Below are positions 1 through 33,402 of a stretch of DNA of 33,402 nucleotides, one piece after another; the stretch's first letter is position 1; every line of letters begins with the position of its first letter. A program made the translations under genes and the position numbers. This DNA comes from a virus. Where the stretch lies: positions 1 to 33,402 of the IMG/VR virus record IMGVR_UViG_3300047277_000087; one strand, given 5' to 3'. The notes beneath the pieces were generated by a model. That model was given only the letters and a program-made list of their open reading frames with translations, had not been told where the DNA came from and searched no databases.

Positions 1-141
1 TTAGAAAAGAAACAAGAAATATCATTTACTGTTAAGGACCGTATTATTTGGGCAGTTGTTGGTGAGTTTGATGTGCCATTTCAAGAAGCAGAAGAATTGA
101 TTATGAAAGAGTTTAATTTATTAACGGAGATAGTGGCATGA
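1..141 (+). CDS. 3' end of an unidentified early gene (partial)
   Basis: Frame 1 is open from the left edge for 46 codons and ends in a TGA that overlaps the SSB start codon (ATGA). The visible tail contains DRIIWAVVGEFDVPFQEAEE and is rich in acidic residues. I do not recognise the family. The 4-nt overlap with ssb and the same strand say it belongs to the same early operon; recombination genes often sit upstream of a phage SSB, but nothing in the 46 residues proves that here. Confidence 0.6.
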   Translation, partial: LEKKQEISFTVKDRIIWAVVGEFDVPFQEAEELIMKEFNLLTEIVA

Positions 142-533
142 GCAACATATTTAGTGGTTTAGTAAGAATTGGATCTGATCCAGAGTTACGGTTTATCCCA
201 AGTGGAAAAGCTGTATTAACATTTTCAGCAGCAAGCTCTACGGGTTTTGGAGATAAACAAAAGACCCTATGGCTTCGGGCTACCTATTGGAATAACGCAG
301 AAAAAATGAAGGAGTTTCTTGTTAAGGGAAATCAAATCTCAATAACTGGTGAACTTTCACAAACTGAGTATCAGGCTAAAGACGGTAGCACTAAGACAAG
401 CCTAGATCTAAACGTACATTCTATTGATTTAGTCGGTAGCAAAAAAGAGGGTGGACAAGCGCCACAACAAGCGCCCCAGCCAAGGCAAGCACCGGCTAAT
501 GATTTACCCTTTGATGATGATATCCCATTCTAG
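138..533 (+). CDS. ssb: Single-stranded DNA-binding protein
   Basis: 131 residues. Residues 1-105 have the bacterial SSB OB-fold pattern (start SNIFSGLVRIGSDPELRF, then LWLRATYWNNAEK and GNQISITGEL). They are followed by a Gln/Pro-rich linker and the acidic tail DDDIPF, which is the usual docking peptide for DNA-processing partners. It coats single-stranded DNA during phage replication and recombination. The start ATG has CGGAG upstream and overlaps the stop of the preceding gene. It is shorter than cellular SSBs (about 170-180 residues) because the linker is short, as is common in phages. Confidence 0.95.
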   Translation: MSNIFSGLVRIGSDPELRFIPSGKAVLTFSAASSTGFGDKQKTLWLRATYWNNAEKMKEFLVKGNQISITGELSQTEYQAKDGSTKTSLDLNVHSIDLVGSKKEGGQAPQQAPQPRQAPANDLPFDDDIPF

Positions 534-730
534 TGGATCATCTAATCGAACGAAAGGAAATGGCTGAACTAATGGGAATCACAGTCAGCCAGCTTAGCCG
601 GTTAGCGTGTAAAGGGGTATTACTCAAGCCATGCGATTATAAATTAATCGGTGGCAGGGGTAACTTAACCGCTTTCTATAACCGAGAATTATTTTTAGAC
701 TGGATCGAAAAAAGAAAGGTGGCTGCATGA
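533..730 (+). CDS. Small helix-turn-helix protein (AlpA/excisionase-like)
   Basis: 65 residues starting at a GTG whose first base is the last base of the ssb TAG stop, so translation is probably coupled. The segment RKEMAELMGITVSQLSRLA reads as a helix-turn-helix, followed by a wing-like GGRGNLTAFYNRELFLDWI. This resembles small MerR/AlpA-type phage DNA-binding proteins. A regulatory or excision-accessory role is inferred only. An alternative ATG start exists at 559, with a ribosome-binding site too close to it. Confidence 0.6.
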   Translation: MDHLIERKEMAELMGITVSQLSRLACKGVLLKPCDYKLIGGRGNLTAFYNRELFLDWIEKRKVAA

Positions 731-954
731 AACCAATAGATTGGCCTGCCATGATTCACCAGCTTAATGAATCAGGCATAACGCAAAAACAAATACAGTA
801 CACAACTGGCATAACACAATCAACGTTAACAAGGGTTAAAAACGAGACAATGGCGCACTCTGAGGCATGGGATCAAGCGTTGGAGTTATTCGACTTGTAC
901 TTAAAAACAACCGGCACACCACCACCGCGACTAGATGATGGGGTGCAGTTTTGA
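727..954 (+). CDS. Small HTH protein (Cro/XRE-like)
   Basis: 75 residues, overlapping the upstream stop by 4 nt (ATGA). Residues 18-40 (ITQKQIQYTTGITQSTLTRV) look like the helix-turn-helix of a XRE/Cro-type protein, followed by a helix ending in a Pro-rich tail. It probably binds DNA as a small regulator within the early operon. The specific target and role cannot be read from the sequence. Confidence 0.6.
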   Translation: MKPIDWPAMIHQLNESGITQKQIQYTTGITQSTLTRVKNETMAHSEAWDQALELFDLYLKTTGTPPPRLDDGVQF

Positions 955-1106
955 AAACATTTGACGGGCATAGCCTGAACCGCTTGCGTAAAGTGAAATG
1001 TCCTAAATGTAGCAATATATTTACTACGACTGTTCGGATGCGTAAGTATTGCGAGACGTGCAGCCCAGCCAGAATGACAGATCCTAGTTTTGCGGTGACT
1101 TTATGA
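951..1106 (+). CDS. Small zinc-ribbon protein with TTG start
   Basis: 51 codons starting at TTG 951, which overlaps the TGA of the preceding gene (TTGA), and ending in a TGA overlapping the next ATG (ATGA). The protein has two CxxC pairs, CPKC at residues 17-20 and CETC at 34-37, the spacing of a zinc ribbon, in a Lys/Arg-rich context suggestive of nucleic-acid binding. The overlaps on both sides and the cysteine pattern are the evidence that it is real. It fills what would otherwise be a 150-nt gap. Confidence 0.65.
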   Translation: MKTFDGHSLNRLRKVKCPKCSNIFTTTVRMRKYCETCSPARMTDPSFAVTL

Positions 1107-1477
1107 GCGTTGAGAGAGAGTTACTTGAAAGGCTTTTAACATCAGGGCTGTTTGAGGCAGGGCTATATGAAGATTGGGAGCAGCATATAAAAGCACTACT
1201 CGCACAACCTGAGCATGTCGAGGATAAGCTCGCAATGGTAGAGCCTGTAGCGTGGATGTATGAACGAGAAACCGAAGATTTTACAGAGCGGACTTTATCG
1301 GTAGGGTTTGAAAAGGATTTCGATGGAATAACAATACCACTCTACACAGCACCACCAAAACGTGAGCCTTTGTCTTATGAACATCTTGAGGCTTTAGCAG
1401 ATGAGTTTGAGGGTTGCCCAATGACGCTGGGTCGAGCTGTTGAAGAAGCACACGGTATTGGAGGTGATAATGGATAG
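1103..1477 (+). CDS. Phage accessory protein with C-terminal HGIG motif
   Basis: 124 residues. The protein has the modular pattern seen in many proteobacterial phage early genes: a variable N-terminus, then EPVAWMYE, PLYTAPPKREPLS, a helix, and a C-terminal AVEEAHGIG. Function unknown. The next product repeats the C-terminal module, so the two are distant paralogues. It overlaps its upstream neighbour by 4 nt, and its end carries the ribosome-binding site of the next gene. Confidence 0.7.
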   Translation: MSVERELLERLLTSGLFEAGLYEDWEQHIKALLAQPEHVEDKLAMVEPVAWMYERETEDFTERTLSVGFEKDFDGITIPLYTAPPKREPLSYEHLEALADEFEGCPMTLGRAVEEAHGIGGDNG

Positions 1478-1712
1478 GCCAAAAGCTTATATGGTTAGAG
1501 ATGCGGTTACGGGAGAAATAAATTTGGAGTGGTATAAATCAGAAGAAGATGAAGGTAAGCCACTTTACTTAGCACAACCACCACTCAAACCCTTAACCAA
1601 ATCAACACTAAAGAACATCACAAGTTGCATGGAGGGTTTACAACAACACTTCTTTATCGAAGGGGCTAGATGGGCTGAGCAGTATCACGGTATTGGAGTT
1701 GATGATGAGTAA
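1470..1712 (+). CDS. Phage accessory protein, paralogue of upstream gene
   Basis: 80 residues from ATG 1470, chosen because GGAGGTGATA lies directly upstream; a start at 1440 has none. It carries the shared module PLYLAQPPLKPLTKS followed by a helix and WAEQYHGIG, aligning with the end of the preceding protein. Function unknown. The start lies 8 nt inside the upstream gene, so the pair is translationally coupled. Confidence 0.65.
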   Translation: MDRPKAYMVRDAVTGEINLEWYKSEEDEGKPLYLAQPPLKPLTKSTLKNITSCMEGLQQHFFIEGARWAEQYHGIGVDDE

Positions 1713-1977
1713 AAATATACCGGCATACCCATCAGGAGAAAGTTACACCACGTTTAATAGTGCTTCTGGAGTTACGTCACAGCATGGTAAATCGCCTTTA
1801 CATACTGGAATGACACTACGCGACCACTTTGCAGGACTTGCTATGCAGACACTACCTAAAAACATTCCTGATATGGAAACTTTAGCGAGAATGTCTTATG
1901 TAATGGCAGATGCAATGATCGCAGAGCGCAATAAGCACCACAAAGAACGTCATGAAACATTTGGGGAGGAAGTATGA
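1705..1977 (+). CDS. Conserved phage protein with MTLRDHFAG motif
   Basis: 90 residues from ATG 1705 (TTGGAG six bases upstream, overlapping the previous stop). It has the recurrent phage pattern of a short polar N-terminus, GMTLRDHFAGLAMQ, and an amphipathic helix YVMADAMIAERNK at the end. Family function is unknown. An in-frame ATG at 1693 is possible but lacks a good ribosome-binding site. Confidence 0.65.
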   Translation: MSKNIPAYPSGESYTTFNSASGVTSQHGKSPLHTGMTLRDHFAGLAMQTLPKNIPDMETLARMSYVMADAMIAERNKHHKERHETFGEEV

Positions 1978-2228
1978 CACCATCTACTTATTTTGGATTG
2001 TTAGCAGAATTTGGAACAGCGCATGTGCCAGTGGTTGAGCTTGGCGCTAAATATTTTGGGCTATCCGAAAAAGAAGCAAAAAGAAAAGCGGCCAGCAATG
2101 ATTTTCCTTTTCCTGTGTTTCGTGCCGGTGGCAATAAAACGTGCTGGATGACAGATATTGTTATTTTTGCTGACTACCTGGACGCAGTAAAAGAAAAAGC
2201 CAAAGCTGAATATAAGTGTGCAAATTAA
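1974..2228 (+). CDS. PrtN-like DNA-binding regulator
   Basis: 84 residues with a strong GGAGGAAGT before ATG 1974. The pattern (TYFGLLAEFGTAHVPVVE, then KYFGLSEKEAKRKAAS, then FPFPVFRAGGNKTCWMT, then a C-terminal helix) matches the pyocin-activator PrtN family, small proteins with a winged-helix-like DNA-binding fold. In prophages such genes often lie just before integrase and may act as activator or excision factor. Here it is the last gene before the GCACGAT-rich region and int, so that region is a natural candidate target (inference). Confidence 0.75.
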   Translation: MTPSTYFGLLAEFGTAHVPVVELGAKYFGLSEKEAKRKAASNDFPFPVFRAGGNKTCWMTDIVIFADYLDAVKEKAKAEYKCAN

Positions 2229-2241
2229 CCACCCCGTCACG

Positions 2242-2272
2242 ATAAGCGCACGATGCACGATGGTGCGCTTAT
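2242..2272. repeat. Perfect 10-bp inverted repeat
   Basis: ATAAGCGCAC and GTGCGCTTAT flank an 11-base loop that contains a GCACGAT copy. It lies 14 bases after the stop of the PrtN-like gene and could form an mRNA hairpin ending the early operon. There is no clear T-run after it, so it may instead be a protein-binding site. Confidence 0.6.
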
Positions 2273-2427
2273 TAACTAATTGATTTTATAACTTGTTTTT
2301 TATTCTTTAAGCCAAAATGTCATCGGTGTAATCTCCTTTATAAATGAATAACTTAGCCATATTTACTGGGCTTTGCTGTGTTTTTGTTGTGTTATTCGTG
2401 CGTATTATGTGTTATTTTTAAATGTCA

Positions 2428-2465
2428 CTGCACGATAAATGCACGATAGAATTTTCATCGTGCAG
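2428..2465. repeat. 9-bp inverted repeat just before integrase
   Basis: CTGCACGAT (2428-2436) and ATCGTGCAG (2457-2465) form a perfect inverted repeat that ends 18 bases before the integrase ATG. A further direct copy of GCACGAT lies inside the loop. A protein bound here would cover the integrase translation or promoter region, consistent with autoregulation, although that is inference. Confidence 0.6.
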
Positions 2466-2483
2466 ATAATTAAATAATAGCCA

Positions 2484-3491
2484 ATGATTCGCCCGACAAA
2501 AATAAAAAATAAAAACGGCACCATATCTTATCGTGCTTTTATCACTAAAGATAAAAAGCGCGAGTCTAAGACGTTCTCTACTCGTCAGTTAGCGATTGAC
2601 TGGGCAGAGAAGCGCAGTAAAGAAATTGAACGCGCGTTAATTCACGGTGAAGTTTCTACACTCACGATAAAAGAAATAATTAATAATTATATTGCTCGCT
2701 TTGGTGCGGGCTTTGGCAAGTCAAAGAGTAATGACCTTGCACGATTATCACACTATGATATCGCAAGCATTGAAATTGACAAGCTTACCGCAAAGCATTT
2801 AATCGATCACTGTATTGAGCGCAATACACAAGCAAAGCCACAAACCGTATCAATGGACCTGTCAACCCTCAAGACGGCTATTACAACAATGAGTGCGGTG
2901 GATGGTTTTGATTGCGATCTCAGCGTGTTCCAGCGTGCAGTCATCGTGCTGAAACAAGAGCGCATGATTGCCAAGCCCGATAAAAGAACACGCATACCAA
3001 CTTGGCAAGAAATGCTAAAACTGACGCGCTATTTTAGAAAACAGCAAAAATCTAAAACACCGATGTCCGCTATTATGTGGTTTGCGTACTTCTCTGCCAG
3101 ACGTCTATCTGAAATTACAAGAATAGAATGGAGTGATAATAATGACGAAAAGCAAACAGGTATGGTTAGGGATGCAAAACATCCGCGCGAAAAGAAAGGC
3201 AATCACAGACGGTTCAAGTATGAGAAATCAGCTTGGAAGATAGTACAAAAACAACCAGCCACCAGTCAATTCATATTTCCCTACCCGTCTGGAAGCATTA
3301 GCGTCATTTTTAACAATGCCTGCACATCACTGCATATCAAAGATTTACATTTTCATGATATGCGTCATGCAGCGGCTACCAGACTATTTAACCAAAAATA
3401 CAGTATTCAACAGGTTCAGCAATTTACACTGCATACTGACTGGCGTACTCTGGCTCGATACACGCACATCAAGCCAGAGGATATTGATTAA
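2484..3491 (+). CDS. int: Tyrosine-type site-specific integrase
   Basis: 335 residues, normal for phage integrases. The N-terminus is an AP2-like arm-binding segment (GTISYRAFITKDKKRESKTF), then a SAM-like core-binding domain at about 60-165, then the catalytic domain. Catalytic signatures are ARRLSEI (first Arg), HDMRHAAATRL (HxxR), and HTDWRTLARYTHI (His and nucleophile Tyr). It performs integration and excision. No ribosome-binding site is visible before ATG 2484; an inverted repeat lies just upstream. Phage genes lie on both sides of it. Confidence 0.95.
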   Translation: MIRPTKIKNKNGTISYRAFITKDKKRESKTFSTRQLAIDWAEKRSKEIERALIHGEVSTLTIKEIINNYIARFGAGFGKSKSNDLARLSHYDIASIEIDKLTAKHLIDHCIERNTQAKPQTVSMDLSTLKTAITTMSAVDGFDCDLSVFQRAVIVLKQERMIAKPDKRTRIPTWQEMLKLTRYFRKQQKSKTPMSAIMWFAYFSARRLSEITRIEWSDNNDEKQTGMVRDAKHPREKKGNHRRFKYEKSAWKIVQKQPATSQFIFPYPSGSISVIFNNACTSLHIKDLHFHDMRHAAATRLFNQKYSIQQVQQFTLHTDWRTLARYTHIKPEDID

Positions 3492-3508
3492 CTTAATTGG
3501 GGATACTA

Positions 3509-3877
3509 ATGAAAACATTTATCGCACTACTACTATTCAGCCACTCTATTTTTTCAGCTTCACTTTATGCACCAGACGGTACTTACTTAGGTGAAGTCGG
3601 AGGTTATAAATATGGAGTCAACAATATTGATAATCCATCAGGACCTTATGGCAATGAATATGGGTCGCATAGCATCCACAATAAGTCGGGTGTTTACGGC
3701 AATGAGTATTCACAGCAATCACCTAATAACCCAATGGTGATTCATTCAACGCCTACTTTTAGGAATGAAGAGCCGGCAGAGCCTGCCAGCGACAATTCAA
3801 CGGGTTATGATGCTTACCGAGTTATTACTATTCCGCCAGACCCTTTGACTGGTAGATCATCATCCACTTATCAATAA
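3509..3877 (+). CDS. Secreted repeat protein (possible moron)
   Basis: 122 residues from ATG 3509, with TTGGGGA upstream. The N-terminus MKTFIALLLFSHSIFSAS is a clear signal peptide, probably cleaved after FSA. The mature part has two copies of a Gly/Tyr/Asn unit (SGPYGNEYGSHSIHN and SGVYGNEYSQQSPNN), then a low-complexity tail. Similar periplasmic repeat proteins occur in bacterial genomes, with unknown function. It is an extra gene between int and the end of the late operon, on the opposite strand to the latter, and overlaps the endolysin tail to tail by 18 nt. A lysogenic-conversion role is inferred. Confidence 0.7.
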   Translation: MKTFIALLLFSHSIFSASLYAPDGTYLGEVGGYKYGVNNIDNPSGPYGNEYGSHSIHNKSGVYGNEYSQQSPNNPMVIHSTPTFRNEEPAEPASDNSTGYDAYRVITIPPDPLTGRSSSTYQ

Positions 3878-4309
3878 ATTCATCACCCGTTTTGATCTGG
3901 CCGGTAACTGTTTAGCCCATAGACTATTTAAACCTTCTTTACTGGCCGCAACAAAATCATTATCTTCTACCAAGATTATCATCTTTTTAAACTTCAGGAA
4001 CCGAGTCACGCCCAGATTAAAACACATATTGGTTAAAGCATCTTGACGAGTCTTACTAATAGTATTCCAGTTCGAGAATATCCTTTGTAATTCTTCCACT
4101 GTTTTTTTAACCATTAATAGCAGTATTCGTTCAGCCTCAACTTCACCCATGCCATTCCGAAAGGCGTGGTTAATTTCTAATGAGGATAAGTGCAGGCTAT
4201 TACTGTCCAAGTTATAGCCATATCCAATCGTGTTGGCCCCCGCAGGACATTTATAAACATGCTCAGAATAGCCCTCGTCAATCTTTAGTTGTTCAATTAA
4301 TATAGTCAT
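3860..4309 (-). CDS. Endolysin, T4-type lysozyme (GH24)
   Basis: 149 residues. The catalytic region DEGYSEHVYKCPAGANTIGYG fits the GH24 pattern E-x8-(D/C)-x5-T with Glu12, Cys21 and Thr27; Cys replaces the more usual Asp, a known variant. It cleaves peptidoglycan glycosidic bonds. There is no signal peptide or SAR anchor, so export should depend on a holin. AGGTGGG precedes the ATG. It is separated by about 18 kb from the holin-like and spanin genes, and by a plus-strand gene from the rest of the late operon. Confidence 0.9.
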   Translation of the reverse strand: MTILIEQLKIDEGYSEHVYKCPAGANTIGYGYNLDSNSLHLSSLEINHAFRNGMGEVEAERILLLMVKKTVEELQRIFSNWNTISKTRQDALTNMCFNLGVTRFLKFKKMIILVEDNDFVAASKEGLNSLWAKQLPARSKRVMNLLISG

Positions 4310-4337
4310 TTGCCCACCTAATGTTTAAGGAAAATTT

Positions 4338-4532
4338 ATGTCGTCTGAAACCATTACTTATATAATTTTATTTTTTGTTGTTCCACTTATCGCATGTAAT
4401 TCTGGCTATGAGTGTGGATCGCTAGAAGATAACCTTATGGTTCCGGTGCATGTCGTTGTTATGGGGCTATTGATATACATCCCCTGTAAAATATGGTGTT
4501 ATTTGTCTGACCTCTATAAGTCTCGTAAATAA
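4338..4532 (+). CDS. Small two-pass membrane protein (possible moron)
   Basis: 64 residues with AAGGAAAATTT before the ATG. Two hydrophobic segments (about residues 7-20 and 34-52) flank a short loop containing two Cys (CNSGYECGS), and the end is basic. It reads against the late operon: its start is 28 bases from the divergent endolysin start, and its stop abuts the convergent stop of the 838-residue protein. Function is unknown. Position and topology suggest a superinfection-exclusion or conversion gene, but this is inference. Confidence 0.65.
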   Translation: MSSETITYIILFFVVPLIACNSGYECGSLEDNLMVPVHVVVMGLLIYIPCKIWCYLSDLYKSRK

Positions 4533-7049
4533 CTAGCCCCCCAGCAAGCGCACTGTATTCACAGCTTTATCATAAAATGAGCCGCCTTTGCTGTCCTTGC
4601 CTTCCGTAAAGGCTTTATTAACATCCGGACCTCGATCTGGCATGGTTTCGCCAGGCTTCCAATAATAAGACTGACCAAACTCGCGTTGAGCGCGTTGCGA
4701 CATTCTTCTTAAGTAGCCTGGTGATAATGATTCTTGCAAGTTCTGTAACACTAAATGATTAAAGGCACTCTTAGTAAACCAGAGTGTGCCTAATGGATTA
4801 ACGCTGTTAGCCAGTCTTAAGGCTTCAGCTCCAACATGCGTCTTTTCGCCCTGCCCTGCTTTGTGTATATTACCGACGGTTAAATCATAGAACTGCTCGG
4901 CTTTGCTGATAGTAGGCCCAGCAAGAGACGCTATGACGCTACTTCCATACTGCGAGTTATTAGCATTTAAGAAATCACCAAACAATCCCAAACCACCCGA
5001 GGCTAATAAGGCTCTTCCAGCGAATGAGGCATTGCCCATTGCTAGTGGATCACGGCCATTAACTATCTCTTTAAGTTGTGTGGCAATCGCTCCATAAATC
5101 AAACCTTGCGCTAGGAATGTTGCAGCATAAGCGGCAGCCGATTGAGGTGACTCCTCTTTTAAGCTCATCGCTCGTTTAAGATTGGCATTTGCGTAAATCA
5201 AGCCAAATGATTTAAATTGCCAGAATGACCTTGCTAGTTCCCCCATTACTGTACCTCTGACTGTTCCTGCGTTCATAAAGGAACGTTCTGCTGCACCAGG
5301 GGTTGATACAGCCATGTTTTGCTCATCGAGGACCAGTGCCATATACTTATCTGCTGATTTTCTTAACACTTTAGGATCAACATCAGGCACAGAAAGTATT
5401 GAATTAACCGTCAATAGTTTGCTTTCACCGTCCACCCATACTTCTGGAACGGCTTGCTTCCATATAGCAAAGTCTGCTTGGTCAATGCCATGCGTAAACA
5501 TCATACGAGCATCAGTCTTATTAATAGAGGCAAGGTCTGCATGAGTATCAACGACATGGGCCACCGCATCCATCATGGTAATGCTAAAAGCTTGACGGTT
5601 GGCTTCGGTAATAAACGGCATACCTGATAAGCGAATAACAGCGCCCCCCATCTTAGAGGCTATGCCATTGGTTATTTGTTCCTGACCATGCCTTAAGACA
5701 GCGCCAGCAAACGCATCTAAACCGATACCTAAACGTCTAGCCGCTCTCCTAGAATCTGCACTCGATAACGCCCGTAAATGCTCCACCATCATCTTAGAGC
5801 GCGAGATATGGTTATATTGCGCTGTCAGGTTCATGGTGTTTAAATCAGTAATCGTTGAGATACCAGACGAACCTAGTGCGATTAGATTGATTGAGCGTAT
5901 GGCATCCATCCATCGAGAGAATGAACGATTACCCACCGCTTCATGAATACCGGCAACCTCTTTAAATAGATTGTCATTCTTAACTTTGTTAGCATTGAGC
6001 TTATCGGGAGATAATCCTAACTTGGCATCTTCACGATAGGCATAGTCATTCCACCAATTAAACTGATGGTTAGGATTAGGCCCTAAGCGCTCAATCATGG
6101 CAATGTCTTTGCTCATGCTATCAATATGACTGATTAGTGTGGCATGGAGTGACTTTTCACCGAACTGCTTGTGATACTCAAGGTAGCTATCTGCATCTTT
6201 AAAATGTAATTGACGACTTTGTGAGTGCGCATTAGCAGCCGATCCTGTGCCTTTATTAGCACCGATCTCGCCATTAAGCTGCCCTTCATAGGCTATAGAC
6301 TCCCAAGCCTTGCCTAAGAAATCATTGAACTGCTGATCACTAAACCCTGATCCATCCTCATTGACATAGCGACTTCTTTCTAACTTCGATGCAATGGCAT
6401 TAATCCAACCATCTTTGCCCGCTTTAAAAGCTAAATATGAAGAGTGGGCTTGTGGGTGCGCCCAATCATCAAGATGCCCTACCTTACCGCCTGCCTCATT
6501 AAAACGCTGACGCTGGCTCTCAAAGGCTTCCGTGAGCTTTTTAGCATAGGCTTTAGCGGGCGCATCACCAGTATCTTGACTATGCAATTCTCGATAGACC
6601 GCTTCCATCTTGGTATTGCCTTGGTCAAAGCCAATCTTAGAGGGTAAGAACGGCTCTGCGACGGCATCAAGTTCGGCTAATATATTATGTCGATTAGTTT
6701 CAATCGATGACTCCACCGACATGGTTTTCTTACCGGCTAATAATTCCCTAAGATTATCACCCATGCGCCCAGGCTGATTTTCCAAAAATGTTTTAATGTT
6801 GTCATGCGCTAGAATGGTTAAGGCAACTCGCTGTTGTTTCTTAGCCGCTTCAATCTTAATACTTTTAGCCGCCTCACTAGCTGCTAACCTAAACTGTTGG
6901 TCTTTACTCATGCCAAGCATAGCTTGACGATCTGTTTTCCAAAGTTGCTTCTGTGATTCAGTAATGCGTTGCTCAATCTTTTGGGCTTCAGCTTGGGTTA
7001 TTTGTCGGCCTATAGCTTGTGAAACTGCGTTAATACAATCCGCTCTCAT
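4533..7049 (-). CDS. Large internal virion / DNA-ejection protein
   Basis: 838 residues from ATG 7049, chosen for GGGGAG upstream and the ATGA overlap with the preceding gene; starts further upstream (7073) lack this. The N-terminal half is helical and charged. The C-terminal half contains alternating Ala/Gly-rich hydrophobic helices (around GALLASGG and GSSVIASLAGPTI). Its place as the last gene of the tail/internal-protein block matches the large ejection proteins of T7-like and BPP-1/epsilon15-like phages. No enzymatic motif was found. Confidence 0.7.
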   Translation of the reverse strand: MRADCINAVSQAIGRQITQAEAQKIEQRITESQKQLWKTDRQAMLGMSKDQQFRLAASEAAKSIKIEAAKKQQRVALTILAHDNIKTFLENQPGRMGDNLRELLAGKKTMSVESSIETNRHNILAELDAVAEPFLPSKIGFDQGNTKMEAVYRELHSQDTGDAPAKAYAKKLTEAFESQRQRFNEAGGKVGHLDDWAHPQAHSSYLAFKAGKDGWINAIASKLERSRYVNEDGSGFSDQQFNDFLGKAWESIAYEGQLNGEIGANKGTGSAANAHSQSRQLHFKDADSYLEYHKQFGEKSLHATLISHIDSMSKDIAMIERLGPNPNHQFNWWNDYAYREDAKLGLSPDKLNANKVKNDNLFKEVAGIHEAVGNRSFSRWMDAIRSINLIALGSSGISTITDLNTMNLTAQYNHISRSKMMVEHLRALSSADSRRAARRLGIGLDAFAGAVLRHGQEQITNGIASKMGGAVIRLSGMPFITEANRQAFSITMMDAVAHVVDTHADLASINKTDARMMFTHGIDQADFAIWKQAVPEVWVDGESKLLTVNSILSVPDVDPKVLRKSADKYMALVLDEQNMAVSTPGAAERSFMNAGTVRGTVMGELARSFWQFKSFGLIYANANLKRAMSLKEESPQSAAAYAATFLAQGLIYGAIATQLKEIVNGRDPLAMGNASFAGRALLASGGLGLFGDFLNANNSQYGSSVIASLAGPTISKAEQFYDLTVGNIHKAGQGEKTHVGAEALRLANSVNPLGTLWFTKSAFNHLVLQNLQESLSPGYLRRMSQRAQREFGQSYYWKPGETMPDRGPDVNKAFTEGKDSKGGSFYDKAVNTVRLLGG

Positions 7050-7441
7050 ACATCTCCCCATTTTAAAAAGCAATTAATAGCCGCTGATGTCGCTTTATCA
7101 GATTGCTCAGAAAAGGCCATGTCTTCATCAGCTTTAGCCATGAGTTCTTCAGCATTCCCTGAGTCTATTGAGCCGTCATCATTTTCAATGTCAAATACTT
7201 TATCTTTAGGTATTGATGGCATTGCTTCACGGGCAGATGCGATAGTTGCATCTTCAGCGGGTAGTGTTTTTCGGTATTCAGTCTCAAGATGCTTAACAAT
7301 ATCAGCATGGTTTTGTCGGTACTCAGCAAGATGAGCTTTAGCAATATCAAGATGACTTGCACCCGCCTTCACTTCATCATTGATACGCTCTAAGTCAATG
7401 CCTTCGCCATAGGTAGCTATGCACTTAGTTATCTTTCCCAT
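7046..7441 (-). CDS. Unknown virion-region protein, acidic helical
   Basis: 131 residues, mostly charged helix with an acidic C-terminal half (IENDDGSIDSGNAEELMAKADEDMAF). GGAAGTCTACA precedes ATG 7441. It overlaps its upstream neighbour by 13 nt and its downstream neighbour by 4 nt. I do not recognise the family. Its place directly before the large ejection protein suggests a structural or chaperone partner. Confidence 0.65.
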   Translation of the reverse strand: MGKITKCIATYGEGIDLERINDEVKAGASHLDIAKAHLAEYRQNHADIVKHLETEYRKTLPAEDATIASAREAMPSIPKDKVFDIENDDGSIDSGNAEELMAKADEDMAFSEQSDKATSAAINCFLKWGDV

Positions 7442-8049
7442 TGTAGACTTCCGTTTGATATTAGATTGCTGAGTACAAATAAGATAATGCTTTCTTCATC
7501 ATCTTCTGGGTAGTCGATGGATTGAATAGGGCGATTAATCTTACTGCTATAACTAAAGCCAGATACTTCTCCGCTGTAATCAAAGTCCGCATTGCTGCCA
7601 AGCCAAGAATATTCACCATGCAAAGCATCTAATGTATAGTTCTGCGATCCAGACGCATAAACTAAGATAGCTGGCTGTCCAGAAAATAAATAGCTACCAT
7701 GCTCCGCTATCAATCTCTTTTCTAATGAGAAATTAACGTCTTGGCCATTAGCCGCATAACTTCCATATTGCGCAACTAAACTATAAGCTACGCTCCCAGC
7801 TCCAGCTATGTAGCTGAGACTTGCATTTTGTCCAGCAAGGCTATAACTTCCTGCCGTCGCGGTTAATTTCTTGGCTAATTTAAAAGTAGCGCTTTGCCCT
7901 GTTACCGAATACACCCCTGTAGAGGCAATTAACTTTCTAGCTAAGGTAAAGGTTACATTTTTACCTGTATAGGTGTAATTACCTGTAGCGCCTGATAACG
8001 TGTAAGCTACACCGCTACCACCGCTTATTTGAGCAAGTAGTAGCGTCAT
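7429..8049 (-). CDS. Repeat-rich structural protein (GSYS-GQ repeats)
   Basis: 206 residues. From about residue 10 to 165 the protein consists of some six imperfect 20-26-residue units of the form L-x-A-x-x-G-x-Y-S-x-x-G-Q-x-A-x-L (for example ATAGSYSLAGQNASL and AEHGSYLFSGQPAIL). The alternating pattern predicts beta strands, probably a beta-helix or solenoid. Such repeats are common in phage minor tail or decoration proteins. GAGG lies upstream of the ATG. Exact virion location unknown. Confidence 0.7.
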   Translation of the reverse strand: MTLLLAQISGGSGVAYTLSGATGNYTYTGKNVTFTLARKLIASTGVYSVTGQSATFKLAKKLTATAGSYSLAGQNASLSYIAGAGSVAYSLVAQYGSYAANGQDVNFSLEKRLIAEHGSYLFSGQPAILVYASGSQNYTLDALHGEYSWLGSNADFDYSGEVSGFSYSSKINRPIQSIDYPEDDEESIILFVLSNLISNGSLQWER

Positions 8050-8052
8050 TTA

Positions 8053-8712
8053 TTAAGCCTCAGATATACTTTCTCGCCACGAAACCTCAACGCCTAGTGA
8101 CCATGTTCCAGCCGCGTCCATCGCCGATGGGCCAACACGCAAAGCGATCAACTCACCCGGATGTAATTCAATAGGATGGTTGCGCACGTTAAACTCATAA
8201 ACATTTTCATAAAACGCCCCTGCCGCGCCTACTTGAATTAACGGTATTTCAGCGATGTTAGTGGCTTCAAATGTGATACCTGTGACAGTTAATGCGCCTG
8301 TTGTAGCGATACGAATATCCCCTCCGAGCGCCAAGTCATATTCAGATGACACATAATTACTATCTTTTTTAGTAGCAACTGGAATAGATGTGCCGCCCGA
8401 AGTAGCAGCGCCTGTTCCACGTGTCAAGACTAATGATCGGGTTTGTGTGATTGGCACAGTAAATGCAGCGATGGTTGTCCATCGCAATCTAATTGAATCT
8501 ATCCACACCGACTTAGTGCCTGCTGAAGGATCATATCGCATAGCATATACAACCGCCCCTGCTGCCGCTGCCGCTGCAATCGTTCCTGTTTTAGTCGCTA
8601 TAGTATAATTTGTGCCTGATGGCGATACATCAACAACATGCAAAGAGCCATCAGTGTTGACCTCAGCCCCTTGATTACTTGTCCAACCTACTAATTTATT
8701 TGCCCAGCCCAT
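8053..8712 (-). CDS. Beta-rich phage structural protein
   Basis: 219 residues, rich in Thr/Gly/Val with an Ala run (TGTIAAAAAAGAVVYAMRY) and a C-terminal jelly-roll-like stretch (ELHPGELIALRVGP). Similar proteins appear among minor structural genes of proteobacterial phages. No function can be assigned. It sits in a block of five small structural genes between the repeat protein and the internal virion proteins. Confidence 0.65.
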   Translation of the reverse strand: MGWANKLVGWTSNQGAEVNTDGSLHVVDVSPSGTNYTIATKTGTIAAAAAAGAVVYAMRYDPSAGTKSVWIDSIRLRWTTIAAFTVPITQTRSLVLTRGTGAATSGGTSIPVATKKDSNYVSSEYDLALGGDIRIATTGALTVTGITFEATNIAEIPLIQVGAAGAFYENVYEFNVRNHPIELHPGELIALRVGPSAMDAAGTWSLGVEVSWRESISEA

Positions 8713-8715
8713 AAT

Positions 8716-8991
8716 TTATGCCCACGCGTATCGAATTTTAAAAGTCCCCCAACATAGATCAATAAGACCGTCTATGTAGAGCGTAAATGAGCCTGCTGCT
8801 GGCAAAGTAGATAGTTTCCAGCTTGCAGCCGCATGTCTATGTGCGTCCGTGTCATTATCGACTGTTGAATCAACCATCACGAATGCCTCGACATAACTTG
8901 TTGCAGATACATTGGCATCGGTAATAGTAATAATAAAACTGTTATTAAGCGCACTTCCTAAATCTACAGTCGCAGTTGCAGAGCCAGCCAT
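8716..8991 (-). CDS. Small beta-rich structural protein
   Basis: 91 residues with alternating hydrophobic strands (TATVDLGSALNNSFIITITD, then SYVEAFVMVDSTVDND) and no helix-rich region. Its ATG overlaps the TAA of the preceding gene (TAATG), so it is translationally coupled. A minor virion or tail-associated role is inferred from the neighbourhood only. Confidence 0.65.
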   Translation of the reverse strand: MAGSATATVDLGSALNNSFIITITDANVSATSYVEAFVMVDSTVDNDTDAHRHAAASWKLSTLPAAGSFTLYIDGLIDLCWGTFKIRYAWA

Positions 8992-9410
8992 TACGTTACC
9001 TGAAACGTGCCGTTTACAGCATCCAAATTAACGGCAAAGGTATCTCCGTTAGTTCCATTCATAGTAACGCCCCCTACACCGTAATCCCAGTAGCCATAAG
9101 GGATACTAGAAGTTGAGTTATAAAGCACGGCATATCGGAAGGCGAAGCCGGTTGTGCTGGCCGTCCATGTTGCAGGGTTAGCTAAAATTAATTTAAAGAC
9201 ACCACCTGATTGAGTTGCTGAAGTAGTCGTACACGCATTGCCGCCAGCCGTATAACCGCCACCGGTCACAAGATCAGTTGTACCCGCTACAAAAGACGTA
9301 TCAGCGGCATTAACGGTTAATGCTAGGGCTATTTTCCATATTGCTGTTCCAGCATTATCCCCCTCGACAAGTGGCTCAACTGCTGCCGTGTATTTCGTAT
9401 AAGTGGCCAT
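8991..9410 (-). CDS. Beta-rich minor structural protein
   Basis: 139 residues with AGGATAAAAC before the ATG. The composition (Thr, Ala, Gly, aromatic) and strands such as FAFRYAVLYNSTSSIPYGYW suggest a beta-sandwich virion protein. Overlaps the next gene by one base. Function unknown; by position it is a small tail or decoration component. Confidence 0.65.
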   Translation of the reverse strand: MATYTKYTAAVEPLVEGDNAGTAIWKIALALTVNAADTSFVAGTTDLVTGGGYTAGGNACTTTSATQSGGVFKLILANPATWTASTTGFAFRYAVLYNSTSSIPYGYWDYGVGGVTMNGTNGDTFAVNLDAVNGTFQVT

Positions 9411-9413
9411 GTT

Positions 9414-9704
9414 TTATCCTAATAAAGAGGGCTTGTGTTCGGTAATAACGATAGACTCAATTCGATTGTCACTGTCTCTAATGACTTTGGCGATTAAGTT
9501 GGGAGGTATTGTCTTGGGTGGTACGAAATTGACAACAGGCGCAACAGCATTGGGCGCTTCAGGTTGTTTGAGTTGCTCAATACGCTGACCCATTTCAATG
9601 ACTTGCTTAGTCAACTCAGCAATAATAGTGTCATAGTCAATGACTTCCCGCTCCGGTTGAGGCATGACTTGCGACAAAAACTTTTTATCTTTTATCGTAA
9701 TCAT
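9414..9704 (-). CDS. Small coiled-coil protein
   Basis: 96 residues. Residues about 22-46 (DYDTIIAELTKQVIEMGQRI) form a likely coiled coil. They are followed by a Pro-rich linker and a beta-like C-terminus. GAGGGCTAG lies directly before the ATG, which touches the TAG stop of the preceding gene. Likely an oligomerising minor structural or chaperone protein; family not recognised. Confidence 0.6.
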   Translation of the reverse strand: MITIKDKKFLSQVMPQPEREVIDYDTIIAELTKQVIEMGQRIEQLKQPEAPNAVAPVVNFVPPKTIPPNLIAKVIRDSDNRIESIVITEHKPSLLG

Positions 9705-11711
9705 CTAGCCCTCAATACATTTAATAAAGTTTTCATAAGCACTTATCTTTTCTTGCATGTGAGCAATCGCCTTATCCGCTGAGATACTGGTTGTCTTGCC
9801 CTCGCCATCGGTAATATCAATGTGGGTTTTGTTGATGAACTCTTTGGGGATTTTTGCTTGACGAGCTGCGGTTATTTCGGGGGGTTCGGTTTTACTTGCT
9901 TTATTACTATTTGAGACTAGACTATCTTTTGCCGATGGTTCCTGCCCAGTCTGTTGCAAAAATTCAGACTGTGTATCTCCGGTGTGAGCCTCCAAACGCT
10001 TACCGGAAGACGCAGGAGCATCGACTCTCTTTTCAGATAATGGATGATCATGACCGATTTTTTTTGGGTTCTTAACATGGATAGTTACTAAATGTCTGCC
10101 ATCCCTTCCATTCAGTAAATTATCTGCATAAACTATCGTCCTTCCATTAAGATTAACTCTCCATTCTCTTCCCTTTGAGCCATCTGGATTTGCTTCCCTT
10201 GATGGATTAAAATCACGTATCACATTAGGAAATTCCAGCACATCTTCTTTTGCAACCTGAAATTCATTTTGTTCTTTTGATTTTTTTCCATGTCGCCAAA
10301 TAAACTTAGCAATACCCCATCCAGCGCCTTTAACCTCTATGTCGCCAAAACCTTTCCATCCTCCACGTGCTATAGCAACATTCTCTATATCCTCCGGCTT
10401 TATCATAACTAGAGGATCATCTGCTTTTCCTGTTGGATTCTTATTGACCTGATCATAAGCATCGTTTAACTGAGATATTTCATGATCGATTTGTTTTTGT
10501 AATAACTCAATCGCAGGATTACGAATAAATCCATTATCAGATAAGTGTTGTTGCTCAATTCTAGACATCTCAGCATGTGCAGATTGATATATATCATCTT
10601 TGGCAAGTATTTCATTTAATCGACCAAGACTATCTTGATGTGGCAGTGCATCCTCTAGCCTTACGCCATCACCTAAATCACCTTCTTCAATCTGCTTTAA
10701 CTTATATTCAAGATCGGCTTTTTGTTGTTCTAAGGATTGTCGCTCACCACGACTCATCCGTTCCCCTGCCAAGCCCAACAAATCAGATGGTATTTCTGGT
10801 TTCTCAGTAAACCGTATTGAACTGGTAATCGGCACGCCACCCACTAGCTCTCTGACCGACTGATTCATGCCATCAACCAGCGCATTATTAGAGGCAGGAT
10901 TGGTCGCACTTAAGCTATCTGGATTTTCTATGGCATGGGCATCCATAGCCGTTAGCACAGCATCTTGGTGTGAAGGCAATACATGAGGGTGTATGCCTCC
11001 AAATACCGCACCAAAGGCCGCATTTAAAGCGAGTGTAGTAGGATTTGACCAATCATGTTGCTTGGCTTCTTCTGGATAGCCATCCGCCTTTAAAACAGAT
11101 TCATTAGCCATCTCACTAGCAGAGCCTATACCCGCACCAATGACAGCCCCAGTGGCCGCCCCTTGCAGTCTTGTTGCAATAGGAAGCGCTTTACTGGCAA
11201 AACCTAATGGTACTGTCATATAGGCTTTGGCTGCTAGTGCATCAACTGCACCCAGTTTTAATGATGTGCCTAAACCTTTACCTTTCTCTAATTCTTCAGT
11301 GACTCGTTTGCCACCTTGCATCGCACTAAAGGCAACTGGATTACCAAGCGTCACTGCAACATCGCCCAACATGCCAGCAAATTGATCAGCAATTTGTAAA
11401 GATACATGAGTTGTTTGTGGATCAGGTGTTAAAGCATCTCGTGTATGAATTAAACTTTGCGTGACATGCTTATGCCACCCAGGATTATCGATGCCATAGT
11501 AAGCACCTATCGCGGTAGGGATAGCATCGGCAGCAATACCTAAGTTTGCAATAGAACGTGTTGCTATTCTGGCGGGAGTCAGTACATTGCTGAGTGTTTC
11601 ATCAAGCCTATTTTTATAGGCTTCATCTTCTTGGTTAAAACTAGACTCACTAATGTCTTGCAGTGTATCTTGTCTTGACTGTACCGACTCACCGCCAAAT
11701 AGATAACTCAT
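9705..11711 (-). CDS. Internal virion protein with possible BECR-type nuclease domain
   Basis: 668 residues. The N-terminal ~230 residues have Gly/Ala-rich hydrophobic helices (GAATGAVIGAGIGSASEMA), as in podovirus ejection proteins. At about 445-548 there is a compact domain with GGWKGFGDIEV, KFIWRHGKK, a strand-rich WRVNLNGRTIVYAD and LLNGRDGRHLVTIHVKNPKK. Its spacing resembles the phage BECR (barnase/EndoU/colicin/RelE-like) nuclease domains found in MuF-type and polyvalent injected proteins. The ending is helical. The 4-nt overlap with the transglycosylase gene supports co-expression. The nuclease assignment is tentative. Confidence 0.7.
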   Translation of the reverse strand: MSYLFGGESVQSRQDTLQDISESSFNQEDEAYKNRLDETLSNVLTPARIATRSIANLGIAADAIPTAIGAYYGIDNPGWHKHVTQSLIHTRDALTPDPQTTHVSLQIADQFAGMLGDVAVTLGNPVAFSAMQGGKRVTEELEKGKGLGTSLKLGAVDALAAKAYMTVPLGFASKALPIATRLQGAATGAVIGAGIGSASEMANESVLKADGYPEEAKQHDWSNPTTLALNAAFGAVFGGIHPHVLPSHQDAVLTAMDAHAIENPDSLSATNPASNNALVDGMNQSVRELVGGVPITSSIRFTEKPEIPSDLLGLAGERMSRGERQSLEQQKADLEYKLKQIEEGDLGDGVRLEDALPHQDSLGRLNEILAKDDIYQSAHAEMSRIEQQHLSDNGFIRNPAIELLQKQIDHEISQLNDAYDQVNKNPTGKADDPLVMIKPEDIENVAIARGGWKGFGDIEVKGAGWGIAKFIWRHGKKSKEQNEFQVAKEDVLEFPNVIRDFNPSREANPDGSKGREWRVNLNGRTIVYADNLLNGRDGRHLVTIHVKNPKKIGHDHPLSEKRVDAPASSGKRLEAHTGDTQSEFLQQTGQEPSAKDSLVSNSNKASKTEPPEITAARQAKIPKEFINKTHIDITDGEGKTTSISADKAIAHMQEKISAYENFIKCIEG

Positions 11712-14365
11712 GGGTTAATAGCCTGAGCTGTTGAATCAGGCTTTAGATTAATCACAATCGGTTTTATCGTATTGCCATCCGTAAAGCCATAAAGCCCATC
11801 GCCCATAGGGATTATCTTGTAATGATTTATATTGTCATTAGCAACGAATCGATGCAGACCCTCAGCCTCCATTTGCTGATTAAATTGCTGAGTGACTTTA
11901 TCTTTAAATATGTCCTCTGGCATACCATAAGGCGGGATAATACGACTATTAAACACATTAAGTGCGCCACCTTTTGTACCCGTGACCATCTCAATGGCTT
12001 TATCAAAAGTATCTGAGTTAAATTCCTTATGGGTATCGCCACTTTCGGCAGATATGCCAGCATAAGCGGCACGCACAGTTTGCATTGTTGTGTTGGCTGC
12101 ATCGGGATGATTAGCAAAAGCTCCATTGGTCGATTCATCAAAGGCTGCTTGAAACTCCGTGTCTTTAGGCATAAATATACTTTTGCTTTTGCCGTCTTCT
12201 GATTTATCCCCAGTCGTTGGATTAAGCAAGCGCTCACCCCTTAACACATATTCAGCCGCTTTTTGTCCATTAACATTGATCGTTGTTGGGTCAGCGTAAC
12301 CACCCCAATTTGATTGCTGATAACTCTCATTTATTCCATACAAAAACCCCGCCATAGCAGTAACAGGCGAGTCTTTACGCAACTGTTGCATGGCCATGTT
12401 GTAAGATATAGGATTGGTACTTTTACTTAAGCCATCCATGAACTTAAGTGCATCTTTAGTTGGCATTGCCTCGAAAGTGGTAGACAGGCTTTTAGCTTCC
12501 TCAGTTGTTAATACGGTGGGCTTAGTGCCAAATTTAACTGTGAGTTGATCGCTGATAGCGAGTCTATTATTGATTTCAGTGGCGGCCTGCTGTGGGTTAG
12601 TCCAGTTTATAGGCTGTACTGGATAGCCGCTTTGGTAGGCTGAGGCAATAGGGTCTTTGTCACGCGTATCCTTTGCCTCTTTAGCCGCTTGCAGGAGACT
12701 ATTATATTGCTTATCTTCTCTTTCATAATTAGCACTGCCATTTACAGGCTTTTGAGATGCCAATAGATTATTGACCTCAGCCGTTGGCATATCTCTAATT
12801 GAGAATGCTTGTTTGGCATGATTAATATTATCTACATATTTCTCATATTCAATAGGCGCCTTATTACCATAACCCTGTTCAAACGTTTTAAAGGGGATCA
12901 TTTCCCCCGTCACACCAGTTGCATGTGCCTGTGCATATTGGTTATCTTGTTGAATCTGATTTTCTGCTCTAAAAGTAGATTCACTTTTAGAAATCATGCT
13001 TTCAGCTTGGTTTTTGATTTGTAGGAGTTCTTGAGGTGAGGCATCATCCAAAGGGGTATTGGTTTTATTAGCCTCTATCAAAGCCTTATCCAAGTAATCT
13101 TTAACCCCTGCTTTAGATTGCCAATCGCCACCCGTTTTGATAGCTTTATCAATGCCAGCTCTGCCACCGTTATAAGCCGCTAATGTTTTTTCGACATCAC
13201 CTTTATGATAATCATAATGCGCCTTTAGTAGCTCATCACCAACGCGATTGTATTCTTCAGGACTATCATTAGCGGCTGGACGAATATTAAATCCTGGTGC
13301 TTTTGCAACATCTTCACGAACTTGGTTTTTAAACTTAGACTTCACGCCATCTTTATCAATGTGAATAACCGGTGAACCGTCAGAATTGTAATCTGCTCCA
13401 TGACTTTCAACGGTATCGCGTATTTGCTTCAGTCGTTCAAAATCCATTGCAGGGAATGACTTAGGCTTTAGTTTTTCAGTTGCTGCATCCAATAAAGCCT
13501 GTGGATTACTTTGCAATACACTAGGCACATAAGCATCAAGCTGTGATTTTTTTAAATCAGTTAAGCTATCAACATCGAGTTCATGGCCAAATGTTTTAAT
13601 ATTATTTGCCGCAACTTCCCAACCGCCATTTTGAATAGCCGCTGCATTGGCTATCTTGAGTGACCTTGAAAATTGAGTACGCGCAGACTCCAATCCTACC
13701 TTATCATTAAAGCCATTAAGCATGGCAAGTTGCACCTGACTGTCTTTTAACTTCGCATAGTTAGTTTGTATGCGATTAGGGTCGTTATAACCCTGTTCAA
13801 TTTCCCTACCCAAGGAGTCACTCTCTGCTTTTAAGGTAGATTCTCGAAATACCCTAGACTGCTGGCCTTCATGCTGTTGAATCAAGCCATTGGTTTGATA
13901 ATCTTCTTCATCTGCATGTTGGCTAAAGATAGCCTTGGCTTCCTCTGAAGTTAGGCTGTCAGCAATCGATGAGCGTTTTTGTTGAAGCGTATCCTGCAAG
14001 GTACTAGCTGGCGAGCGTCCATTGACCGGAGCAAGGGCGTTTTTACCGGTTAGCTCTAAAAAGCCTGGCGTTCTTGGTTGTCCATTCTGACCTTCCGCAC
14101 CAAACATAGCCCCTTGTTTGCTGTTTCGGTATTGCGTAACTGCATCACGAGCTTGATCGGCAATAGACTGCTTTAACTGATCCTCATAATGCTTAACCGC
14201 TACTTTCTGTGCATCATGGGCTAGGTTGCCGGCAAGCTCTACGCCATAACCCAGAGCGGCTTTCTCTGTGCCACCCATGAAATCATCGGCTGTATAGTGA
14301 GTCGTTTGCCTAGCATCAGGTAGGCCTTGTTGTGAAACAGATTGCTGATATTCTGGAACTCTCAT
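11708..14365 (-). CDS. Internal virion protein with lytic transglycosylase-like domain
   Basis: 885 residues, mostly charged helix. Between about 315 and 425 the order VESHG, then KSKFKNQV, then PGFNIRPAANDSPEEYNRVG, then TLAAYNGGRAGIDKA follows the SLT lysozyme-like fold. The Glu of VESHG sits at the catalytic position and AYNGG is the classic C-terminal motif. In T7-like and BPP-1-like phages such proteins are ejected and locally open peptidoglycan for DNA passage. AAGGACTGGGTAA precedes the start. Insertions between motifs make activity uncertain. Confidence 0.8.
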   Translation of the reverse strand: MRVPEYQQSVSQQGLPDARQTTHYTADDFMGGTEKAALGYGVELAGNLAHDAQKVAVKHYEDQLKQSIADQARDAVTQYRNSKQGAMFGAEGQNGQPRTPGFLELTGKNALAPVNGRSPASTLQDTLQQKRSSIADSLTSEEAKAIFSQHADEEDYQTNGLIQQHEGQQSRVFRESTLKAESDSLGREIEQGYNDPNRIQTNYAKLKDSQVQLAMLNGFNDKVGLESARTQFSRSLKIANAAAIQNGGWEVAANNIKTFGHELDVDSLTDLKKSQLDAYVPSVLQSNPQALLDAATEKLKPKSFPAMDFERLKQIRDTVESHGADYNSDGSPVIHIDKDGVKSKFKNQVREDVAKAPGFNIRPAANDSPEEYNRVGDELLKAHYDYHKGDVEKTLAAYNGGRAGIDKAIKTGGDWQSKAGVKDYLDKALIEANKTNTPLDDASPQELLQIKNQAESMISKSESTFRAENQIQQDNQYAQAHATGVTGEMIPFKTFEQGYGNKAPIEYEKYVDNINHAKQAFSIRDMPTAEVNNLLASQKPVNGSANYEREDKQYNSLLQAAKEAKDTRDKDPIASAYQSGYPVQPINWTNPQQAATEINNRLAISDQLTVKFGTKPTVLTTEEAKSLSTTFEAMPTKDALKFMDGLSKSTNPISYNMAMQQLRKDSPVTAMAGFLYGINESYQQSNWGGYADPTTINVNGQKAAEYVLRGERLLNPTTGDKSEDGKSKSIFMPKDTEFQAAFDESTNGAFANHPDAANTTMQTVRAAYAGISAESGDTHKEFNSDTFDKAIEMVTGTKGGALNVFNSRIIPPYGMPEDIFKDKVTQQFNQQMEAEGLHRFVANDNINHYKIIPMGDGLYGFTDGNTIKPIVINLKPDSTAQAINP

Positions 14366-14974
14366 TTATTTACCCAGTCCTTTAAAGCTCGTATTAGTAA
14401 CACCATAAGAACTTTTAGCAGCGCTTCCACCTGAATTAGTGTTTGTATTGCTTCCTTTACTACCCGCATACGAGGAAGCTGCACCACCAATAGAACTCAA
14501 TAGTGATGAGCCAGCGGCCATTGCTCCAATCTGACTTGGGTTGATACTATTCGCCTTCCATGTTTCCATCGTAGCGGCAGATTTGTCATTCATGCCTTGC
14601 ACTTCATACCCCCATGCCTGCCTAGCCGCATTTGATTGAATCGTATTGACATCGATACCGCCTAAGAATTTAGTTGAAGCAAGAATGTCTTGCGCTGAAC
14701 CTTGGGTAAGGTCAATGCCATTAGCCGCCATCTGAGCGCGTTGATCGCCAATCATGGAGGCTTGCTTGCGCATAGAGTTCTGAGCTTCAACCTCACCTTC
14801 CTGGAGTGTTGTGGAGCGTTCTTGATTAGCTATGGTGGCATTATTATTGGCAACTTGAGCGTTATACTCTGCTGCGCTACGTTCAGCTTGAGCTTGATTT
14901 TTAGCTTGTATCCCCTGCATTACGGCAGAAGTTACTGCTGTTGCAACAAAAAGACCTACAGCTATAAAACTCAT
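14366..14974 (-). CDS. Small internal virion protein (T7 gp14-like)
   Basis: 202 residues. A hydrophobic N-terminus (FIAVGLFVATAVTSAVM) is followed by a long Gln/Ala-rich helix, the motif QMAANGIDLTQGSAQDILA, and a Gly/Ser-rich end. This is the standard layout of the short internal-core protein of podoviruses, which inserts in the outer membrane at ejection (known for T7 gp14). It precedes the two larger ejection proteins, in the usual order. Confidence 0.75.
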   Translation of the reverse strand: MSFIAVGLFVATAVTSAVMQGIQAKNQAQAERSAAEYNAQVANNNATIANQERSTTLQEGEVEAQNSMRKQASMIGDQRAQMAANGIDLTQGSAQDILASTKFLGGIDVNTIQSNAARQAWGYEVQGMNDKSAATMETWKANSINPSQIGAMAAGSSLLSSIGGAASSYAGSKGSNTNTNSGGSAAKSSYGVTNTSFKGLGK

Positions 14975-15417
14975 GACAACATCTCCTGCTTAGATGAGGA
15001 TAAGCAATACTGTTCATATTGCTCGAATGTGTCTACGACTAGTGCTGCTTCCAATGATTGAATGTCTGTTCCTTCAATGGCATGGATAGTTGTGAATACA
15101 GTATCTTCGTGAGCAAAGCCGATGCGCTTAACGCCAGGCTTAGAGAGAAAAGTAAGATAGCCGGTAAAACGACCTTTACCATCTTGTGAGGCAATCTCTA
15201 TATCCCCATTGAGGATACAAAGGTGTTCAGTTTTATGAATCTTACCGGTTAGCAGAGTGCCTTTTTTAATGCGCATTTCCCTAGCGTAGATGCCAGGTGA
15301 AAAATGATGGATAACTTCTGGATCAACTTGCGGGTGGCTTCTCATCATGTCCTCTGCCTCAAGTATTGCTGTCTTATAATCGAGCGAGTCAGGCAGTATC
15401 TGGGAGAGTTCGTTCAT
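14971..15417 (-). CDS. Cupin-like protein of the tail/internal block
   Basis: 148 residues from ATG 15417; an upstream TTG at 15432 is possible, and neither has a clear ribosome-binding site. The middle reads as a small beta-barrel (YAREMRIKKGTLLTGKIHK, then LCILNGDIEIASQDGKGRF, then FTTIHAIEGTDI), with the cupin-like G(x)5-type turns and one conserved-looking His. Comparable genes occur next to the internal virion proteins of many podoviruses; function unknown. ATGA overlap with the next gene. Confidence 0.6.
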   Translation of the reverse strand: MNELSQILPDSLDYKTAILEAEDMMRSHPQVDPEVIHHFSPGIYAREMRIKKGTLLTGKIHKTEHLCILNGDIEIASQDGKGRFTGYLTFLSKPGVKRIGFAHEDTVFTTIHAIEGTDIQSLEAALVVDTFEQYEQYCLSSSKQEMLS

Positions 15418-15865
15418 CGCGCACCATTTCAAAGCGTATTACGGGAAATCCGGGCTTGATCTCAATGGTTTCTTCGAACGTAAAACCTATCGTCTTCAGC
15501 CAGCGGATCGTCATTTTGTTTCTGACATCAACTATGTTAGACAATATAGGCCATCGTTTGGACATCATCCGCACGATATGCTTGGTACGACGGGTAAGAT
15601 TAATGACATGACTATCCATTTGATTAGTAACCAGCAACCAAGGATTGCCGGTAATGGAACAGCCGTAGATACAAACTAGAACACCATCAGCAAAGACGGC
15701 AAAGCAGCAATCCTTTTCAGAATTATTGACTGAAGCGACAATACATTCCAACGTGCCTAAGTCCGTTACCGTCTCAATCTCATCGACATCGATCTGGCGC
15801 ATGTTCTCAGCCAGACTAACCATGTCTTCATAGGTTGGGAACCGCTTGGTAACTTTAACCGCCAA
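15389..15865 (-). CDS. GNAT-fold protein, T7 gp13-like
   Basis: 158 residues from TTG 15865, preceded by GAGG at normal spacing; the reading frame stays open to a TTG at 15892 inside the tail-tube gene. The pattern (DMVSLAENMRQIDVDEI, then a strand CCFAVFADGVLVCIYGCS, then a late NKMTIRWLKTIGFTFEE) is that of GNAT acyltransferase folds and of the T7 gp13 family. In phages the family is linked to virion assembly, with no proven enzyme activity. Overlaps tail tube B by 11 nt. Confidence 0.65.
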   Translation of the reverse strand: MAVKVTKRFPTYEDMVSLAENMRQIDVDEIETVTDLGTLECIVASVNNSEKDCCFAVFADGVLVCIYGCSITGNPWLLVTNQMDSHVINLTRRTKHIVRMMSKRWPILSNIVDVRNKMTIRWLKTIGFTFEETIEIKPGFPVIRFEMVRDERTLPDTA

Positions 15866-17915
15866 CAGCCACCTCAGTGGTAATATCCACAATCGTTAAA
15901 GGTAGTGGATCAGATTGTCTAACCGTCACCCGCCCAGATGGATTGAATTGTGAGGTTACAAATAAAGGAATCTCATCGGTGATTAAATCCGGTGCTGTGC
16001 CAGGTGTTTCATAATGCCGTGTCTTGACTGGCGTTAAATGTGCCGTATCCGGTCCGGCACTAAAACCACCCGAATTGTAAACCCGCACCCAAATCTTATT
16101 GATGTTCTTGATTCGAGACTGGCCTAGTGTGGCATCGCCCGTTATAGCGACGGGAGTAGTAGTAAGATCAGCGGTAATCGGCAAGCCTATCTGTGCTTTA
16201 GTCACAGCAAATGGCAGTGTGATAGCCCCACCGGTGACGACTTGTTGAGGCATTACAGCGCCATCACCCAAGATAGCAACAGTCTGTCCTTCCAAATGCC
16301 CCAGACCAGTAATCGTAGTCGTTGATACGCCACTATAGGTTAAGCCGCAATCAACAAAGAAAGCATCACTGGGGCTAGTAAAGAAACGGGTATGTAGCAT
16401 TTCTATGTAACGCTTAGTGACACCATTGATGGTGCGATTAACGATGACATACAGCACATCAGCATTGTTCTCGGAAGTCGTTATGCAGGATTCAAATAGG
16501 CCATTAGTAGTATCGTGCTTGTGCCAGGCTGATACTTGTTGCTCCGGTACATAGGTCAAGCCTAATAAAGCCCCTGCACTATTTATTACCCAGATCACCG
16601 GCACAGGCGCTCGCGATAAAATAAAGTCTGAAATGGTCGTGGTATCAAATAAATGTGGCGCTAATAGGCACAAGTCATTACTCACATAGCCAGAGCTTTG
16701 CCAAGAGTAAGACATCTCACCAATGTGGCCGCCTTGTGCTTGCGGATAGAGAATGTACTTATTGACAAACACCGGTGCAACCGTTGATGTGCCGTTCTGT
16801 GTTTGTGTCTTAATATCTAAGGTTGCTGCCGTTAAAGCACTGCCTGAGTCAGCGCTCACGCTCCATTCGGTTGATGCTGTTAAGACTAGCAAGTCTGATT
16901 GGTTAGGCATTAAATGACGGATCGCATTGGCTTTCTGTGCTGCTATCTTAAACCGCAAAGCATCACTGCCTTGGCTAGGGATAGAGTAAGCAATGTTGTA
17001 GTCAGACGATGACTGCGTGGACCAAATGTTTTGTGGTTGGTTAATCGTACCGGCAAAGAAACGTCTTTGTTGATAATAACAAACCGAGGAAGGATAGTTA
17101 TTAGCTGAAGCAAAAATGGTATCGGTAATCGGTAGTGTCTTGGTTAAGTCGGCAAGAATATTATCATCGGTTAAAGTCAAGCCGGAGGTCTGGCCGATAT
17201 AAGCATAAGTACCACTTGAATACTTGTAGACGTTATAGCGAATAGAGCCAGCTACCGTACTCCACACAATCGTATTGTAGTTGCCTGAGATCGTTAAATC
17301 GTTACTGACGGTATTAGATACTGCCGATGCCGGTGACTCTTCATAACCTAAGCTGTTCAAAGCCGTAATCACATACTTGAAAGTCTGAGTAACACCTGTA
17401 GTCGGCCTTGTAGCAGTGCATGACACCCCTGTTGGTGCGGCCGTTTGTGAAGCAAAAGAAATAGTCGTTAGCGTCCAGTTAAGGTTAGATAAGCGTTTGA
17501 GTTCTTTCGGTGGATAATTAGGATGGACAATCGTAATAACATCGCCTGACTGCACATATTTGATCGTTGATAAATCGCCTTGCGCATAAGTATTGGCGAC
17601 TTCATACGGTACACCGCCACTCATCAAAGTTGCGCCTTGATAATGAAACCTGAAATAGCCTGCTCCCATTTCTATTGCAAACGTCTGCGTGTTAGAGAAC
17701 GAGAACTGAATCAGCCTGGTAAAGTTAGCCGATGTCTTGACTTCATTGACGTACTGAAATCCTGGACGATTAGAGGCTACACCATGAGGCATGATGATGA
17801 AGTTACGACAAGTATCTAAACCCGCCTGCACCTTAGAGATGTCAAGACGCCCAAACAATTCACGGGATATTTCACCACCACTAAAGCTACTCTTTAGAAC
17901 TCTAACATTAGGCAC
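15855..17915 (-). CDS. Tail tubular protein B (nozzle)
   Basis: 686 residues, starting at a GTG that overlaps the previous stop (GTGCCTAA). The beginning, VLKSSFSGGEISRELFGRLD followed by GLDTCRNFIIMPHGVASNRPG, is the typical start of podovirus nozzle proteins (T7 gp12-like). A Thr/Ser-rich beta domain at about 160-270 resembles fibronectin-type insertions. It forms the distal tube of the short tail. Follows tail tubular protein A directly, the standard pair. Confidence 0.85.
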   Translation of the reverse strand: MPNVRVLKSSFSGGEISRELFGRLDISKVQAGLDTCRNFIIMPHGVASNRPGFQYVNEVKTSANFTRLIQFSFSNTQTFAIEMGAGYFRFHYQGATLMSGGVPYEVANTYAQGDLSTIKYVQSGDVITIVHPNYPPKELKRLSNLNWTLTTISFASQTAAPTGVSCTATRPTTGVTQTFKYVITALNSLGYEESPASAVSNTVSNDLTISGNYNTIVWSTVAGSIRYNVYKYSSGTYAYIGQTSGLTLTDDNILADLTKTLPITDTIFASANNYPSSVCYYQQRRFFAGTINQPQNIWSTQSSSDYNIAYSIPSQGSDALRFKIAAQKANAIRHLMPNQSDLLVLTASTEWSVSADSGSALTAATLDIKTQTQNGTSTVAPVFVNKYILYPQAQGGHIGEMSYSWQSSGYVSNDLCLLAPHLFDTTTISDFILSRAPVPVIWVINSAGALLGLTYVPEQQVSAWHKHDTTNGLFESCITTSENNADVLYVIVNRTINGVTKRYIEMLHTRFFTSPSDAFFVDCGLTYSGVSTTTITGLGHLEGQTVAILGDGAVMPQQVVTGGAITLPFAVTKAQIGLPITADLTTTPVAITGDATLGQSRIKNINKIWVRVYNSGGFSAGPDTAHLTPVKTRHYETPGTAPDLITDEIPLFVTSQFNPSGRVTVRQSDPLPLTIVDITTEVAVGG

Positions 17916-18609
17916 GGGCTGCTATCCCCGCTGGTGCTGGAATCGGAAATACTTTTCTATTTTGTGAGTCAGAATCTTTAGCGGCCTTCAAGGCCTGTGC
18001 ATAAGCCTGCATACATTTCATCGAGGCTGATACGCCAATATCACCTTTGAGCATAATACCGGCTAGATTACTCGCTAGTTTCCAAGCAAGAGCATCAATG
18101 AATGAAGGTGGAAATACCGCTGTATTCGTTGTGTAAGCCGCGTATTTTAGCATGGCATTCTGTTGGTTAGCATAGAGTATGATGTTGCCATCCGTATCCG
18201 ATTCAACCGAGTAATCTTGCTGATTACCGTGTGTTGCTAGGCGATTAAGATAACTGGCTTTACTGCCATCACCATAGATACTACTGGTCGTCGCATTGCT
18301 CGGAAAGCCACCGTAGTTGACATCCCCAACCGCTGTCGTGTCATACAAAGCAATCACGTTAATCATGTCGCTAGGTACTTCGTAGCAGCAATCCCAGAGA
18401 CTAGACGGGTTGGTCGTTAGTGCCAGCGTGACTAGCTTACTATTAAAGCCCCAGTTATGCTCATCCAGCACCGCTGATAACGACATTGGATAGAACCGAG
18501 CGCAATAGCCAGCCTGAGCTGATTGGTCCGGTGGGGATATGCTTACTACATTAGCCTCATCGCCAAGACGAGCCAGAGCAAGGTTACAAATATCGACGTC
18601 TGAACTCAT
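17908..18609 (-). CDS. Tail tubular protein A (adaptor)
   Basis: 233 residues with AAGGATAGATAG before the ATG. The N-terminus DICNLALARLGDEANVVSIS and CARFYPMSLSAVLDEHNWGF are hallmark motifs of the T7 gp11-like adaptor family that joins the portal ring to the nozzle. Normal length for the family. Lies immediately before tail tube B and after the DGR, so the retroelement sits inside the tail gene block. Confidence 0.85.
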   Translation of the reverse strand: MSSDVDICNLALARLGDEANVVSISPPDQSAQAGYCARFYPMSLSAVLDEHNWGFNSKLVTLALTTNPSSLWDCCYEVPSDMINVIALYDTTAVGDVNYGGFPSNATTSSIYGDGSKASYLNRLATHGNQQDYSVESDTDGNIILYANQQNAMLKYAAYTTNTAVFPPSFIDALAWKLASNLAGIMLKGDIGVSASMKCMQAYAQALKAAKDSDSQNRKVFPIPAPAGIAARA

Positions 18610-18622
18610 CTATCTATCCTTT

Positions 18623-18862
18623 TTAAAGTGCTAGTAACTCATCTTTGGTAAAGCCAAATCTTTCGATAGTGGCTAAATCTTCAACGTCTATCCAGATAGG
18701 CTCTAATACTTCACCGGCATACTCAGGTTGGTTGTAGTCATCAGGATATGCTTGGCTGTCTTGTTTGTGACTCATTGACCCTTTTAATAAGGCAACAAAC
18801 TCACCATAAGAAGGGGTGCCTTTTAGTGCGTCTAAATCTTCTCGTGTATTAATAATATTCAT
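18623..18862 (-). CDS. Small protein between RT and tail tube genes
   Basis: 79 residues from ATG 18862 (GGATAACAAAT upstream), overlapping the reverse transcriptase by 14 nt. The longer form starting at 18919 would lie mostly inside the RT gene. Sequence features: acidic, LDALKGTPSYGEFVALLKGS, then Asp/Tyr-rich, then EDLATIERFGFTKDELLAL. I recall similar small proteins near tail genes of related phages but know no function; a tail assembly accessory role is possible. Confidence 0.65.
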   Translation of the reverse strand: MNIINTREDLDALKGTPSYGEFVALLKGSMSHKQDSQAYPDDYNQPEYAGEVLEPIWIDVEDLATIERFGFTKDELLAL

Positions 18863-19829
18863 ATTTGTTATCCAGCCAGTTAAATAAATTGTGAGTATCA
18901 GCCCAACTTGCATGACCACGCCATGAAGCTAAGAATTTGGTAAGGTTTAAAAACTCATGGTGTTCTATAAAATGCTTAATCTTATGCTTTGCTCGTAATA
19001 CCGAGTCCTTTCTTATTAGCTTATGCGTTGCCCAGATTCGATACCCTAAAAAGTTAATCCCTCTTTTGACACTAGCACACTGCCATTTACTGATAGTGAG
19101 CTTTAACTTTTCCTGAGAAAACTGCTTAATCTTTTCAAAGTCCTGACGTAATTGTTCAGGATCGTTACCAAGAATAACAACGTCATCCATGTATCTTGCC
19201 CATCGTCTATGCTTTAGCTCATGGTGGATAAAGTGGTCAAGCTGTGAGCCATAGATATTGGCAAATAACTGACTGGTTAAGCTACCTATGGGAATACCGA
19301 CATTGCCAGGTATAACCAGTTGCTTAATAATCTTCATTGTCTTTTCACAAGCAATCTTTCGCTCTATCATAGCCAGTAATAACGTATGATCCACACTAGG
19401 GAAAAACTTTGTGTAATCTGTCTTAAGGTAATACATTGGCTTGGGGTCTTTTCTTAACTCTGACTGAAGATAACGAACGCCACCATGCGTACCTTTTCCG
19501 ACTCTGCAAGCATAAGTATTAGGTAAAAACATGGCGTCAAAAATATCACCAATGACAGCCATTAAAGCATGTTGAGCCAATCTATCTTTGAACTCTAAGG
19601 CTGATATAAGTCGCTTCTTTGGTTCAAACACATAGAACTGTTTATAGCTACCGACTTGATAGCTACCGTCTAACAGCTCTTGCCCTAACTTGATTAAGTT
19701 AATCGATTTATATTCTTTAAACTCAAGATACCCAAAGCTCATCCGTTTTGCACAAGCTGTTCTATTAAACGCTAACTGCATGTTTTCAGGACTGGCTATA
19801 CGTTCTATCAAGTTTCTATGCGTTTTCAA
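18849..19829 (-). CDS. brt: DGR reverse transcriptase (Brt-like)
   Basis: 326 residues. It makes mutagenic cDNA from the template RNA. Visible RT motifs are KTDYTKFFPSVD (motif A Asp), GIPIGSLTSQLFANIYG (the DGR/group II hallmark), ARYMDDVVILG (catalytic YMDD) and GINFLGYRIW. Length and sequence closely follow Bordetella phage BPP-1 Brt (328 residues as I recall). Start chosen at TTG 19829 because AGGG lies 8 bases upstream and the product then begins KTHRNLIERI, matching the Brt N-terminus; a TTG at 19847 is also open. A non-ATG start fits low expression. Confidence 0.95.
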   Translation of the reverse strand: MKTHRNLIERIASPENMQLAFNRTACAKRMSFGYLEFKEYKSINLIKLGQELLDGSYQVGSYKQFYVFEPKKRLISALEFKDRLAQHALMAVIGDIFDAMFLPNTYACRVGKGTHGGVRYLQSELRKDPKPMYYLKTDYTKFFPSVDHTLLLAMIERKIACEKTMKIIKQLVIPGNVGIPIGSLTSQLFANIYGSQLDHFIHHELKHRRWARYMDDVVILGNDPEQLRQDFEKIKQFSQEKLKLTISKWQCASVKRGINFLGYRIWATHKLIRKDSVLRAKHKIKHFIEHHEFLNLTKFLASWRGHASWADTHNLFNWLDNKYEYY

Positions 19830-19975
19830 GTCAGTAGCCCTGTTCAAGCGATATTACTAAGGGCATCCTGAACCGTGAAAAGTATTTGCCGAAGCAGGAC
19901 ACAATGGCTGACCACATACATAGTGATCGGCTTGCAATGCCGTAGCGATTGCAAAGCGTAGGAAATAATGCCGTC
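19830..19975 (-). ncRNA. DGR template-RNA 3' spacer between TR and RT
   Basis: 146 bases between the 3' end of TR and the RT start. In BPP-1 a spacer of similar length and position is part of the structured template RNA, contacts Avd-RT and primes cDNA synthesis. The stretch GTGTCCTGCTTCGGC (minus strand, about 19884-19898) looks to me like a segment of the BPP-1 spacer, recalled from memory only. The reading frame that crosses TR and this spacer is not a credible protein. Confidence 0.65.
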
Positions 19976-20088
19976 ACGACACCGCGAGAACCGATGTTGT
20001 TGTTCGAGTTCGTAGGCGAGTTGTTCCAGTTCGAGTAACGAGAACCTGCGTTCACTCCATTACTCCAGTTACCTCCAAAGTTCACGGT
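19976..20088 (-). repeat. DGR template repeat (TR)
   Basis: On the minus strand TR begins 3-4 nt after the avd stop and ends 146 nt before the RT. It aligns without gaps to VR at an offset of 539 bp. From 19976 to 20082 there are 13 mismatches, all at minus-strand adenines (plus-strand T at 20000, 20009, 20010, 20013, 20021, 20022, 20030, 20031, 20051, 20060, 20061, 20081, 20082); a further A to G at 20088 marks the fuzzy 5' edge. It carries eleven AAY codons where the target has varied residues. The last 24 bases of the 3' end are identical to VR. Confidence 0.95.
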
Positions 20089-20091
20089 GTT

Positions 20092-20466
20092 TTACCCATT
20101 CTGCCCCTTACGCTTAGTAATCCATGACCCTAGCATAGACCCAACCTCCGCAAGCATGATTAAGACCACTTGGTGCTGGTGAGATGTTATGCCGCGTGTA
20201 CTCGGTATTACTAAGAAACGTAACCAAAACCGCAGCTGCGCTAATCCTGCATCTGCTTCATATATTTTACTGATTTGATTACTCTTACCGGCTATATAAA
20301 ATAACTCAGCTTGGTTAAACAAAGTCTGTAAAAACATATCCCTTACTACCCCATGCTTTCTCGGTAACGATTGCGCAATGGGGTATAAATAATGAATCAC
20401 CGTTTCATACTTCTCGATGATCGCCATCTGGCTATAATTAACAACCACTTGTTGTATAGGTTGCAT
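20092..20466 (-). CDS. avd: DGR accessory variability determinant
   Basis: 124 residues, close to BPP-1 Avd (128 as I recall). Helical four-helix-bundle pattern with IEKYETVIHYLYPIAQSLPR, then KHGVVRDMFLQTLFNQAELF, then GLAQLRFWLRFLV, and a basic tail. Avd forms a pentameric, positively charged barrel that binds the RT and template RNA and is needed for mutagenic retrohoming. It lies between VR and TR in the same order as in BPP-1. The ribosome-binding site is weak, and the post-mtd hairpin sits just before its start. Confidence 0.93.
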   Translation of the reverse strand: MQPIQQVVVNYSQMAIIEKYETVIHYLYPIAQSLPRKHGVVRDMFLQTLFNQAELFYIAGKSNQISKIYEADAGLAQLRFWLRFLVIPSTRGITSHQHQVVLIMLAEVGSMLGSWITKRKGQNG

Positions 20467-20476
20467 CTTAAAGGCC

Positions 20477-20492
20477 AGTGGCTTTCGCCACT
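20477..20492 (-). other. GAAA-loop hairpin after mtd (DGR target-recognition element)
   Basis: On the minus strand AGTGGC-GAAA-GCCACT begins at the base after the mtd TAA stop, 22 bases beyond the end of VR. A hairpin/cruciform with a GAAA loop in the same place is required for efficient target recognition in BPP-1. Here the stem is 6 bp and perfect. It also occupies the mtd-avd junction, so it could affect avd translation. Confidence 0.75.
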
Positions 20493-21674
20493 TTAATCAA
20501 GTAACAGGTGGTCAACGACACCGCGAGAACCGATGTTGGTGTTCGAGACCGCAGGCGAGAAGTTCCAGGCCGAGTAACGAGAACCTGCGCTCACTCCAAA
20601 ACTCCAGTTACCTCCAAAGAACACGGCATTACAAAGCTGATAAGTAGAGCCTCTGCCTGTGGTATTAGCTGTGAATGCGGCCGTTCCAGCACCACCACCA
20701 AAGTCTTTTCCCCAAACATCCATTACGCCTGTAGACTGCATAACACCCCATTTTGAGGTGTAAGCAGCATTAAGAATGGTGGATACTTGATCTGTACCGA
20801 TAGCACTGGCTTCTGTTGTGCCGAAAGCTAGGGCTGCGTATTCTTGATAGCTGGCAGAGCGTTTACCATTAGCCGCTAAGACCTCATTAGCTTCCCACCA
20901 AGTTAGCGTGGTATAAGTTGTTGAACCATTACCGCCAAACTTAGTTGGTACTTTAGGAGGACTAGCGCCATCAGCAATAGTGACGTTATATTTAGACGTG
21001 CCGTTAGTATCAGGATCGGTATTTAATAGGTAAATATCAGCCCAGAAATTATCAGCAACTAACGTCATACCGCGTGGGTCTTGACAAGCTGGTTTAAACT
21101 TTAAATCCCATAATGAATAAGCATTGATATAAGGCGTAGTATTACCACCTGATCGAGCAGCTGCATTACCACCGGGAGCGTAATGAAAGCCACCAATCTT
21201 ACGAGCATTAGCGGTAGGTGGCGTAGTGAAGTTATTAGTACAGGTTATTGTGCCAGCTGTTTCTGCCCATATCGCATAGTCAGTACCTGTTACCGCTGAT
21301 GGCATTACCACCACTGTACCCGATGCAAATGTTAAACAAGTGCCATTAACATCAATGTACATTTGTGTTTGCGTTGATACTGCAAAGGCCGCTGTTACTG
21401 TAAAAGCTACAGCGGTTGGTGCATCCTTTCTAAATTCACCTCTAACGAATGAAGCGGTTGTGTTGCCTGTGAAAGTAGGTGAGGCAGTAGGAGCAAACAC
21501 GCCAGCAGGAAAATTATTTAAATCTTGACGTAGTAGCGGAAAGCCACCTGGTGTCGCGCCATCATGGACGACTACTGTCTTTTTATCAGTATCAATGGTT
21601 ATTTCACGCAATGCGCCCGTAAATCCTGCATGTTGAGCAGTAGTGCCGCCCCTGCGTTGTATTTGGTCAGCCAT
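20493..21674 (-). CDS. mtd: Major tropism determinant: variable receptor-binding protein
   Basis: 393 residues with GGAG ten bases before the ATG. The N-terminus (RRGGTTAQHAGFTGALREIT, then TVVVHDGATPGGFPL) is the Mtd N-terminal domain. The middle has GGFHYAPGGNAA and DPRGMTLVADNFWADIYLL. The C-terminal ~180 residues form the C-type-lectin-like fold, ending in the VR and DHLLLD. In BPP-1 this trimeric protein sits on the tail fibres and its VR residues select the host receptor. Residues differing from the template are F352, F359, S362, A369, F372, A375, V376 and T379. Confidence 0.95.
   Translation of the reverse strand: MADQIQRRGGTTAQHAGFTGALREITIDTDKKTVVVHDGATPGGFPLLRQDLNNFPAGVFAPTASPTFTGNTTASFVRGEFRKDAPTAVAFTVTAAFAVSTQTQMYIDVNGTCLTFASGTVVVMPSAVTGTDYAIWAETAGTITCTNNFTTPPTANARKIGGFHYAPGGNAAARSGGNTTPYINAYSLWDLKFKPACQDPRGMTLVADNFWADIYLLNTDPDTNGTSKYNVTIADGASPPKVPTKFGGNGSTTYTTLTWWEANEVLAANGKRSASYQEYAALAFGTTEASAIGTDQVSTILNAAYTSKWGVMQSTGVMDVWGKDFGGGAGTAAFTANTTGRGSTYQLCNAVFFGGNWSFGVSAGSRYSAWNFSPAVSNTNIGSRGVVDHLLLD
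20515..20626 (-). repeat. DGR variable repeat (VR) with IMH end
   Basis: 112 bp inside the last 45 codons of mtd. It is identical to TR except at template adenines, where C, G and T all appear (A to T six times, A to G five, A to C two on the coding strand). Bases 20515-20538 (24 bp, GC-rich) are identical to the TR end and correspond to the initiation-of-mutagenic-homology (IMH) region. Homology stops sharply at 20515. Confidence 0.95.
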
Positions 21675-21691
21675 AGTATATAAACTCCAGG

Positions 21692-22519
21692 TTAAGGCAC
21701 AGTGCCAAAGTTAAATGATGCGGTAGCGTCTGTTGATAAGCTAACCCATCGAATTAATGTTTCATTAGTAAAAACATCTTGTGTGATATTGCCCATATCC
21801 CAACCACCACCAACATAAATTGAAGTAAATGTTGTCATGCGACTGGCTGGGAAATAAGCATCTATATAGGTTGCTAATGCAGATTTAGCAGGCGCTACAG
21901 CAATAAGTGCTGAATTAGCAGCGGCTGTTGCTGATGCTGAAGAGGCTGCACTTGCTAACAAACTATTGGTAGCGCTTATAGATGATGATGTGGCTGAATT
22001 GCTTGCTTGATAGGCATATGTTGCTGAATCGGAAGCTGAACTAGCCGAGGCATTGGCAGATACTTCTGCTTGTGCTATGTAATCATCTATGTTTTGACCA
22101 GTGGTTCCTATTGATGAGATTGGTAACTTAAAGGTTCTGCTTAATTCTTCTGCTACTTGCTGAACCTGAATAACTATCCTATCCAAGGCGTTATTAATCG
22201 ACTCTGGATAAAAACCACCAGAGTTAGTTAAAGCCAGTGTTTGCGTATTAGTGACTTGCGATGTCAGGGTAATATATGTGCCGGTAGCCGGTGCAAATAA
22301 TAAAGTGACTGATCCGCCTGGTGAAGTGTTCTGATCTGCATTAAGCGTGACCGTGTAATTAGTAGATAGTACCAATACCGATTCAACATCTAGCGCATCA
22401 AGATAGGTTACTAAAATATCAGTAGCGGTAAAGACTTTGAACGTAAACGGAAATACCGTTGTAACTCCATTGCCTTGACTGGGTCCTGCTTTACGAAGGG
22501 TGGTGTTTTGTATGGTCAT
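21692..22519 (-). CDS. Tail fibre / virion-attachment adaptor
   Basis: 275 residues. The first ~130 (TTLRKAGPSQGNGVTTVFPF, then DILVTYLD, then LLFAPATGTYITLTSQV) form the beta-rich N-terminal domain common to podovirus tail fibres and spikes that docks on the tail. A coiled-coil-like Ala/Ser-rich region (about 145-215) and a short beta C-terminus follow. Lying directly before mtd, it is the likely fibre that carries Mtd, as the BPP-1 fibre does. AGGTTAAATAAC precedes the ATG. Confidence 0.75.
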   Translation of the reverse strand: MTIQNTTLRKAGPSQGNGVTTVFPFTFKVFTATDILVTYLDALDVESVLVLSTNYTVTLNADQNTSPGGSVTLLFAPATGTYITLTSQVTNTQTLALTNSGGFYPESINNALDRIVIQVQQVAEELSRTFKLPISSIGTTGQNIDDYIAQAEVSANASASSASDSATYAYQASNSATSSSISATNSLLASAASSASATAAANSALIAVAPAKSALATYIDAYFPASRMTTFTSIYVGGGWDMGNITQDVFTNETLIRWVSLSTDATASFNFGTVP

Positions 22520-22520
22520 G

Positions 22521-22721
22521 TTATTTAACCTTGCTTTCGATGACTGCTACACGAGTATCAAGTCTTGATAACTCATGACGTAAGTCTTTATCAATAGTGG
22601 CGAGCGTTTCGTTTATTTCGCCTAGCCGCTCATGGAGCTTATTTCCCATCCATCCTATGACTACGATTAACACTGACATTAACATTCCGACTACTGGCAT
22701 AAGAATCTCCGCTTCACTCAT
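22521..22721 (-). CDS. Small membrane protein with C-terminal coiled coil (lysis region)
   Basis: 66 residues from ATG 22721, which overlaps the Rz stop (ATGA). One transmembrane helix (about 7-28, MPVVGMLMSVLIVVIGWMGN) is followed by a charged coiled coil (EINETLATIDKDLRHELSRL). This layout recalls hemolysin-XhlA-type or antiholin-type lysis accessories, but no family is certain. Its position right after the spanins supports a lysis role. Confidence 0.65.
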   Translation of the reverse strand: MSEAEILMPVVGMLMSVLIVVIGWMGNKLHERLGEINETLATIDKDLRHELSRLDTRVAVIESKVK

Positions 22722-23185
22722 TGTTCCAATCCACAAGTATGATTAATAAAGTTAAAACACTCCTGCGCATACGCAGCTACTTGGTCAGCTGCGAGGGATT
22801 GGGCGAGAAGAAAGTCTGTAAGTTCTGCTGAAAGTTCGGCTGGCTCGGTTGAGCTAACAGCGATGCCGGTATTTGTATCTGTTGGCACGGAGCAACCACT
22901 GTCTTTACGATGGGTGTCGTACAAGCGCTTAGACTTAAGAGCGCTGTGATAAGCATTAATCGTAGTGATTGATTGGGCATGAGCTAACTCCAAATTAGTG
23001 TTGGCCTCTTTAGCCGTTGCTTGAGCCTGTGCTACTCGTTCTTGAATACTGGTTAAGGTACTGGCTGCTTGTTCGTTACTTACTTGAATAGATCGTTGTA
23101 AATCATTGATGGCCGCACTGTCTATTTTGTAAGCGACACCAAAACCCGTGCTGAAGGCTGCAATAATAAGTAGGGCATAAATCAT
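22718..23185 (-). CDS. Rz: i-spanin (Rz-like)
   Basis: 155 residues. An N-terminal signal-anchor (IYALLIIAAFSTGFGVAYK) is followed by a long periplasmic coiled coil (about 25-85) and a C-terminal region rich in Cys and acidic residues. This is the form of Rz-type inner-membrane spanins, which fuse inner and outer membranes at lysis. It overlaps the holin-like gene by 4 nt, and a lipoprotein gene is nested inside it in another frame, the classic Rz/Rz1 arrangement. Confidence 0.8.
   Translation of the reverse strand: MIYALLIIAAFSTGFGVAYKIDSAAINDLQRSIQVSNEQAASTLTSIQERVAQAQATAKEANTNLELAHAQSITTINAYHSALKSKRLYDTHRKDSGCSVPTDTNTGIAVSSTEPAELSAELTDFLLAQSLAADQVAAYAQECFNFINHTCGLEQ
22777..22980 (-). CDS. 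Rz1: o-spanin lipoprotein nested in Rz (Rz1-like)
   Basis: 67 residues wholly inside Rz in a shifted frame, with its own GGAG seven bases before the ATG. The signal sequence LRLMLITALLSLSAC ends in a good lipobox (LSAC, Cys20). The mature part is about 48 residues, polar and Pro/Gln-rich, as in Rz1. It would be an outer-membrane lipoprotein pairing with Rz across the periplasm. Confidence 0.82.
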   Translation of the reverse strand: MPNQSLRLMLITALLSLSACTTPIVKTVVAPCQQIQIPASLLAQPSQPNFQQNLQTFFSPNPSQLTK

Positions 23186-23400
23186 ACGTCACCCTTATTC
23201 TTGGCATTCTTGAAGTTAAAAGCGATCCAGTTAATGCCAGTATGAATCTTGGACCAGGCTGAATCATTGCTTGCTGGGGGCATAAAAGCCGCCATAACGG
23301 AAGCGCCTGCTATGACTTTAGGAATGAGTGTTTCCAAGCTACTTAGCATGGCTGAAAGTGCATCCATAATGCCCGTAGCAAGTTGTATAACTTCGATCAT
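23182..23400 (-). CDS. Holin-like small membrane-associated protein
   Basis: 72 residues from ATG 23400, chosen for AAGGAG ten bases upstream; the frame stays open upstream through the terminator, which is not coding. There is a hydrophobic helix at about 25-42 (LIPKVIAGASVMAAFMPP), and a C-terminal WIAFNFKNAKNK. Proteins of this type lie before Rz in many proteobacterial phages and are often named putative holins. The single weak hydrophobic segment leaves the function open. Confidence 0.6.
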   Translation of the reverse strand: MIEVIQLATGIMDALSAMLSSLETLIPKVIAGASVMAAFMPPASNDSAWSKIHTGINWIAFNFKNAKNKGDV

Positions 23401-23424
23401 TAGGGATGGACTCCTTGGGTTGAG

Positions 23425-23448
23425 AAAACCCCCCACCGAAGCAGGGGG
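23425..23448 (-). terminator. Rho-independent terminator after the head gene block
   Basis: On the minus strand CCCCCTGC-TTCG-GTGGGGGG forms an 8-bp stem (six GC and two GU pairs) closed by a C(UUCG)G tetraloop, followed by TTTT. It lies 9 bases after the 43-residue gene and 24 bases before the holin-like start. It separates the head operon from the lysis/tail genes. Downstream genes need readthrough, antitermination or a promoter of their own; none was recognised. Confidence 0.85.
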
Positions 23449-23456
23449 CATGTTCT

Positions 23457-23588
23457 TTATTTCTTTGGTTCTACGATTAACTCTAAGTTGTCAGACACTT
23501 CAGCTTTGTCATCAAGAACGACGACCTCACCTTCTTGTACTAACGCATCATTGATAAAACTTTGAACCAATACTTTGTAACGTGCCAT
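23457..23588 (-). CDS. Small conserved head-operon protein
   Basis: 43 residues starting at ATG 23588 with AAGGAC upstream. The sequence begins MARYKVLVQSFINDALVQEG and continues with a run of Val and acidic residues, a compact beta-like protein. Such 40-50-residue genes commonly follow the capsid gene in phages of this type; function unknown. It is the last gene before the UUCG terminator. Confidence 0.75.
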   Translation of the reverse strand: MARYKVLVQSFINDALVQEGEVVVLDDKAEVSDNLELIVEPKK

Positions 23589-23597
23589 AAATAGTCC

Positions 23598-24071
23598 TTA
23601 TAAAACCGCAAAACCGTTTGCATAGAACTTTTGACCGTCTTGGATTTCAGCACCTAAGTCACCGAAAACCGATCCAGCCGTAGTTGTACCCACAGAGATA
23701 TAGCGTAAACCCAAATAGCGTTGACCTTTAGAGCCAATCACTGGGTTGATGTCACAAGCAAAGCGTGAGCCTAGGGTTAAAGACGCTACAGCAATAGGTC
23801 CAGTTGTACCCAATACAGTAACCGCAGTAGTTAAAGCCGCATCAGTAGCCGAGATAACTTGCATCTCGATTGATGTGCCGCCAACAGCCGCAACCGTATA
23901 TTGAAAGCGTCCGAATAAATTAGTACCTTCACCCATATCGCGGGCAACACCCAGGTCAACTGTGTTAGTGCTAAGTACCGAAGTACCCGCGCTATATACA
24001 GTTTGTCCTGCGACTGCACCGACCGATGAGATCGAGCCTGACAATAATAAGTTGTTGTCTACATAAGCCAT
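23598..24071 (-). CDS. Capsid cement protein (Bbp16-like)
   Basis: 157 residues, Ala/Gly/Thr/Val-rich beta protein (VAAVGGTSIEMQVISATDAA, then VIGSKGQRYLGLRYISVGTT). It matches in size, composition and position the BPP-1 Bbp16 cement protein, a jelly-roll that staples neighbouring capsid subunits. It lies 2 bases after the major capsid gene. The assignment rests on recalled similarity. Confidence 0.78.
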   Translation of the reverse strand: MAYVDNNLLLSGSISSVGAVAGQTVYSAGTSVLSTNTVDLGVARDMGEGTNLFGRFQYTVAAVGGTSIEMQVISATDAALTTAVTVLGTTGPIAVASLTLGSRFACDINPVIGSKGQRYLGLRYISVGTTTAGSVFGDLGAEIQDGQKFYANGFAVL

Positions 24072-24073
24072 GA

Positions 24074-25078
24074 CTACACCACTCTCGCTTCTGTGTTTAA
24101 GAGTTGGTCAACACGACGTAGAGGCACACCTTCAAAAGTGTTCCAGCTAGACGGTGTACCAAATTGATTTAGACCGCTGTTAATGTCTAAGACGTTTTGT
24201 GATTTGTTCAACGCTTGTATTCTTAACATTGAGTAAACTGTTCTGTTCATATAGAAAGCAGGACGGCCCATAGACAAGTTAGGAATACGATCTAAAGCGC
24301 GTGACATCAATTTGATAATGTCAGCAGCTGCAGATTCAGCAACCAAGTTAGCTGTGTTGATGTTACAAATACGAACGACATAACGCCAATCTTTAACGAC
24401 TAGACCATTCTTCCATTGGTAATGCGTTTGGAAGGCTTGGTAAGGGTTAGAGTTAGAGTCATAAACAACCAATTCACCTTGATCGTCATGAGCCAAACCA
24501 GCTTTAGAACCTTTAGGGAATGTGCAGAAAGTAGTGTTATCACCCCAAACCACTAAGTAAATAGAAGTATTGTTAGTTGATACACCACCCGCGTCGATGA
24601 CGTTTTGCGCATTACCGGCACCAGAGATAGCGCCATAACGTGGAGCTAAACCTAGATACTGACGTGGGTCAGTTGCAGGGTTGCCGTACAATAATGTACT
24701 GGCTTGTGCTTGGTTCATTGCTTCCAAGAACGCTGAATCTTCTGACATTCTAAAAGCATTGGTGTTGCCGTTTAGTAAAGCTAAGTCTTTATCGATCTTA
24801 GCGTAGGCTTCTAACATGCCGATTGACTCATCTACTTGCGCAGTAGTCGATTTGCTTGTTGGAATACCTTGGTTGATCGAGCGCCAGTAGGCAGTCGGTA
24901 AACCAGTACGGATGATGACACGGTGACCAGTTGGCAAGTTGCCTTCTTGGAAAACCGCATCTTCTAAAATTTCATTAGATTGCGACAAAAGCTCTGCTAC
25001 CGCAGGAACCTTGCCATCGGGGTCAAGACGCTTGGCCCAATCTGCCAATGTTAAAGCGCCAGTTGCTAAAGTTGCCAT
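24074..25078 (-). CDS. Major capsid protein (Bbp17 / epsilon15 gp7 type)
   Basis: 334 residues. Hallmarks include LTLADWAKRLDPDGKVPAVA, ILEDAVFQEGNLPTGHRV, GLPTAYWRSINQGIPTSKST, and the end TFEGVPLRRVDQLLNTEARV. This is the BPP-1/epsilon15 capsid family, whose BPP-1 member has an HK97-like fold with a rearranged chain order by cryo-EM. GGAAGTAAATA precedes the ATG. It follows the scaffold gene and precedes the cement gene. Confidence 0.88.
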   Translation of the reverse strand: MATLATGALTLADWAKRLDPDGKVPAVAELLSQSNEILEDAVFQEGNLPTGHRVIIRTGLPTAYWRSINQGIPTSKSTTAQVDESIGMLEAYAKIDKDLALLNGNTNAFRMSEDSAFLEAMNQAQASTLLYGNPATDPRQYLGLAPRYGAISGAGNAQNVIDAGGVSTNNTSIYLVVWGDNTTFCTFPKGSKAGLAHDDQGELVVYDSNSNPYQAFQTHYQWKNGLVVKDWRYVVRICNINTANLVAESAAADIIKLMSRALDRIPNLSMGRPAFYMNRTVYSMLRIQALNKSQNVLDINSGLNQFGTPSSWNTFEGVPLRRVDQLLNTEARVV

Positions 25079-25088
25079 TATTTACTTC

Positions 25089-25652
25089 CTATTGTGGATA
25101 AAGTCGATCAGCCAGAGATGATGTAGCAGCTGGTCCTTTACCACCAGGTACTAAGTTATCTTCTGACATTGCTTTGCCTGCTCGATAAAAGGCTCGGATC
25201 ATCTCAGGATGATTACCGATACCCGTCTGGTCGAGTAGAGCTTTCAGTTCAGGCGTGGCAAAAGCGTTGATCGCTTTGCTTGCGATAGCCAGGTTCTCGT
25301 CCATTTTTGCACCGCCAAACTCTTTATCAGAGCGTGACTGTTCTGCCCAGTCGGTATAGACCTGTGCTTGTGCAGCTTGATGGTCGGCCATAACTTTAGC
25401 TCTCATCAAGCCTCCCATATCCGTCAAGTGTTGCGCTTGCGCTTGGGTTAGACCCGCTTCCTTGGCCGCTGTTTTAAAGGCGTCTTGGATAGTTTCGTCA
25501 ACCACTGTACCTTCAGGATATGTGAAGTCGGTGTACTCTATCTCGGCAGGCGCGTCGGTTGCTTCTGCTGATAATAGAGTGGATTCTGTAGTCGGTTCAA
25601 TGACAACATCAGTTGCAACTTCTTCAGTCGTCGATGCTATTTCTTCGGTCAT
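25089..25652 (-). CDS. Capsid scaffold protein
   Basis: 187 residues. An acidic N-terminus (about 1-45, Glu/Thr-rich) leads into FTYPEGTVVDETIQDAFKTA, the motif AGLTQAQAQHLTDMG, a helical middle with SDKEFGGAKMDENLA, and TGIGNHPEMIRAFYRAGKAM. This is a recurrent scaffold-type protein encoded just before podovirus and other phage capsids. Acidic and helical as expected. GGAACAAACTA precedes the ATG; its start lies inside the previous gene. Confidence 0.8.
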   Translation of the reverse strand: MTEEIASTTEEVATDVVIEPTTESTLLSAEATDAPAEIEYTDFTYPEGTVVDETIQDAFKTAAKEAGLTQAQAQHLTDMGGLMRAKVMADHQAAQAQVYTDWAEQSRSDKEFGGAKMDENLAIASKAINAFATPELKALLDQTGIGNHPEMIRAFYRAGKAMSEDNLVPGGKGPAATSSLADRLYPQ

Positions 25653-25974
25653 TAGTTTGTTCCGTTAAAAGTTGTATGTATAAATCTGGACAGTTATTAA
25701 ATTGCTCCAGTACCCAAAGCCCTATAACCCGCTTACCTTCTTTATGTGCAGCTGTTAAGCCCTCACCGGTAAAGCTGGTTTGAAAGACGCCACACTCGCT
25801 CATCAGCCGTCTTAGTAGTCGTCTACCTTCTGGCAACATGGCAATCGCAGTAAAGTCCTGCGCTTCAACCACCGCTTGAATCTTGCGCAGTTGTTGTGTT
25901 GCAGCTCTCGCGTCGTCATCAGAGTAACCTTCAGGATTACTTATCATCCGCACCATATAAGAGTTTGGCGGCAT
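25624..25974 (-). CDS. Bbp19-like head-region protein
   Basis: 116 residues in the longest form; ATG 25947 is an alternative start and neither has a clear ribosome-binding site. The core (LPEGRRLLRRLMSECGVFQT, then KEGKRVIGLWVLEQFN) matches the phage Bbp19 family, found between head genes of BPP-1-like phages. Function is not established. It overlaps both the staple-like gene and the scaffold gene. Confidence 0.7.
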   Translation of the reverse strand: MPPNSYMVRMISNPEGYSDDDARAATQQLRKIQAVVEAQDFTAIAMLPEGRRLLRRLMSECGVFQTSFTGEGLTAAHKEGKRVIGLWVLEQFNNCPDLYIQLLTEQTNDRRNSIDD

Positions 25975-26263
25975 TCTTTAATGAGCCACCAGTCGTTAAG
26001 CCCATATCGGTAATCTGTAGGCAGATACTGACGTCCGTACCTTTGTCGTCGCCATCACGCTCTAAAGACTCAGTAGCTGAAGTAACGACAGCCATTGCTT
26101 GAAGAGTGACTTGAGTGCCAGCATTTAATGCTTTCGTAATGCCCAAAGCCTCGCACTGGTCATCATCTAAATGAAGAGTCAAGCCATAGCCATACTTAGC
26201 CGGCATACAGTAAGCAGCCTCACCCATGTCGTCACTTTCTTTCTTCATGCTTATCATTTTCAT
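25937..26263 (-). CDS. Capsid staple-like protein
   Basis: 108 residues. The beginning MKMISMKKESDD, the strand YGYGLTLHLDDDQCEALGI, and the end SICLQITDMGL…AAKLLYG follow a small family that I recall being annotated as capsid staple protein in phages of this group. Role: likely binds between capsid subunits (inferred). It lies in the head block between a pair of related small proteins and the Bbp19-like gene. Confidence 0.65.
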   Translation of the reverse strand: MKMISMKKESDDMGEAAYCMPAKYGYGLTLHLDDDQCEALGITKALNAGTQVTLQAMAVVTSATESLERDGDDKGTDVSICLQITDMGLTTGGSLKNAAKLLYGADDK

Positions 26264-26264
26264 A

Positions 26265-26534
26265 TCAGTACAAAGCGTTGATAAGGGTGGCAGTTGTGCC
26301 TGTCGCTAAAATGCGCTTGGCTCGAAGATTAAGAACAAAACCGATTGAGTTAGCTGTTGCGGTAATAACAATCTGATTGCCCGATGCCATTTGCAGAGTG
26401 ACTGTGCCAGCACCTGAGACGATGATTGCTCTTGATACACCATTCGGTAGATCAGTTGAGTCATTTGGAACAACCGCATAAGCATCCGCATAACTGGTGT
26501 ACATGTCATTGGATGATGCCAGCGTCAATGCCAT
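26265..26534 (-). CDS. Small head-region beta protein, copy 2 of a tandem pair
   Basis: 89 residues with GGGTAACTTGTA before ATG 26534, which overlaps the upstream stop (TAATG). The core from PNDSTDLPNGVSRAIIVSGA to ATGTTATLINALY aligns with the 97-residue upstream product (PTDATALP…STTATGIFALY). Both look like small beta-sandwich virion proteins. Function unknown; decoration or spike-associated structure is possible. Confidence 0.7.
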   Translation of the reverse strand: MALTLASSNDMYTSYADAYAVVPNDSTDLPNGVSRAIIVSGAGTVTLQMASGNQIVITATANSIGFVLNLRAKRILATGTTATLINALY

Positions 26535-26827
26535 TACAAGTTACCCGCAGGATATAAAGCGAAGATACCGGTTGCTGTGGTTGAAGTCGCAGCGATAATA
26601 GAGGCATTGATCTTAACGATCTGGCCTGCTACTAAGCCGGTCAGTACAAACGTACCACCGGAAGCTAATGTTCCCGCGACGTTACCTAGTGCAGTCACAT
26701 AAATGCCAGTACAAGGACCGCTGGGCAATGCAGTTGCATCAGTAGGTGTTACCGGCACACCTTCAAGCTCGGTGGTTTCTTTAGCGCCAACCGTATAACC
26801 GGTAGTGGCAAATAGTTGTCTAGGCAT
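26534..26827 (-). CDS. Small head-region beta protein, copy 1 of a tandem pair
   Basis: 97 residues with AAAGGA upstream of an ATG that lies in the end of the portal gene. An N-terminal extension with VGAKETTELEG precedes the core shared with the downstream gene. Probably arose by tandem duplication. A virion role is likely from the neighbourhood between portal and scaffold. Confidence 0.7.
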   Translation of the reverse strand: MPRQLFATTGYTVGAKETTELEGVPVTPTDATALPSGPCTGIYVTALGNVAGTLASGGTFVLTGLVAGQIVKINASIIAATSTTATGIFALYPAGNL

Positions 26828-28487
26828 TTTGTTGTTGTCCTTTCATTGCGGCCATAACATCACCCGATGCTGTGCCTGGTTGAGTTGAAGTTTGTCCAAG
26901 ATTCTTTACTGCTTCACTGGCCTGCATGAGCATTGCCTGTTTTTGTTGTTGAGCTTGTGCTTCTGCTCGTTGTTGACGCACCAAGGCCACTTGCTCGCCA
27001 CTGATAATCAGTTCGGGATCAATACCCAGCTTATCGGAGTAAGCATCTACCCAATGATCGGGGTTAAACTTGTCCAAAACATCAGGCCGCAGAGTTGCAA
27101 TCTGACCCATTGATGAGACAAAGCGATCAATACCGTTGACGGCAACAGCCTTTTGAGCTTGTGCAAGCATGGAGACATACTCAATATTAAGATCATGACC
27201 GGCTAACTCCTCTGGAGGTGGTGGTAACATGTTGGCAGTCAATAGACGTTCAAAGACAGTTTCGATTAGTGGATCAAGTAATTCGTTATTAAGACGCTCA
27301 ACCACTGGACCGAGCATTAACATCTTCTCTTCATTACGCGCAGCGACTTCAGTTGCTGTCATGCGAGTATCTTGTTGAGTGATAGCCATGAATATATCGC
27401 TGAAGAACGCCCCATTAATACGGGTACGGACGTCTTGAATATCCATTAACAAGGTCTGTAGATTAAGATTAACCTCGAACGCTGTCTTAACCCCTTGAGT
27501 ACCAGAGGAGGCATCGTAATAAGAGATACCGCCAGGGAATAACTCAATCTCTCTATTCTTCATACTTGATGGCACTTGAATAGGTGGATTAGCTTGATAG
27601 TCGATAGCTTGTGACTTACGGAATTGTTGTGCTTGTAGCTGCTTAATATCGCCTAGCGCTTCCATACCTGGTGAAACACCATAAATATCGCCAGAAACGG
27701 TAGTCCAGCGAGGCGACACACAAGGAAAGGTTTGATAGCCAGACTCACGCAAGACCTTCTTGTCACCGGCATTACGCTCAAAATACACAGACTTCCAAGG
27801 CATATTGAGATTGTCTTTCTTAGACTGATCTCGATCTGCTCTGGGTTCAATAGCATGAATCAACGTCACCCACTGATCGAGGTTGCCGCGTTGATAGGCA
27901 GACTTCACGACACTACTGCAATTCTCTAAGCCAAACTCACCGACGATCTCGGCAACTGTCTTGTCGAACTCACGGTATAAGGTATTAACCTCACCCTTCC
28001 AGTCTGTCGTGATGGCATACTCACCAATCGTGAACGGATGAAGATGGATAACATTATTGAAGTCTTCAGCAATCAGAGCTGAGGCCGTACCAAAGGCACC
28101 CAACTCCTCATACATAGAATGAAGGACGCGGTAGCAGTTAGACTTGGCCAGTACATCGCTAACTTGATCTGATACTGAATTGAGCCAAACCTTGACCGGT
28201 TGACTGTCCATAAGATCAGTATCGGTAATTGATAACCTAAACCAAGGCCGTGATGGTGAAGTCATGCCGGACATCATGCCAGCGGCTAAAACTCTGAGTG
28301 CTTTCGTGCCGGTAGAGTCATAGATGACATTGTGACGCTTAAAGCCCTTGTTGCGATCTGAGATGAAATAGCGACCATTGACCGGCAGTAAGTTGCGACT
28401 CACATCCGACCAATGCTGTAGCCAAGTGGACCGCTCCATTTTGAGAGCAGCCCATCGTCTATTAAGTAGCTTGATTTCTTCCGACAC
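26820..28487 (-). CDS. Portal (head-to-tail connector) protein
   Basis: 555 residues from a GTG preceded by TTAGGCGCTTAGG. It belongs to the podovirus head-tail connector family: RWAALKMERSTWLQHWSDVS, then NKGFKRHNVIYDSTGTKALR, then AGMMSGMTSPSRPWFRL, then a long DIQDVRTRINGAFFSD region, and a Gln/Ala-rich end. Twelve copies form the DNA channel at one capsid vertex. Length is normal for the family. Confidence 0.92.
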   Translation of the reverse strand: MSEEIKLLNRRWAALKMERSTWLQHWSDVSRNLLPVNGRYFISDRNKGFKRHNVIYDSTGTKALRVLAAGMMSGMTSPSRPWFRLSITDTDLMDSQPVKVWLNSVSDQVSDVLAKSNCYRVLHSMYEELGAFGTASALIAEDFNNVIHLHPFTIGEYAITTDWKGEVNTLYREFDKTVAEIVGEFGLENCSSVVKSAYQRGNLDQWVTLIHAIEPRADRDQSKKDNLNMPWKSVYFERNAGDKKVLRESGYQTFPCVSPRWTTVSGDIYGVSPGMEALGDIKQLQAQQFRKSQAIDYQANPPIQVPSSMKNREIELFPGGISYYDASSGTQGVKTAFEVNLNLQTLLMDIQDVRTRINGAFFSDIFMAITQQDTRMTATEVAARNEEKMLMLGPVVERLNNELLDPLIETVFERLLTANMLPPPPEELAGHDLNIEYVSMLAQAQKAVAVNGIDRFVSSMGQIATLRPDVLDKFNPDHWVDAYSDKLGIDPELIISGEQVALVRQQRAEAQAQQQKQAMLMQASEAVKNLGQTSTQPGTASGDVMAAMKGQQQNA

Positions 28488-28488
28488 C

Positions 28489-28704
28489 CTAAGCGCCTAA
28501 CAGAGTCTTCTTAGCAAGAGTACCCGCAGCGATAGGATCACCTTGGCCACCGGTTAATAGAGTGGTAGTAACTCCGCCTCCGCCTTGTGCCACATTCTGT
28601 GTACCCACATCGGCAACCACAGCCTTTACATCAGGCGCATGGGCTAATTGAGGTGGTGGTGGAGGTGGTGGTGGAGCAGGAATCTTAGGAGGGCTAGAAC
28701 ACAT
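28489..28704 (-). CDS. Small proline-rich head-region protein
   Basis: 71 residues from ATG 28704 (GTGAGACTGATT upstream; a GTG at 28716 is possible). It begins MCSSPPKIPAPPPPPPPPQL, an eight-Pro run, followed by a Gly/Thr-rich tail. Small Pro-rich proteins of this shape precede the portal gene in related phages. Function unknown. The Cys at position 2 is not in a signal-peptide context, so a lipoprotein is unlikely. Confidence 0.65.
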   Translation of the reverse strand: MCSSPPKIPAPPPPPPPPQLAHAPDVKAVVADVGTQNVAQGGGGVTTTLLTGGQGDPIAAGTLAKKTLLGA

Positions 28705-28710
28705 AATCAG

Positions 28711-28733
28711 TCTCACTTTTAAAGTTAGTGAGA
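28711..28733. repeat. 7-bp inverted repeat at the start of the portal block
   Basis: TCTCACT and AGTGAGA flank a 9-base AT-rich loop in the 63-base gap between the HTH gene and the Pro-rich gene. It covers the ribosome-binding site of the latter, so it could act as a translational or binding element. No T-run follows, so a terminator is unlikely. Confidence 0.45.
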
Positions 28734-28767
28734 GTCTAACGGCTCAATCGGCTATCATCCGCACGGC

Positions 28768-29130
28768 TTACTTGCGTAGCCGATCACTGAACCGAGTGCG
28801 CTCTTTGATGATGTCTCTGATCGTTGACTTGGAGCAGTCAAACTTATCAGCCAGCATTTGATATGAGAAGGAGCCGGTATCATAAGCCGCTCTGATTGTT
28901 GCGCAGTCATCATCAGATAGAGTTGTCTTGGGATGATTCTCACCACAAACCTTACCAGTGCCAGGACCTCTCTTTATCAGCATCCATTCAGGTAGATTGA
29001 CGACTGTCCAGGCGATGACTTTCATGTGTCCTTCGTACATGCCCATGATTGATTCACCTGAATCTAGCATCATGAGGCAGGGATAAGAATTAGGTACTGC
29101 ACAGTGTGACGCTCTGAGCCATTTAATCAT
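28768..29130 (-). CDS. HTH-domain protein between terminase and portal
   Basis: 120 residues, overlapping TerL by 4 nt. The C-terminal half (ENHPKTTLSDDDCATIRAAY, then YQMLADKFDCSKSTIRDIIK) is a clear recombinase/HNH-associated-type helix-turn-helix. The N-terminal half contains MLDSGESIMGMYEGH and a beta region. No HNH or GIY-YIG residues are visible, so it is not a complete homing enzyme. It may bind DNA near packaging or regulate late genes. Confidence 0.65.
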   Translation of the reverse strand: MIKWLRASHCAVPNSYPCLMMLDSGESIMGMYEGHMKVIAWTVVNLPEWMLIKRGPGTGKVCGENHPKTTLSDDDCATIRAAYDTGSFSYQMLADKFDCSKSTIRDIIKERTRFSDRLRK

Positions 29131-30449
29131 TGAGTTCTACTCGCAAAGGGATCGTGACCACGCATAGCGTCCGTGCGCGGCCTGTTAGAAGAATGATGGG
29201 AGGATGATTTAGGGATAACAGGGAATGAGAAGGTCAAGGCCAGCGCATCACCAATATCCGGTGAAGGCAGCCCCCGCTTCTTAATCTCGTCTTTAGACTC
29301 TAGCTGTATCTTTCCGGCAGAGTTATAGAAGTAAGTCGGTGAGGCTAAGTCTTGCTTAAGCCCTTGGTCATTTGGAATACAGCCGCCACCCGTTAGCCAG
29401 TCGCGTAACTCACACCAGATTTCAGCGCGCTTATTAAGATAGCGACCATCGGTAGGTTTACCGGCAAAGGCTACCTCTGTGACCTCATGGCCCAGTTGAC
29501 GCAGCCTGTCTATTACACCAGAACCAGCGCCAGCATCGATAAACACCGCATCAGGCTTATGCTCCATGATTTCAGAGGCCACCCGTTGAGCCAATGCCAT
29601 GTTATCAATGCCACGCAAGATAATCGGCTTATGAGTCGCTAAGCCTTGGCGCATAAAGATGACAGACCGATCATCACCAAATCGTGCAGGGTCCACGCCT
29701 AGTATCTTAGGCGCATACATAATATCTCTGTCAGGTATAGTGCGAGTCGCCCCAGCCTCAACATCTGATAGCGACATGAGCTGGTCATCACCGGCAGCGC
29801 TAAAATCACACAGATACTCTCTTGCAAATGAAGTCTCTGCCATATCTCGACGCAGCCTTTCAACCTCAGCCTCATCAAGCGAATGGGTGTCGTAAACCGT
29901 ATATTTAGCAGAGTACCAATCCTCATAGCTATCAGCTCTAAAATACAATTCACTGAAAAGGTTAATCCCACTTGGGGTACCTATAAACAAACTCCAACCT
30001 AGTCTATCTGATAAAGCTGGTTGAATAATGTCCTGCCAAACCTCAGGCTTAATCTGAGCCACCTCATCGATGACAATGCCATCGAGTCGAACTCCACGCA
30101 TCGCATCAGGATTATCACCACCAAAAATACGAATGAGACAATTATTAGCCACGATCTGAACGGATAGCTCTGATTCATTAATAATGACAGCACCGTGAGG
30201 CACTAATGGCGCAACCTTCTGCTTAAGTCTTGACCAGGCGATTGCTTTTGCTTGCTTTAAGAACGGAGCCACATAAAAGAACTGACCCATCTCTTTATCA
30301 AAGCGCATAGCAGCGTCTAGCAGCTCCATGATAGCTAATTCCGTCTTACCGGCTCGTCGATGCAGAGCCAGCACAGTAAATCGCTTACGGTTAGAATGAC
30401 ACTCTCGTTGCCAGTCTCTAGGGTAATAGTTCAGTCTAATCGGCTGCAT
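29127..30449 (-). CDS. terL: Terminase large subunit
   Basis: 440 residues from ATG 30449 (AGGTGTCA upstream; longer forms overlap terS without a ribosome-binding site). The ATPase has Walker A ALHRRAGKTE and Walker B GIVIDEVA (Asp-Glu), then GTPSG as motif III. The RNase-H-like nuclease has Asp residues in GVDPARFGDD, FIDAGAGSG and DIGDALALTF. It pumps and cuts DNA into the prohead. Overlaps terS by 14 nt. Confidence 0.93.
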   Translation of the reverse strand: MQPIRLNYYPRDWQRECHSNRKRFTVLALHRRAGKTELAIMELLDAAMRFDKEMGQFFYVAPFLKQAKAIAWSRLKQKVAPLVPHGAVIINESELSVQIVANNCLIRIFGGDNPDAMRGVRLDGIVIDEVAQIKPEVWQDIIQPALSDRLGWSLFIGTPSGINLFSELYFRADSYEDWYSAKYTVYDTHSLDEAEVERLRRDMAETSFAREYLCDFSAAGDDQLMSLSDVEAGATRTIPDRDIMYAPKILGVDPARFGDDRSVIFMRQGLATHKPIILRGIDNMALAQRVASEIMEHKPDAVFIDAGAGSGVIDRLRQLGHEVTEVAFAGKPTDGRYLNKRAEIWCELRDWLTGGGCIPNDQGLKQDLASPTYFYNSAGKIQLESKDEIKKRGLPSPDIGDALALTFSFPVIPKSSSHHSSNRPRTDAMRGHDPFASRTQ

Positions 30450-30825
30450 TGACACCTGTAATGACGTGCAAAGTCTGGCCTCCTGAATGCTCAACCTTAT
30501 CAACAAACATCTTCAAGTGCTTACCTTGTAACTCGCAAGCCTTAAGCGCACCGGCATGGTTAATCATCTTACCGTCATCTTCCTGCTGCATAGCATTTAG
30601 CTTAATGAGTTCAATGTCCTCAAGCACTTTATCTACGGTAATCTGTGTGCGCTCAGACCTTGCCAGCTGTGCTTTTTGAATAGCGGATTGAATATAAGGT
30701 TTTTTAAGGTTTTCATTACCAATGACTGCTGCAGTCCTGGTAGAATACCCAGCCCTAATGGCGGCTTGAGTTGCATTCAAGTCGACTAGATATTCTTCTA
30801 CAAATCTGAGTTGTCTAGGGTTCAT
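30436..30825 (-). CDS. terS: Terminase small subunit
   Basis: 129 residues. RQLRFVEEYLVDLNATQAAI, then RAGYSTRTAAVIGNENLKKP is the canonical N-terminal HTH of the Terminase_2 family, followed by an oligomerising coiled coil (TVDKVLEDIELIKLNAM). It recognises the packaging start site and recruits TerL. It follows the small accessory genes after a 39-base gap and lacks an obvious ribosome-binding site. Confidence 0.92.
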   Translation of the reverse strand: MNPRQLRFVEEYLVDLNATQAAIRAGYSTRTAAVIGNENLKKPYIQSAIQKAQLARSERTQITVDKVLEDIELIKLNAMQQEDDGKMINHAGALKACELQGKHLKMFVDKVEHSGGQTLHVITGVNAAD

Positions 30826-30864
30826 GAATCAACCATACTAGGCTTGTGCCACATCTTCCGCACG

Positions 30865-30999
30865 TTAGAAGTATCCATTGTCATCATCAGCCCATAAGTC
30901 ATCAAAGAGTCGCAGTATGTACTTGACCAAAAACATCGTTAATCCGATAACAAAAATGCACAAGGCCACGATCAAAGCTAGTATTCGCATATCATCCAT
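30865..30999 (-). CDS. Very small single-pass membrane protein
   Basis: 44 residues from ATG 30999, which overlaps the TGA of the upstream gene (TGATG). There is a transmembrane helix at about 5-27 (ILALIVALCIFVIGLTMFLV), then a short acidic tail (DDLWADDDNGYF). The frame opens further upstream to 31104, but that part overlaps the preceding gene. Function unknown. Confidence 0.55.
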   Translation of the reverse strand: MDDMRILALIVALCIFVIGLTMFLVKYILRLFDDLWADDDNGYF

Positions 31000-31169
31000 C
31001 ACCGTTGATGCTCTATTTTCATGTGCAATGGCCTCTCTTTGTTGCAGTCCACACAAACTTGCTTGCCCCAACTGACATAGTTTGCCCAGTGCGTGTGTCT
31101 GCATATCTTCATCTGTACTGGCGCTGAAAATAGATTGATGGGCGGAAATCTAAGCATTGGCCATTTCAT
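30999..31169 (-). CDS. Small Cys/His protein
   Basis: 56 residues from ATG 31169, chosen because GGGAGG lies six bases upstream. The segment CRHTHWANYVSWGKQVCVDC could form a small zinc-binding knuckle (Cys, His, Cys, Cys). It starts within the end of the DUF3310-like gene and ends at the start of the next membrane protein. Function unknown. Confidence 0.55.
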   Translation of the reverse strand: MKWPMLRFPPINLFSAPVQMKICRHTHWANYVSWGKQVCVDCNKERPLHMKIEHQR

Positions 31170-31386
31170 GCTCAACCTCCCGTAATTTTTGCATGTAATG
31201 CAGCGCTTTATGATCGTCATCATTAGCACCTAGCTTCTTTCCAGCTCTCAATGAATACTTGATAATGTTGCCTTTTAGAAATCCAGTAAACTCATCTTTT
31301 GTTAAAACTGATTGCATAACTTCCCATGGCTGTATGTGCATATTTTTGTAGTGTTCGCCACCCACTTGATCGTCATTAGCACTCAC
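31150..31386 (-). CDS. DUF3310-family protein (T7 gp1.7-like domain)
   Basis: 78 residues from a GTG overlapping the upstream stop (GTGA), with GAGG upstream. The pattern QVGGEHYKNMHIQPWEVM, then FLKGNIIKYSLRAGKK and HKALHYMQKL is the DUF3310 signature, a domain present in the T7 gp1.7 nucleotide kinase. The small form here may have a nucleotide-metabolism role, but no kinase motif (P-loop) is visible. Confidence 0.8.
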   Translation of the reverse strand: MSANDDQVGGEHYKNMHIQPWEVMQSVLTKDEFTGFLKGNIIKYSLRAGKKLGANDDDHKALHYMQKLREVEHEMANA

Positions 31387-31568
31387 AGCATAACCTCGTT
31401 GAACGCCTTACTTCTTGCGGCTTGGTCACTTAGCTTTCTGTCGATTACCAACTCTCTTACTCTTGCCAGATAAATATCTTCTTGGGCATCACTCGGCAGC
31501 TTGTGTACGCTTCTTGCTGACTTATACAAAAACTCCAAATCATAATCTATCGCCTCGCGTGTATTCAT
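31383..31568 (-). CDS. Small conserved helical protein
   Basis: 61 residues with GAGAGGGAACG before the ATG. Contains REAIDYDLEFLYKSARSVHK and LARVRELVIDRKLSDQAARS, an all-helical, charged pattern. Overlaps both neighbours by 4 nt. Family and function not recognised. Confidence 0.65.
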   Translation of the reverse strand: MNTREAIDYDLEFLYKSARSVHKLPSDAQEDIYLARVRELVIDRKLSDQAARSKAFNEVML

Positions 31569-31672
31569 CGTTCCCTCTCAATCCACAAAAAATATAAAAT
31601 CGCTGGCGAGGCTATGATTAACACTATCGTTAAACATAGTCTTATTATCACTGTCTCGATCCAATGCTTCAT
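31565..31672 (-). CDS. Very small membrane protein (35 aa)
   Basis: 35 residues from ATG 31672, with AGGTGGGACAA upstream. The start overlaps the preceding stop and the stop overlaps the next start (ATGA at both ends). Most of the protein is one transmembrane helix (LCLTIVLIIASPAILYFLW), with charged ends (MKHWIE, IERER). Function unknown; its shape resembles small phage membrane effectors. Confidence 0.6.
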   Translation of the reverse strand: MKHWIETVIIRLCLTIVLIIASPAILYFLWIERER

Positions 31673-31755
31673 TTGTCCCACCTGTGCATTTCATAACAAA
31701 CAAATAGAAAAATTATCACTACTGAGTAAATCGGGATGTAAACTAAATCAATCAT
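31669..31755 (-). CDS. Very small membrane protein (28 aa)
   Basis: 28 residues from ATG 31755, with AAGGGA nine bases upstream and an ATGA overlap with the DUF1064 gene stop. It is almost entirely a transmembrane helix (IPIYSVVIIFLFVCY), with the polar end EMHRWDK. It fills, with the next gene, the 183-base space between two recognised genes. Function unknown. Confidence 0.55.
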   Translation of the reverse strand: MIDLVYIPIYSVVIIFLFVCYEMHRWDK

Positions 31756-32093
31756 TTTCTAATTTCCCTTATCGTTATGCCGTGCTTTTCAAGCATGAGC
31801 TTTCGTTTAATAATGTAATCTTTAGTAATAAAGCCCTTAACATCTTCAACTATTACGCCAATCGTGCCATTTGAATAGACAAAATCTGCTTTGTACTTCA
31901 CAGCCCTTTCACAGCGTCCATCTTCTTTAATTAACTTCGGTATTAACACAAACTCAACCTGCATCGTTAATCCGCTAATATGCCCTGAGCGCTCAAGCAT
32001 GCTTAGATACTCATAGCGCTTGGCTTCTGCCATCGAATCGAAAGTAATGCCGCCACAGACGGTCTTTTTGTTTTTATACTTTGATGTAGCCAT
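31752..32093 (-). CDS. DUF1064-family nuclease-like protein
   Basis: 113 residues. SKYKNKKTVCGGITFDSMAE, ARYEYL-type helix (AKRYEYLSMLERSG), then KADFVYSNG and VIVEDVKGF follow the DUF1064 family, with the PD-(D/E)xK-like residues E in MAEAKRYE, D in KADF and E-D-V-K. It is predicted to be a phage DNA nuclease, possibly in recombination. It overlaps the YbcO-like gene by 20 nt. Confidence 0.8.
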   Translation of the reverse strand: MATSKYKNKKTVCGGITFDSMAEAKRYEYLSMLERSGHISGLTMQVEFVLIPKLIKEDGRCERAVKYKADFVYSNGTIGVIVEDVKGFITKDYIIKRKLMLEKHGITIREIRK

Positions 32094-32355
32094 TTTTAAG
32101 CCAATACTCTTGAGTTCGTTCTACACCTTGCCTATGCGCTAGTTCTGCATAAGCTCGATCAGTAATGCGCGTCCTGCGATCAATCTCGTCATGACAACTT
32201 GAGCAACAAAATGCACCTTGTAAATCTGATTTCTTTAGGCCCATCCCGCCACCGCCTAAATGCGCCAGCACAACGGTTTCCGGATTGCGATTACATACGC
32301 CCGGCAATCTAACTAAGCAGTCTTGTCCGCGAGCGCTTTCTCGTAATTTATTCAT
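32074..32355 (-). CDS. YbcO-like (DUF1364) putative nuclease
   Basis: 93 residues. The order RESARGQDCLVRLPGVCNRN, then VVLAHLGGGGMGLKKSD, then FCCSSCHDEIDRR is the YbcO/DUF1364 signature: paired Cys and His residues that bind zinc, with an HNH-like core. Members occur in the nin region of lambdoid phages. An ATGA overlap with the NinB-type gene supports a shared recombination operon. Confidence 0.85.
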   Translation of the reverse strand: MNKLRESARGQDCLVRLPGVCNRNPETVVLAHLGGGGMGLKKSDLQGAFCCSSCHDEIDRRTRITDRAYAELAHRQGVERTQEYWLKNGYIKV

Positions 32356-32780
32356 AAGTTACTCGTAAACCTGACATCCAACTCAGTCACCGCATACGCA
32401 TAGAGCTGTTCAAAATAGATGCTCATACCCTTAGTCGTCAGCTTCGTTGTGCTACCGACCATCTTGAGCGTACCGTCTGGCATTTCCTGCCATTTGATAT
32501 AACTTGGCAGGGTTAGTTCTTCACTAGGTACGTCCGGTAAAAACAATCCTTTCAAGTGTTCATGCCAGATTGCCGGAGTAAATCCTTTTCCTTCTATCCT
32601 TACTTGTCTGGATATGTCACCCAGTATGGCCTTCCACTGGTAACGGTTCTGCCCACTGGTTCGTTTTTTAACGTGTTTTTGAATAACGACTTCCATTGAT
32701 CCATCAGTCGGCAAGTCGTTAATCGTCTTTATTGCGTGGAAGTGTTTACGATCACTGTCGATAATAAAGGTTGCTTTCAC
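32352..32780 (-). CDS. ninB: NinB/Orf-family recombination protein
   Basis: 142 residues from a GTG that overlaps the upstream stop (GTGA), with GAAGG upstream. The hallmark SGQNRYQWKAILGDISRQVR, then WHEHLKGLFL and GSTTKLTTKGMSIYFEQL fit the NinB (lambda Orf) family, a mediator that binds SSB-coated single-stranded DNA and helps load recombinase. This phage also encodes an SSB. Confidence 0.85.
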   Translation of the reverse strand: MKATFIIDSDRKHFHAIKTINDLPTDGSMEVVIQKHVKKRTSGQNRYQWKAILGDISRQVRIEGKGFTPAIWHEHLKGLFLPDVPSEELTLPSYIKWQEMPDGTLKMVGSTTKLTTKGMSIYFEQLYAYAVTELDVRFTSNL

Positions 32781-33019
32781 CAGCTAACCTTCGACTTCGG
32801 TACTGTCATATCTCTAACGCCCTGCTCAACGCCCTGCTTAAGCACGACTTTGTCATTAATAACCACTTCGATAAACGCAGGCTTTCCCATGTGCTGATTA
32901 ATATCAAGCATAAACTGAGCCATTTCTGGTGATGCTTGTTTGATGGTATTCCATGTGTCTAATCTCTTATTTTTTGCTTTGTCTGCCAATGCTTGCGCTT
33001 TAGCAACAGGATCATTCAA
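32777..33019 (-). CDS. Small unknown protein, coupled to ninB
   Basis: 80 residues starting at TTG 33019, which overlaps the upstream TGA (TTGA). An N-terminal charged helix (VAKAQALADKAKNKRLDTWN), then a beta-like FIEVVINDKVVLKQGV. No family recognised. It lies in the recombination gene cluster. Confidence 0.6.
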   Translation of the reverse strand: MNDPVAKAQALADKAKNKRLDTWNTIKQASPEMAQFMLDINQHMGKPAFIEVVINDKVVLKQGVEQGVRDMTVPKSKVSW

Positions 33020-33384
33020 ACTGACTCAGCTAATAACTGGCTTGCCTGCTCTAGCATTGCTTGGTTATTCCTTTCTCGCTCAACACGAATGGCATCACGA
33101 TCTAAAATATCTTGACGTTTTTTATCATCTAATCTTTTTTGACCATCTTTCATCGCCTGGTTAATCTCATGCCATTTTGATTTAAGATGCTGGTCATTAT
33201 TGGGAAGTTCGGTTACGTTACCAGTCAGTAGTCCTGCAATAACACCAGCATCCTGTGGCGCTGGTATCAGCTTGTTGGCGGTTTGCTGAGTAATACGACC
33301 AACAGCAACGGCCTTGATTAGTGCGGGTTCGATCAATTCCTTGTCATAACCAACACAAGCTTTCCAGATGACGGGCTTTTGCAT
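33016..33384 (-). CDS. Unknown protein of the replication/recombination region
   Basis: 122 residues from ATG 33384 (GAAGCG upstream; the start overlaps an upstream TAA). N-terminal compact part (WKACVGYDKELIEPALIKAV, then APQDAGVIAGLLTGNV), then a long charged helix. Not recognised; it lies where replication-initiator partners are often encoded. Confidence 0.6.
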   Translation of the reverse strand: MQKPVIWKACVGYDKELIEPALIKAVAVGRITQQTANKLIPAPQDAGVIAGLLTGNVTELPNNDQHLKSKWHEINQAMKDGQKRLDDKKRQDILDRDAIRVERERNNQAMLEQASQLLAESV

Positions 33385-33402
33385 TAACGACGCTTCATTG
33401 CA
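33384..33402 (-). CDS. 3' tip of an upstream gene (partial)
   Basis: At the right edge a frame ends with codons AMKRR and a TAA that overlaps the next ATG (TAATG). In this tightly overlapped operon that is likely the end of a further gene, but 19 bases cannot identify it. Confidence 0.35.

Follow-up and report, generated by a model that had tools for sequence, protein, structure and literature searches.

Closest described systems

A diversity-generating retroelement (DGR) is a device that rewrites the tip of a tail protein at chosen positions and so puts new host receptors to the trial; the Mtd-type family was first described in Bordetella phage BPP-1. In BPP-1 (NC_005357), the order mtd-avd-template repeat (TR)-brt is combined with an Mtd-family target that carries a lectin-fold variable repeat (VR) near its C-terminus, a bAvd protein, a reverse transcriptase (RT) with a YMDD motif, an RF03022 RNA between TR and RT, and a GAAA-loop hairpin at the mtd stop. 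Retrohoming in BPP-1 needs this hairpin, and published phage hairpins have a stem of 7–10 bp and a 4-nt GRNA loop (PMC3240598); misincorporation of G by the BPP-1 enzyme (bRT) is raised at NAC and almost none is seen at NAG (PMC12875486). Viral DGRs surveyed by Roux et al. 2021 (PMC8144416) have adenine-facing mismatches and C-type-lectin-fold tail targets, as does the element analysed here.

Anatomy of the cassette

The window, i.e. the whole stretch of DNA analysed, has 33,402 bases at 44% G+C and constitutes one IMG/VR virus record. Genes for SSB, integrase, lysozyme, a T7 gp14-like internal protein, tail, head and terminase were found, and the phage is therefore most likely temperate and podovirus-like. 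With a probability of roughly 0.96, judged from the sequence, it carries a complete BPP-1-type DGR, composed as follows.

21692-22519, minus strand: tail-fibre-like gene that precedes mtd
20493..21674, minus strand: mtd, target gene, major tropism determinant-like receptor-binding tail protein, 393 aa
20515..20626, minus strand: VR, variable repeat (mtd codons 350-387), 88% identity to TR
20477..20492, minus strand: hairpin/cruciform AGTGGC-GAAA-GCCACT, seen in the sequence
20092..20466, minus strand: avd, accessory variability determinant, 124 aa (Pfam and PHROG)
19976..20087, minus strand: TR, template repeat with 29 adenines (alignment to VR)
19830..19957, minus strand: Phage_DGR RNA element RF03022 in the TR-RT spacer (Rfam)
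18849..19829, minus strand: DGR reverse transcriptase, about 326 aa from TTG at 19829 (RVT_1, Brt, 8ub7)

The order on the minus strand, mtd with VR near its 3' end followed by avd, TR and RT, agrees in genes and strands with BPP-1, as a preliminary description of this DNA had stated. Its claim of a complete Mtd-type DGR also held, since every defining part was matched independently by profiles, a structure database and an RNA family; the parts it listed are correct, and it had overlooked the Rfam RNA (19830-19957) and the hairpin (20477-20492). Downstream of RT lie a small gene and then tail genes at 17908-18609 and 15855-17915, of tail tubular type, whereas small genes and an endolysin follow the BPP-1 cassette. 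When 23 kb of the window were compared with annotated phages by megablast, there were zero matches, so a close cultured relative is absent from that collection. No tRNA that might hint at an integration site or host was found in the whole window, and no convincing promoters or terminators were found in the DGR region, where counts were lower than in shuffled sequences.

The target protein matched Pfam Mtd_N (PF18454) and mtd_2nd (PF21916), the accessions used for assignment to the Mtd family, as well as a PHROG tail protein (7e-111) and PDB entries 1yu0-1yu4 and 2iou (E down to 3e-112), including the five solved Mtd variants of BPP-1; identity to BPP-1 Mtd is 50% over the full length. VR thus lies in the coding sequence of a homologue of solved lectin-fold Mtd structures. 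The BPP-1 TR adenine codons, which include 344, 346, 347, 348, 350, 357, 359, 360, 364, 366, 368 and 369, coincide at an offset of 12 (from the PDB alignment) with most of the TR adenine codons of the window, and the same lectin-fold surface is therefore targeted as in BPP-1. Two T7 records (LR745707 and LR745708) also matched Mtd; LR745708 is annotated as carrying a T7-BPP-1 Mtd fusion tail fibre and is therefore no natural relative. In the relatives, Mtd residues 73-393 are conserved and the N-terminal part is longer or replaced (L004, L005, L006; L010, L011), which suggests, from the sequence comparison, modular exchange of a virion-anchoring part.

Over its length RT shares 57% identity with BPP-1 Brt, and it matched Pfam RVT_1 (3e-21) and a solved RT of the PDB 8ub7 series (3e-125). 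The catalytic YMDD, reported earlier as intact, was confirmed by alignment, i.e. the active-site motif is not disrupted, and the SQ motif IGSLTSQ is conserved. The frame is open from 19847, and relatives likewise keep the upstream frame open; translation probably begins with the TTG at 19829 rather than at 19847, because this TTG aligns with the Brt start. Avd, which adjoins TR, matched Pfam bAvd (PF22296, 3e-28) and PHROG Avd (1e-21). The spacer RNA matched the full RF03022 model (1-127) with 95.2 bits at a gathering score of 50; the BPP-1 RNA scores 104.7 bits.

The hairpin stands directly 3' of the mtd stop, 22 nt past VR. Its 6-bp stem is shorter than the published 7–10 bp and the 8 bp of BPP-1; among the relatives identified, though, stems of 6 bp are the most frequent. 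When 73 TR/VR pairs from relatives were searched for a stem of at least 5 bp with any 4-nt loop in the 90 nt that follow VR, 61 of the 73 had a hairpin, with a GAAA loop in 42 and GCAA in four, and the GRNA consensus fitted 57 of the 61; any 4-nt loop was accepted, so this agreement was not imposed by the search.

Template and variable repeats

Realignment of TR (19976-20087) with VR (20515-20626) was gapless over 112 nt (134 nt are annotated in BPP-1) with 13 mismatches, all 13 at a template adenine (A>T seven, A>G four, A>C two), as described before. The intervals given then (19976-20088 and 20515-20627) are otherwise correct and one base too long at the 5' end, where 20088/20627 read A/G and a non-adenine mismatch follows one base further out. 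Under random placement, the probability that all 13 differences among 112 positions coincide with the 29 adenines is 2e-9 (hypergeometric), which bears out the earlier statement that random divergence cannot give the pattern. Eight Mtd codons are altered (352, 359, 362, 369, 372, 375, 376 and 379), in agreement with the eight lectin-fold residues reported. All changes do lie at codon position 1 or 2, as had been claimed, but this carries little weight (P = 0.15, not significant alone) because only three TR adenines are at codon position 3. The last 24 nt of the two repeats are identical (CAACATCGGTTCTCGCGGTGTCGT) and divergence sets in beyond, as would suit an IMH in VR; the distal part of this putative IMH is fully diverged from TR, unlike that of BPP-1, and the BPP-1 (GC)14 element lacks an exact counterpart.

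Variation among relatives

RT relatives were found in viral contigs (10 near, at least 132 wider) and in seven cellular genomes (Akkermansiaceae, Gallionellales, Pandoraea, Bordetella, Castellaniella, Burkholderiales and Herbaspirillum). The IMG/VR relatives L003-L012 and L107-L114 have the same cassette where it is intact, with RT 79–97% identical; two contigs occur under two labels each (L114 = L012, L113 = L011). Of the 1097 differences counted in 73 non-redundant TR/VR pairs from relatives, 1015 were at template adenines. The adenine-only pattern recurs in relatives, and between close sisters VR has diverged much more strongly than other parts of Mtd: amino acid identity is 62% in VR and 96% outside it for L114, and 70% and 93% for L107. 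The pair of L074 (2168-2288/2720-2840), unlike nearly all others, has 10 of 19 differences off template adenines, and that of L052 (2189-2307/2725-2843) has G in VR at 18 of 19 differences, an unusually one-sided spectrum.

Over 2,274 nt, only three sites distinguish the near-identical sister contigs L006 and L007, and two of them are adjacent template-adenine positions in VR (P ~5e-4 for two of three on 29 adenine sites, with sites treated as independent); these differences suggest that retrohoming in this phage group is recent or still going on.

In 71 pairs taken as they stand, with VR selection and sequence kinship still in the figures, the share of A>C was 26% at the second A of AAC and 13% at the first (whole-spectrum P = 3e-6), and none of the 24 changes at an A before G was A>C. 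Both values agree with the bias measured for bRT. At the first A of AAC, these pairs did not show the increase in A>T that would be expected (30% versus 32%).

Unlike the window, some of these relatives have lost the cassette partly or wholly. In L114/L012, a 41.8-kb contig, mtd (93% identical) and the hairpin are kept and avd, TR and RT are deleted except for the last 56 RT residues, the deletion starting just past the post-VR hairpin (L012 3983-4168, L114 5179-5364). L113/L011 has a different deletion, which joins avd codon 19 to RT codon 196 and leaves mtd in place (L011 3942-4411). The downstream gene directly follows the mtd homologue, with no DGR cassette, in L110 (~2597-2611) and L115 (~4966-4975). 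An RT scan with working controls found no RT domain elsewhere in L115, L110 or L114; a bAvd scan of the cassette-free contigs gave no match, but gave none in the control genomes either. The VR of L110 has a two-residue insertion relative to other VRs.

The TR of L003 (3761-3872) is adenine-poor: it lacks 20 of the 29 adenines of the window TR, 15 of them through A>G. Against these 20 adenine changes stand three others, the flanks are 97–98% identical, and the L003 VR retains adenines at several positions where its TR has lost them. This TR is the product of either template overwriting or misassembly, and the deletions and the L003 TR together may reflect either a disarming of the element in nature or errors of assembly. 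Tentatively, and on the unlikely side, DGRs of this group may have been disarmed repeatedly, by avd-TR-RT deletion, after which mtd would encode a frozen receptor binder (L114/L012, L113/L011), and by adenine-directed overwriting of TR (L003). A literature search of narrow scope found no description of DGR loss or of TR self-mutagenesis.

Proposed mechanism and alternatives

By analogy with BPP-1, TR-containing RNA, extended into the structured spacer before RT, would be bound by RT and Avd and copied to cDNA with errors opposite adenines. The cDNA would then replace the VR in the 3' part of mtd, with the 3' VR (IMH) sequence and the hairpin beyond the stop as guides, and TR would stay unchanged because it has no hairpin and its 3' end has diverged from that of VR. 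The expected outcome is a phage population whose tail tips differ in their lectin-fold surfaces for binding. The biochemical steps, the protection of TR and the changed choice of host receptor are all carried over from BPP-1.

Other readings were weighed against an element that is probably active. The cassette might be intact in sequence yet inactive, with VR as the frozen product of past retrohoming; its loss in several ways in close relatives, in part (L114/L012, L113/L011) or entirely (L110, L115), means that its maintenance is not obligatory. This is improbable, however, as all genes are open and conserved, the DGR RNA and hairpin are intact, and VR has no non-adenine change relative to TR, where long inactivity would collect some: the VRs of the cassette-deleted L011 and L012 have two and three, respectively, against the window TR, at least one of which is a polymorphism also present in an intact TR (L004). 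A little less probable still is that metagenome assembly mixed TR and VR variants and the 13 differences are the consensus of a mixed population rather than one genome. The source is an IMG/VR contig and 112-nt repeats can be confused in short-read assembly, but the window TR is 97–98% identical to the TRs of the independent contigs L004-L009 and is therefore correctly placed, and a mixture inside VR would itself imply DGR activity. That the repeats are an ordinary duplication, diverged by chance or selection alone, can practically be dismissed: its sole support is that two similar copies exist, and against it stand the adenine restriction (P = 2e-9), the same pattern in the 73 pairs from relatives, and the avd, RT and DGR RNA that adjoin the repeats.

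Meaning for the family

The window DGR is thus an ordinary element of the BPP-1 type and, judged by its sequence, probably active; the window itself holds no new mechanism, and this kind of element is already well known from BPP-1. With it, the BPP-1-type DGRs of environmental phages gain a well-preserved member that has close sisters. In the sister set, intact, partly deleted and cassette-free versions of one mtd locus can be compared, and natural substitution spectra can be set against the recently measured context bias of the BPP-1 RT. L003, if real and not misassembled, would show that a DGR in nature can mutate, and so exhaust, its own template.
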